Source: Sabellastarte sp. h YS-2021
Lineage: Eukaryota; Annelida; Polychaeta; Sabellida; Sabellidae
DNA length: 64,000 nucleotides
Assembly (NCBI GenBank): GCA_964017235.1
Contig: OZ024929.1
Coordinates: forward strand, 59,181,603 to 59,245,602
Direction: 5' to 3'
Numbering within the stretch: position 1 is the first letter of the stretch; every line of letters starts with the position of its first letter. The notes below the pieces were generated by a model. It saw only the letters and a list, made by a program, of their open reading frames with translations. It had not been told where the DNA came from and ran no database searches. Below are positions 1-64,000 of this stretch, piece by piece. A program made the translations under genes and the position numbers.

Positions 1-449
1 ATCTCTTACGGTTTCTGAGATATTAGCAAATTACTCAAAAGTAGTACTGAAAATACACAATGAAGTACCTAAATGGCTATTACTCATGTACTGACAAAGC
101 TATCAGTCCCAAATGCAATACCAAGCGAGCTATGGACATAACAATCTTGTATTCAAAATTGTAGTAAAATATCTTTAATTATTTTGGCTTAAATGCACGG
201 AAACCAATGGGTACTGAAAATAGCTGTACTTAAGTATTACTCAGTAAGCAAAAGAGGTACAACAGCCAAAAGCAATCCCAAGCAAGCTACTGACCCAATA
301 AGCCTGCATACCAAATTTGGTGACAATAGCTCTAACGCTTTTCCTTTAAATGAGCGGAAACCATGCGTGACGCCGGACATCGGACGCCGGACATCGGACG
401 GCGGAAAAAGCAAAAATAATATATCCACCCCCCAGGGGGGTGGACATAA
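1..449. repeat. Interspersed repeat tail (family J) ending in a perfect GC hairpin
   Basis: The segment shares phrases such as AAAAGCAATCCCA, CAAGCTA..GACCCAATAA and CATACCAAATTT with 20340-20700, so both are copies of one repeat family. It ends with a duplicated GCCGGACATCGGAC motif and a perfect palindrome at 424-444 (CCACCCCCC, one A, GGGGGGTGG) followed by ACATAAT. The copy at 20.7 kb also ends in GTGGACATAAT. A terminal hairpin of this kind fits a Helitron-like element end. The small open frames here are not genes. Confidence 0.6.
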
Positions 450-647
450 TGATCAAAATAATCCAAAATCTGCTGATTTTTTTTAAGTTTTTATACAATC
501 CAGAGTAGTCTTTGGTACCTTGCAGATTAAAATGGGGTGGCAAGTGCTTTATATCTTACAACTTCCAAGAAATTGGTGATTTTTCAGAAACACTGTTAAG
601 TTGCAAAAAGCCAATATGGCACCAAAAAATGTTACTATTTTAAATGT

Positions 648-649
<2 letters not shown>

Positions 650-683
<34 letters not shown>
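650..683. repeat. (TA)n microsatellite
   Basis: An uninterrupted run of about 17 TA dinucleotides lies immediately upstream of the palindrome array. Confidence 0.95.
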
Positions 684-685
<2 letters not shown>

Positions 686-687
<2 letters not shown>

Positions 688-868
688 CATTGAATGTAGA
701 TAACCATTGAATGTATACATTCAATGGGTTATTCATTGAATGTGTAGATTCAATGGCTTGGCCATTGAATGTACACATTCAATAGCAAGAAGTCATTGAA
801 TGTGTACATTCAATGGTTTAACTGTGGAATGTGTACATTCAATAGTCAAAGTCATTGAATGTGTATAT
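686..868. repeat. Tandem array of short palindromes (CATTGAATGTGTACATTCAATG type)
   Basis: About six units of roughly 30 bp are present. Each is itself an inverted repeat, of the type CATTGAATGT then ACATTCAATG, separated by short variable spacers. Every unit can fold as a hairpin or cruciform. Confidence 0.8.
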
Positions 869-1214
869 GAACTTAAGAAATGGTAATAAGTAATTGATAC
901 TGCATAAAATGTAGCTTATTTTTACCATTTCCTTAATATCAAATCTGTTGCTATTAACTTAAAAATAAACTTTTGGAATAAGATGATTTTCTAAAGTCAG
1001 TCATACTGTTAGGGGTTATAACAAAAACTGTTTCTTGAAATAATCATGAAACTCTAAAGTTTTATATGGGTACAAAACAAGATAAAAATGAATTCCTCTA
1101 TCTTTTAAAGTCTCCAAAATATTGATCCAAACAAGCATTTAAAATATTTCTAAAATTCTAAAGACAAACTAGAAAGCATTTTTCAACCAGTGTCAATTTC
1201 TATCAGAATTCAAT
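869..1214. other. AT-rich stretch, nothing recognised
   Basis: There is no open frame of note, no repeat period and no terminal motif that I can see. Confidence 0.5.
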
Positions 1215-1670
1215 ACGGTGGCTGAAATTCTTAAAAGCCTGAATTTTTCAGAGGTCCTAAAGGACTAGTGCTGAAATCGCTCTATCTCTTATGGTTTTCG
1301 AGATAGAAAACATTATCCAATTCCAGCAAAATTCAAGATGGTGGCTGAAATTTGGAGGAGTCTAAATTTTTCAGGTGTCCTGGTAGTCCTAAGTACCTAG
1401 GGGGTCTAATATTGGCCAAAATCACTCTATCTCTCACGGTTTTTGAGGTAAATGACATTTTCCATTTCCACCAAATTTCAAGATGGCAGCCAAAATTTTG
1501 GAAATTCTAAATTTTTCAGAGGTCCTAGAGAAGTCCTTAGCACCCAGGGGTTCAATACTTGCCTGAAATCATGTTCTTTGAACCCCTGGGTGACAGTTTC
1601 CCAGACATTTTCCATTGGCAATAAAATTCAAGTTGGCAGCCGAATTTCGGAAAAGTATAGGTTGGTTTGA
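1215..1670. repeat. Degenerate satellite family A, about three units
   Basis: The units contain a variant of TCGCTCTATCTC..ACGGTTTT.GAGAT, then TTTCCA..AAAATTCAAGATGG and AAATTTTTCAGAGGTCCT. The same core recurs at 5276-5600, 19.6-20.3, 20.8-22.7, 22.8-24.2, 26.8-27.1 and 30.6-30.9 kb. The open frame at 1452-1670 is made of repeat and is not called a gene. Confidence 0.75.
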
Positions 1671-2195
1671 TATCCCAAACCTCTTGGAGCAAAAATAAGC
1701 AAGTTATAAGCTATTTAAGTTTGGCTATCCTCGTTTGACCTTGAAGGAGGGGCCAAAAGTCAAATCTAACATCAGAAGATCTCTAGCCCATGATTTCCTA
1801 TAGGTTGGTTTCATATTGCAAACCTCTAGGACCAATAATAAGTGAGTTATAAACACTTTCAAATTAGGCTATCCTCATTTGACCTTGAAGAAGAGGCCAA
1901 AGGCCAAATCTGAACATATCAGAAGATTCTTAACCCATGATTTCCATTATATTTTTTACCATTGCAAAACTGTAGGACCAAGAATATATGAGTTATAAAC
2001 ACTTTTAAGTCTGGCTATTCTCATCTGACCTTGAAGAAGGAGCCAAAGGTCAAATCTGAACACATCAGAAGATTCCAAGCCCATGATTTCCCATAAGTTG
2101 GTTTCACATTGCAAACCTCTAGGACCAATAATAAGTGAGTTAAAAGTAGTTTAAATTTGGCTATCCTCATTGATCCTTGATGGAGGGGCCCAAGG
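1665..2195. repeat. Tandem repeat family H, about 3.5 units of about 150 bp
   Basis: Each unit carries TTTGACCTTGAAGAAG.GGCC, AAAGGTCAAATCTGAACA, CAGAAGATT, CCATGATTTCC and GCAAACCTCTAGGACCAATA. A related copy occurs at about 24780-25010. No coding content. Confidence 0.75.
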
Positions 2196-3467
2196 TCAAA
2201 TGAAATACACAAAATCGCTTATTGGCAAGTACAAATGTAAAGCTACATTAAAGTGTAGGATTTTCCTTTTTTGCTACCAAAATCAGTCGGTATAATATTA
2301 AATCTTAAAGACCTTATCTGTCGACTAACAGTCGACAGCAATGTGTATTCTAGAGTACCATGTGTGACAGCTAGCAGTCGACACCCCCATATGATATGCC
2401 AGCTTTCCTTCAGTACTGTAGAATTAAACGTCTTGGTATACTGAAGTACGTTATTTAAAATATTATGTATAAGGACGCTATGGATGGCACAAATCACTTG
2501 TGGTGTGTGTTTCAGCAACTTAAACTATCTGTAAGCTCTTCATCCTGATTTTCCTTTAGTATAGTAAAATACTCCTCCCTTGGTGGTGAAAGGGGTTAAC
2601 TTTGTCAAAAGACTATGACAATGGTTAAAAATTGATTGTTGCATCATTTATTGGTTTTGAAAACTTCATGATTTCAAAGTGTTGTGAGAATGATAGCCAT
2701 TTTCAGGAGCTACAAATGATAACCTAATTTTTAAAACGTGTTTGACTGAGAAACTTTAATTTTATGTCTGATAAAATGTCGGCTGATTTTTTTGGTTCAG
2801 TCAGAAGACTATTTAGATTATTCATATGGAAATCGTCATATATTTCTGATTAAAAATGCCTGCTGTTCTTGATCTACTCAATGATGCCATTTCAATGGTT
2901 GGTACTATTTTGGTAACCTGGATGTAAGTCAATTTGCAGTGGTTGACATCGTGTAATGGCCCATTTGGGACAGAACAGGAACCCATATTAAAAAACACTG
3001 AACAATTAAAATACTTATCTTACTCCCTTCTCAGGATCACTGATTTTCATTATTGAAAACATTTGAGAAGTTTTATTCCATATATTCTACTACAGTAACT
3101 TGTGTTCATGTCATAATACAGCTGCACAATAAGAGCTAGAAGTCACATTACATATCAGATGGAAAAGCTGTGACACAACTATCAAAAAAATCTCTTTTCT
3201 CTGTCCAAATTCTAGATTGTTATGCAGGAAGTAAAATAGTTATCACACTTTTAAATATTTGCAATGATTGAGGCAAAGTACATAGATAAAGGCATGCAAA
3301 GTGTGACAGAATTTCATTATACACTTTTATTTACTACTTATATATGATCAGTCTTTCAATTTTGTTGTCTTCCAAATTAATATGGCACTTGTTGAAAAGT
3401 ATGCATTCTACAATGCAAAATCTTTTAATTTTAAATAAGGTATTTTAGGCAAGGTACATATCATGAA
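2196..3467. other. AT-rich region, no gene recognised
   Basis: The short minus-strand frames at 2021-2518 have no recognisable domain and no codon-like structure. I see no tandem period and no transposon termini until the CTAG motif at 3468. Confidence 0.5.
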
Positions 3468-3520
3468 CTAGAAAAATGTTTTTGCAAATAAAAACAAAGC
3501 ATCCTAAATGTATAAATGTA
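3468..3520. mobile_element. Left terminus of a Helitron-like element (CTAGAAAAATG type)
   Basis: CTAGAAAAATGTTTTTGC at 3468, followed by AAAAACAAAGCATCC, closely matches the proven left terminus at 5837. As at every other copy in the window, CTAG is preceded by A, that is, the reverse complement reads CTAG followed by T. The matching right end was not identified with confidence. Confidence 0.5.
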
Positions 3521-3899
3521 ATGTCATAGAAGAAGGAGAAAATTTAAATATGGAAATATGAATATTTTGCATAGACACAACAAAAATGTAAGCATTTAAA
3601 TAGGCGACTGTGCATTCTTAAATAGAAAGCCTAAAACCTAATTCTCTCTCTTCTAATAATTTAATATATGTGTTAGAGAGATGAAGTATTGTAAAATAAT
3701 GTGATTACAACCAAACAAACTTACATATATTTTTAAAATTTTGGATTTCTTTTATTTCTTACTAAATATACATATGTGTCTTTTAAATTTGGGAGAGGAA
3801 TAACTCTAGAAATCACATTTAATTCTAATTTTTAAGGTAAAAAAATTATATCTATTTATATCATATACACAGACAGAGCCAATCTTTCACTTATAAACA

Positions 3900-5836
3900 A
3901 TGCCCTAAACAGCTTTGTAGTTATTGACTGTTTCACTCAATGTTAAACTTTCAAAGTACCTATTACCCAGTTAGCTACGGAGTTACAGCTCTGAAAATTC
4001 GCCATGATATAGATCATCAAAAAGTAGTTGATCAATGTCTTTCAATTAAATTTTCTTAATTAAATACTTTTGTAGTTATGGTGAACTATTAAGGTAGCTA
4101 TTAATCAGTTAGCTATGAACCTACAGCTCAGATAACTGGCCAGTACACAGTACATCAAAAAGTAGGTGAAAAACAAATTTCATAATAACAAGGCCAAAAG
4201 GTGTTTTGGTCACCTAGCACGAGCACAAAGCCATCAGCCACACGGGTAGTGCACTAGAATTTACAAAAGTCTGGTGACAAAGAAATTCCAACTCAGACAC
4301 ATCCTACAGCAGGTCTAGAACTCAAATGGTCACCCAACCAAGTACTAACATAGCCCATTGCCACTTAACTTCAGTGAGCAGACAAATACTCATCACGCTG
4401 CGCCACAACTCTAGAAGCATGAGCTCTATCGAGGCTCATGCTTAAAACACTCTTTATTCAATAGTTTTGTGGTTACAAGTGATTTACTTAAAGCTGAAAT
4501 AACAAAGTAACTATTACTCAGCTATGCAGATAAAGCTCTGAAAATACGCCACAACACAGGTCATCCAGAAGTTGGTGAATAACATATTTGATAAAAATCC
4601 TCTAATTTTAACAGTATTGAACTTACAAGTAATTTTATTCAATGGCAAAATGCTGAACAACAAGACCTCTGATGCGGTCATTTATCTCCCGCCATAAAAT
4701 AATGGTACTGTAGGTAATACATTACAAAACTGTGGTTTTATATTGTAAAATGGCATGCATCTATGGCCAGATGCAAGATGCATCCACCTGAAAAGGACAG
4801 CTAACATGGTTGTGAAGACAAACAGCATTTTCATGATTAAGAATTAATTAAGAAAATTCTACATTATTATTCAACATTACAAGGGTAATCCTTAGGTTTA
4901 TAACAAACCTCTAAACTGAATACTTTTGAAGTTACAAGTGACTTACTCAGTCGCAAAATGTCAAAGTAGCTATTACTCAGTGAGTATTATAGCTAGAGCT
5001 CTAAAAAATTTTCACGACACAGAACATGAAAAAGTAGATGAACAACATATTTAATAAACAAGTGACTTACTCCTTGGCAAAATACTAAAGAAGCTATTAC
5101 TCAGTTAGAATTATAGCTACAGCTCTGAAAATTTGCTGTCCCACAGAATATCAGAAAGTAGGTGAACAACATATTTTACCAAAACCACTAAATTTAATAC
5201 TTTTGAAGTTACAAGTCATTTACTCCTTACTATAATAGCACAGTAGCTATTATTAAGTTAGCTCAGTTAGATAAACGATATTTTCCCTTTCCACCAAAAT
5301 TCAAGATGGCAGCCGAAATGTGGAAAAGTCTAACTTTTTCAAATATCCTGGAGAAGTAGTCCTTGGTAACCTAGGGGGTCCAAAGTTTACCCGAAATTGC
5401 TCTATCTCTGACGGTTTTCGAGATAAATGACATTTTCCATTTCCGCAAAACTTAAAGATGGCAGCCAAATATCGGAAAAGTCTAACTTTTTCAGAGGTGC
5501 TAGAAGAGTTACTTAGAACCCTGGAGATCCAAAATTTGCCCGGAATCGCTCGATCTCTTACAGTTTTTGAGATAAATAACATTTTCCATTTCCGCAAAAA
5601 TTATTTTTCTACAAATAAGAAAATAGCTATTACTCACTTATGGCATCCCGAAGTATGTACCATCTTATAGCTAAGGATAAAGTAGCTGAACAACATATTT
5701 CAGGAAAATACTCTAACTGCAATAGTTTTGGAGTTACAATCGATTTACTCAACAGTAATAATTTTAAAGTAGCTATTACTCAGCTATCTAATGTGCAACA
5801 GCTCTGAAACTTTACTATGTGACAGCTTATCAAAAA
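3900..5836. repeat. Irregular tandem repeat family E
   Basis: The recurrent phrases are TATTACTCAGTTAGCTAT, ACAGCTCTGAAAAT, CATCAAAAAGTAGGTGAA, CAACATATTT and TTTGAAGTTACAAGTGA. The units are irregular, roughly 130-160 bp or multiples. Family A fragments lie at 5276-5600. The array continues after the inserted element, at 12399. Confidence 0.75.
4195..4445 (-). mobile_element. 5S rRNA-derived SINE (SINE3-like), minus strand
   Basis: Read on the minus strand, 4329-4382 contains CACTGAAGTTAAGT, then GGGC, then GTTAGTACTTGGTTGGGTGACC. This is the order and sequence of the 3' half of a metazoan 5S rRNA, including its internal promoter C-box (consensus GGTTAGTACTTGGATGGG). GCTGTAGG follows, as at the 5S 3' end. 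The head of 5S is not well conserved. Flanks are non-5S sequence rich in short hairpins. The 5S-derived stretch is clear; the exact ends of the SINE are approximate. Confidence 0.65.
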
Positions 5837-6089
5837 CTAGAAAAATGTTTTTGCTAACAAAAACTAAACGTCCCAAAAAGGTTCACTGCAATATAATATA
5901 CAGTAGAAAAGGGTTTTTGAGAATAAAAACATGCAGTGCTGAGAGAAGAAGTGAAAGTTAAGCAGACAGTGTGGAAGTTCATGCATTAACATGAAAGAAA
6001 AATTTAAGCTTTATTTTGTTTTCTATGGTCATAAATTGCGAAAAGTTAATTGAATAAATGCTCTGGCTAATGTGGGTGTTCCACCACAC

Positions 6090-6660
6090 GACTAAGGCTC
6101 CCGATTAAGGGTTTTTGAGGGTCGGTTTGAAATATTTGCTTAGTCCCAGACCTTCTGTAAGGGTCGGTTGTGGTCGGTTGAGGCCGTGAGGAAAATCAAA
6201 CATGTTTGATATTTGTCACGACTCCAACCGATTCATATTTCCCGCCCTCAACAAAATGTCCAGTCCCAGGCTTCCTCAGGCCTCCTCAGACCCAATTTTA
6301 CACAGTCGTGTGTTGTCCCAGGCCGCCTGCGACCCTTAGTCCCAGACCTCCGTAGCTTAGTCCCAGGAGGCCGGTTGTTAGTCCCCGACTCATATATGAT
6401 GCGTATGAATTTCATGCGTCTGAAAGAGAATCGGTTCCATTAGTCCCCGGAAGCCTCAGACCGTCTGCGGTGTCCCGGGACCCAAAAATCAAGGTCTGGG
6501 ACTAAGCCCCGACTAAGGGTAACCGACCCTAACCGATCCAAGCTGGCGTCCTCAGGCCGCCTGGGACAACACAAATTTAGTCTGCGACGGTCTGAGGACG
6601 CCCCAGGAGGCCTGGGACTAACAACCGATTAAGAGCCGACTGTTTTCCGCGCGTCGCAAA
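6090..6660. repeat. Left subterminal repeat cluster of the Harbinger element
   Basis: Multiple variants of AGTCCCAGG, GAGGCCTGGGAC, GACTAAGGGT and ACCGACC occur in both orientations within about 570 bp. The matching cluster is at 10390-10720. Such clustered motifs are plausible binding sites for the element's own DNA-binding protein or transposase; that role is inference. Confidence 0.7.
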
Positions 6661-6690
6661 TTAAAACGAGGCAATGAGGGGGTCTGGGAC

Positions 6691-6698
6691 TATATAAG
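6691..6698 (+). promoter_or_regulatory. TATA box for the Harbinger MADF gene
   Basis: TATATAAG lies 170 bp before the first good ATG (6861), just inside the left subterminal repeats, with an uncluttered leader between. It is the only TATA-like motif upstream of this gene within the element. Confidence 0.55.
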
Positions 6699-6860
6699 CG
6701 ACCGCGCACACAACTGACTGTTTGGCTACTGAGAGACGTGTGTCACTGTTTTGTAGGGGTTTTCAGTTTTTTTAAATATTATATAATACTTGAGCTTAAG
6801 GCAAATTTCACAGTTAGGAGACACATTTTACTATTTTTTTGTTATTTTGTCGACTGGATT

Positions 6861-8064
6861 ATGAGGAAAGAGAAAGGAGGGAAGAGAGGAAGGAAAAAGA
6901 TGGATGAGAGGGAGAAGGAAAGTGAAGAACAGGAAAGGATTGAAGTTGCAGAGGAAGGGATTGAGAGGAGAGAGGAGGAGGAGATTGAGGAACGTCCAGA
7001 AGCTATTGAGGAAGCTGTAGAAGAAGAAGAGAGGTGTGAAGAAGATATACAGTGCCATTCATCAGCCAAGAGAGCCAGGGTGTGTGCAACTTTTACTGAC
7101 AGTCAGGAAATTTCCATTGTGGAATTTGTAAAGCAGCACCCAGAACTGTATGACAAGGAACATCCACGGTTCCACGACAGGAACACAAGAGAGGCTCTCT
7201 GGGCAGAAATATCTGCAGAACTGAAGCCCCAGCCCTTTGATGTCAGACGTTGGTTCGAATCCCAGCGAACGCGTTATGGCAAGCTGTCCAAGCTCCAATC
7301 TGGCCAAGCCCCGAGGGAGATGACCAAGAGACAGTCCTGGGTCTACCAACAGATGGATTTCCTTAAAACCCACATCAGACGAAAGGGGGCCAACAGAAGT
7401 TCAGGGTTTGAGGCCAGTCCAAATACCAGCAAGCAGGACGAATCTCGTGGCTCTACTACTGATACAGAACACCTTGAGTCCAGTGTCCTGAGGGAAAAGG
7501 AGTCAGTCCATCCTTACATCTACACCCGTTTCAACAGACTCCAAGATTCTCGAGCACTTTGACCAGATGAGGACATTGATCTTAGGTTTTCTGCAGCAGA
7601 AGTCAGACAGGCAGCCCTTCTTTGACTACGTGGCATCAGAGGCTGAAAAGATGACCCAAGAGGAATTTGAGGACCTTAAGGGCAGAATTTTTAGAGATAT
7701 TGAAAGCATTAAGACCAACCGTAGACGTCAACCACTAGCCAGAAGATCAGCCACTATTACCACAGAGTCCCAGAGGGTCGGGCTACTGCCAACAACCACT
7801 CCACAGGTGTCTAGTTCCACTCAAGCAGCAGCTGGCAGCAGTTTTGTGTACTATACACCAAGTCCCATTGGCTTCGGTCACCCTACATCAGTCCTAACTG
7901 TACAGGACGAAGGGAGCAGACACAACCTAAGTGGAATATTAAGCCAGCTCCCAGATCTAACATCAACACAGATCGTTGAGCAGCCTCAGCAGCAGCAACC
8001 GCAGCAGCAGCTCTTTACTATCACCACTTCAGCACCGCCTCAACAGCAGCAGCCTCCTCAGTAG
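6861..8064 (+). pseudogene. Harbinger-encoded MADF/Myb-like DNA-binding protein, frame-broken
   Basis: In PIF/Harbinger elements a small Myb/MADF-type protein accompanies the transposase and helps it enter the nucleus and bind the ends; this is the likely role. The frame can be read back to 6738, but only from a GTG, so ATG 6861 is preferred. Residues 1-60 are highly charged and Glu-rich with a KRGRKK basic stretch (possible NLS). Residues about 82-172 form the MADF fold (IVEFVKQHPELYD, a Trp at 'LWAEI', then 'VRRWFESQRTRYGKL' and 'WVYQQMDFLK'). The first frame stops at 7562. The second frame is open from before 7543 to 8064, reading KILEHFDQM, then a BESS-like 'FFDYVASEAEKM' segment and a Gln/Pro-rich tail. 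A single frameshift near 7500-7545 joins them; a small intron or a sequencing indel are alternatives. Confidence 0.75.
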
Positions 8065-8735
8065 CCATCCAGTCAGGGTGGGTCTTTGACCTGCCAGGCC
8101 CTTTTCAGGGCCACCAAATCTTCCAAAAACAATTATTCAGCTGCAAGTTATTCCAATTCCCCTCCCAAAACAAAAAAAAACAGTACAAATACTTATCACA
8201 AGAAAAAAAGCCCAACACTTACACCACCCCAAACATAAAATAACCCGTGGTAATACACTTAACAAAAATAAGGCCACATATTAAAAAATATTGATAAATG
8301 AACTCCAATTATGGCCAATAATATGCCCATTTGTAACTTAAAATCCATGGGATTGTTTTAACTTTGTAAAAAAAAAGTCCAACACTCACACCATCCCTAG
8401 AGTTAAAGATTTTTGGCTATCACATAGCCACCAACTCAAAAACAGACAAACCCACTAGTAAACATAACCACCAACCAAGGAACTGACACACACATTTGGA
8501 AACAGAATTATCCCACCCCCCAAAAAATTTCACAAACACATGAACTGCACACTCAACACATCCATTTAGGTGATGATATTTTATAATATTTTTTAAGCAA
8601 GGAAACAGATTTTATTGGGACATTTGTAATATTTTAAAAGATATCATAAAAATTCTCTCTTACTTTCAGTTATTTGTCTATAACTGATTCTAAATTTAAG
8701 GCAAATTTTGGGTGTAGTTTTTAAAGATTTGAGAG
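8065..8735. other. Non-coding AT-rich interior of the Harbinger element
   Basis: No coding frame is seen. There are homopolymer A runs and C-rich ACACCA patches. It lies between the 3' ends of the two convergent genes. Confidence 0.6.
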
Positions 8736-8935
8736 TTATGTTTAGCATGGGGTTTGTCTGTTTGTCTGTCTGTACAAGTTATGTTTGGCATGGGGTTTGT
8801 CTGTTTGTCCGTCTGTACAAGTTATGTTTGGCATGGGGTTTGTCTGTTTGTCCGTCTGTACAAGTTATGTTTGGCATGGGGTTTGTCAGTTTGTCCGTCT
8901 GTACAAGTTATGTTTGGCATGGGGTTTGTCTGAAA
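8736..8935. repeat. 43-bp tandem repeat, about 4.6 copies
   Basis: The unit begins TTATGTTTGGCATGGGG and continues TTTGTCTGTTTGTCCGTC; unit starts are at 8736, 8779, 8822, 8865 and 8908. Copies are nearly identical, suggesting recent expansion. The open frame across it (8708-8944) is only repeat. Confidence 0.9.
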
Positions 8936-9071
8936 CAAGCATAGCTCATTAATTGTTTTTGGAATAATTGGTAGTCCTGAAAAGAACTGTTTGTTAGTCC
9001 TGAAAAGGACTGTTATAGTTAGTCCTAAAAAGGACTGGTTACTGCAGCAGGACTTATATTCTGCCATCTTG

Positions 9072-10292
9072 CTAGGCCACTGCTCCCTCATTATTGAAGT
9101 AGTCCTTCAGGTAATCCCTCTGTCTTTTGGCTTCTCTAGCAGGGTTTCTGTCTTGGCCTCCACCAGTAGCACCACCAATCAATCCACAATCACCAGGCAC
9201 ATCATCATCATCATCCTCCCCAGGCTCTTGACCACCATGTTGACCTTGATACTGGCTTCTCAGTATGTTGTGCAGAACCACACAGGTGAATACCACTTCT
9301 TTGACTGTTTCTGGGGGTAGTTCAATGGTGGTCCTCATCACTCTGAATCTTGAAACCAGGATGCCAAAAGCGTTCTCAACAACTCTCCTGCCCCTTGATA
9401 TTCTATAGTTGGCAATCCTTTCCTCTCTTGTACACATCCTTCTGCCATAGGGTTTCATGAGCCAGGTCTTCAGGGCAAACGCATCATCTGCCAGGATGAA
9501 GTAGGGGACATCTCTACCACCCTGGGTTATAGGTGCTGGGTCAGGGAAGCCTATCCTGCCATCCTCAATCCTCCTCTTCAGCTGAGAGGCATTAAAGATC
9601 TGGGCATCTGAGCAAGATCCAGCTGTACCAGCATCCACCCATCTAAACTTGTACTGCCCATCTACCAGGGCCAACATCACAATGGAAAAGAACCCCTTGT
9701 AGTTGTGGTACAGGGCTCCAGTGTTTTGGGGTTTCTTCAGGGCCACATGCTTCCCATCCAGGGCTCCCAGGGCATGAGGAACATTCCACCTGATCCTGAA
9801 TTCCCTCTCCAGTTCTTTCCACTCATCTGGAGTAGTAGGACATTTCAGGTACTCTCTGGTGAACTCATCCTGGATGGCCCTGCAGACCTCTGGTAAAAAC
9901 TTGAAAATGGTGGATCTTCCAACCCTGAACTGACAGGATAGTGATGTGTAGGACTCTCCAGTGGCCAGATATCTGATGGTGAGGGCTAACTTCTCCCCAA
10001 CACTTATTGGAGCTCTGTAGTTGGTGGCCTGCCTGGCTAGACGTGGTTCCAGTCTGGTCTTTATCATTTTAAAGAATTCTGGGGTCATCCTCATGTAATT
10101 GGTGAATCCTGGAATGTCTGTGGCATACAGATCAGCCATAATGTTGTTGTAGGCCCCTCTCTCCTCTCTCTGTAGTAGCCATGGCCTGACCCACATGTTG
10201 TGCCTTCTTCTAGGTCTGATTATTTGTAACTGAATAAAAACCAAAAAAGCCCTAAGTTGTTGTTGAATCTGTCTTTCATTAAAAGGTGGCAT
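9072..10292 (-). CDS. Harbinger transposase (HARBI1-like DDE nuclease), intact
   Basis: This 406-residue protein starts at ATG 10292. It is the element's transposase, which cuts and rejoins the transposon ends in the nucleus. An N-terminal helical region contains a helix-turn-helix-like stretch at about 95-145 (ISVGEKLALTIRYLATG, then FRVGRSTIFKFL). The DDE_4 catalytic core follows: GALDGKHV (D179), FILADDAF (D269/D270) and RRVVENAFG (E306), with HNYKGFFSI at 196-204 as in HARBI1 relatives. The tail is acidic (EDDDDDV). The length fits the family and no stop or frameshift is visible, so it may still be functional. It faces the MADF gene 3'-to-3'. A TATATATATAAA-like stretch on the minus strand (10335-10350) could be its promoter. 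Vertebrate HARBI1 is a domesticated relative, but TIRs and TSD show that this copy is a transposon. Confidence 0.93.
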   Translation of the reverse strand: MPPFNERQIQQQLRAFLVFIQLQIIRPRRRHNMWVRPWLLQREERGAYNNIMADLYATDIPGFTNYMRMTPEFFKMIKTRLEPRLARQATNYRAPISVGEKLALTIRYLATGESYTSLSCQFRVGRSTIFKFLPEVCRAIQDEFTREYLKCPTTPDEWKELEREFRIRWNVPHALGALDGKHVALKKPQNTGALYHNYKGFFSIVMLALVDGQYKFRWVDAGTAGSCSDAQIFNASQLKRRIEDGRIGFPDPAPITQGGRDVPYFILADDAFALKTWLMKPYGRRMCTREERIANYRISRGRRVVENAFGILVSRFRVMRTTIELPPETVKEVVFTCVVLHNILRSQYQGQHGGQEPGEDDDDDVPGDCGLIGGATGGGQDRNPAREAKRQRDYLKDYFNNEGAVA

Positions 10293-10334
10293 CCTGCTGT
10301 GTTCCTAGAAAAGCAATGGTGATTAGATCGCGAA

Positions 10335-10350
10335 TTTTATATATATATAC
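10335..10350 (-). promoter_or_regulatory. Possible TATA box for the Harbinger transposase
   Basis: A TATATATATAAAATT stretch on the minus strand sits about 45 bp upstream of the transposase ATG. It could also be simple AT repeat. Confidence 0.35.
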
Positions 10351-10389
10351 CCACAAAATCCAGCTTTTCTTCAAAACAAGAATCGGCGA

Positions 10390-10720
10390 TCCTGGTCTGG
10401 GGAAGACTGAGGAGGCCTGAGGACGCCGGGAGTTAATCGTGGGTTAGTCGGCTCTTAGTCCCAGGAGGCCTGAGGCGTCCTGGGACCCAGTCGGTATGTG
10501 TATGACAGGATCGTGGTTGAAACCGACCAGAAAACTGGCTTAGTCGGTTCTTAGTCCCAGACCAGTCGGGGACTATCTGAGGCCGCCTGAGGCGTCCTGT
10601 AGCTTCCTGAGGACGATCTGTACTTAATCCCAGACTTCAATACCGATTCAGTATTCCCGCCCATTTTACCTTTTTTTCCACCGACTGTCCACGATTAAGG
10701 GTCGCCGACAGAATCGGGGC
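10390..10720. repeat. Right subterminal repeat cluster of the Harbinger element
   Basis: This is the inverted counterpart of the left cluster, with TTAGTCCCAGGAGGCCTGAG, GGCGTCCTGGGAC, TTAGTCGG and GATTAAGGGTCG variants. It supports both ends belonging to one element. Confidence 0.7.
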
Positions 10721-10914
10721 TTAATCCTTTGGTGGAACAGGGGCATAAGAATGTATAAAGCATCAACACTTATAATAGGTTGAAAGTTAAACCATAAAAC
10801 TACTTAATTAAAGAGTAACAGTGCTTTATAAATGCCATATATCTATTTACATTTTAGAAAAAGGCATAGTAAAATGTGAGCCTTTAGAAAGGCAAGAAGT
10901 TTATGACACAATGC

Positions 10915-11990
10915 TTTAAACACATCTATCTGGTAAATCTGACCAGCTATCTAGACTCTTCACATAAGGTTTCCCAATACCTCTGAATACATTGTAAATC
11001 TCTAAAAGCAAGAATAAAATAGGTATAAGGCAAAAACACAAAATCGGCTATTTGATGAATCCAGTTTGATCCGTAAAAGGGGTGGGGGTGGGGGGGGATC
11101 CGGGGGTAAATCTGACCAGCTATCTAGACTCTTCACATAAGGTTTCCCAATACCTCTCAATACATTCTAAAACTCTAAAAGAATAAAAGAGATAAAAGGC
11201 AAAAACACAAAATCGGCTATTTTATGACCCCAGTTTGACCCATAAGGGGGGATCCGGGGGTAAATCTGACCAGCTACCTAGGCTCTTCACACAAGGTTTC
11301 CCAATACCTCTTAATACATTCTAAAATCTAAAAGCAAGAATAAAGGAGATATAAGGCAAAAACACAAAATCAGCTATTTTATGATCCCCAGTTTGACCCA
11401 TAAGGGGGGGGGGGGGTCCGGGGGGTAAATCTGACCAGCTATCTAGACTCTTCACATATGGTTTCCCAATACCTCTTAATACATTCTAAAGCTGTAAAAG
11501 CAAGAAAAAAGGAGATAAAAGGCCAAAATACAAAATCGACTATTTTATGACCCCAGTTTGACCCATAAGAGGGGATCCAGGGGTAAATCTGACCAGCTAT
11601 CTAGACTCTTCACATATGGTTTCCCAATACCTCTTAATACATTCTAAAGCTCTAAAAGCAAGAATAAAGGAGATAAAAGGCAAAAACACAAAATCGGCTA
11701 TTTTATGACCCCAGTTTGACCCATAAGGGAGGGTCTCGGGGTAAATATGACCGGCTATCTAGACTCTTCACATATGGTTTTCCAATACCTCTTAATACAT
11801 TCTCAAGCTTTAGAAGCAAGAATAAAGGAGATATAAGGGGAAAAGATGAAATTGGCTATTTTATGACACCAGTTTGACCCCTACAGGGGGGTCGGGGGGG
11901 AAATTTGACTTGCTTTCTAGACTCTCCACATATGGTTTCCTACTACCTCCAAATACATTTTATGGCTCTAAATGCAATACTTAAGAAGAT
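10915..11990. repeat. Satellite family B, about 6.5 units of about 160 bp
   Basis: Unit landmarks are GACTCTTCACATA.GGTTTCCC, AATACCTCTTAATACATTCT, AAAGGAGATATAAGGCAAAA, GACCCCAGTTTGACCCATAA and a G-rich tract of variable length. CTCTTCACATA recurs every 156-161 bp. The last unit diverges into the unique tail of element H2a. It is non-coding. Confidence 0.88.
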
Positions 11991-12398
11991 AATAGGGGGG
12001 TTCACATGAGTTTTAAGCTTTCTGATTGGTACCTGTGAGAAAATCACTCATAAATCGGTCAATTTTCATCGGATTGCTCCAAAAATCTAATCAGCTCACG
12101 TTTTTGATAGTATAAACATGTGTCTGAAGTTACAAGCCTCTGCGGTCAGTAGATTTTCCTGAACTGCGATGACAGGCAGGTGTACCCGAAAAAACTATTT
12201 TTTGATCATGTGACCTTGATAACGATCAAAGGTCAAATTTAAGCATGTGGAAAAATTTTCCCACGCCTAAGGTATATAACTGCCACATATGGTTAAAAAG
12301 CTTGCAATAATAAGGGAGATATTCAAGGGAGACCATAATGCGGCGGCGGCGAGGAAACTGACGTGAAACCAAATAAGCGCCCTTTCAGGGACGCTTAA
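11991..12398. repeat. Conserved tail of H2 elements with terminal hairpin
   Basis: The tail reads TTTTAAGCTTTCTGATTGGT, GATCATGTGACCTTGATAA, CAAAGGTCAAATTTAAGCAT, GGAGATATTCAAGG, GCGGCGGCGGCGAGG and then the hairpin GCGCCCTTTCAGGGACGC. The same order recurs at 29740-30164 and 39190-39612, so three copies define the family. Confidence 0.8.
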
Positions 12399-13260
12399 CT
12401 AGATGAATGACATATTGAAAAGATTTGCTTAACTTGAATACCTTTGAAGATATTTCACATTTATTTCTGTCATTATTTAGCTACAAATAAGAAAATAGTT
12501 ATTACTCACTTATGGCATGCAACAGAACCCCAAACTATGTACCATCTTATAGCTAAGGACAAAGTAGCTGAACAACATATTTTAGGAAAATACTCTAACT
12601 GTAATAGTTTTGGAGTTACAACGGATTTACTCAACAGTTAGAATTTTAAAGTAGCTATTTCTCAGCTATCTAATGTGCAACAGCTCTGAAACTTTACTAT
12701 GTGATAGCTTATCAAAAACTAGATGAATGACATATTTGAAAAGATTCGCTTAACTTGAATTACTCGCTTATCATTAGGTTTAGGTCAACAAAACCAACAA
12801 AATTTTCAAGGGCATGAAAATTCATTGGGACAATTGACAAAAAATCTGTAGCTGTAGTAGTTTGGAGAAATCTATGTGACACACTATGCACACACGCATG
12901 TACGAGCGCACCCACGTACACAAATGATGCATTTTATAATCTCCCCCCGGGTTAAAGCCCTGTGGGAGATAATAACTTTAAACCAAACAATGTAACTGTT
13001 ATAAGTTACAAAGTAAAAAGCCATTAACTCACTTTTCTCACTTTTAAAACAGTAAATAGCTATTACGCACTTAGCTGTTGAGGTAGATCTCTAAAATAGG
13101 TACCATCTTGTAGGTACAGAGAGAGTAACTGAACAACATATTTCTTTGTTCAAAATGCACTCAATGGAGTCACTTTTGGAGTTATAAGCAATTTACTCAA
13201 AGCAGCTGCTGGCATGAATATTCAGTTAGCTATGGATCTAGATCTACTAAAGGGACAAAA
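12399..13260. repeat. Family E repeat, continuation, with a CTCCC hairpin
   Basis: 12480-12735 repeats 5608-5836 with few differences (GTACCATCTTATAGCTAAGG, TTTTGGAGTTACAA). At 12938-12978 TATAATCTCCCC pairs with GGGAGATAATA around a short loop, a terminal-type hairpin also seen at 25339-25383. No gene. Confidence 0.7.
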
Positions 13261-13649
13261 TATGCAGGATAGAAGAGACTAAGCCAAAATTATTTCAACA
13301 AAAAACCCCACAGCCCTCCACTAAGTGGAGTCCACTTAAGAGATGCTGTATTATATGTGTACATGTCATGGTAGAAAGATAAACTTGGTAGAAACTTTCT
13401 AGAAAGTTCATACTTTTAAGATGAAAACTACAAGCATATTTCCTGTTCACGGACCTGCCTCATTAATATTAATGAGCAAATATAAGGTCACAGAATTTCT
13501 TTGAGGGGGTTTCCTAACAATATTTTACAAATAGAATTGCAAATTTAATAAGTAAATTAAATTTAACTTAATACCCTATCCAATGGACACACAAGACCCT
13601 CCCATCCGGCCCCGCTATCAGCTTACTAGGGCCATAATAGGTTTAGACA

Positions 13650-13690
13650 ACGAAAAAGATGCTATGACGTCACGCTGTCTAGACAGGAAG
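13650..13690. repeat. Direct repeat of the DIRS-2 5' leader at its 3' end
   Basis: GATGCTATGACGTCACGCTG and the following TCTAGACAGGAAG occur here and again at 17991-18031, same orientation, about 4.3 kb apart. It contains a consensus CRE-like TGACGTCA. Confidence 0.85.
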
Positions 13691-14419
13691 TACGATCCGC
13701 CACAAAGTAGGGCCCGACCTCATGCCTCCTTCCTTGTTTATGTATGACACCACTGTGGTGTTGTCGGTTGCTACAAGTACTATCTTGTCTGAGCAGAGAT
13801 CTTAGAACTCTTTTAATGTTAGTAAAACTGCTTTTAGTTCCAAATAGTTTATATGCAGCTTGCTTTCCGGAATGGACCAGATTCCCTTACAGTGTCCTTG
13901 TTTAAGTGAGCACCCCACCCTTCTTTTAATGCGTCTATAAATATTTGCAGAGCATGTTTTATTGGGTGTAATGGTTGACCTGTGAGTACCTTGCCTTATT
14001 CTAGCCACCATTGTAGATGTGGATGCAAGGACCTGAGAATTGGAATAACCTTTTCCAGTGATTCCGGTACTCTCTAGTTGTTTTGAAGATGCCACTGTAT
14101 GGGTCTCATATGTAGTCGGTCTAGGTGAACTTGTTTTTCTGTGGCTGTTAGTAGACCTATCAAGGACATGAACTGCCGGACCGGACAGGCTGGAAGAGAT
14201 AGCAGTTTCAGTATTTTCTCTTGAAGGTTCTGCCACCGGTCCGGTGTGGGTCGGGCCCGACCGGACTTGAGGTCGAACTGGTAACCTACAAAATCGATGA
14301 CTTGTTTGGACTCCAGCTCTGATTTTTTCTAATTTCACCAGCCAACCCAATTGCTGGCACATTTTCACTAGATCCTGTGTATGCTGGAGACAAATTTGGT
14401 GGGATCTGGCTCTTACCAA
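13690..14419 (-). pseudogene. DIRS-2 RNase H region, truncated
   Basis: In the DIRS RNase H style the segment shows KLHINYLELKAVLLTLKEF, a stop (taa near 13801-13804) and then VLVATDNTTVVSYINK before the reading ends abruptly near 13690. There it runs into a copy of the element's 5' leader (see the direct-repeat entry). The upstream half (14000-14419) is out of frame with the RT and reads mostly as Ser/Thr-rich nonsense, so at least one more frameshift is present. RNase H would degrade the RNA strand of the RNA/cDNA hybrid; this copy cannot. Confidence 0.6.
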
Positions 14420-15674
14420 CTAGTCATCTAGGTACTGGTGGATTCTTATACCCTTGTGTATGGCCATCAGTTTCTCCTCCTTTGCTACTACAGTGAACTC
14501 CATAGGGGCTGTGGATAGTCCGAACGGCAGTGCTTTGAACTGGTATGTCTTGTCCTGGACGTGAAATCTTAGATATTTCCTGGACTGTTCCTGTATTGGT
14601 ATGTGGAAGTAAGCATCCCTGAAATCTATTGAGGAAACCCACTCCCCTTGCTGGAGGGAGGTTCTGATTGTTTCCGGTTTCTCCATTTTGAATTTTTGCA
14701 CCTTGAGGAACTGGTTTAGATTGCTCAGGGCCTGTATTCACAAAGATTCTTAGAATTTTTCTTAGAATTACACTTAAGTCTAAGAAAAATTCTTTGCTAA
14801 GAATTTTCTTATTCTTAGAATAAAAACATATTCACAAAACAATTCTTAGCTAAAAATAATTCTATAATAGAAGTAAAAATAAATGTGTGCACAGGTTAGA
14901 CTAAGTATAATTCAAAGAAAAATTCTAAGAATCTTTGTGAATACAGGCCCAGAAGTGACTTTCTGTGTCTGGATACAATTCTGGTGTCAAGAATAAGAGT
15001 TTTGTGCATATAGCAATTTCATATTCTTAGAAAAATTCTAAGAATAAAAGCCATTCTTAGAAAAATTCTAAGAATAAGTATGATTTTAAGAATAAGAATC
15101 TTTGTGAATAGGAAAATTCTTATTCTTTGAATTTTTCTAAGAAAAATGACAATTCTTAGAAAAATTCTAAGAACAAAACTAATTCTAAGAATAAGAATCT
15201 TTGTGAATACAGACCCAGGTCTAATATTGGTCTCCATTTGTCGGGTTTTGGAACCAAGAAAAGTCGGTTGAAGAAGCCCAGAGATTTTTTATTTTGCACT
15301 AGTTCGACTGAATTTTTGTCCATAAGCTGATGCAATGCCTCTAACAGGTAGAGGTTCCTGTGAGGATTGGCACAGCAGCTTACAATGGTCGGTGACCTTG
15401 TTAAGTTTGGCCGGGTCCGAAAGGGGAGGGTGTAACCCTCAAGGATTTGAACTACCTTGGGACCAGCACCCAGATCCAGCCAAGTTTGCCAAAAGTTTTG
15501 AAGTCTCGCCCCTACAGGCAGATTTAAGGCAACATTTTTAATATTTATTACAGGTTCTACACAAGACAATTGAGTGACACAAGAAACACCTTTCACATAT
15601 TTTAATTTGTACTCTTTTTGACAACAACCTGCCGCTCCAGCACTTATTTCTTTCCTTTGCGAATGCCCGGGCAC
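14420..15674 (-). pseudogene. DIRS-2 reverse transcriptase, interrupted by a MITE
   Basis: The N-terminal part (15674 to about 15220) contains LGFFNRLFLVPKPD and KWRPILDL, the RT motif before the palm. The MITE at 14729-15215 then intervenes, and the frame resumes with FKMEKPETIR, SIDFRDAYFHIPI (first catalytic Asp region), FKALPFGLSTAP and the active-site YLDD at about 14420. Motif order and wording match DIRS-type RTs. Excising the MITE and one target-duplication copy rejoins DL and SNLNQF in frame, so the insertion hit a then-open frame. The RT copied element RNA into DNA. Confidence 0.8.
14729..15215. mobile_element. 487-bp MITE (GGCCTGTATTCACAAAG ends), dimer-like
   Basis: It begins GGCCTGTATTCACAAAGATT and ends AATCTTTGTGAATACAGACC, with 3-bp flanking repeats CAG at 14726-14728 and 15216-15218. 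An internal complete unit 14729-14949 also ends CAGGCC followed by CAG. The interior is a dense set of TTCTTAGAAAAATTCTAAG palindromes. It has no coding capacity. The superfamily is uncertain; the 3-bp duplication and GGCC-start ends are compatible with a Harbinger-related MITE. Confidence 0.75.
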
Positions 15675-15715
15675 AGTATGTACAACTTTTACAACAGGAA
15701 AGTTTACATGTGAAT

Positions 15716-17868
15716 TTAACTGTTCATTGTCTGTCTTGGTGTTGATGGTTGGCTCCCGGCTCCCTTGGCTGGTCGTGAGGAATGGTTGGAAGATTTCCCT
15801 CTGGGTTTCTTATTATGTTCCTTGCCGATATTCTTCCATGCTGGTCTGTCCGACTTCTTGGATGGCTTCCTATCTGACCTTTTATCAGCTCTTTCGTAAA
15901 GATGGTACCGACCCTTACCATGAGAAGTAGACACATGTCACTTGCTCTCAAAGTGTGCAATCTCCTCCTCAGCCTTCTTAATGATATTATCTGGGAATAG
16001 TGTTGAGATATGCACTGGAGCTGTCCTTAAAGCCGCAACAGTGTCTGGCTTGATGCCACTCTTCAAGTGAGTAAGGTATGCATCCCTACGTACCAGAGTC
16101 AAATTGCCCATGGATATGAAGACAAACTCGACGAAATGCTCCATAGTCTTTGCTGCACCCTGGGTGATGCTTGAATTGAAGTTCATCAAATACTGCAGTT
16201 CGTCCATGGCAGTAGACACTTTGGAGGAACTTTGGAGCCCTTACTTTCAGTGTGTACAGTCTTTAGCTGATCCTGCATATTCTACTGTACCTTAAAAAGG
16301 CACCTGTTGAAACTCGCAGCTTGGTTGCATATCACAGTGGCCTCCCTGGCAGACTTCACGAAGTAGGTAGGGTAGAAGTGAGGCTGGACTGTCTGGCAAT
16401 TCTACTATAACAGCTATTCAACTTGCATGCATCTGTGTTCCAGGGTCAGCTTTGTGGTCGGAATACAGCCCGTACTATTTGGACTGTGACTTTGCAGGTC
16501 TCAGGAACTGGTGCATCATCAGGCCACCGGCCTCAGAACTACGGGAGGAGTACCCCTCAACCAAAGTAATATTCAACTTGCTTAGTTTCTTACACAACCA
16601 GTCCTCCATAGGCATTTGCACAGAGACTTTTCCTGGAACAGAAGCTTTCGGTCCGGAGAAGGGGTTGTCATCAGAACCAGTTGTAGCACTATCCAAATCA
16701 GGGATGTTCGACCAGCCCATATACAATCTGATGCCTCTCACAGTTTCCCTGTACGTTTGTTCCTCATTAAGGGCCTGGTCGGGTTCAGTGACATTCAGAT
16801 CCTGATCTTTTGACAACTCGCCTTCTTCTGCATATAAGTCTACTGATGGTCGGTCCGAAAAGTCACTACCGGCTTCAGAGCTCAAGCTGGATATACTGTC
16901 CTGTCTCTGTATATGTTATGCAGGTGAGCCGGTGTCAGTGGCCACTAAAGACATTGGCCGGTCGGACTGAGATCTACTGGTGTGAGGCTTATCGGTAGAC
17001 TGATGTCTGGTGGCAGAGGGGTCAGTACCAGTGCGTTCTGAGGATCTTGGTCGATTCCGGTCGGAGTGAAGCTGGTTGGTCGACTGATGCTTGGTAGTAG
17101 AGGAGTCATTACCAATGCGCTTGGGAGATAAAGATCTTGGTCGGTGTCGGTCTGATTTAAGCTGGCTGGTCGACTGATGCTTAGCAGAGGAGTCTTTTCC
17201 AGTACACTCTGAAGACAAGTGACTATCCGACTGATGCATAGGTGCAGAGAAGTCAGTGCCAGTGCGCCCTGAAGAAGTAAGTTGAAAGAATGGCTCGGAG
17301 TCCTGTGCAATACTAGCTGGTGGAGAGTAAGAAGGGGTAACTTTCACAGAAGATGAAAATGTCGGCTGAAAGGTCTTGGCCATGAGAAGAGCTTCTAATT
17401 TGTTAAAACGGTGTGACCATTTCTGGTCAAGTTCCACAAAGCTAGCATCTGTGGCCGACTTATCCCCAACAGATTTCTTGGTTTTAGATGTAGAGGGTTT
17501 GTCCTTCTTAGCCTTCTTCTCTAGGACGACAGTAGGGGGGGGGGGGGGGGGGAAGCCAAAGTGCCCGTATCGCTGACAGCCCCTATCACAGCAACGTAGA
17601 TGGATCTACTAAAGTACTGTCTTTACTGGGGGTTGACTCTAATTTCTTAACCTCACGCTTCTCCTTTTGAGAGTTTATAAGATGGAGTAGCAAGGTGGGC
17701 TTGTTGTTCAGGAGTTAAAATAATGCAGAACTTACACTCAGTCTGTCGAGTCTCCACACATGGGTTTTTACCCTTGCCTTTGTCACTATAGCGTGCGCAG
17801 AGGGCATGAACATCAAAACTCACCATAGCATGGCTACAACTACCCCTCTTTTGTCCAGGTGAGGGCAT
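15716..17868 (-). pseudogene. DIRS-2 Gag-like region, fragmented
   Basis: Several minus-strand frames follow one another. 17653-17868 carries a Cys/His cluster (C-S-H ... H-x2-C-x2-C ... C-x6-C-x2-C) like the N-terminal zinc motif of DIRS Gag. 16916-17437 is Ser/Thr-rich with repeated STSQLKSDRHRPRS-like units. 16475-16885 and 15938-16219 read as a capsid-like helical part, and 15716-15934 is a very basic RNA-binding-type tail. A run of 18 G at 17535-17552 may itself cause one frame break. Gag would package the element RNA. Boundaries between pieces are approximate. Confidence 0.6.
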
Positions 17869-18425
17869 GTTGATCTATATACTCTCCAATATATGTGCAA
17901 GTAACAAAATAACTCAAATTCACAAAATTCTGGAAGTAAAACACAAAAAACTTTATCACAAAAGAATCTGTGTGCACAGATAATGCGCCAAACGAAAATG
18001 ATGCTATGACGTCACGCTGTCTAGACAGGAAGAAGTATGAGGCACCACCTGGCGTGTGCAGAATACTAGGCCGGCCCGGCCGGTGGAAACACAGGACATC
18101 TTTTTCTGACATTTGATGGGCCGGTCTGCGCCGACTGGATTAGCAATTGTCCATTGGATAGGATGTATTAACGCAATAAAAAGGCAGGTTTTAGATGAAA
18201 ACGGACCTGCCTCAAATATGTGAGCAAATATGCAAGGTCACATAATTCCCAATATATATAAGACTGTTTGGTATCATTTTCATCAGGTCCGTGAACAAGT
18301 AGGTAGTGCACTGGCAATTGATCTTAAACCAGCCAATCTATTCATAAAGCATTGTTACAAAGCCCCCCTCAAAGAAATTCCATGACCTCATATTTGCTCA
18401 TTAATATTAATGACGCAGGTCTGGA

Positions 18426-19600
18426 ACAAATAGTACACTAGCTTTAGATCTTAAACCAGTCTTTTTATTCATAAAATATTGCCAGGAAATGTTCCTGTAT
18501 TGACCGCATATATTCCTATATTGACCGCATATATTCCAAAATATTTTACGCGAAACTTCCTACCGCAAATATTCTTAACCATTTCATCCCTACAAGCCTT
18601 TATTAGGGCCTGTACCAGTCACCACTACAGGCCTGTTTAGAGGCTTATATTAAGTCAATTTCGGATGGAAAACATGCATTGTCATAACAGATGAAAACTT
18701 AAGTTTGTAAGTATCTACATCTATTTTTCTTGTTATATGTTACTTTATTTTGATGTCTTTTTCCTAAATATGATCATTTGTGTAATAATTCTTTCCATTT
18801 GAAAGCAATAATTGCTATATATGATAGTAATGATATGGGAAAAAATAAAGGATTTATGACAAATTGATGCCATCATAACTTCAGTCATCTTTCAAGAAGT
18901 AACAAGCAAGCGCAAACACATATATATAAGCTATGTGAATATTTTTTCAAACACAAAATTTACTCAATTTACTAAATTGAAGTTTGCAGTGAATAACCCC
19001 TAAATAATGTTCTATTGATGTGTGATAGTAAGTTGTTACAGTTGTAAATTTCTATTGTACTGCATACATTCAAATTCTTGTTCAAATATTTGTTGTTTAC
19101 ATGACAATGTAGACAAATTATTTTTGTGCAAAAATATACAGATTCATGCCACCTTAGATTCAGGCACTGTTGTAAACTTCAAGGATGAAAAAAAACCATG
19201 CAGCCTTGTTTGGGTGCCAAGATTGTTTCAATTGTAAATCTGTGAATCACCTCTTTAATATCTAGACTAGTTTGTATCATCATCCAATAGAATATTAGGG
19301 ATCAATGTGCCCCAGATAAATACAAAAATAAGTAACAAGTCCATATAATAATATACATTGCATTGTATTCATTTCATTTCCTGTAATAAGCCACATTTCA
19401 TTTTAGAAACTAGAAATAGGACGCCCTGTTGATAGTAGCTGCGACATATGAATAGAAACAGGATAGCATAGAAGAACACACATTATCATGTGTAATGTCC
19501 ACCCCATGAACCTTTTGCCAAAATTGTACAGTAGTCTTACAAGACCCTGTTTCATTTGTAAAATATATCAATGATGCTTAAATATTTATTAGTGTACATG
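18426..19600. other. AT-rich, no gene recognised
   Basis: Two tandem copies of TATTGACCGCATATATTCC lie at about 18498-18538. The 18417-18490 segment is a diverged direct copy of 18284-18356 (GATCTTAAACCAG..TTTATTCATAAA). The open frame at 19022-19237 has no recognisable domain. Confidence 0.5.
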
Positions 19601-20340
19601 TAAATTATTTCAGCTTCATGCCTTTTTGCATTGGTTGGGTCGAAAATTTTGACAAAGTCACTCTATCTTGCACGGTTAAGAAGATAGAAGCAAATTTCTG
19701 TTTTTCTATTTTTGGCAAAAATTCGAAAATTCAAAATGGCCGCCATTTTTGGGAAGAGGAAATTTTTTTGAAAATTGCCAAGAGTACATTTCTTAGATAC
19801 CCTATGGGTCGAAAATTTCAGAATCAATTCTGTGTTTTGCCATTTTGGGCAAAAATTCGAAAATTCAAAATGGCCGCCATATGTGGGAGGGTAAAATTTT
19901 TTGAAAATTGCAAAGAGTACATTTCTCGGATACCCTATGGGTCGAAAATTTCGACAAAATCGCTCTATCTCGCACGGTTAAGGAGATAGAAGCAATTTTG
20001 TGTTTTGCCATTTTGGGGAAAAATTCGAAAATTCAAAATGGCCGCCATTTTTGGGGAGGGGAAATTTTTTTGAAAATTGCTAAGAGTGCATTTCTGAGAT
20101 ACCCTGGGGTCGAAAATTTCGACGAAATCGCTCTATCTCGCACGGTTAAGGAGATAGAAGCAAATTTGTGTTTTGCCATTTTTGGCAAAAATTCGAAAAA
20201 TCAAAATGGCCGCCATTTTTGGGGAGAGGAAAATTTGTTGAAAATTGCAAAGAGTACATTCATTAGATACCCTGTGGGTCGAAAATTTCGACGAAATCGC
20301 TCTATCTCGCACGGTTTAGGAGATATGAGCACATTTTCCT
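19600..20340. repeat. Satellite family A, variant with about 168-bp units
   Basis: Units carry ATTCAAAATGGCCGCCATTT, TTTTGAAAATTGC, GGGTCGAAAATTTCGAC and TCGCTCTATCTCGCACGGTT. ATGGCCGCCAT is at 19736, 19870, 20038 and 20207. A 168-bp period is divisible by three, which explains the long open frames (19618-19989, 19908-20495); these are not genes. Confidence 0.88.
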
Positions 20341-20700
20341 TTTTCAGTATTCAAAATAGCCAATTACTCATTTATTTAATTAATTACTCACTCACCTATG
20401 AAGCAATTACCCCCAAAAGCAATCCCATACAAGCTATTAACCCAATGAACCTCCATACCAAATTTCAGAAAGATAGGCTTAATAGCATTCCTTAAAATGT
20501 CTGGAAACCAAAGAGATACTCAAAAGTAGGAAAGTAGCTATTACTCAGTTAGCTATAGAGCTATCATCACCAAAAGCAAACCCATACAAGCTATTAACCC
20601 AATAAACCTGCATGCCAAATTTAGTAAAGATAGGATAAGAACTGTTGCCTAAAATGTCTGGAAACCAAGTGTGGTGGACATAATAATATCATGTATTACT
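20340..20700. repeat. Family J repeat copy
   Basis: Two internal units share CAATCCCATACAAGCTATTA, ACCCAAT.AACCTGCAT and AAAATGTCTGGAAACCAA. It ends GTGGACATAAT as at 449. Confidence 0.65.
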
Positions 20701-20759
20701 GATATTATCTACCAACAAGACCACTACCACGGTGTGTATCTCCCGCCGAGCATTAAAGG

Positions 20760-22721
20760 GGAAGAAATACCTTTTCCGAGATGTTCACAATTTTTCATTT
20801 TCCGCTAAAATCTGAAATTTTTCCCCTAGGCACAGAATACTGTTGTACTACCCTGCAGGTCAAAAATCTCTTACCATTTCTAAGATATTTTTAATGTTTT
20901 ATTTTCCGCTAAAATCTAAGATGGCCGCCAAAAGTGGCGAAAACTGAATTTTTCCCCTTTGCATAGGACACTCTTGTACTACCCTGCAGGCCAAACGTTC
21001 GCTCCAAATCACTCTATCTCGTATGGTTTTTGAGATATTCACACTTTTTCATTTTCCGCTAAAATCCAAGATGGCCGCCAAAAGTGCAAAAATTGAAATT
21101 TTTTCCCCTTGGCATAGGATACTCTTGTATTACCCTGTAGGTCAAGAAGTTCGCTCGAATACACATTTTCATTTTCTGCAAAAATCCAAGATGGCCGCCA
21201 AAAGTGGCGAAAATTGAAATTTTTCCCCTTTGTATAGGATACTACCCTATGGGTCAAAAATTCGCTCGAAATCGCTCTATCTCGTACGGTTTTCGAGATA
21301 TTCACACTTTTTCATTTTCCGCAAAAATATAAGATGACTGCCAAAAGTGGCAAAATTGGAAATTTTTCCACTTTGCATAGGATACTCTTGTACTACCCTG
21401 CGGGTCAAAAATTTGCTCGAAATCGCTCTATCTCATATGGTTTTCGAGATATTCACACTTTCTCATTTTCCGCTAAAATTCAAGATGGCCACCAAAAGTG
21501 GCGAAAATTGAAATTTTTCCCCTTAGAATAGGATGCTCTTGTACTACACTTTGGGTCAAAAATTTGCTCGAAATTGCTCTATCTCGTAGGGTTTTCAAGA
21601 TATTCACACTTTTTCATTTTCCTCAAAAATCCAAGATGGCTGCCAAAAGTGGCGAAAATTGAAATTTTTCCCCTTTGCATTGGATAATCTTGTACTACAC
21701 TGCAGGTCAAAAATTTGCTCAAAATTGCTCTATCTCGTACGGTTTTCGAAATATTCACACTTTTTCATTTTCCGCAAAAATCCAAGATGGCCGCCAAAAG
21801 GGGTAAAAATTGAAATTTTTCCCCTTTCCATAGGATACTCTTGTATTACCTGGAGGGTCAAAAATTCGCTCGAAATCGCTCTATCTCTTACGGTTTTCGA
21901 GATATTCACACTTTTTCATTTTCCGCAAAAATCCAAGATGGCCGCCAAAAGTGGCGAAAATTGAAGTTTTTCACCTTGGCATAGGATACTCTTGTATTAC
22001 TCTGTGGGTCCAAAATTTGCTCGAAATCGCTCTATCTCGTAGGGTTTCCGAGATATTCACACTTTTTCATTTTCTGCAAAATTCCAAGATGGCCGCCAAA
22101 AGGGGCGAACATTGAAATTTTTCCCCTTTGTATAGGATACTCTTGTATTACCCTGCGGGTCAAAAAATTCGCTCGAAATCGCTCTATCTCTTACGGTTTT
22201 CGAGATATTCACACTTTTTCATTTCCGCAAAAATCCAAGATGGCAGCCAAAAGTGGCGAAAATTGAAGTTTTTCACCTTGGCATAGGATACTCTTGTATT
22301 ACTCTGTGGGTCCAAAATTTGCTCGAAATCGCTCTATCTCGTAGGGTTTCCGAGATATTCACACTTTTTCATTTTCTGCAAAATTCCAAGATGGCCGCCA
22401 AAAGGGGCGAACATTGAAATTTTTCCCCTTTGTATAGGATACTCTTGTATTACCCTGCGGGTCAAAAAATTCGCTCGAAATCGCTCTATCTCTTACGGTT
22501 TTCGAGATATTCACACTTTTTCATTTCCGCAAAAATCCAAGATGGCAGCCAAAAGTGGCGAAAATTGAAATTTTTCCCCTTTGCATACGATACTCTTGTA
22601 CTACTCTGTGGGTCAAAAATTTGCTCGAAATTGCTCTATCTCGTAGGGTTTCCGAGATATTCACACTTTTTCATTTTCTGCAAAAATCCAAGATGGCTGC
22701 CAGAGGTGGCGAAAATTGAAA
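20760..22721. repeat. Satellite family A, about 13 units of 151 bp
   Basis: AAGATGGCCGCC-type cores occur at 20918, 21068, 21188, 21331, 21482, 21633, 21784, 21935, 22086, 22237, 22388, 22539 and 22690, mostly exactly 151 bp apart. Other landmarks are TCGCTCTATCTCGTACGGTT, TTCGAGATATTCACAC, TTTTTCATTTTCCGCAAAAA and AATTTTTCCCCTTTGCATAG. 22260-22560 is a near-copy of 21958-22258, a 302-bp dimer duplication. Confidence 0.95.
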
Positions 22722-24590
22722 CTAGAGGATCGCTTGCAAAAAAAAAAGATAATGTTTTTGCACAGCAAAAACAAAGCATCCCAAAAAGGATATAAAGGTG
22801 AGTGCTAAAGTATTAAGAAAATGCTCTGCTTTTAGCGAGACAAAAATTTTTTGGAAATTGTGATGGCGACTCTGCAGAGATACCCTGTGGGTCAAAAATT
22901 TCGTCGAAATCGTTCTATCTAGCACGGTTTTCGAGATATAAGCATTTTTGTGTTTTGCAATTTTTGGAAAAAAATTCAAAATGGCCGCCAATTTTGGCGA
23001 GATAAAATTTTTTTGAAAATTGGGATGGCCACTCTTCAGAGATACCCTGTGGGTGAAAAATTTCGTCAAAATCGCTCTATCTCACACGGTTTTCGAGATA
23101 TAAGCATTTTTGCGAAAAATTCGAAAATTCAAAATGGCCACCATTTTTGGCGAGACAAAAGTTTTTTGAAAATTGGGATGGCCACTCTGGAGAGATACCC
23201 TGTGGGTCAAAAATTTTGTCGAAATCGCTCTATCTAGCACGGTTTTCGAGATATAAGCATTTTCGAGATATTTGCAATTTTTGTGGAAAAATTCGAAAAT
23301 TCAAAATGGCTGCCATTTTGGGCGAGACAAATTTTTTTTTTTAAATTGGGATGGCCACTCTGCAGACATACCCTGCGGATCAAAAATCGCTCTATCTAGC
23401 ACGGTTTTCGAGATATAAGCATTTTTATGTTTTTATGGCTACTCTGCAGAGGTACCTTGTGGGTCAAAAATTGCTCTATCTAGCACGGTTTTCGAGATTT
23501 TTTGGTGTTTTGCTATTTTTGTGGAAAAATTCGAAAATTCAAAATGGCCGCCATTTTGGGCGAGACCAAATTTTTTTTTGAAAATTGGGATGGCCACTCT
23601 GCAGAGATACCCTGTGGGTTAAATATTTCGTCGAAATCGCTCTATCTCGCACGGTTTTCGAGATATAAGCATTTTTGTGTTTTCCTTATTTGGAAAATTC
23701 GTAATGATTAATTAATCATTAATTACTCGGCCATTTCTTAACCAATCAATGCCAAAATCTAATGATTTCCAGATTTTAATAGAATGATTTATTTATTTAT
23801 TTATTTGGGGTTTTACATCGCTTTCAACACTGTACAGGTCATATCACGACGGGTAGTTGGAAGGGCAGAGGAAACCAGTACATAAAGTTCGTTAGGGCCG
23901 CCATTTTTGGTGAGTCAAAATTTTTTTTTGAAAATTGGCATGGCTACTCTGCAGAGATACCCCGCGGGTCAAAAATTTCGTCGAAAACGCTCTATCTAGC
24001 ATGGTTTTCGAGATATAAGCATTTTTATGTTTTGCAATTTTTGCGAAAAATTCAAAAATTCAAAATGGCCGCCATTTTTGACGAGACAAATTTTTTTTTC
24101 AAAATTGGGATAGCTACTCTGCAGAGATACCCTGTGGGTCAAAAATTTTGTCGAAATCGCTCCATCTAGCACAGTTTTCGAATTATAAGCATTTTTGTGT
24201 TTTCCTTATTTGGAAAATTCATAATGATTAATTAATCATTAATTACTCGGCCATTTTTAACCAATCAATGCCAAAATCTAATGATTTCCAGATTTTAATA
24301 GAATGAATGGATTTGCCAAGTTTCAGGTGAATTGATAAAATCCCTTTCAAGTTATCATCCGGACAAGCTTACCCATTGAAAAAAGACATTTTTGGTCATG
24401 TGACCTCTCTGATTGGTCGAAATGTCACTGCAGCATATTCAAAAAAATTCCCCAAGGCTACTGCATACACCTGCCAAATTTGTAAAGAATCCGCCCAACG
24501 GTTACAGAGTTATAAGGAAAACGAATCGAGGAGCCGGCGGAGCCTGATTTTCTCCTATACACAAAAAAGCGTCCCTTGTGGGACGCTTAA
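22722..24590. mobile_element. Helitron-like element H1a carrying satellite A
   Basis: It starts CTAGAGGATCGCTTGC and ends with the hairpin GCGTCCCTTGTGGGACGC plus TTAA. The same pair of ends bounds 26638-31327. Inside are satellite A variants (22830-23700, 23890-24190), a truncated SINE and a conserved tail (TCATTAATTACTCGGCCATT, TCAAGTTATCATCCGGACAA, TTGGTCATGTGACCTCTCTG). It has no coding capacity. Confidence 0.65.
23787..23895 (-). mobile_element. tRNA-SINE 3' fragment
   Basis: CTTTCAACACTGTACAGGTC, CATATCACGAC and GTAGTTGGAAGGGCAGAGGA are the reverse complement of the body of the SINE at 52508-52735. The tRNA head is missing, and a (TTTA)n run marks its 3' end. Confidence 0.8.
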
Positions 24591-25383
24591 TTCCTATCAG
24601 GCTAACTTTCCTAGCCATATATATTTTGTGCATATTTGATGAATCTAGCTGCAATATTTCAGGTTTTAGAGCATATTAATGATTTTTAAATAATTGGCTA
24701 TGGCGGCCATTTTGTTTTTCAAAATAAGGCCAAAATTTTTCTCAAGCAAAACATTTGAAGGCCAGGACTTTTAATGGTCTGTTTTTATATTCTGAAGCCA
24801 TAGCACCAATAATAAGGGTGAAATAAGGACGTTTTAATGTGACAACCTCTTTTAACCTTGAAGCAGGGGTCAAAGGTCAAATTCAAAACCTGGAAAAGAT
24901 TCCCAGGCCATGACTTCCTACAAGTTGTTTTCATATTCCGAACCTCTAGGAGCAATATTTGAGGAGATATAAGGCCTTTTTAATAGGATAACCACGTTTG
25001 ACATTAAACTTGTGATATGGCGGCCATTTTGTTTTTTGAACTAGGCCAAAATTACTATCAGGCTAGCTTTTCTAGCCATATAGCTTTTGTGCAAATTTAA
25101 TGAAGCTAGCTGGAATATTTCAAGATTTAGAGCACCTTTATGATATTCAAACAATTAGCCATGGCGGCCATTTTGTTTTTCAAAATGAGGCTAAAATTTT
25201 TCAGAGACAGGTTTTCATAGCCATAAACATTCCCTGCAAATTTGGTGAAGATATCTTCATAAATGAATGAGATATTAAGGTTTATGCAAAAACGTGACGA
25301 ACGGACGGACAGACGCACTCATGTACGGAAGGTGTTTTATAATTTCCCGACCACGGCCTTCGGCCGCAGGCAGGAGATAATAA
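24591..25383. repeat. Repeat family D with terminal hairpin
   Basis: TATGGCGGCCATTTTGTTTT occurs about three times (near 24700, 25015, 25160), with CTATCAGGCTA.CTTTCTAGCC preceding two of them; the H-type phrase CAAAGGTCAAATTC lies between. It ends with GACGAACGGACGGACAGACG and the CTTCGGCCG hairpin. Frames here are spurious. Confidence 0.65.
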
Positions 25384-25783
25384 GGGACATAGTAAAGAGG
25401 GAATCCAGTAAAGAATATGTTTGCATTGCTGAGTTATTAGTTTACTGCAGAAGAATGGAAGTCAGAAGAAATGATAATGAGCTGAAAATGGGAAATTATA
25501 AATGTGTCATTATCAAACTGCTGCACTGAAATAAGTTTGTAAATATTTGGACCCAGTTTTTTACAATAAAACAAGCATAATTTGATGTATATCATAATTT
25601 TAGATAATGACAACAAAATAGGAATGTATTTTGCCTGCTTTAATAGTATGTATAAGTTGTGAGTGCAATTTCAAAAAGTTACACCTTTTGCACTAAGATA
25701 TGAAAATAACATTAAGATAATGACATCATTAATATTGAAATATTAAAATAGAAATTGCAATCTATGACCCCACTGTGACAAGC
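25384..25783. other. Unassigned AT-rich segment
   Basis: No gene, tandem period or terminus is recognised. Confidence 0.5.
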
Positions 25784-26637
25784 TATTAAGGCTCTCCACA
25801 TATGGTTTCCCACTACCTCTTAAAAAATGGTAAAGCTGCAAAACCAATAATAAAGAAGATATGAGGCAAAAACAGAAAAATTGATATTTTATGACCTCAG
25901 TTTGACTTATAAGAGGGGGTCAGAGGGCTAATCTGACCAGCTACCTAGACTCTCCACGAATTCCAACTACCTGTTAATACATTCTAAAGCTGTAAAAGCA
26001 AAACTCCGAAGGACATATGAGGCAAAAACACAAAATCAGCTATTTTATGACCCCAGTTTGACGCATAAGGGGGGGTAAATGTGGTCGGCTGGCTATATAG
26101 ACTCTTCACATATGGTTTCCCAATACCTCTTAATACATTCTAAAGCTGTAAAAGCAAGAATGAAGGAGATATAAGGCAAAAAGACAAAATTTGCTATTTT
26201 ATGACCCCAGTTTGACCCATAAGGCGGGGTCAGGGGGTAAATCTGACCGGCTATCTAGACTCTTCACATAAGGTTTCCCAATACCACTTAATACATTCTA
26301 AAGCTCTAAAAGCAAGAATAAAAGAGATATAAGGCAAAAACACAAAATCAGCTATTTTATGACCCCTGTTTGACCCATAGCGGGGGTCAGGGGGTAAATC
26401 TGACCGGCTATATAGACTCTTCACATAAGGTTTCCGAATACCTCTTAATATATTCTAAAGCTCTAAAAGCAAGAATAAAGGAGATATAAGGCAAAAACAC
26501 AAAATAGGCTATTTTATGACCCCAGTTTGACCCATAAGGGGAGGTCGGGGGGTAAATCTGATCGGCTACCTTGACTCTTCACATATGGTTTCCCAATACC
26601 TCTTAATACATTCTAAAGCTCTAAAAGCAAGAATAAA
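25784..26637. repeat. Satellite family B array, left part
   Basis: About 5.5 units have the same landmarks as at 10915-11990. The array is cut by H1b at 26637/26638 and resumes at 31328. Confidence 0.88.
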
Positions 26638-27134
26638 CTAGAGGATCGCTCGCAAAAAAAAAAGATGATGTTTTTGCTATGCGTCCCGAAAAGGATATAA
26701 AGGTGAGTGCTGAACTATTAAGAAAATGTTCCGTTTCTAGCCTTATACTGTTGTGACAACCAAAGTCAGCGCAGTCTGCTCTATCTAGCACGGTTTTCAA
26801 GATATAAGCATTTTTGTGTTTTGCAATTTTTGCAAAAAATTCAAAAATTCAAAATGGCCCCTATATTTGGCGAGACAAAAATGTTTTGAAAATTGGCATG
26901 GGTACTCTTCAGAGATATCCAGCAGGTCAAAAATTTTGTTGAATTCGCTCCATCTAGCACAGTTTTCGAGATATAAGCATTTTTGCGTTTTGCAAATACT
27001 TCGAAAATTCAAAATCGCCACCATTTTTGGTGAGACAAAAATTTTTGAAAACAAGACCACTGCCGCGGTGTGTATCTCCCGTCGAGCATTAAAGGAGAAG
27101 AAATAGCTTTTCCGAGCTATTCACAATTTTTTAT

Positions 27135-27971
27135 TTTCGTGTGTGAAAGCTCTTCCAAACGTAGGTGAATGAGTTATTTGAGAAAAATTGGGTATCTGCA
27201 ATACTTTTAAGAGATAATTCGCATTTACTCCCAAAAGTAGATAAATGAGTTATTTGATAAAAATTGGGTATCCGCAATACTTTTAGAGATAATTAGCATT
27301 TACTCATTTTGAGTAGGTGAATAATTAGCTATGGGTCTGAAACTTCACCAAGTGAAAGCCCCCCCCCCCCCCCCCCCCAAAAGTAGGTGAATGAGTTATT
27401 TGAGAAAAATTGGCTATCTGCAATACTTTTAGAGATAATTCGCATTTACTCATTTTGAGTAGGTGAGTAATTAGCTATGGGTCTGAAACTTCACCATGTG
27501 AAAGCTCTTCCAAAAGTAGGTGAATGAGTTATTTGAGAAACATTGGCTATCTGCAATACTTTTAGAGATAATTAGCATTTACTCATTTTGAGTAGGTGAG
27601 TAATTATCTACGGGTCTGAAACTTCACCATGTGAAAGCTCTCCCACAAGTAGATGAATGAGTTATTTGATAAAAATTGGGTATCCGCAATACTTTTACAG
27701 ATAATTAGCATTTACTCATTTTGAGTAGGTGAGTAATTAGCTACAGGTCTGAAACTTCACCGAGTGAAAGCTCTCCCAAAAGTAGGTGAATGAGTTATTT
27801 GATAAAAATTGGTTATCTGCAATAGTTTTAGAGATAATTAGCATTTACTCATTTTGAGTAGGTGAGTAATTAGCTATGGGTCTGAAACTTCACCATGTGA
27901 AAGCTCTTCCAAAAGTAGGTGAATGAGTTATTTGATAAAAATTGGCTATGTGCAATACTTTTAAGAGATAA
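27135..27971. repeat. Satellite family C, about 6 units of 133 bp (left part)
   Basis: Units contain CATTTACTCATTTTGAGTAG, GGTCTGAAACTTCACCA, GTGAAAGCTCTTCC, AAAAGTAGGTGAATGAG and GCAATACTTTTAGAGATAAT. The spacing is 133 bp; one unit is lengthened by a run of 20 C at 27359-27378. It continues at 30165-30560. Confidence 0.92.
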
Positions 27972-30164
27972 CTAGAGGAATGCTTTTGCTAACAAAAGCG
28001 AAGCATTCCTGAGAGTTTAAAATGCCTTGTGGTTTTAATAAGCATGCTGTAAAGCTAAGAATGCACAAAGCTGCACCGTACTGTTACATAAACCAACCCA
28101 CTTAATGATATCATGAGAGGGAAAATCCTACAAAGGTCTTCTTTAATTAACATAAACAAGTGTTGTAGACATAGACAAGCTGGAGAAAGTGTTGTAGATT
28201 GGAAAAAGCATATATTATGCTTTTTTGAGGAAATGTCCTATTCTAATTAAAACATTAAGCCAAGCCTACTAAACATGCTTGTAGTAATATTCTGATGTGT
28301 ATATTTCACACTGTTTAAGTGTTAAGGATAACTTAAGTAAATTTTGTGTAAATGCTACAAAGCATTTCAGTAAAGAGTATTGATAACTTCAAAAATAACC
28401 ATGTGTAACCAAGTATGTATTGCTATTTAGATTGTCCACAGGGTTTTGCAATAGCTTTTAATACATTGTGAAAGCATAAAAGCAACAATAAAGGCAAAAG
28501 CTATTTTATGCCACCAGTTTGACCCATACATGGGGGTCAGGAGGTAAAACTAACTGGCTATTTCGACTGTCCAGATATGGTTTTCCAATACCTCTTAATA
28601 CATTCCGAAGCTATAAAAGCAACAATGAAGGAGATATCAGGTAAAAACTCCAAAACAGCTATTTTTTTACCCCAGTTTGACCCATAGGGGGGGGGGGGTC
28701 GGGCGGTAAAACTGACCAGCTACTTAGACTCTCCACATATGCTTTCCCAATACCTCTTAATACATTCTGAAGCTATAAAACCAACAATGAAGGAGATATA
28801 AGGCAAAAACTCCAAATGACCTATTTATGACCCCAGTTTGGCCCATAAGGGGGGGGTCGGGGGGTAAAACTGACAGGCTATTTAGACTCTCCACATATGC
28901 TTTCCCAATATCTCTTAATACATTCTGAAGGTATAAAAGCAACAATAAAGGAGATATAAGACAAAACTCCAAAGCAACTATTTTATGACCCCAGTTTGAC
29001 CCATAAGGGGGGTCGGAGGATAAAACTGACCAGCTATTTAGATTCTCCGCATATGCTTTCCCAATACCTCTTAATACATTCCAAAGCTATAAAAGCAACG
29101 ATAAAGGAGATACAAGGCAAAAACTCCAAAGCAGCTATTTATGACCCCAGTTTGGCCCATAAGGGGGGGGTCGGGGGGTAAAACTGAGCGGCTATTTAGA
29201 CTCTCCACATATGCTTTCCCAATACCTCTTAATACATTCTGAAGCTATAAAAGCAACAATAAAGGAGATATAAGGCAAAACTCTAAAACAACTATTTTAT
29301 GACCCCAGTTTGACCCATAAGGGGGGGTCGGGGGATAAAACTGACCAGCTATTTAGATTCTCCACATATGCTTTCCCAATACCTCTTAATACATTCCAAA
29401 GCTATAAAAGCAACGATAAAGGAGATATAAGGCAAAAACTCCAAAGCAGCTATTTATGACCCCAGTTTGGCCCATAAGGGGGGGTCGGGGGTAAAACTGA
29501 CCGGCTATTGAGCCTCTCCACATATGCTTTCCCAATACCTCTTAATACATTCTGAAGCTATAAAAGCAACAATAAAGGAGATATAAGGCAAAAACTCAAA
29601 ATCAGCTATTTTATGACCCCAGTTTGACCCATAAGGGGGGGCCAGGGGGTAAAACTGACCGGCTATTTAGACTCTCCACATATGGTTTCCTATTACCTCC
29701 CAATACATTTTATGGCTCTAAATGCAATACTTAAGAAGATAATAGGGGGGTTGACCTAAATTTAAGGCTTTCAGATTGGAAGGTGTCAGAAAATCACTCA
29801 TAAATGAGACACTTTTCAAGGGATTGCTCCCAAAATCTAATCAGCTCGCGTTTTCTATAGTATGAACAGGTGTGTCAAATTATAAGGCTGTGTAGCAAGT
29901 AGTTTTTCCTGAACTGTGATGATGGGGGGGGGGGGGGGGGGTGTACTTAAAAAAACTGTTTTTGATCATGTGACCTTCATAAAGGTCAAAGGTCAAATTT
30001 AAGCATGCAGAAAAATTTTCCCACGCCTAAGGTATATAACTGCCAAATATGGTTTGAAACCTTCTAATAATAAGGGAGATATTCAAGGGAGACCATAATG
30101 CGGCGGCGGTGGCGGCGGCGAGGAAACTGCGAAAACAAAGAAGCGCCCTTTCAGGGACGCTTAA
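27972..30164. mobile_element. Helitron-like element H2c nested in satellite C
   Basis: It starts CTAGAGGAATGCTTTTGC. This end folds into a hairpin in which AGGAATGC pairs with GCATTCCT, directly followed in the reverse sense by CTAG then T, as at a Helitron 3' end. It ends with GCGCCCTTTCAGGGACGC plus TTAA. Excision rejoins AGAGATAA to TTAGCATTTACTC, identical to intact satellite C units. Inside are about eight B-like units (28430-29720) with G tracts, then the H2 tail including (GCG)n at 30102-30120. Confidence 0.75.
28430..29720. repeat. Satellite family B subtype, about 8 units of about 155 bp
   Basis: This subtype reads TATGCTTTCCC, ATTCTGAAGCTATAAAAGCA and CAAAAACTCCAAA.C, distinguishing it from the arrays at 11, 26 and 32 kb. 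Neighbouring units are nearly identical. Confidence 0.9.
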
Positions 30165-30560
30165 TTAGCATTTACTCATTTTGAGTAGGTGAGTAATTAT
30201 CTACGGGTCTGAAACTTCACCATGTGAAAGCTCTCCCAAAAGTAGATGAATGAGTTATTTGAGAAAAATTGGCTATCTGCAATACTTTTAGAGATAATTC
30301 ACATTTACTCATTTTGAGTAGGTGAGTAATTACCAACGGGTCTGAAACTTCACCAAGTGAAAGCTCTCCCAAAAGTAGGTGAATGAGTTATTTGAGAAAA
30401 ATTGGGTATCCGCAATACTTTTAGAGATAATTCGCATTTACTCATTTTGAGTAGGTGAGTAATTAGCTATGGGTCTGAAACTTCACCATGTGAAAGCTCT
30501 TGCAAAAGTAGGTGAATGAATTATTTGAAACAAATTGGCTATCTGCAATACTTTTAAGAG
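30165..30560. repeat. Satellite family C, right part
   Basis: Three further 133-bp units continue in phase across the H2c insertion. Confidence 0.9.
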
Positions 30561-31327
30561 ATAATTCGCCATCTAGCACAGTTTTCGAGATATTAGCATT
30601 TTTGTGTTTTGCAATTTTTGCGTAAAATCCGAAAATTCAAAATGGCCGCCATTTTTGGTGAGTCAAAATTTTTTTTTGAAAATTGGCATGGCTACTCTGC
30701 AGAGATACCCCGCGGGTCAAAAATTTCGTCGAAAACGCTCTATCTAGCACGATTTTCGAGATATAAGCATTTTTATGTTTTGCAATTTTTGCGAAAAATT
30801 CAAAAATTAAAAATGGCCGCCATTTTTGACGAGACAAAATTTTTTTTCAAAATTGGGATAGCTACTCTGCAGAGATACCCTGTGGGTCAAAAATTTTGTC
30901 GAAATCGCTCTATCTAGCACAGTTTTCGAGTTATAAGCATTTTTGTGTTTTCCTTATTTGGAAAATTCATAATGGTTAATTAATCATTAATTACTCGGCC
31001 ATTTCTTAACCAATCAATGCCAAAATCTAATGATTTCCAGATTTTAATAGAATGAATGGATTTGCCAAGTTTCAGGTGAATTGATAAAATCCCTTTCAAG
31101 TTATCATCCGGACAAGCTTCCCCATCGAAAAAAGACATTTTTGGTCATGTGACCTCTCTGATTGGTTGAAATGTCACTGCAGCATATTCAAAAAAATTCC
31201 CCAAGGCTACTGCATAAACCTGCCAAATTTGAAAAGAATCTGCCTAACGGTTACAGAGTTATAAGGAAAACAAAATGAGCCTGAAGGTCTCCCATACACA
31301 AACAAGCGTCCCTTGTGGGACGCTTAA

Positions 31328-32773
31328 ATAAACATAAGGCAAAAACACAAAATCGGCTATTTTATGACCCCAGTTTGACCCATAAGGGGAGATCGGGGGT
31401 AAATCTGATCGGCTATCTTGACTCTTCACATATGGTTTCCCAATACCTCTTAATACATTCTAAAGCTCTAAAAGCAAGAATAAAATAGACATAAGGCAAA
31501 AACACACAATCGGCTATTTCATGACCCCAGTTTGACCCATAAGGGGAGGTCAGGGGGTAAATCTGATCGGCTATCTAGACTCATCACATAAGGTTTCCCA
31601 ATACCTCTTAATACATTCTAAATCTCTAAAAGCAAGAATAAAATAGACATAAGGCAAAAACACAAAATCGGCTAATTGATGACTCCAGCTTGACCCATAA
31701 GGGGGGGTCGGGGGTAAATCTGACTGGCTATATAGACTCTTCACATAAGGTTTCCCAATACCTCTTAATATATTCTAAAGCTCTAAAAGCCAGAATAAAG
31801 GAGATATAAGGCAAAAACACAAAATAGGCTATTTTATGACCCCAGTTTGACCCATAAGGGGAGGTCAGGGGGTAAATCTGATCGGCCATCTTGACTCTTC
31901 ACATATGGTTTCACAATACCTCTTAATACATTCTAAAGCTCTAAAAGCAAGAATAAAATAGACATAAGGGAAAAACACAAAATCGGCTATTTGATGACTC
32001 CAGTTTGACCCATAAGGAAGGGTCAAGGGGCAAATCTGACCGGCTATATAGACTCTTCACATAAGGTTTCCCAATACCTCTTAATATATTCTAAAGCTCT
32101 AAAAGCAAGAATAAAATAGACATAAGGCAAAAACACAAAATAGGCTATTTTATGACCCCAGTTTGACCCATAAGGGGAGGTCGGGGGTAAATCTGATTGG
32201 CTATCTTGACTCTTCACATATGGTTTCCCAATACCTCTTAATACATTCTAAAGCTCTAAAAGCAAGAATAAAATAGACATAAGACAAAAACACAAAATCG
32301 TCTATTTTATGACCCCAGTTTGACCCATAAGGGGAGGTCAGGGGGTAAATCTGATCGGCTATCTAGACTCATCACATAATGTTTCCCAATACCTCTTAAT
32401 ACAATCTAAAGCTGTAAAAGCAAGAATGAAGGAGATATAAGGCAAAAAGACAAAATTTGCTATTTTATGACCCCAGTTTGACCCATAAGGAGGGGGTCAG
32501 GGGGTAAATCTGACCGGCTTTCTAGACTCTTCACATAAGGTTTCCCAATACCACTTAATACATTGTAAAACTCTAAAAGCATGAATAAAGGAGATATAAG
32601 GCAAAACCACAAAATCAGCTATTTTATGACCCCTGTTTGACCCATAAGGCGGGGTCGGGGGTAAATCTGACCAGCTATATAGACTCTTCACATAAAGTTT
32701 CCCAATACCTCTTAATATATTCTAAAGCTCTAAAAGTAAGAATAAAGGAGATATAAGGCAAAAACACAAAATT
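31328..32773. repeat. Satellite family B array, middle part
   Basis: About nine units, interrupted at 32773 by the DIRS-1 element and continuing at 38907. Confidence 0.9.
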
Positions 32774-32821
32774 GAAAATTTTAATTACTTAAATGTAGCT
32801 TTTATAAGCTACAAGCTTCCT

Positions 32822-32935
32822 ATGTGGGACTGAATGCTAACTTGGGAGGCCGCAGGACTCCAGCCAACGACTAAGAAAAATGGACGTTTGGATTTGGCCG
32901 AATCTGTGGTTTAGTATGTACCATAGCAGTGTTGT
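32822..32935. repeat. DIRS-1 inverted terminal repeat, 3' side
   Basis: This 114-bp segment, beginning ATGTGGGACTGAATGCTAAC, is inverted at 38767-38880 with about 93% identity by eye. Confidence 0.9.
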
Positions 32936-32967
32936 AATACAGCAGGGAGGCAGGGTGGGACTTTCCT

Positions 32968-33070
32968 CAGTCCCACATGGTAAGCTTGTAGCTTATAAAA
33001 GCTACATTTAAGTAATTAAAATTTTCGATTTTATTGCACTACAATAGCTTACCATGTGGGACTGAATGCT
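32968..33070. repeat. DIRS-1 internal complementary region (ICR)
   Basis: The left half (32968-33028: GTAAGCTTGTAGCTTATAAA, ATTTAAGTAATTAAAATTTT) is complementary to the element's 3' end at 32774-32831. The right half (33029-33070: TTATTGCACTACAATAGC, TTACCATGTGGG) is the inverse of its 5' end at 38870-38906. The ICR therefore spells the junction of the two termini, as in Dictyostelium DIRS-1, where it is thought to guide circle formation. Confidence 0.88.
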
Positions 33071-33479
33071 GAATTCAACCGCCCGGTGGCGGGATTACAG
33101 CTGAGACTGGAAGAATGTTGTTCATTTTTCTTGAATTTAGAATTAAAAAATATATCAAAATATTGCCAAATTACCAGTCTAAGTCCCAGTTACTGAGCCC
33201 CAGTTCTAAAGTCGGATCTGTAAGTAGCCAAAAACTGAAAAATTAATGAATGACAGTACGGGTACTGTCTGGATGTTTTGAGAGAAGAGAGTGCAGCTGT
33301 GCTCACTCAAGATAGTAGTCCCTAAGGGCATCACTGCTATAATAATACAGCCCTAGGCTTGAATCTCATCAATTTTGCCACCCTAAATATGAGATTATGG
33401 TACACTGATAAACACTAATACATTATACAGTTAAGAATATAAGAGACCTTACCGTAAACATCTGGAGAGGTAACCAATA

Positions 33480-34700
33480 CCTAGACCCTGGCATAGACTC
33501 CTGAAGACTTGGCTGCAGCGGGTGTGTGCTCCCTCCCTCTTCTTTTCTTCCCGAAGATGAGCATGCTGAGGGGAAGGGTCTAGGACTTGTTGTGCCACTA
33601 CTACTGGTCCCAGATACACATTGTTGTCTTTGTCTTATCAAGTAAGGTCTTTTAGGTAAAAATTTGTAAATGTGTTGTGAGCTTTCCAGCAACACGCTTG
33701 CATGATTTGGTCCGCCGATACCCCACTGTAAAAGGTCTTAGAGGTTGCGAAGGCCCTAATGTCATGCGTTTTGACTTGGACCAGGTGCAAGGCTTGTTGG
33801 TCTGCTTGTTTATAACAAAGTAGGATCGTTTGCTTTAGCCAGGAAGAGAGTGTAGCGGGTCTGATGTCTGAGGTATGTCCTTTCTTAAAGGAGATGAAAA
33901 GAATTGATCGAGACCCTCTTAGGTTCGATCCAAATAATACCTCAGGGCCCTTGAATTGTCTATCTACAATGGTAGTTAGAGCAGGAATAGTCACCGGAGA
34001 CACACTTTGAGAATCTTCTCTTGCTAGTTTTTGGCTATGAAATCTGAAGAGGGGAACAAGGCAACCTTTTCCCATTGGCCTAGATTAGATACTTTGTTTG
34101 CAACCCAGGCATGGATTTCGCTGCGGTGCTTGCCGGAGGCCAAAGCTAGCAAGAAAGCAGTTTTGAGAGTAAGATGTTTGAGGTCTGTGTCTTTCATAGG
34201 CTTAAAGGGTGCTTTTGTGAGCTCATTGAGAATAACAGAAAGGTTCCACTCAGGAAGATTCCTGGAACTTTTGGGTCGATCCCTGTGAAAACTGGAGAGC
34301 AACCTGTTAAGGTCTGAACTCTGAGAGATATGGAGCCCTGTTGGGCCCAGAGTATCAACAATAGCTGTCCTATAACCATCAATAGTCGAAGGGCGCCTGT
34401 TTAGATCTTGGTACAGGTATATAAAGAAGTCTGAGACTTGCTTTATAGAGGGAGTGGAGAAATCCACCGAATTTTCTCTGCACCATCTCTCAAATAGGGC
34501 CCACTTTGACTGGTAGATGGTCCTTGTTGACGATCTCTGAGGGGCAGCAATTCTCTCTGCCACTTCCACAGAGAAGCCTTGTTCTTGGAGCTGGCCACTC
34601 CTAGACACCAGGCGTGGAGGTTGAGATGTTGTGGATTGCTGTGGAACACATAATTGTGGGACTGTTTGAGAAGAGTTGTTGACACTGGAAGTTGTAGTAG
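33480..34700 (-). pseudogene. DIRS-1 tyrosine recombinase, frameshifted
   Basis: It would integrate the circular cDNA by site-specific recombination. The N-terminal SAM-like core-binding part reads RTIYQSKWALFERWC and SIKQVSDFFIYLY (34.4-34.5 kb). The catalytic domain shows 'ALASGKHRSEIHAW' with the first Arg, then after a frameshift near 34040 the HDIRAFA box (H-x-x-R), and KAHNTFTNFYL with His and the Tyr nucleophile at about 33660. Another frame change at about 33640 leads to a basic C-terminal tail. All R, H-x-x-R, H and Y positions are thus visible, but they lie in two or more frames. Confidence 0.85.
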
Positions 34701-34733
34701 GATCTCTGGTGAGAGCTGCACTAGGTCCCAAAA

Positions 34734-36670
34734 TCAGGGCATCCCTGGCCAGCCTGGGGCTATTACGATGATCAGGCAATTGGATTGCCTGACTTTTTGG
34801 ATCACCCTGTGAAGGAGAGCCGTGGGAGGGTAAGCATAAGCAGTGAGACCCAACCAGTTTATGTTCAGAGCATCTATGTTCCAAGCATTTTGGTCTGGGA
34901 CTGGAGACACGTACAGTGGAACTTTGTGGTTCAGGCGAGTGGCAAATAGATCTACATGAGGAGTGAACCACTTGAGACAGATCTGCTTGAACACCTGCGG
35001 ATGCAGTGACCATTCTGTTGACTGAACTTGGTTCGACCTGGACAGCAGGTCCGCCATCACATTCAGACACCCTGGAATGTGTCTGGCTTTTAGTGTTATC
35101 TGGTAACGATGGCACCAGGTCATAATCTTCCACAGGAGAGCGCACATCTCCGCTGAGTGGGTTCCACCTTGTTTGTTTATGTAGGGTACCACTGTTGAGT
35201 TGTCTGTGGCAACTAACACTGTTGGTTTTGACACTGGTCCTTGAATCTTTGAAGGGCCAGGGAAACCGCCTTCAGCTCTAGAACATTTATGTGTAGCCTT
35301 TTTTCCCTGTCTAACCACAGACCTTTTGCAGATGTGAGCGCCCCAGCCTTTGTTTGAAGTGTCTGTAAAGAGTTGGATACTGTGGTCTTTGGGATGAAGG
35401 TCTGCACCTTTCATCACGTTTGTGGGATTTTGCCACCAGTCTAGGTGTGCTGAAATGGTTTCTGTCCAAGGAAGGAGGGTGTCCAACGACTGAGGAAATC
35501 CCCAGTGCTCCTTGAGGTGAAACTGAAAGGACCTCATGTGAAGGTGTCCCATCAAATCAAATCGAATCAAATCCTGAAGTTTGAGCCATCTCTCTTGAGT
35601 GGGTTTTACAAGGGCTGAATCTAGATGGTATTCGTAGCCCATGAAGGAGAACACCTGAGTTGGCTTTAGTTCGGACTTCTCCTGATTTATTATCCACCCT
35701 AAGGACTGTGTTAGGTCCACCACTGTCTGAATGTTTATTTGTGCTTCTTCCTGAGACTGGGCCCTGATCAGCCAGTCGTCCAGGTACTGGTGAAGTCTGA
35801 TTCCCCTTGACAGGGCCATCAGCTTCAGCTCTTTTACAATCATTGTAAAGACCTGAGGGGCCGTGGCTAGTCTGAAGGGAGGGAAGTGAACTGAAACACT
35901 TGCAACCTGTGGCAAAACCTTAGGTATTTCCTTGAGTTTGGGTGAATGGGGATGTGTAGGTAGGCGTCTGCTAAGTCTATCAACGATACCAATTCCCCTG
36001 GAATTAGAGAGGCCCTGATGGACTCTGGTGTTTCTATTTTGAACCTTTCTACAAGTAGGAAGGTGCTGAGCCTGCTTAGATCTATTACTGGCCTCCACCT
36101 TTGGTGAGGCTTGGGTACAAGAAACAGGCGACTGTAAAACCCGAGAGATTTTACATTTTCCACCCTTTCTATTGCGTTCTTTGACAGAAGAGACTGGATA
36201 CAAGAGGTCAGAGCTATTTCTTTTTGAAGGGCCTTGTAACCTGACTGAATCAGTGGGGCTCTGACTAAATTTGGTTTTGAGATGAATGGAAGAACGTAAC
36301 CATTGGTGATAATGTTTAACACATTGTCTGAACATTTGTTTGTGAGCCAGTCTCTTCTGAAAGAACGGAGGCGACCCCCTACTGGTGGACTGAGGGAGGC
36401 TTGAAAGGAGTCATTGGGAGGAGGGGTTTCCCCGCCCTCGTCCCCTTGAGTGGGGTCGAAAACGACCCCTGGAGCCTCTGAAGTTTGGTTTCCCCTTACC
36501 TGAGGAAAACGATTGGTTTCTGCTTGGTGAGGAATTGCCCCCATAGGGGTGTTTCCTGTAGGAGCCTCTTTTCTTGTTTTGGTGGGGACCACGAAAGGGC
36601 TTGTTTTGATAGGGTCCAAATCCTTGAGAGTCTTTAGGGGTGCCTTTTTTAAGGAGAAAGTCCTCTCCAT
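34734..36670 (-). pseudogene. DIRS-1 reverse transcriptase-RNase H with DIRS-specific C-terminal region, frameshifted
   Basis: The RT begins in the 35867-36670 frame: LGFYSRLFLVPKPH, RWRPVIDLSRL, SLIDLADAYLHIPI, KYLRF. A frameshift near 35875 moves to the 34734 frame: LATAPQVFTMIVKE, then HQYLDDWL (catalytic YLDD, about 35780). RNase H motifs are LFTDTSNKGWGAH, a short out-of-frame piece DREKRLHINVLELKAVSLAL (35213-35407), and LVATDNSTVVPYINKQGG, GCLNVMADLLSR. The following stretch (DLFATRLNHKVPLY, then DALNINWLGLTAYAYPP) occupies the place of the methyltransferase-like domain reported in DIRS elements; that equivalence is tentative. A frameshift follows near 34735. Confidence 0.88.
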
Positions 36671-38524
36671 CCTTCACTAGTTGAGACTTGAAAAGAGGAG
36701 TAGGCCAAAAAGGTGAGTTCCTCAGTTCCTGGCGTCTCGAGTCCCCTAGATGTGGTTGAAGAAGGGTCATTTCAGCCTCTCTTCTCAGAAGGCCAGTGTT
36801 ACCCATGGTATATACCCCGTAGTTCCCTCTGGAGTATGTGGGCTACAGATTTGCTAAGCCAGGCTAAGACTCTGTTGAATAAGAATCCTCTTATTCATGA
36901 GTTCAAAATAATCACAGGCATTTTCATAACCACGTCTGGCAGCTCTTTCGGGGTCGCCACATTTAGAATTTGATTTCTGACCCTTTTGAAGGTAGCCTTG
37001 GCACTGTGTAGACACTTCTCCATAACAGTGTTACAGGAGGAGGCAGTCCTAGAGAAAGTAGCTGTGAAATTGATGGTAGAAAGATTCTGCCTAGATTGAT
37101 GTTCAAGTTCCTTAAGAACTTGTAGTGGAAACTTGCCCACAGGGGCGCCAGAGGGCTTTGGAGAGATACAGATTTTTGCAAAATCTGTATTAAGTTCTTG
37201 AAGCTTATCTTCAAAACAAGGTTGTCCCACCTTGTAGTACTTGGCTGTTGAAGCCGGGGGTTTGATGTATTTACCCTCAGGTAAATTGGAGGCCAAGAAA
37301 TCTTGTTCAAATTTCTCAAAAGCATCTTTGAGAATTGGGTTTAAAGGGAGCATAGCAGAAGGGCCTCTTGGCCTTAGCTCCTGTTGGCCTTTCTCGTCGT
37401 CCAGGCCTAGCACAGTGGTAGAGGACCTAGGCAAAGTTTCCCTGGGGTCAGGTTGATCTAGAATTTGCCTGAAAGTTTCCACTTCCTCAGCATATTGAGA
37501 AGGGAGGTCAGACATGTCTACCTCCCTATAAAATACTGGATCTGTGCTGTCCTGATGTTCAGGTTCCTGAGGAACCTTATGTTGAGGTTTAGTAGGCTTT
37601 CTAGTTGAGGCAGAGGATTCATCTTCCTGTGATGAAGACGACTGAGAATAATATTTTGTCCGTGTCTTGTGCTTCCTTTTGTCAGAATCCTTTTTTGCTT
37701 TAGGACACACCTTTTTAGGGTGTTCCGACTCGGAGTGATGTTCCGAGTGGTCGGATTCAATATCCGATTGCTTGGAAGCATGCTCGGACTGGACATTTTG
37801 AGAAGACTTGGGAGGAAGCGGAGGTCCATAAAAGTCAGTGTCCATAGGTTGAACATCCGAGTGGTCGGATGCCCTGGGAATAGAAGTCCGAGTCGGAATA
37901 GGGTCGGGCTGATTACTTGGTCCAGGTCTAGGTCCAGCTTTAGCAGAGTCGGATGTCTGCACTACATCCGACTCGGAGGCTTTTTTGAAAGAAAGCATTT
38001 CGTCTCTGAGAGACTTCCTTGCCTCCAGCATAGACGCCTGGAAGACCCCCATTTCTTGCTTAAGTTGGGTGTTAAATGTACTACCCAGGGATTTTTCAAG
38101 CCTGCAGTACCTGGGGTGGGTGGGACAGTTTATGGAGTCTTTAATGACAAAGATTCAAAACACAAGGGTTGGGGATGTGGAGGTGAAGAAAACAAATTTT
38201 CAGCAGCACCCTCAAGGTCTGTCTGAGAGCCAGAGAAAGCATCACCATCGTCAACCAACAGGTCAAGATCATCTTTGTTATGCTCTTTGTATTATGATCC
38301 GATGTCTTCTGCTTCCTAATATATGGACGTCCATGTTTTATTTTAATCTGTTGTTCCTCGGTGGAACTATCACAGATATTGCAAGGAGACTGGTTAGTAA
38401 CACAGGGGTCGTCTCTCTTGCCAGATTCCCTACAGGTAGGGCAATAATTGTGGGTATCGAATGGATAGCAGAAGTGACGGCATTTAGATGATCTTGCCTT
38501 TGCACTAGCTTGGTGGGAAGACAT
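36411..38524 (-). pseudogene. DIRS-1 Gag, frameshifted
   Basis: The probable start is ATG 38524 (MSSHQAS). The N-terminus has a zinc-type cluster C-x3-C-x9-C-x2-C and C-x6-C-x2-C within CRHFCYPFDTHNYCPTCRE, the same design as in DIRS-2. After a frame change the 36895-38052 frame follows: a long Ser/Lys/Glu-rich linker with many DHS/SDV repeats, then a helical capsid-like region (KEFEQDFLASNLPEGKY-like, TAKYYKVGQPCFEDK). The C-terminal piece (36411-36806) is Gly/Arg-rich (GSRGRFRPHSRGRGRG), an RNA-binding type. It overlaps the RT frame. Confidence 0.75.
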
Positions 38525-38766
38525 TTCTAGTGCAATAAAAAGATCTGAGTCAAAACGCGGAAAACTCACAAAAACATTAAATATTCACAGAATACTTATC
38601 CTGTGCTTCCCAAAATTTTACAGAACGTTCTATACAATAAAATTAAACAAATGACTGAATAATAACATCCAACAATACGTATGTGCTGAGAAAACAGTAA
38701 ATTATTGAGAGATAGTTCAAACGTCTTTCCAATATGGTGGCCAAAGAGAGAAAGACGAATTACCAA

Positions 38767-38880
38767 ACAACACTGCCATGGTACATACTAAACCACGGAT
38801 TCGACCAAATCCAAACATCCATTTTTCTTGGTCGTTGGCTGGAGTCCTGCGGCCTCCCGAGTTAGCATTCAGTCCCACAT
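38767..38880. repeat. DIRS-1 inverted terminal repeat, 5' side
   Basis: This is the inverted partner of 32822-32935; the outer 26 bp (to 38906) complement 33031-33056 of the internal complementary region instead. Confidence 0.9.
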
Positions 38881-38906
38881 GGTAAGCTATTGTAGCGCAA
38901 TAAAAT

Positions 38907-39189
38907 CGGCTATTTGATGACCCCAGTTTGACCCATGAGGGGGGTCAGGGGGTAAATCTGACTGGCTATCTAGACTTTTCACATATGGTTTCCCAATACC
39001 TCTTAACACATTCTAAAGCTCTAAAACCAATAATAAAGGAGATATAAGGAAAAATGTCAAAATTGGCTATTTTATGACCCCAGTTTGACCCCTACAGGGG
39101 GGTCGGGGGTGAAATTTGACTTGCTTTCTAGAATCGCCACATATGGTTTCCTACTACCTCCCAAAACATTTTATGGCTGTAAATGCAAT
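38907..39189. repeat. Satellite family B, right part
   Basis: Nearly two units resume exactly where the array was broken by DIRS-1. Confidence 0.88.
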
Positions 39190-39612
39190 ACTTAAGAAAA
39201 TAATAGGGGGGGTTCACATGAATTTTAAGCTTTCTGGTTGGTAGGTGTGAGAAAATCGCTCATAAATCATTCATTTTTCATCGGATCGCTCCCAAAATCT
39301 AATCAGCTCGTGTTTTTGATAGTATGAACATGTGTGTATAATTACAAGCTTCTGCGGTCAGTAGACTTTCCTGAGTGGCGATGACGGGCAGGTGTACCCC
39401 CAAAAAACTATTTTTTTGATCATGTGACCTTGATCAAGATCAAAGGTCAAATTTAAGCATGTGGAAAACTTTTAACACGGCTAAGGTATATAACTGCCAA
39501 ATATGGTTATAAAGCTTCCAATAATAAGGGAGATATTGAGGAGAGACCATAATACGGCGGCTGCGGGGAAACTGACGCGAAAACAAATAAGCGCCCTTTC
39601 AGGGACGCTTAA
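39190..39612. repeat. H2-type tail with terminal hairpin, right end of a large Helitron-like unit
   Basis: This is the third copy of the tail seen at 11991-12398 and 29740-30164, ending GCGCCCTTTCAGGGACGC plus TTAA at 39612. It is the right end of the element whose satellite B received H1b and DIRS-1. Its left CTAG end was not found near 25.8 kb. Confidence 0.7.
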
Positions 39613-40330
39613 TTAATTTTATGTTTATGTAGTACTCACTTGTAAAATATAACTGGGGATACAATTGATAGCTAGCATTTCTAACAAACGGGGACCTGAT
39701 CCATAGACTCTGGCTAAAAGGAACGGTGTGGCTAGTGTCACAGATCCAGTGACCAAACACAACAAGCAAGCATCTGCGTACACACTTGTGAGTGCACATA
39801 GATGGCTGACAAATGGGAAGAACTTTATAATATTGTCTCATTTGTTATCTTATTTCAAACAAGAAAAAATAGCATCAGAGATGCCTGTACCCCACAGCCT
39901 AGGGAAATATTTTTAACACCATGAGATATAGAACTCCTGTATCAGTACAAAGTTCAGGATACTTTCGGAGCACTGTCAGTTATATAAAGGTCCAAACAAT
40001 GTTTAAATAGAGAAAATAATGTCTAAGAGAAAGATAATGCATGTAAAGATGAAGTATTAAAAGTTAAAACAAGACAATTCAAAAACAAGATGACAGCATT
40101 ATTCAGTGAACTAAACATTACGACAATCTTTATGTACATTTGGCATGGCCGAATTATGGTTTAGATGTTTTGAATATTACTATGCATACAGAAGAGGCAA
40201 TATATTGAATGTATGCTTATGTGTGGTGTTGGAGCAAAAGCTGTGGCTCACTTGATAAAATTCCATCTGTTACAATGGGAAGTTGTAAAAGTAAAATTCT
40301 TAATGAATTCTAATATGACTTTAACAGTGC
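39613..40330. other. No gene; contains a dispersed repeat at 39630-39720
   Basis: 39630-39720 (ACTTGTAAAATATAACTGGG, ACGGGGACCTGATCCATAGA) is a diverged copy of 52295-52382. The rest is AT-rich and unassigned. Confidence 0.5.
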
Positions 40331-40339
40331 TTAATCTGC

Positions 40340-41545
40340 ATCAAAAGACAGACCCAAAGGTCAAGGTCACTACGACAAGGTCAAAGGTCAAATCAAGGTC
40401 ACACCATGATGCTGTACACCTACAACCCCTAACCAATGTCCCTACCAAGCAGCAACTTCCTACACCTTACGGTTTCCGAGATATAACCCGGACAAGATTT
40501 TATAGGTCAAGGTTACTACGGCAAGGTCAAAGGTCAAATCAAGGTCAGACCGTGACGCTGTACACCTACACCCCCTAACCAATGTCCCTAGTAAGTATCA
40601 ACTTCCTACACCTCACGGTTTCCGAGATATAGCCTGGACAAGATTTTATAGGTCAAGGTCACTATGGCAAGGTCAAAGGTCAAATCAAGGTCACACCATG
40701 ATGTTGCACACCTACAACCCCTAACCAATGTCCCTACCAAGTATCAACTTCCTACACCTTACGGTTTCCGAGATATAGCCCGGACAATATTTTATAGGTC
40801 AAGGTCACTACAGCAAGGTGAAAGGTCAAATCAAGGTCAGACCATGACGTTGCACACCTACACCCCCTAACCAATGTCCCTACCAAGTATCAACTTACTA
40901 CACCTTACAGTTTCTGAGATACAGGCCGGACAAGATTTTATAGGTCAAGGTCACTACGGCAAGGTCAAACCATGATGTTGCACACCTACAACACCTAACC
41001 AATGTCCATACCAAGTATCAACTTCCTACACCTTACGGTTTGCGAGATATAGCCCGGACAAGATTTTATAGGTCAAGGTCACTACGGCAATGTCAAATCA
41101 AGGTCAAACCATGACGTTGCACACCTACAAACCCTAACCAATGTCCATACCAAGTATTAACTTCCTACACCTTACGGTTTACGAGATATAGCCCGGACAA
41201 GATTTTATAGGTCAAGGTCACTACGGCAAGGTCAAATCAAGGTCAAACCATGACATTGCACACCTACAACCCCTAACCAATGTCCATACCAAGTATCAAC
41301 TTCCTACACCTTACGGTTTCCAAGATATAGCCCGGACAAGATTTTCAAACTCAAGGTCAATACAGCAAGGTTAAAGGTCAAATAAAGGTCAGACCATGAT
41401 GTTCCACACTTACACATCCTAACCAATGTCCCTACCAAGTATCAACTTTCTACACCTTACGGCTTTTGAGATACAGCCCGGACAAACTTTTTCCCGCCCG
41501 CCCATCCAGACACCATGGGTGAAAACAATACCCTGACAGCCCTTA
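40340..41545. repeat. Satellite family I, about 8 units of 130-155 bp, rich in AGGTCA half-sites
   Basis: Units read ACCCCTAACCAATGTCCCTA, CCAAGTATCAACTTCCTACA, CCTTACGGTTTCCGAGATAT, AGCCCGGACAAGATTTTATA and GGTCAAGGTCACTACGGCAA. Three units keep AGGTCAAAGGTCA exactly (40378, 40524, 40670). It ends in CCCGCCCGCCCATCCAGAC, and a loose hairpin with CCCTTAAGGG is nearby. The open frames (40213-40578, 40664-40870) are repeat. Confidence 0.92.
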
Positions 41546-42099
41546 AGGGTGTGGGGTAAAAACATATACAATACAAAAGTTTGTTATTTATTTTTAATTG
41601 GCCGGCATCAAATGATGGTGCCGATCAAATGACAATAATATTCTACTTTTGTTTTATATATCTTTTATTTGTTGTTTTGAAATTTAAAAGTTATATTTAA
41701 TACCCTTATAGAATTATGATTGTTGTATCTATTTCCAGTCTATCACTAAAAGTGTACAATCTTTTTTAGATGTAACATTTGAAACATTTCCAGTTTTCCA
41801 CACACTTTTTTTCTCCCACAAAATCCCATGTATAACCAAAAAGGTCAATATTTTGGAACAAAACATGCAAAAGTCTGAGATAAAAACCATTTAGACTGGA
41901 AAGTGGAATGGATTGGATTCTGGTTCGTGAAGGATAAAATTTATATTCTGTGAGCTCAGCTTGTTGTGTTAGGTTACCAGACCAGTGACATCAACCACTG
42001 GTGGCTTTCTACCATTGAAAGTTTCCCGTCTACTGGCGATACTTGAATCAACAAGACCCTCGAATCAAGGATACTTGATTATACTACAAAGGTGTCATT
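41546..42099. other. AT-rich, no gene recognised
   Basis: No tandem structure or protein similarity is recognised. Confidence 0.5.
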
Positions 42100-42660
42100 A
42101 ATGTTAGACAAGTTGTCATTATACAACTGGTAGGAATACTAACCTACCAGAAAACTTGCAATGTCTGTTTCAAAGCAATAGTGAAAATAAACATTATACT
42201 AGGCAACTCTGTAACTTTAAAGTTAAATTCTCTAAAGAAAAAATTAAATCTAATTGTTTGTCAATTATTGGTGTTAGATTGTGGACCAAACTAGGGGATA
42301 ATATGAAAACCTGTCGTTCATTGCTAAATTTAAAGAAAATATTAAAATCAACTTACCTGAAAAAAATTAAGATGTATTTTTGCTCTTATGGTTGTAATTA
42401 TTACTAACTCACCTTTTGCACGGAAATTGGGTTATAATTCTCTCAACTGAAATACAATCTAGGTTTATATTAGTTACTGCATAACAATTTATGTTTATAT
42501 TATTTACTGTATGATTGACTGGTAGTGATGAGGAAATAGCCTAGATAAGCTAAGCTTCTGCTATTTCCATTTCTAAGTTCTGTCAGTGTACATATGTAAA
42601 GTGCCTTGATCTTTGTAACTGTTTCTGTATATTCGGCCTAACTCATATTTTTGGCCTATT
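42100..42660 (+). pseudogene. 3' end of a non-LTR retrotransposon
   Basis: The frame 42156-42407 reads HYTRQLCNFKVKFS, SIIGVRLWTKLGDN and NLKKILKSTYL, the pattern (TRQ..., G..LWN.L, ...FKK.LK..L) at the C-terminus of many LINE reverse transcriptases. A GAGGAAATAGCCTAGATAAG to GCTATTTCC segment follows, resembling LINE 3' UTRs of marine invertebrates. Nothing upstream of about 42100 is recognisable, so this is a 5'-truncated copy. Confidence 0.5.
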
Positions 42661-42714
42661 GTGTGTACTTTGGGTTAAAATAGAGCAAAATTCTTATTTT
42701 TCAACAAATATTAA

Positions 42715-43475
42715 ACGGCGTGGTTATTTACCCAACGGCTGTGTACGCTATTTGTGATATTGGTCTAGCATACCCAACGGCTGTGTATGTAAAATTTTAA
42801 TCACTTCTTCCTTAGCTCATTTCTGATATGTCCTTTAAACTTTGTCAAATTGTAACAATAACCAAGTTATTCTGCTGTTTCATAGTGCAAACCCATGCTA
42901 AGCTAAATAATTTTAATTCAAAGAGTAATCATTGGCTCATTTCTGACTACTGGAAAAATTTCCTTAAAAACTAATTGCTTCACAGCGCCTTGGATACAGA
43001 CCTGTTGTAAAAGGTACTGATATCAAGTGCACAACCACTGAGTGGATACTACCTTGGGTAATGAGAAATCGGTAGGCCGTAAAAAATTTTGAGTTGTTGG
43101 CTACACTAGCAGTGATATAGATCTTGTGTACACAACCGTTGGGTACACTAGACAGATATCACTGCTAGTGTACACAACCGTTGGGTATGTTGGCAATGAA
43201 ATACATCTTGCGTACACAACCGTTGGGTACACTAACAATGCTATTGATCTAGGGTGCACAATCATTGGGAACATAAGTTCACTGCTTTGAGTGCAGGATA
43301 GTTGGGTATCCCATTAGTGTATGTACACAGCTGTTGGGTATGCTAGCAGCGATATAGATCTTGTGTACACAACCGTTGGGTATGCTAGACCAGTATCACC
43401 ACTAGCATACACAACCGTTGGGTACGCTAGAAGTAAAACTGATCTAGCATACACAGCCGTTGGGTAAATATCCTC
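42715..43475. repeat. Dispersed minisatellite TACACAACCGTTGGGTA, both orientations
   Basis: About ten copies of a 17-20 bp motif (TACCCAACGGCTGTGTA on one strand, TACACAACCGTTGGGTAC on the other) are spaced roughly 50-60 bp apart, often flanked by CTAGC and GCTAG. Copies at 42728 and 42770 are opposite in orientation to those at 43130-43460. Confidence 0.8.
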
Positions 43476-44453
43476 TACCACTATTAAAACATCTATCAGC
43501 ATTTAGCAACTGTCATTCTTCTATTTTAATAAAAGGCGCATATAAAATTGTGAAACTTGCCATCATAAGTCACATTTACTACTTGTTTAATGGCCGATAA
43601 AACGGTAAATCACCATATATTGTCTGATTTTACATAATTTCCTTAAATTATCAAGAAATGCAATAAGTGAACCCTGGTTTATATGTATCAGTATATAGGT
43701 ATCACATAATATGTGCTTCGCTACCTGTTTTGTGTCAATGTCTAATATTAATGGCGTCTAACATTAATGACACCAGTGTACTACTACCCTGCATAAGTTG
43801 GCCGCGGACAAATAGGTTATTGTACACCAATGAAAACTGTTGCACATAATAAGTTTAACAATAATACATGGTTTCAGAGTGTAGTAGGCCACTCATGTTA
43901 AAGGCCTGTGAAGCTGTGGTGAAGGCGGCCAACTTATGCAGGGAAGCAGTATACAACTACTGGTCGGCCAGTGAATTTCGTCACCCCAGTGAAGTTCGTC
44001 ACCTGCCGTAAAAACGCTCAAGGACAGGCAATATTTAAATAAATGGAATAGCTTCTTTCAATGGCAAGCAGTGCTGGTATTGTTTATTGATATTGAAATA
44101 TTTATCGATTCACGCTAAGTTTGCCGATATCAATAATGTAGAGTGCCATATCAATATCGAAATATACTACTTAATAGGTACAAATATGGGGTTTTTCATT
44201 CAAATTAAGGACAATATTTGAAGAATACATTGGTTTTCATATTATTTTTGTCAACTTTCACTTACCGCTAAAGCGGAAACGCCATATTTGTTTACGTTTC
44301 GGGAAATACTAAACCTCGCGAAAGAGTTTGGAAGGTCTCTCTCAGGAAAGCATCTAATACCCCGATATTTCAATATCGATCGATACGCAAGGCAAAAATA
44401 TGGTTTGATATCGATGTGCATATTATCATTATCACTGGCTGAGCAGTAGTACA
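43476..44453. other. No gene; AT-rich with TATCGATATTGAAATA-like motifs
   Basis: Variants of GATATTGAAATATTTATCGA occur at about 44085, 44150 and 44362 in both orientations. No coding region is seen. Confidence 0.45.
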
Positions 44454-44934
44454 TAGACCGAGTTTCTGTCCCGTCGCCAATTGCTATTGATATACTGATG
44501 GACACAAATGCGAGGGACAGAGCTCACATGTACTTGTTTTCTGTGTAAATTTTGAACGGCATATTTGTACACATATTACCACAAGTATAAAGTGTTATTT
44601 GGTTTCTTTAAGGTATGTATATGTGTCGTTCACTAATATTTCTTGCCAATCAAACTGGCATGAATATATTTGAACCTGTTTTTATAAATGTAAACAAATC
44701 TTCGACGTTACAAAGTTATCTACAAAAGAAGTTCCTGGTTTGCAAAAGCAGTTTGGTTTATCAATATATGTATTGCAAACCGGATACAGCTATATAGATA
44801 TAACAAGGACTTTTAAAAGTAACTGCAATGATTTTTCATAGTTCGAGATTTACACAGAAAACAGGTACATGGGAACTCTGTCCCTCCCCATTGTGTCCAT
44901 CAGTATACTGGCGACGGGACAGAAACTCGGTCTA
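44454..44934. mobile_element. 481-bp foldback MITE with 9-bp target duplication
   Basis: The perfect direct repeat AGTAGTACA flanks it (44445-44453 and 44935-44943). Both ends start TAGACCGAGTTTCTGTCCCG when read inward. The inverted arms extend about 95-100 bp (to about 44557 and from about 44841). The interior lacks a transposase. A 9-bp duplication with long inverted repeats is typical of Mutator-like MITEs; assignment to that superfamily is inference. Confidence 0.85.
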
Positions 44935-45247
44935 AGTAGTACAGTACTAGTAGCACTATACTTCCGAATATAAAACCAGAAGGAAGGTAGCTGTGAAAAC
45001 AACGATCAAAGCCACTATAATATTATTCCTTTATTAATTCAATTAATCAAAATTGCACACACCTCCTAGATGTCATTTTAATGATATATAATTGACAAGT
45101 AATCTCTTCAAAACCGCTTCAAAAATATTACGGAAGTAAAATTGTATTTATAAATATACAAAAGTGACCTTCACCTTGGTAGATTATAAAACTCAAAACC
45201 GAATTCGGGACCGGATTTTTCCCGGATCTCAACTCTTATTGCACCTA

Positions 45248-45314
45248 TTTATTTATTTACCCATTTATTTATTTGGGTTTTTACGTCTTTCAACAGTTTA
45301 CAGGTCACGATTCT
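45248..45314 (-). mobile_element. SINE 3' end fragment
   Basis: (TTTA)n followed by TTTGGGTTTTTACGTCTTTC, AACAGTTTACAGGTCACGA matches the SINE tail at 23787-23850 with divergence. Confidence 0.6.
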
Positions 45315-45660
45315 GACGTTGATACACTCTTTTTCAACACTAAATATAAGTTAGTTTTCCCACATGAAAAAGTAGTCATATTTAAGACATAAAACGGTGA
45401 TTTAGTGTTGAAAATTGATCCTGAATTATTTTCAACACAAAATCTAAGTTACATTTCTGACAAGAAAAAGTAGTCATGTTTCACAAGGATAATCAACACT
45501 AAATTGTGTTTAGGTTTTCAACATTAAACAGTAGTTATGTTTTAAACAAGAAATCTTGCTGATGTGGGGTAGAAAATTGATCCTAAAATGACTTTTTCTA
45601 CAGTAAATTTAAGTTTGTTTTCTGATGGAAAAAATAGTAATATTTTGGATATGAAAACAT
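45315..45660. repeat. Degenerate tandem repeat (TTTTCAACACTAAAT..AAGTT)
   Basis: Three diverged units of about 130 bp have TTTTCAACAC.AAAT, AAAAAGTAGTCAT.TTT and GAAAATTGATCCT. Confidence 0.6.
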
Positions 45661-46799
45661 AATGAATGTGAAAAAATGTTTGACATGAATATTTTAATTC
45701 TGTACTGTCCCCAAAAGTAGTGAACTTTAAAAGAAAAATAGATATAGCTAGATAATTTTAATTCATCCTTCTTAGTTCTTACATTGTTATTATTAAGTTG
45801 TGCATTTTACTTCAAGGAATACTTTTTATTAGTTAGTTTAGTTACTCTTTATCTACAATATATTTTGGTATGAAAATATTAGAAAAATCTTATATATTTT
45901 TGTATTAATAGCAGCTCTAGTCTCAAAGGGTAACAATCAATCAGGATATCAGTTTTTAAATCACAATTCTATACTAAAAACTATGAGCTAAAATCTTTGT
46001 GCTGCAGCCATTCCTATGTACAAGACAAATATGTTTAGATAGAATAAGAAAATCACTTGTCAAAAGCTCTTCAGTTATGTAATTTTATCACTATGAGAAC
46101 ACTATAGCTCAGTGATGTCATAGGGTTCACATATTTATCTTATCAGTACTCCTTAGTATGCTCACCCCTAGGTCTGTGACGAAAACTAATTATTGACAGG
46201 ACCACAAAACAGGTAGTGTTTACACTTTCTGAATAACATGATGTGATTTTGTCTAGCTAGGTCAACTAATTTGTGGTCAAAGCTGAAAACTAATTAAGCT
46301 GGAGCTATAGTATGGTGAAATTATACACATTTAGTTTGGTTGTGTTTTTTTTTCAAACTACATTCAAAAGATGAATATTTGAAAGAGAGGCAGCAAAAAA
46401 AAGCCTTATGATTTTACTTAAAAGTTTCTTTCTAAGTACAACGTTTATTTTTAATATACTATTTAATAAGTTTGACTGGATAAAATAATTGGACAGAGAA
46501 TGTATATTCACAAATATTTAATTTGTTCAAATATATTACCAAGAATTCACCAGATTATTGAAATTGGATTATCCTATTATAGGAACATAAAATAATGGAT
46601 GTCTAGGTTGAAAATACAAGAGATCGCAATAATCATATACTGAGTGATGAAGTTGAATTGCATACTCAATCAATAATATGAACAGATAATATGATAAGAT
46701 ATTATTATTATGAGAATTTAGCTTGACATATGAGAACCAATAGTTTGAGCTACTACATGAGAAATAAAAAGTATGTAAATGCCATGATTACATAAAAAT
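45661..46799. other. AT-rich, no gene recognised
   Basis: No long frame, repeat period or terminus is recognised. Confidence 0.5.
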
Positions 46800-47310
46800 A
46801 AATCTGGGTTGGAGTAACATAGGTTAAAACATTGGATCTAACTAAGAATAATTTGCAAATTCAAAACATTATTTCACCCATTGATTTCAACATGATTTCA
46901 TCAGTTGGATCCAACTAAAAATGGTTTGCAAAATCTACATGTATTTCAACCTGATTTCACCCTTCTATATTCAATCTGATTTCACAGACTGATTTCAACA
47001 TGTTTTCAACCATTACATCCAACTAAAAATGGTTTGCAAAATCTACATGTATTTCAACCAGATTTCACTGTTGGATTCAACCTGATTTCAAAGTTGCGTG
47101 CCTGCTATGATAGAACATGAATCTCCCTCTGTGTATCCCCAGTGATTTTGTAGTACCACAGAAGATCCAGGACTTGAATGAGCGCATAATGACTCCATCA
47201 ATGGCTGTAAGGTCTTGAGTTTAAAAATCCCAAATCGTGATAAAGAGGTGCGTCGTGATTTTCAACACTAAATCAACATGTTTTCAAAGGTCTGTGCCTG
47301 CTGGGATATT
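46800..47310. repeat. Tandem repeat ATTTCAACCTGATTTCA with GTGCCTGCTGGGA end
   Basis: Two close copies of CAACTAAAAATGGTTTGCAA and AATCTACATGTATTTCAACC lie about 107 bp apart (46913 and 47021). GCGTGCCTGCTATGA (47096) and TGTGCCTGCTGGGA (47292) resemble termini of a DNA transposon; a matching left end was not found. Confidence 0.55.
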
Positions 47311-48189
47311 ATATATTCAGAGGAAGATACAGGATTTTCTGAATTTTATTTCATACGTGGACATTTCATAGCAAGCAATTTTGTACCAATTGCCATAATA
47401 TAATAACAGAAGGGTCAGGTGAAATTCAGAGCTCAAAATATTGGTAACTGTGTCCCAGGAAAGTCCAAGTTTTAGAGATTGCATAAAGCTCTTTACTTTC
47501 ATAAACAAAATAACATGAAATAAACACCAAAGCAGCTTGGCTACTGTCATTTATAGTTGTGGGACTGCAAAAAATCAGAAAAACATACTTAGATCTAAAT
47601 TTCCACACCATAATAATCCTTTTTTTAAAATAACAGATTCTTTCATATTTTTCCTGTGAAAGAAATTGATAAAATTTACTGAAACTATTTCAGAATTTAA
47701 ATTGTTTTTCGATTTAATTTTGTAAAATTTACTGTTAATGAAACTGATTATCAGTTAAAATTATGATTAAAATACAGAGTGAATTACTAAATTATTAATT
47801 TAGGATATTAAAACTAAGTGATTCCATTTTGTGAATTATGTACCTGTTGTTTAAACATGCCCTACTAAACTGTTTAGGTTTACAAATCAAATTATCAACA
47901 AAACAAATAATCCTCAGTTTGTTTGAACCTAACTTGGTACAAACACAAACGAGTCTTATCCCCTATGTGGTTGTGTTAGTTTGACAATGACACAGGTTTA
48001 ATAGCTGTCACATCAAACAGGCAAATAACTCTGGTGAGGGAGTATAGAGGCAGAGGGGTGGGGGCATGGAGGAGAACCCCCCCCCCCCCCATGACAAAGA
48101 TTTCATTCTCTGAAAGGGGGGGTTGTGTGCCTTCCATGCCCCCAGATCTGCCTCCAATATTATTATTTTAAATATGTCATTTTAATTAT
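47311..48189. other. AT-rich, no gene recognised
   Basis: The only notable feature is a C14 run at 48077-48090 with complementary G runs nearby (48049-48066, 48115-48122). Confidence 0.5.
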
Positions 48190-48600
48190 TTCATTAATCT
48201 AAAATGTCATTTTGATAAATGTGGTTGCATAAATATTTTTTAACTGACAATTGAAATATATTCTATTGGTAAATGATAAGAATTTGTAAATAAACCAGTA
48301 AATACACTTAGCCTAAAATTCAGACATTGTGTTTCATGCAACCATACAATTCTCGGCCAATAGACTTGGTCATGCATGAGTTAAAATTACATTAGAAAAA
48401 GATTGTGAAATATCCTGAAATATTACATTTATATATTACTGTGACGGTGAGGTAAAACACCTTATTAAGGTCAGCAATTATGGAAAGTCGAGACTACATA
48501 AGATGTGAGCTGTGCCCACATATGTATAGAAAGCACTGCATACACTTCATGAGTAATAACAGGTGTTCTTTCCCCCTGCCCACAATGCCTTAAAGAGAGA
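48190..48600. repeat. Dispersed repeat, partner of 60500-60790
   Basis: Shared phrases with the 60.5-kb copy include GTTGCATAAATATT / GTGGCATAAATATT, ACAATTGAAAT.TATTCTAT, AAGTCGAGA and AAAGCACTGCATACA. No coding content. Confidence 0.65.
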
Positions 48601-48954
48601 TTCAGACCAGTCATGAGTGCAGCAGAAGTAATGACAATAAATAGGTTCCTTACCGACTAGATCAGTAATATTTTACCCCTCCATTGATGCATGATACAGC
48701 CTCTTGACTTTCTAATATTGTGGATTTTCATAAAACACTTGACTGAAAAGAAGGTTTGTTAAAATTTGACAGGTGGAGTGCTATTCATGTATTATCATAT
48801 ACCCATACAATTCTCGGATTAATAGATCATTGTTTTCTAACAATATTTTACATATAGTAAGGCTGCTTTTATATAGTATTCAGACTAAAATGACAGAATG
48901 ATAGTTTAATTCTAATACTTCAAAGGGGATTAGGTATTAGCTTTTAAATCTCGG

Positions 48955-49150
48955 ATTTACAGTGATGTTGTAAAAGTTTGTCATCATGCAATCATACAAA
49001 TCTCGGATTTGCAGTGGTGCTACAAAAATTGTCCATATGCACTCATACAAATCTCGGATTTACAGTGGTACCATATAGGTACCACAAAACTTTGCAATTA
49101 TGCAGTCATACAGATCTCGAATTTGCAGTGGTGATTGATGATCACAATTT
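48955..49150. repeat. Minisatellite CATACAAATCTCGGATTTGC, tandem copies
   Basis: Four units of about 50-65 bp contain ATGCAATCATACAAATCTCG, GATTTGCAGTGGTGCTAC and AAAA. Further copies lie at 49948-50070, singles at 48330 and 48800, and inverted ones at 49383 and 49690. Confidence 0.8.
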
Positions 49151-49947
49151 TTATAGCCCAATGTGGATCTTATACATCTGTCCATAAAAACACAGTAGTT
49201 GAATATATAAAATATAGACTAAGTGTTTTAAAAATTTTTACCATTTACCAACATGCTAGATTTTAAATGCCATTGAAATGATCTTTATGCAACTACTTTC
49301 AACAAAATACATTTTAAAATTAATTGCATTTACTGGGTTATTCATGAAATGCTTTGGCCATTGCACCTCATAAGACCTTTGCAAATCTGAGAATTATATG
49401 GGTGCATGATAACAGAAATGACTGACTGCAAGATGACACTTTTATAGCACCAATCCAAATCTGTGATATCTAGCAACTTACTAACTTATTTCAATGCGAA
49501 CCAGGAAGGGTAGGTCTAATCAGAAACCCTACTGTTAAAAAAACCCATTTTAACTTTTGATGTATGACTCAGGTTATATATCAAATGAGTTATTATCCTT
49601 TTATATGAGTTAATTAAAACAGAGTTACAAGATCCATATAAATACGTAATTGCTGCACAGTGTTATTTCATTATAGTACCACTACCAATACGAGAGTTGT
49701 GAGAATGCATGATGATACTTTTATTGCATCTTTGTTAAAATTGCGACAGTACCACCCTCTGTATATACCACCAGTGAGATTCGAGATCAAGATATTAATT
49801 CACAAAAATGTAAACTCTTAGTTCTAATGTTAAAATCAAAATAAGACAAATATTTGTCAATGCAACACCTGTGTTAATTACAATCTTAACTGATAATCAT
49901 TTATTAACTTCAAAGCTATCTCAGAATTGTTGTGGTGTAAAACAATG

Positions 49948-50070
49948 CGTCATCATGCACCCATACAATTCTTGGATTTGCAGTGATGCTACAGAAGTGT
50001 TTCATCATGCACCCATATAATACCCGGATTTACAAGTGTGCTATCAAAGTATCATCATGCAACTGATAAT
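49948..50070. repeat. Minisatellite CATACAATTCTTGGATTTGC, second cluster
   Basis: Two to three units match the 48955-49150 array (CATCATGCACCCATACAATT). Confidence 0.75.
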
Positions 50071-50640
50071 CACATTTTATCTTCTGTCTTGTATTTTTGG
50101 GAAGTGGGGGAGAGGATGGGCTAGTTTGGCTTTTTTTAACACAGAGAGTTTTAATGGATATTTAGTGGAAAAATGAGACCAATTTTACTTGATAAAGATA
50201 AAGTAATAACCATAGATCAGTTTGAGATAGGTAAACTGAATTTACACCAAATCATATGGGCAATATACAATTGTTTATTTTTTTAAACAGAGAAATTGGA
50301 TATCAAGAAAATGGCAATCATATATCAACACTGAGAAAAAAGCATTACCATATAAGGAATGGTTGAACAAGGTGGCTTGATTTAATATAAAACAATTGGC
50401 TCTGCACCCAAAAGAAATAGTGTGGAAACAAACTTGTGTGTAAATGGACTTTATCAACACTTGGCCCAGTATTCAGTAAATAATAGTGTAGAAAGACAGC
50501 TTTTGTAATAGTGGATTTTGTTGCTGGTGAATGGCACATTGAATAAACACTTTGTAATGCTGCTGATAAATTCTGGGATAATTGAAGAAATATCTAAATG
50601 AAGCTCAGTTTTTTTTTCCTTTTTGTGCTATTCTATATAT
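50071..50640. other. AT-rich, no gene recognised
   Basis: The minus-strand frames here show no domain. This probably includes part of the 5' UTR of the LINE that follows. Confidence 0.45.
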
Positions 50641-50682
50641 TGTTTCTGGATAGCCATTTAATGCAGTGACACATCGTTGTGA

Positions 50683-51979
50683 ATGCTGGACAGTTCATTG
50701 ACCAATATGTCCCTAGATAGACTAAAAACTGGAGTCTGTGGTGGGAAGAAAGGTCTTGTACCTGACTCATCCAAAGTAATGAAGAGAGATTACAGTCTAG
50801 TCCCAACAACTTCTCCTGAATCCACAGTTACCCTAACCAATATTAAAATGTTGTTACAAGAGGAGCTTGAACCTGTAACTGAGGATCTTAATCAGTTGAA
50901 AAAATCTGTTGAATTTGCAACAGATCAACTGAAAACAGTTGCATTACTGGGCGAAAGGGTTGCAGAACTTTAAAAGAACAATTCTGAATTAACCAACCAC
51001 TTAAAAGATTCACAAGCACAGTGTCATGTCCTTCAAGAAAGGGTTATTGCACTAGAGTCTTACTCCCGAAAAAATAACTTAAAGTTTTCTCAAGTTAGAG
51101 GATCAACACTTACACTCCAGAGGCAAAATAACGAAGATTGTGAGCCAATGATGATACACCTGTTTCAAAAAGTTGGGATTAATGTTGGATCTTCTGAGAT
51201 TGAAAGTGCACATTGGATAGGACATCATAAACTGGTGAGCAGACCTATTATTATCAGATTCTTAACTCATAAGATACGACAAAAGGTGTATACTGAAAAA
51301 AACAAATTTAAAGAATTGGGAGTTCTTGTTACAGAGGATTATCCAAAAGAAGTTCTTATGCGCCATAAAATTTTTCAACCTGTACTCCAAGCCGCCTATT
51401 GCTCCAACGGAAAATTCAAAGCAAATTTGAATATGGACAAACTTATTCTTGATGGAAAATCCTTTTCAACTGGTGACTTGGACAAGCTCCCAACAGAAAT
51501 CCAACCAAGCAATGTCTGTAACATCATTAAAGATGGAAAGTTAGCTTTTTCACACAACATTCCAAACTATCCAATCATCACTAGTGCCATTTCAACCACA
51601 GTGGACATGCTTTCAACTCAGTTTAACAGTTTTATGCTTTTAAGAAGGCCAGTCATTTTAAAGAAGATGATACTGCTGATCTTATTCTCACCAAGAAGAA
51701 CCCAATAGATGCTATGCATTTGGGTAACAAGACTAAAATTTTCAATAAGCACCAATGGAAAGAAGTATCCACCAACTACATGAGACAGGTTTAAGCAAAA
51801 TGCCGGCCTCGCATCCTCTTTAAAAAGTACGGAAAACATGTTATTAATTGAAGCCAATACCTTTGATAGATTCTGGGGTGCCAGAATTGGACTAAATGAC
51901 TGACATATTGAGTGAATCAAGGTGGAAAGTTGAAAATCAGCTGGGCAAATTACTGATGGAATTGCGTGAGACCTTATGA
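50683..51979 (+). pseudogene. L1-Tx1-like LINE ORF1: L1-ORF1p-type region plus NADAR domain
   Basis: From ATG 50683 the frame is open except for one TAA at 50971. Residues about 50-125 are coiled-coil-like and end in ALESYSRKNNLKF, the L1 ORF1p signature before the RRM. 51148-51500 continues with HWIGHHKLVSRPIIIRF and VTEDYPKEVLMRHK, as in the ORF1p RRM/C-terminal regions, which bind element RNA. From about 51545 a second domain follows in pieces: STQFNSFML, frame change (about 51640), KASHFKEDDTADLILTKKNP, IFNKHQWKEV, frame change (about 51785), FKQNAGLASSL, LLIEANTFDRFWGARIGL, and after TGA 51901 in a third frame WKVENQLGKLLMELRETL, ending at 51979. This is the order of the NADAR/YbiA (DUF1768) family: K-A-x-x-F-x-D, I-L, E-A-x-x-x-D-x-x-W-G, then W-x-x-x-N-x-L-G-x-x-L-M-x-x-R. 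Known NADAR enzymes cleave N-glycosidic bonds of ADP-ribose or riboflavin intermediates. This copy is dead. Confidence 0.8.
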
Positions 51980-52507
51980 ACATATTTCAGAAGATAATAC
52001 TATTATCAATGTATATATGTTACAGTCAATCTGTGAGAAAATAAGGTCCAGTCATTACGCGTAATGGCTGAGTTGTGATAATAGCTTTAAATACTTGCTA
52101 TACTAAATAATGAAATTGTCTGGCCTCACTTAGTAATTTAAAAAAGAGGGGTAATGAAATTATAACTTCAGATTTGAATATATTCTGACATGATTACTGA
52201 TTGCTAACATGGGGAAATGATTAAATTATCAAACTCTTCCGCAGAAACTTAGCCCCACTTCTTTTAATTTATGTCATAAAATGACCTTCATATATGACTC
52301 CCTTGTAAAATATGACAGGGGACCCAATGGATAGATAGCATTTCCAACAAATGGGGACCTGATCTATAGACTCTTGCTAAAATTTAAAGTTCTGTGTAAC
52401 ATGTATGTCAAACTGAAGAACATAGAGTAAATCAAGTATCTTGAGGGTTATTTATAGTTCCAAAATGGTACTCAGGTGTGAGTTAGAGTTCAAACTTATC
52501 CTACTCA
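51980..52507. other. Spacer between ORF1 remnant and SINE
   Basis: AT-rich and non-coding. 52295-52382 is the diverged partner of 39630-39720. Confidence 0.5.
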
Positions 52508-52735
52508 GGAGGGGCCACGGTGGCAGAGTGGTAACACTCTCACCCCCCACCTCTGAGGCCGGGGTACTATTCCCGGCATGGCCTCAAGTGGGAAACCTGG
52601 TAGTTGCTTGCCATTGGTCGGCAGTTTGCAGTACAGAACCTTAACGAACTGTATGTACTGGTTTCCTCTGCCCTTCCAACTACCTGTCGTGATATGACCT
52701 GTACAGTGTTGAAAGCGTGATAATTGTTATTGTCT
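52508..52735 (+). mobile_element. tRNA-derived SINE
   Basis: The head GGCCACGGTGGCAGAGTGG contains a Pol III A box (TGGCAGAGTGGT), and GGGGTACTATTCCC about 50 bp later is a B box (GGTACTATTCC against GGTTCGANTCC). An unrelated body follows (CTTAACGAACTGTATGTACT, GGTTTCCTCTGCCCTTCCAA, CTACCTGTCGTGATATGACC, TGTACAGTGTTGAAAGCG). Fragments of the same body occur at 23787-23895 and 45248-45314, proving dispersal. The 3' tail here is short (GATAATTGTTATTG). Confidence 0.85.
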
Positions 52736-53511
52736 AACATCCAAACTTGTAACTAGTTAAACTATGGTTTTTGGTTAATTAGTCTACATTGTAAAACCTT
52801 TTTTTTGGTGTGCTTCATGCTATTATCTTGACATGTTTTTATAGAGATCAATATGTGTATGTGATTCTTTAAAACGTTGTACTTATAATTATAAAAAAAG
52901 TTTGGCACTAACATTCCTCCTCACCATTGTGAACATGAGTTCAAACCTAGATTATAACAAAATAATGTGTTCAATGAAGCATGGTCTTGATATGATCCTG
53001 GTTGTTGACAAGAAACTGAACTTTTTCGCTAACATGGTAAAAAGAAAAGATCAATAAAGTTTGAGTGGATTTTAAAAATGCAAAGATTTTGATAGTTCGC
53101 TGATAAATTATGTAGACAGACTGATATGTGTATATCTATGATAATGGACACATTACACATATGTAACCCAATTTGGTATGTTTGTCTGAGTCTTATTTAA
53201 AGTTTTATGACTTGATCTTTTTGATACAAAAATATTTGTTTTATTTGTGATGAGTTACCTTTTTACTGTTGTCTTTTCTGTATGACAGATGCAATGAAAT
53301 AATTCCAAGGCATGACATGTTAATTGAAGACTTGTGCATATCTCTCATCAACATAGTTTTGGTGGCTTCACTGGGTTACACCTACTTTGGTAACACTTTA
53401 TATGATGATTCTAAAAAAATGTTTGATAGGACAAGTCAAGATATCAACTTGAATTCCATAATAGTTAAAAAGTTTGGGGCATGTCCGGGAGAGCTACTGT
53501 GATTCTGAACC
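52736..53511. other. Region between SINE and LINE ORF2, no recognised gene
   Basis: A frame at 53269-53502 (alternative-start, 77 residues) has a hydrophobic stretch but no domain I recognise. It may be LINE inter-ORF sequence. Confidence 0.4.
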
Positions 53512-54056
53512 AATATGATATCGGGCAATCGAATCAAAATAATGTCGGGAAACTGTCAGGGTTTGAGAGACAAATGCAAAAGGATAGATGTTTTAAATTA
53601 TTTCAATGATTTTAATCCCAGCATACTCTGTTTACAGGATACTCATTTGATTGAAAGTGATGAAAATGACTAAAGTGTACTCTCTGGTGCAGACTGTTTC
53701 ATTTCCGGTTCCAAAACTAATTCCACAGGTGTTGCCATTCTTATAAAAATAACTTTGAATATAAAATAGATGATATCCAATGTGACTTGGATGGCAACCT
53801 CCTCATACTTGATCTTAACATAGCTTCTATATCAGTTAGATTAATTAATATATGATAATATATGTCCCAAATTTGGATACTCCAGATTTTTTTCAGAATC
53901 TGACAAACAAGACTATTTAGTAATTTGTGGGGATTTTAATCTAGTTATGAATCCAAATTTAGATAGCTATAATTATGTCGGCATCAAAAACCCAAAATCA
54001 AGAAATTTAGCTTTGAAAATCTTGGAAACACACAATTTAACTGATGTATTTCGATA
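53512..54056 (+). pseudogene. L1-Tx1-like LINE ORF2, endonuclease part
   Basis: NCQGLRDKCKRIDVL and ILCLQDTHL correspond to the first two motifs (N-x-x-G, Q-E/D-T-H) of APE-type LINE endonucleases. STGVAILI, DYLVICGDFNLVMNP (GDFN motif) and SRNLALKILETHNLTDVFR follow. Stops and at least two frameshifts break it (for instance near 53670 and 53760-53890). The endonuclease nicks target DNA to prime reverse transcription. The frame is interrupted at 54056 by a MITE. Confidence 0.78.
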
Positions 54057-55157
54057 CAGTCGAACCTGCGAAGAGCAACCACCTAAGGGAAAATGCAAAA
54101 GTGGTTGCTCTTTGCAGGTGGTTGCTCTTTGCAGGTGGTTGCTCTAAAATCTATGATTTTAGAGGGTTTTTTTCACATTTACTAGCAACAGTTTTATGTA
54201 TGAGAAAAATATGAAACATTAAGCATGTTGTTAACAAATTTAAATATAAATGAGGTAACTAAGGTACATTGAAAGTGTTTAAGCGTTATAACTTTCAGAA
54301 CCTGACTGAAGACTACATTTCAAAAGATCATTTATTTGATTACTTTTTATTTGTATGATGATAAAAAAAACTTTTAAAACTGAATTTAAGAATATCATTT
54401 AAACTAGTGTTGTTGATGCCCTTTGATAGTTTAAAAATAACTGTTGATAGTACAAGTATATGTGACGAGGTGTATAAACTATAAAGTGAACATATATAAG
54501 CTATGAAGTGAACTCAGGAGTGAGCTTTACACAATAACATACAATCTAGAGTCACTTCTATGGGATCTAATTGTCATTGAGGTGAGGCACAATGGTGGGG
54601 TGTTAATCCACTGTCCTGATACTACTGAAACAACCTATTCATGAGTAATCCTATAGACAAACAAAAACAAACACCCCACTTAATTGAAACCTATTAGCAA
54701 GGAGATAACCTGAAAATACATGATCTGATGTTGACTCTCAAACATGTTTATAATACACAGATCATTTAAAACACCCTGTTTAGAAAAAGCTAAGTTTTCC
54801 ACTGTTTATGTACCTTTTTATTTTGCATACAAATTGTATTAAGATACTGGCATAGCAAACTGCACTAAAAACTTCAGTGTATAAAATAAAAAAAAATGTA
54901 TGTACATAGATTATATGTAAACACTATTAAAGTTAAGTATTTTTAAAGAATAGTTATATTCATTATAATGATTAGTGAAGGTAGGATGAATATTGTATCT
55001 AGATGTAATGAGCTGCTATTAGCAAAATATATCATGAATTGGGATTTTTTGAAAGGAAAGGGTGGTTGCTTTTCACAGGTTCAGGGCTCTCTTGGGACAT
55101 AAAGAGGGTGGTTGCTGGTTGCAGGTAGCAGGTGGTTGCTCGAGCAGGTTGGACCTG
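54057..55157. mobile_element. 1.1-kb TA-target MITE (CAGTCGAACCTGC ends) inside LINE ORF2
   Basis: The left end CAGTCGAACCTGCGAAGAGC and right end (read inward) CAGGTCCAACCTGCTCGAGC are both followed by AACCACCT. TA precedes the left end; the right flank reads TTA, one base off a TA duplication. Subterminal GTGGTTGCTCTTTGCAG repeats occur at both ends. There is no transposase. The ends resemble Tc1/mariner/pogo-type elements. Confidence 0.7.
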
Positions 55158-57420
55158 TTAATAATATTAAACATTAATATCAACATTATTGAAAATTCAA
55201 ACTCAACATATGTTTTACTAGATACTCTGGAGGCAAGAATCAGAAGAATCATTAAATTTATGGAAAAAAATTGATGGGAAATGTGATAAGATCAAGAGTA
55301 AATTGGCTGCAAAATGGAGAGAAACCGTCAAAATACTTCTGTAGTCTCGAACACCAAACATTTATTGATAAACTATTAAAAGGGTTTGTCTCCAGATTGG
55401 TGAAACAATTACAGAACAAGTTGGTATTTTACACTATGTAAAAGAGTTCTATGCTAACTTATTTCAAAGTAAAAACAAAGAAATACCATATATAAACTTT
55501 ACAGAATCTTTTTAAAATCATCCCATCAATAAACTGTCTGAATCAGAAGCATCATCATTGGAAGGACCTTTAAAAACATCCGAACTCAGTGCCGCATTAA
55601 CGTGTAAATTTTTTTAAGTTTTCTGGTTAAAGCTAAAATCAAAAGGAAAATTATCTGTATCATTATGTCAGTCAATAATTAATTGCATTCCAAAAGGTGA
55701 CAAAAATAGAGAATTTTTGCAAAATTGGTGCCCTATCTCCCTCTTGAGTGTTTTGTATAAATTGCTTTTTTCTGTAATTGCATAAAGGCTCAAGACAGTA
55801 TTAGATAAGTTAGTTTCAAAATGTCAAACAGGATTTATTAAGGGGCGGTATATTGGTGAGTCAACTAGATTGATTTACGACATCATGAATTATAAGTTAA
55901 AAATAAAAATGGGTTACTGATGCGGATAGATTTTGAAAAAGCCTACAACTCAATATCTTGGAAATTTATGTACAATACTTTAGAATTATTAGGTTTTAGT
56001 GAAAGGTTTATATGTTGGATTAAATTAATGAATACAGACCTTATTGCCTATATTTTGCAAGCCAGAGTTAAATCAGAATTTTTTTTCCATTGAGAGATGA
56101 TGTAAACAAGGGGATCCAATAGCCCCATATTTGTTCCTTTTGTGCGGGTAAATACTGCATTATATGATAGAGGTTAATGTTGCAATTAAAGGCATAATTA
56201 TTGATTCAATTGAGATTAAGATAACACAGTTTGCCAATGACACAACCCTTGTTCTTGATGGTTCACAGAGCTCCTTAAAGGCTGCCCTGAGTACGCTTGA
56301 AATTTTTGGATCTTATTCTGGTTTAAAAATGAACACAAACAAGACAAAGATTATTTGGATTGTAAGAAAGAAGTATTCCAAGGGTACATTACAAGTTTCA
56401 GTCAATTTAGATTGGGGAACTCCACATTTTAATTTATTGGATTTATCTTTTCAGTTGACCTGAATGACTTGATTGCTTTGAATTATTCAAAGGCATTAGA
56501 AAATTCAAAGAAATCCTTAATATTTTGGAAAAAAACAAAACCTAACTCCTTTTGGAAAAATAATGGTGATAAAAACATTTATTCTCTCAAAATTTAATCA
56601 TTTATTTATTTATCACCAGATAACAATTTCATTAAACAACTGAATTTAAGTCTCTTTGCATTTCTATGGGACATTAAACCTGACAAAATCAAATGAGATT
56701 ATGTCACACAGGACTACACAAATGGTGGCTTAAGAATGGTAAATATTGAGTGCTTTATTCAATCATCGAAATTAACCTGGATGAATAGAATTTTTAAAAA
56801 TGACTCCCAACCCTGGTTACAACTTTTTGATAAAACAATTTCACCAATTTCAAAATTAGCACTCTTTGGTTCTACTTGGTGTGGCATATTAACAAACAAA
56901 ACACAAAATGAATTATGGAAGGAAACTTTGACATCATGGAAAAAACTTTCTGATAATACTCCCATAAATAACTCCAATGACATTTTGGCTTCCCCACAAT
57001 GGTATAACCCCAAAATCTATCTCCAAAATGGAACTTAACCTACCCAATTGGAGTAAACATGGGATAACCTATGCTGGTGACCTACTTGACAGTAATGATA
57101 TTTTCATTAGTGAAAAAGATTTTGAGCAAAAATATACCCTTTTGAAAACTAATTTCCCAGAATACTTGCGAGTTAAAATGTGTGTTGAACTTTATCTTAA
57201 AAAATATCTTAAAGATACTCCCTTATTTTTTATCAGCCCTGTTTACCAAAACAAATAGCATCTCTATTTGGCTATAATCAAGGTTCCAAACGTTTTTACA
57301 AACTTTTGAATAAGACTTATCCAGATATGAGTTTCAAAAATGCATGGAACAATGAACTAAATATCAATATTGATGAAGATACATGGCAAGAGGCTTTTAA
57401 AATACATAAATGTTCATCTG
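55158..57420 (+). pseudogene. L1-Tx1-like LINE ORF2, reverse transcriptase part
   Basis: After the MITE the similarity continues: RIDFEKAYNSISWKF (RT motif with catalytic Asp, about 55927), LLGFSERFICWIKLM, a damaged G-x-x-Q-G-D-P-I-x-P segment (about 56108-56125), TQFANDTTLVLDGS (normally F-A-D-D; here Asn replaces the first Asp, about 56228), SGLKMNTNKTK, then GGLRMVNIECFIQSSKLTWM and KIYLQNG downstream. Numerous frameshifts and stops show an old copy. The sequence is cut at about 57420 by the next LINE. A short piece resembling an ORF2 C-terminus (KMDLKEEVFSKKWQYIEFL) occurs at about 59940-60003. Confidence 0.8.
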
Positions 57421-59880
57421 GATGTTGAGTGTGGTGACAGGTCAAGGTTCTATGACATCCTTCAGTGCTGCAGTTTGATTTAATGTGTCAATAGTACGAC
57501 TCACATACTGGGTCACACTTTGGACGTGTTGATATCTCCTGGTGACTCAGATTTTGTCCGTAATGTCAATGTTGGGGACTTTATCTCTGACCATGCTGCA
57601 ATACGATGCCAACTTGATTTCTCCCACCCAGCAATCTGCATTGGAAACATGGTCTCTTATCGAAGGTATCATAGGATTGATATCAACCAGTTCTGCAAAG
57701 ACCTTAGAAATATTCCATTTGTACTCTTTCCTGCAGGAACCACGACAGAATTGTATGATCAGTACCGGGCTGACGTTACCCAGGTACTTGATAAGCACGC
57801 TCCTATCATCTCACGCATGGCAAAACGGCAGTCAGATGAGTGGTTGTCTGAGTCATATCGTATGGCTTGCTCCCTAAGGCGGCAATTTGAGCGGATGTGG
57901 AGAAAACATAAGACATTGTCGAACAGGTCGAGGCTCCGCAAGCAAATTGCATGGTGCAATCGACTGGCCAACAATGACAAGGGTTCCTATTATGCCAATC
58001 TTATAACTGCAAATAGTGAAGACCCTAAGAAGCTATGGCAGTCATTAAGGAAGGTATTGCATCGCACCTCTGAGACGGTTCTGCCAGCTCATAGCTCGGA
58101 AAAAAACCTTGCAGACACATTTGCTTCTTTCTTTACAAATAAAATAAGTAAAATCAGGGACACATTCTCCGCTTCTGGTTCATTCAATGATTATGTGCCC
58201 CCCGCCTTCAATACCTTTAAGCCTGTGACTGAAGACGAGGTCAGAAAGTGCATCAATGAGTCTCCTACTAAATCTTGCCTACTGGATCCCATACCAACAT
58301 TCCTCCTCAGGGACTGTCTTGATATACTCCTTCCATCTATCACCAAGTTGGTTAATTACTCTCTTAGTGATGGCTCTTTTCCAAGTGCTTTCAAAAGGGC
58401 TGTTGTCACCCCCCTCATTAAAAAGGCATCTCTGCCCAAAAATGACCTTAAGAATTACCGCCCAGTGTCTGGTCTTTGTTTCCTCTCAAAGTTGGTTGAG
58501 CGAGTTGTTGCTAAGCAACTTATGTCACACATCAATATCAACAAACTGGATAATCCACATCAGTCAGCCTATAAGCCAGGACATTCTACTGAAACAGCTC
58601 TATTGTCTATAAAGAACGAGGTACATCTCTCTCTGGCAGGTGGCGAACCTACAGCTCTAGTCCTTCTGGATTTATCAGCCGCGTTCGATACCATAGATCA
58701 CAGCATTCTTCTCAGTTACCTTAAATCCTGGTTCGGTCTTGGTGGAAATGTACTTAAGTGGTTTGCTTCCTACTTGGGTGATCGTTGCCAGTTCGTTAAG
58801 ATAGGCTCTACTCTATCTGAATTAAGCAAGCTCATCTACGGCGTTCCCCAAGGTTCAGTTCTCGGTCCATTGCTGTTTTCACTTTATACTACACCACTTA
58901 GTAAAATCATCCACCTTCATCCACATATCAAATTTCACTTCTACACGGATGACACACAGCTTTACATCCATCTCTCTCATAAAAATGCCTCGGCAGCTCT
59001 CGCCAGGCTTAATGCCTGCCTTCTTGATGTGCAACGATGGATGTCTCTCAGTAAACTGAAGCTTAACCCAGAGAAAACGGAGTTCATTGTCTTTGGCTCT
59101 AAGTCTCCTACTTTCCTGTTAGTATCTTTGGCAGCCTTATTCATCCGGTTGATTCTGTTAGAAATCTAGGTGTGTGGTTCGATGCAGAATTTTCATTCTC
59201 TGAACATGTCAAGAGGACTTGCAAAGCGTGTTTTCTCCAGATGCGTGACCTTCGTAGAATAAGACAGTATCTCACTACAGAAGTGGCAGTCCTAGCTGCA
59301 AATGCCTTGGTTAGTAGCCGCCTGGACTACTGTAACTCTCTTTTTAGGAGTTTGTCATGTTTCAATCTTCACAAATTGCAAAGTATTCAGAATACCCTTG
59401 CTCGTATTGTTACATACCATAGAAGGTATGCTCATGTTACGCCCATTCTGAAACAACTCCACTGGCTGCCCGTGAAGTATAGATGTATGTTCAAAACTGC
59501 AACTCTAGTATATAAATTTCTACATAGTGGCTCCCCTTCCTACTTTCAACCTTACTTGTCTCCCAGTAGTAGTTCCTATAGTACCAGGCGTAGTCACCCA
59601 GATTGTCAATATCTTACTGTTCCTCCTTTCCGCCCATCAGTCTTTAAGTCTGTCAAACATTTTGATCACAGCTTTGCCTTTGATGCTCCTAGAATCTGGA
59701 ATGAACTCCCTCATGATGTGTGCAGTGCAACATCAGTTGCCTCCTTCAGAAAGAAGCTTAAGACTTATCTGTATGCAAAAGCCTATCCGCCATAGCCTCC
59801 CTTGTCACCCTGTGTCTCCTTGGTACGACCTTGCTATATCCCCGGATTAATGTTAATCAAGAATGTCCAGTAATTTAAAT
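57421..59880 (+). mobile_element. 5'-truncated CR1/L2-type LINE
   Basis: It starts in the C-terminal part of the endonuclease (about 57421) within the L1-Tx1-like ORF2 and ends just after its RT C-terminus. Neighbouring LINE sequence is older and more damaged, so this is a later insertion. No poly-A tail is seen; the 3' end is approximate. Confidence 0.75.
57502..59795 (+). pseudogene. CR1/L2/jockey-type reverse transcriptase, one frameshift
   Basis: The frame is open from GHTLDVLIS (endonuclease end, with SDHAAI as its catalytic SDH motif) to 59169. The first ATG-like position at 57520 is a TTG, and an in-frame TAA at about 57478 breaks the upstream part, so there is no true start. RT motifs are VVTPLIKK, LKNYRPVSGL, QSAYKPGHSTETALL, LLDLSAAFDTIDHSIL, YGVPQGSVLGPLLFSLY, FYTDDTQLYI (Y-T-D-D active site) and LKLNPEKTEF. 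A frameshift near 59120-59170 moves to the next frame, which carries the typical C-terminus: LVSSRLDYCNSLF, LHKLQSIQNTLARIV, LHWLPVKYR, WNELPHDV and SFRKKLKTYLYAKAY. It would prime and copy its RNA at a chromosomal nick. Confidence 0.92.
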
Positions 59881-60003
59881 ATTATGGAACTGAAACAAAA
59901 AATTAAAGTTAGCTATGATCAACAGAAATTATTAGCAAAAATGGACTTAAAAGAAGAAGTATTTTCTAAAAAATGGCAATATATAGAATTCTTGTTAAAC
60001 TAA

Positions 60004-60499
60004 GCTTTTAGTTTGGTTCGTTTATTATTTCATAACACAAAAACAACCTTTTAAAGTGTGTCCTTTAAAATTTTTTTTCTTTTAAATATATCTCCTTCAA
60101 ATGTTTTACCACTGTTGGTTAGTGGTTAATATTGTATGTTATAGTCACTCAGTTTATAGCATTTACTTTGACTGGGACACCTCCACTACCAGGGTGTATG
60201 TACCCCCCAGTACTAATGTAATGGTAGCTTTCATCACAAATAAAATCTTATATTGAAAAAAAAATTATCTTCAGAAGCCTTTATATTACCCACACATGTA
60301 CTATTGACAATCGATCAGCCACTAAATTATATTAAGGCCTTTAAACCAAGAAAAAAGAACATTAACTTCTTTGATTAATAACATCAATCACTCTTCAAAA
60401 GTTTACATCGGGGATTAGAAAAGAATAGGATATGGGGCTAGCTTTTCCTTGCATCACTGGGGCTAATTGAAATCTAGTAAGTTGTTAGATATATCATAT
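60004..60499. other. AT-rich, no gene recognised
   Basis: CACCTCCACTACCAGGGTGT (60178) faintly resembles the left-end motif at 20708 and 27053. Nothing else is recognised. Confidence 0.4.
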
Positions 60500-60790
60500 C
60501 ATTAATAACCCAGTAAATGCAATTATTTATAATTAATTATATAATTATAAGTATCATTTTGATGAAAGTGGTGGCATAAATATTATTGGAATAACAATTG
60601 AAATCTATTCTATCGATAAAATGAATTAAAAATATTATAGTGACAGTGAGGTCAAATACTTTATTAAAGTGTATGAATATGTAAAGTCGAGATTAGATAA
60701 TATTTGAGCTGTGACCACTTAAGTATACAAAGCACTGCATCCAATTCAGGAGTTATAACAGGAATCCTCCCCCACAAAAAAAATCGTGAA
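60500..60790. repeat. Dispersed repeat, partner of 48190-48600
   Basis: It aligns by eye along its length with the 48.2-kb block, same orientation. AATAACCCAGTAAATGCAAT (60505) also occurs inverted at about 49322. Confidence 0.65.
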
Positions 60791-61049
60791 CTCATTTATC
60801 CTTATGAATATTAATGAGTTGGGTGCTATGGCCATGAGTTCTTGAGTTTAAAGTATCTGATCTTCATCCAGTCTTTCAACTTATAAAATATATTGCTAAA
60901 AACCCATCGCAGCTCATAGCACCTCGTTGCACCAATCCAATAGCACCTCCAGAAGTCAGGAGTAGTTATGTATGTGCCACACCATTTACACGATCATAAT
61001 TGGATATTTATAAATCAGCTGGAAATGAACTCTATATATTAAATACTAA

Positions 61050-62330
61050 GTTCACAATTCAAGCATATGATCTTATTAACCCTAGCCCTAACCTATGACC
61101 TCATCTTTGGTATGTACCCTAACTGTAAGCTATCTAAACATACTAATAAACCAATAACCCTTATAATTTTTCAACTATGTGTGCCCCTAACCCTAAGTAT
61201 ATATAAACATACTAATCACCCTTATAATTTATCATCATATATGACCTCATCTTTGGATATATTTTCCCTAAGCCTAAGCATATCTAAAATAATCTTAATA
61301 ACATATGACCTATTCTCTGGTATGTACTGATAACCCTTACAATTTTTCAACAACCCAAAGAGCTAGGGTCAAATACCTGAGAAAAGGTCATTTTTTTATA
61401 TTAATTAAATACTCAACCCTAATGGTCCAAGCTTATGATCATAATGACATTGACCTATCTTATGACCTCATATTTGGTATTTAAACCCTTACAACTCAAC
61501 CTCTTCACTGGTAACCTAAGTAAACCCATCTTAGAATGGAATAACATATCCGGAAATTCTAACCCCTACTTTAATGAGAATTTTTTGACAACTGAACTTA
61601 TATATGGTATTTAATCCCTAATATCATTAACCCAAACATTCAAACCCTAACTCTCAATGTAAACACATAAATCTCAACGTATATCACATTTACTAATACA
61701 AAGTGTTAAACATACCCTAACCCCAAGATATGTATAAATAACACTTATAATTTCTAACTATGATATAGCTTAAATCCAAGATCACTTATCTTTCAGACTA
61801 GTTTAACTGATTAAAGTAGCATAACACATCCCCAAAATTAAGCTATCTAAACAATATACAAATACCAGTCCTCTCTTAATAAACCATAAACCTAATCTAT
61901 GACCTCCTATTTGCTATGTACACTAGCTATAAGTTATATAAACATACTAATAGCCCTTATAATTTTTCAACTAATTATAACAAAACTCTTCAAACCATTT
62001 AAGTGAATCAACTAGCCCTGATATATACTAATAATGCCTACATTTTCTCAACAACCCAAAAACTCACTAAAAACACTCTAATCTCAATATGCCTCTTAGA
62101 TGATGAAACCCTCATGATTATAATAACAGTAAATTGTCCTATGACCTCATCTATGGTGTTTAGAACCTAACAATATTCAGACATCCTCACTGCTATTTAA
62201 TATAACCATCTTAGAATCAAATAACTTATATGAACCTGAAGTAATAGCAGTGCAAGATGATGAAAATGAACTCATCTATGGTATTTAACCCCTTATATTA
62301 TCAACCCAAACATTCAAGCTCTAACCCATT
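61050..62330. repeat. Degenerate tandem array with CCCTAACC and TATGACCTCAT motifs
   Basis: TATGACCTCAT.TTTGGTAT, CATACTAATA.CCCTTATAAT and TTTTTCAAC recur irregularly about every 100-180 bp. CCCTAACC runs resemble telomere repeats but are isolated within longer units. No gene. Confidence 0.65.
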
Positions 62331-62596
62331 AAGCAATATTTAATAATATGGAGCTCTTTTCAAATTTCCAATAACCCAAATAATTTACATGGATCCTCAT
62401 CTCTAATACCAGTAACACACTATTCATTGCTAATGTATAAATATCTAGGAAGCAAGTTAATGGACATTTTAAATACCGAAAGATTTATTCGTTATATCGA
62501 TGTAATAAATACTTCTAATGCTCCTCAATCCAACACCAACTTCTCGCATTCCTAGTTACGACTGAAGACATCATGAAAACTATTTATATATAAAAT

Positions 62597-62690
62597 GCAA
62601 TGGGATCCAAAAGGAAATTAACCTTCCTTGACCTAATTACACATCCAACCAATCAACGAATTTTAACATTTTTGCATTTGGATCCCATCA
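62597..62690. repeat. Inverted repeat around ATGGGATCCAAA upstream of the BIR exon
   Basis: GCAATGGGATCCAAAA (62598) and TTTGCATTTGGATCCCAT (62671) form an inverted pair about 60 bp apart. Confidence 0.7.
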
Positions 62691-62717
62691 CGTGACATAA
62701 TCATTTTTACTATATAA
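62649..62717 (+). promoter_or_regulatory. Core promoter: CCAAT, CACGTG and TATA boxes
   Basis: CCAAT at 62649-62653, the palindromic E-box TCACGTGA at 62688-62695 and TATATAA at 62711-62717 lie in the usual order and spacing. Transcription would start near 62740-62745, leaving a leader of about 170 bases before ATG 62913. The E-box matches bHLH-zip sites (USF/MITF/TFEB type). Confidence 0.6.
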
Positions 62718-62912
62718 AGCTTATCCCTACTTACTCAAGCATCTAGTTCTATCAATTTTCTCCATTGTAAACATCATAATTGCCCTTAATAATTTTGCCA
62801 TATCAGCACCTAAAGCCATCTCTCACTACTATATAAGGTCTAATCACTGCTAAGAAAATCTCATTATTTTAATAATTTGATCACAAACTTGTAAATTTGA
62901 AAATTTAACAAA

Positions 62913-63292
62913 ATGTTTTCTAACCAAACCATTTTTAATGAGGAGGATAAATCTAAAGCGCAGGATGTTTCAGATGTAGTCAGACCAGCCTCAAAACCCT
63001 CTTCTCAGGGAATGGTATCTGAATTTTCTTTACAAAATAATCAAAATATGAGATATACATTTAAAGGTGCTCTCAATAATACAGGTTTATACATTCCATG
63101 CAACTCAGAATTTTTTAATAGGAACTCTACTAATGACCTCACACAATTTTATGATCTACACATCTATTCCAACTACAAAAGAAGATATGAGACATTTACA
63201 TCATGGCCTAAGTCGCATCCAATTCGAGCAGAACATCTATGTAGAGCTGGATTCTTATATACAGGACATGGAGACAAGGTACTCTGCCCTTG
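62913..63292 (+). CDS. First coding exon of a BIR-domain (inhibitor-of-apoptosis-like) protein, partial gene
   Basis: ATG 62913 opens a frame in which residues about 1-85 are unassigned and Asn/Ser-rich. Residues 88-127 read YKRRYETFTSWP, LCRAGFLYTGHGDKVLCPW, the N-terminal half of a BIR zinc domain (R-x-x-T-F-x-x-W-P, A-G-F-x-Y-x-G-x-x-D-x-V-x-C); the last Cys is the first zinc ligand. The second half (C, H, C ligands) is missing. A splice donor G|GTATAAGT at 63292/63293 lies exactly where BIR domains are often split, so the exon very likely ends there; the open frame to 63362 is read-through into Phe-rich intron. IAP proteins bind caspases or signalling adaptors in the cytosol. The next exon is not in the remaining 700 bp. 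A processed or broken gene fragment is possible but the upstream promoter argues for a real gene. Confidence 0.72.
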
Positions 63293-64000
63293 GTATAAGT
63301 TAATGTTGTTTTTTTTTGTTTTTTTTTATTCCATATTCCAGTACATTAAATGTACATTATGAACAAAATAGCTACCTCATTGTTAACACAGGGAAAGTAA
63401 AAATAAGGCACATTATTAAAAAATTAACATCATAAATAATTTTTTAACTTATTTTCAATTGATCAATATGCTAAACTGAGTATTTTCAATATGTTTCAAT
63501 ACTTCAATATACCTTGATCATAAGATTAGTAACAGAATAAGAAAGAACATCAATGTTTTATTATCATGAAGCTGTATATCTCATTTGCCACTGCTAAATA
63601 TAATGGTTGCATATTTTGAGATTTTTTTTAACAGTTAGGAAATTTTAACCCAGATTTTCCATTTTCTTAAGATTGGTTTATGTTACAAAAAATATTTTTC
63701 CACACTGTCCATCTCTTTTCAAATTTTTCATGTTGAGAATTTAATTTTGAGAGTGATTCTTGCTCCAAGTATTTATCTTTTACAATCATTTGAAGGTTAT
63801 AGATGTTCAAGTGCCTCTTATGTCTAGAGCAAGTAAATATGTAATTTCTCACAATTAACAACAAGAAATTAAGAGGCCAAAAGTTTTCGTCATATGTGAT
63901 ATATCCCAAAATTTTTGTTATTCTGTTAAGGTCTAAGACATATGAAATTGAATTTTTTATCCAGTTTTTAACATTAATCCATAATTCATTAGATTCTATA
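63293..64000. other. Putative intron 1 of the BIR gene, window edge
   Basis: AT-rich. No exon with the C-x2-C / H-x6-C half of a BIR domain is visible on the plus strand. The minus-strand frame 63667-63909 has no recognisable domain. Confidence 0.5.

Follow-up and report, generated by a model that had tools for sequence, protein, structure and literature searches.

The window, the whole stretch of 64,000 nucleotides analysed here, raises the question of whether a NADAR domain whose motifs are scattered over three reading frames belongs to the LINE beside it, and what such an element might do with it. The first-pass annotation had proposed that the domain is attached to ORF1 of an L1-Tx1-like LINE, downstream of a coiled coil and an RRM of the L1-ORF1p kind, and that this fusion might be undescribed.

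NADAR pieces of the window and the LINE copy around them

The NADAR of L029, the closest intact relative, was compared with the window by tblastn. Positions 51537-51788 matched with 66 of 84 residues identical (E 3e-42), a second piece (RFKQNAGLASS...LLIEANTFDRFWGARIGLND) ended at 51900, and a third, at 51899-51976, had 20 of 26 residues identical to L029. These pieces are collinear with the L029 NADAR and spread over three frames, which confirms the motif order read in the first-pass annotation. Its placement of the domain at 51545..51979 was right as to location and slightly off at the start, the domain beginning a few bases earlier, at 51537. None of 20 base-shuffled copies of 50001-54000 (plain, not dinucleotide-preserving shuffles) matched at E<1e-3. 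The Pfam check proposed for the domain succeeded in part: the open piece 51627-51791 matched NADAR with E 5.9e-8 and 33.6 bits, slightly below the cut-off of 35.1, and the two other pieces gave no NADAR match.

The whole ORF1 of L029 matches the window from 50704 to 51976 in tblastn, its residues 2-405 having 69% identity to 50704-51900 (E 4e-179). L029 ORF2 matches 53512-54057 and then 55191-56897, and at the DNA level the blocks 50113-52018, 53232-54054 and 55177-56899 are 81-85% identical to L029. Judged by these ORF1, ORF2 and DNA matches, the window NADAR is the tail of ORF1 in a long, decayed L1/Tx1-type LINE copy, which is laid out as follows.

50113..57207, + strand: decayed L1/Tx1-type LINE copy, extent by traced homology (DNA match to L029 over 50113-56899; protein match to L027 ORF2 as far as 57207)
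50704..51536, + strand: ORF1 before NADAR, with N-terminus, coiled coil, RRM and CTD; stop at 50971-50973 (tblastn; profile of relatives against L1 ORF1p structures)
51537..51788, + strand: first NADAR piece, broken by a stop at 51582-51584 and, where E43 would stand, by another at 51624-51626 (tblastn; Pfam NADAR below cut-off on 51627-51791)
51789..51900, + strand: second NADAR piece, in another frame; equivalents of E125, D130 and W133 kept (EANTFDRFWG) (tblastn)
51899..51976, + strand: third NADAR piece, in a third frame (ESRWKVENQLGKLLMELRETL) (tblastn)
51977-51979, + strand: ORF1 stop codon (sequence)
51980..53511, + strand: region between ORF1 and ORF2, lying between their matches
53512..54057, + strand: ORF2 remnant, endonuclease part (L029 ORF2 residues 4-189, 63% identity, E 1e-60)
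54058..55190, no strand assigned: stretch without ORF2 match that splits ORF2, a gap between matches and probably inserted sequence
55191..57207, + strand: ORF2 remnant spread over several frames, covering reverse transcriptase and C-terminal parts (L029 ORF2 pieces at 55191-56897, E down to 5e-158; L027 ORF2 pieces to 57207)

The copy in the window is dead and cannot be active, because stops break both its coiled coil (50971-50973) and its NADAR (51582-51584 and 51624-51626) and because its frame changes near 51537, 51790 and 51900. The second NADAR stop occupies the position of the catalytic glutamate E43 of the relatives; the E125 equivalent is kept.

Some neighbouring features were recorded alongside. 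Window positions 52718-53138 recur several times between the ORFs of L029 (L029:2014-3483), as diverged repeats of 67-76% identity. A tRNA-like SINE considered at about 52510-52700 was dropped, ARAGORN finding no tRNA there. Directly 3' of the decayed copy lies a second LINE (57484-59795; Pfam RVT_1, E 5.6e-33), which over 58111-59103 has 38% identity to the elements called type B below.

ORF1 and NADAR in intact relatives

The genome searched comprises 1.79 Gb in 647 contigs. With a NADAR family profile, at least 150 sequences pass the curated cut-off (150 of 2705 candidates were scored and all pass). In order that loci should not be picked by their NADAR, a separate search used as query the ORF1 segment 50974-51705 of the window, which lies mostly before NADAR; its matches end at about residue 193, ahead of that domain. 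From 150 scored among 1206 candidates, we fetched 20 loci, ranking from second to near the end of the list and picked among rows with open frames of 353-459 residues. NADAR follows the RRM part in the same frame in all 20, being cut short in L035, L036 and L046. A single check row with a short frame (274 residues) also has NADAR, though with a 13-residue gap and lacking the end of the domain. The attachment of NADAR to ORF1 and its position after the RRM in one frame were therefore found in 21/21 fetched loci (17 whole, 4 cut short), and the outcome named in advance as telling against a fusion, relatives that end ORF1 before NADAR, was seen in 0/21. Of the 36 ORF1 frames with 395 residues or more, 34 stop within a few residues past NADAR, and L023 and L046 are cut inside it. 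Near-identical copies of ORF1-NADAR elements lie on several chromosomes.

When 28 single ORF1 sequences were compared with Pfam Transposase_22, the model of the L1 RRM, no match was observed. A profile built from the part before NADAR of 28 relatives (A3) matched human L1 ORF1p (2YKP, E 1.2e-7; 2YKO, E 1.3e-7) and mouse ORF1p (2LDY, E 8.4e-6), the matches running in order from the last part of the coiled coil through the RRM into the beginning of the CTD. Intact relatives matched Pfam NADAR (PF08719) with E 1e-44 to 8e-42, from positions 2-9 to 162-163 of its 163, and a NADAR profile of 15 LINE sequences and a Polinton-like one matched PDB 8BAU (E 1.9e-33) and E. coli YbiA (2B3W, E 1.2e-23). 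These profile comparisons show an ORF1 in which coiled coil, RRM and CTD are followed by a complete YbiA-type NADAR, and agree with the L1-ORF1p-like region claimed at first reading. ORF2 was confirmed too: in the relatives that we call type A it has an AP-type endonuclease and an L1-like reverse transcriptase, L027 matching Exo_endo_phos and RVT_1 in Pfam. By these features the window copy and the type A relatives belong to the L1/Tx1 type, a label under which Tx1 is not told apart from other L1-like clades. That the fusion consists of an L1/Tx1-type LINE ORF1 with NADAR is, in our view, practically certain. A search of the genome by PF02994 for L1-type ORF1s that have no NADAR gave no match, and its control was silent too.

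Looked at in the window alone, the pieces in different frames could suggest that NADAR is a host gene or another element that adjoins the LINE by chance. We reject this for the present genome and give it a vanishingly small probability: NADAR is in frame in 21/21 relatives, the ORF1 and NADAR trees have their main groups in common, and whole units including NADAR moved between chromosomes, so that a host gene copied beside the LINE, as the first-pass annotation had considered, does not describe what is seen.

Locus L025 was handled separately. There, at L025:2382-3764, a LINE copy cut at the end of the RRM/CTD is in frame with upstream sequence unlike ORF1, to which NADAR is thus fused; by eye the upstream part resembles a DIRS-type recombinase, and Pfam found only NADAR there. 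A fusion of NADAR to another protein was rejected in favour of a shortened LINE, probably inserted in frame by chance. L025 is excluded from the median identities below and included in the residue counts, pN/pS and the ORF1 and NADAR trees.

Residues were numbered after the Phytophthora NADAR enzyme (PMC11543638). Over the 36 long ORF1 frames, E43, W89, E125 and D130 are present in 36 and K50 and W133 in 35 each, the lone missing W133 belonging to a truncated frame; removal of seven near-copies (n=29) leaves E43, W89, E125 and D130 at 29 and K50 and W133 at 28. Position 125 is the YbiA-type Glu, not Asp or His, in 36/36. The retention of catalytic Glu and Trp in intact relatives, about which the first-pass annotation had asked, is hence borne out. 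Other contacts vary: K75 is kept in 28 frames and R93 in 13, R79 in 8 with K in its place in 20, Y84 is replaced by F in 32, and D86 occurs in none. In the Phytophthora enzyme K75, R79, R93 and D86 hold the adenine and the pyrophosphate. With the catalytic site held and the adenine-side and pyrophosphate contacts variable, the natural substrate of the LINE NADAR may differ from plain guanine-ADP-ribose.

NADAR is also the best conserved part of ORF1 by median pairwise identity (0.47, against 0.39 for RRM plus CTD and 0.28 for the N-terminus plus coiled coil; 378 pairs of 28 non-redundant ORF1s). Purifying selection, the other point raised in the first-pass annotation, is indicated: pN was below pS in 621/621 pairs, in NADAR (median ratio 0.45) as well as in the rest of ORF1 (0.57), ratios that only bound the constraint because synonymous sites are saturated in nearly all pairs. 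These are pairs with pS >0.1, 9 near-identical ones of 630 being left out, and pN and pS are given instead of dN/dS because nearly all pairs are near-identical or saturated. In the less diverged pairs L016/L021 and L012/L017, dN was 0.14 and 0.19 with dS 1.19 and 1.25 in the N-part, and dN was 0.17 and 0.19 in NADAR, with dS near saturation.

Two LINE types and the descent of NADAR

We typed 21 long loci (L009-L029, the first 20 picked from NADAR matches) by their ORF2. Thirteen have the L1-like ORF2 of type A, as in the window, and seven a different one, type B (L009-L011, L019-L021 and L024, in four families); L016 has neither within its stretch. Type A ORF2 from L013 matched human L1 ORF2p with E 8e-78, whereas type B ORF2 from L010 gave an L1 match of about 3e-25 to 6e-25 and an R2 match of 5e-18. 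The two types have 24% identity over the reverse transcriptase (RT) and form separate clades across a long branch, and by these comparisons the reverse transcriptase of type B is not L1-like.

Type B as one element nested in another was ruled out by moved units that contain both ORFs and by target-site duplications. On three chromosomes L009, L010 and L011 have in common a unit of ~6.3 kb with both ORFs and ~99% identity, L011 having an additional stretch in ORF2. Three of the five type B copies examined are flanked by target-site duplications (L010, 12 bases; L011, 12; L019, 10), and L009 and L020 have no clear one.

By ORF1, all four type B families fall into one group with L028, a type A locus (N-part 100/99, NADAR 93/87), whereas a quick tree of the RTs puts L028 in a group with L029. 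By this conflict between the trees, ORF1-NADAR was exchanged between LINE lineages, in one direction or the other. For the Jockey superfamily, PMC4120745 argues that LINE lineages have swapped their ORF1s.

The N-part and NADAR trees have their main groups in common, several inner branches being weak and L025 and L014 long. In a comparison with 27 rows from viral contigs, 3 from bacteria, 2 Polinton-like ones and 8BAU, without animal host NADAR genes, a branch with support 99/91 has all 29 LINE NADARs on one side; when the very long E. coli YbiA row is included, a quick tree needs two changes. Separate captures of NADAR by different LINE families are unsupported, as the main groups of ORF1 and NADAR are common and the LINE NADARs lie on one side of a branch. 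Taken with the pN/pS comparison, the trees point to a single fusion event followed by purifying selection on NADAR. In a phage collection, tblastn with the L029 NADAR matched 896 phage records at E 1e-3 or better, the best being a Vibrio phage with 45% identity.

A second mobile element of the genome, outside the window, carries NADAR alone, as an ORF of 167-179 residues (L001-L008, L049-L052). Such open frames make up the top 38 rows of the NADAR search (150 scored), and 8/8 of those read carry NADAR alone. The element is repeated and has 166-base tandem repeats, and one copy has a dUTPase (E 1.1e-19) and a 757-residue frame nearby, the latter resembling by eye a protein-primed DNA polymerase with all Pfam matches below cut-off. 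These features give it the look of a Polinton-like, virus-like element. E43, K50, W89, E125, D130 and W133 are present in 8/8 of its NADARs (L001-L008); this NADAR falls outside the LINE group, and its grouping with two Burkholderiaceae sequences is weak (SH-aLRT 86, 81).

Candidate roles of NADAR and comparison with known systems

The L1 ORF1 protein of mammals coats the element RNA and works without an enzyme domain, and reversible ADP-ribosylation of nucleic acids is well shown in bacteria. NADARs, eukaryotic ones included, hydrolyse guanine-linked ADP-ribose (PMC11543638), and clams and butterflies make enzymes that write ADP-ribose on guanine in DNA (PMC11209040); for a writer in the present host, CARP-1 of clams is no more than a suggestion. 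Since the catalytic residues are kept in the intact relatives, their NADAR is most likely an active hydrolase, and the retention of these key residues suggests that the LINE probably uses it, perhaps against host defence. If ORF1p coats the element RNA as it does in mammalian L1, the ribonucleoprotein (RNP) would bear NADAR in many copies. From there they could strip ADP-ribose, or a related ribosyl adduct, from guanines or other groups of the element RNA, the nascent cDNA or the target DNA, and adduct removal would let retrotransposition continue in a host that ADP-ribosylates nucleic acid. This role of an eraser on the RNP that keeps retrotransposition going, the simplest of the readings, is drawn by analogy, and we put it forward tentatively, with confidence somewhat below even.

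Other readings have to be weighed against it. NADAR could be a non-catalytic binding or packing module of ORF1p, making contact with RNA, ADP-ribose or the trimer; mammalian L1 ORF1 needs no enzyme, and the C-terminal place beside the CTD suits an added RNA-contact domain. We consider this unlikely, since E43, E125, W89 and D130 are invariant (36/36) while the ligand contacts vary, the opposite of what is expected of a pure binder. A similarly low probability goes to a small-molecule enzyme, whose substrate would be a soluble signal derived from NAD or a reactive ribosyl-amine metabolite and whose action would dampen signalling in the host. Riboflavin intermediates are substrates of YbiA-type NADARs, and an action on soluble ADP-ribose derivatives has been proposed (PMC9503650, PMC11125620). 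The LINE NADARs do not retain all ADP-ribose contacts of the Phytophthora enzyme, but NADAR is fused to an RNA-binding protein in every relative read, so that an RNP-bound substrate is the more natural one.

A further suggestion, made for the C. gigas and Ectocarpus elements in PMC12477816, is that NADAR works on the RNA of the element itself, processing its ends or by-products of its repair, which would be RNA processing and not counter-defence. In nematodes, trans-splicing requires SNA-3, a protein with three NADARs (PMC9303266). The idea is a fair rival to the eraser role, but no partner enzyme is indicated in the loci, and the chance that we allow it is small, below that of a binder or a small-molecule enzyme. 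The explanation that we prefer as a whole, a dead L1/Tx1 copy in the window whose ORF1 NADAR is in its intact relatives an active eraser tethered to the RNP, stands in our estimate a little short of an even chance.

The supposed novelty of the fusion did not survive comparison with the literature. One sentence of PMC12477816 (2025) notes that divergent ORF1 matches of several Crassostrea gigas Tx1 LINE families appear to be NADAR domains; the basic fusion is therefore known, and the Tx1 ORF1-NADAR fusion as such is already in print. Those elements and the window copy are alike in being Tx1 LINE ORF1s with a YbiA-family NADAR-like domain, as far as a single Repbase-query sentence, compared by description only, allows. 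The window copy alone is a further member of the kind noted in Crassostrea. Beyond the wording of that sentence, the present data add the CTD-then-NADAR order in frame, the kept catalytic residues, the common descent of ORF1 and NADAR and a non-L1 RT lineage. Our literature search on NADAR, YbiA or DUF1768 with retrotransposons brought up PMC12477816 as the one paper on NADAR in such elements, and nothing on a second LINE type, common ORF1/NADAR descent or catalytic residues.

Among other systems, an Ectocarpus Gypsy lineage likewise carries NADAR in a retrotransposon protein, but it is an LTR element with the domain in the N-terminal part of Pol, and almost only bacterial matches are reported for it (PMC12477816). 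Human L1 ORF1p and ORF2p (PDB 2YKO, 2YKP, 9K6G) have the same coiled coil-RRM-CTD ORF1 and EN-RT ORF2, without NADAR. CR1 LINEs with an esterase-type ORF1 also added an enzyme domain to ORF1, and ORF1 exchange has been argued for them; there, by the descriptions in PMC3905857 and PMC4120745, the enzyme is a lipid-type esterase and the superfamily another. The DarT1-NADAR toxin-antitoxin pair has the same NADAR catalytic frame but, as described in PMC11543638, Asp for the YbiA-type Glu and a DarT partner. Here Glu stands in 36/36, and a six-frame search of the genome, which can miss split genes, gave no match to the writer DarT (PF14487; control matched 1/14); a Scabin-like writer (PF22596) likewise gave no match in the genome, its control being silent too. 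NADARs of RNA viruses, large DNA viruses and phages, too, belong to parasitic elements and are thought to counter host ADP-ribosylation (PMC9503650); these are not LINEs, and the NADARs that we sampled from viral contigs lie outside the LINE group.

What is new here, relative to the Crassostrea note in that one sentence of PMC12477816, is a second, non-L1 LINE type with the same ORF1-NADAR. Some invertebrate 'NADAR genes' may be LINE ORF1s. A wider reading, which we regard as rather unlikely at present, sees in ORF1-NADAR a portable counter-defence module of animal retrotransposons, an old fusion to an L1-type ORF1 that was handed on to a second LINE lineage, with the separate NADAR of the Polinton-like element as a parallel case. 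An ADP-ribose eraser kept in an RNA-coating protein through deep divergence would be a natural test of ADP-ribosylation in animals, since an element that cannot jump without the eraser implies a host that writes the mark. Were the module reading true, nucleic-acid ADP-ribosylation would be a real animal defence against mobile elements, and the LINE would carry the eraser on its RNP.
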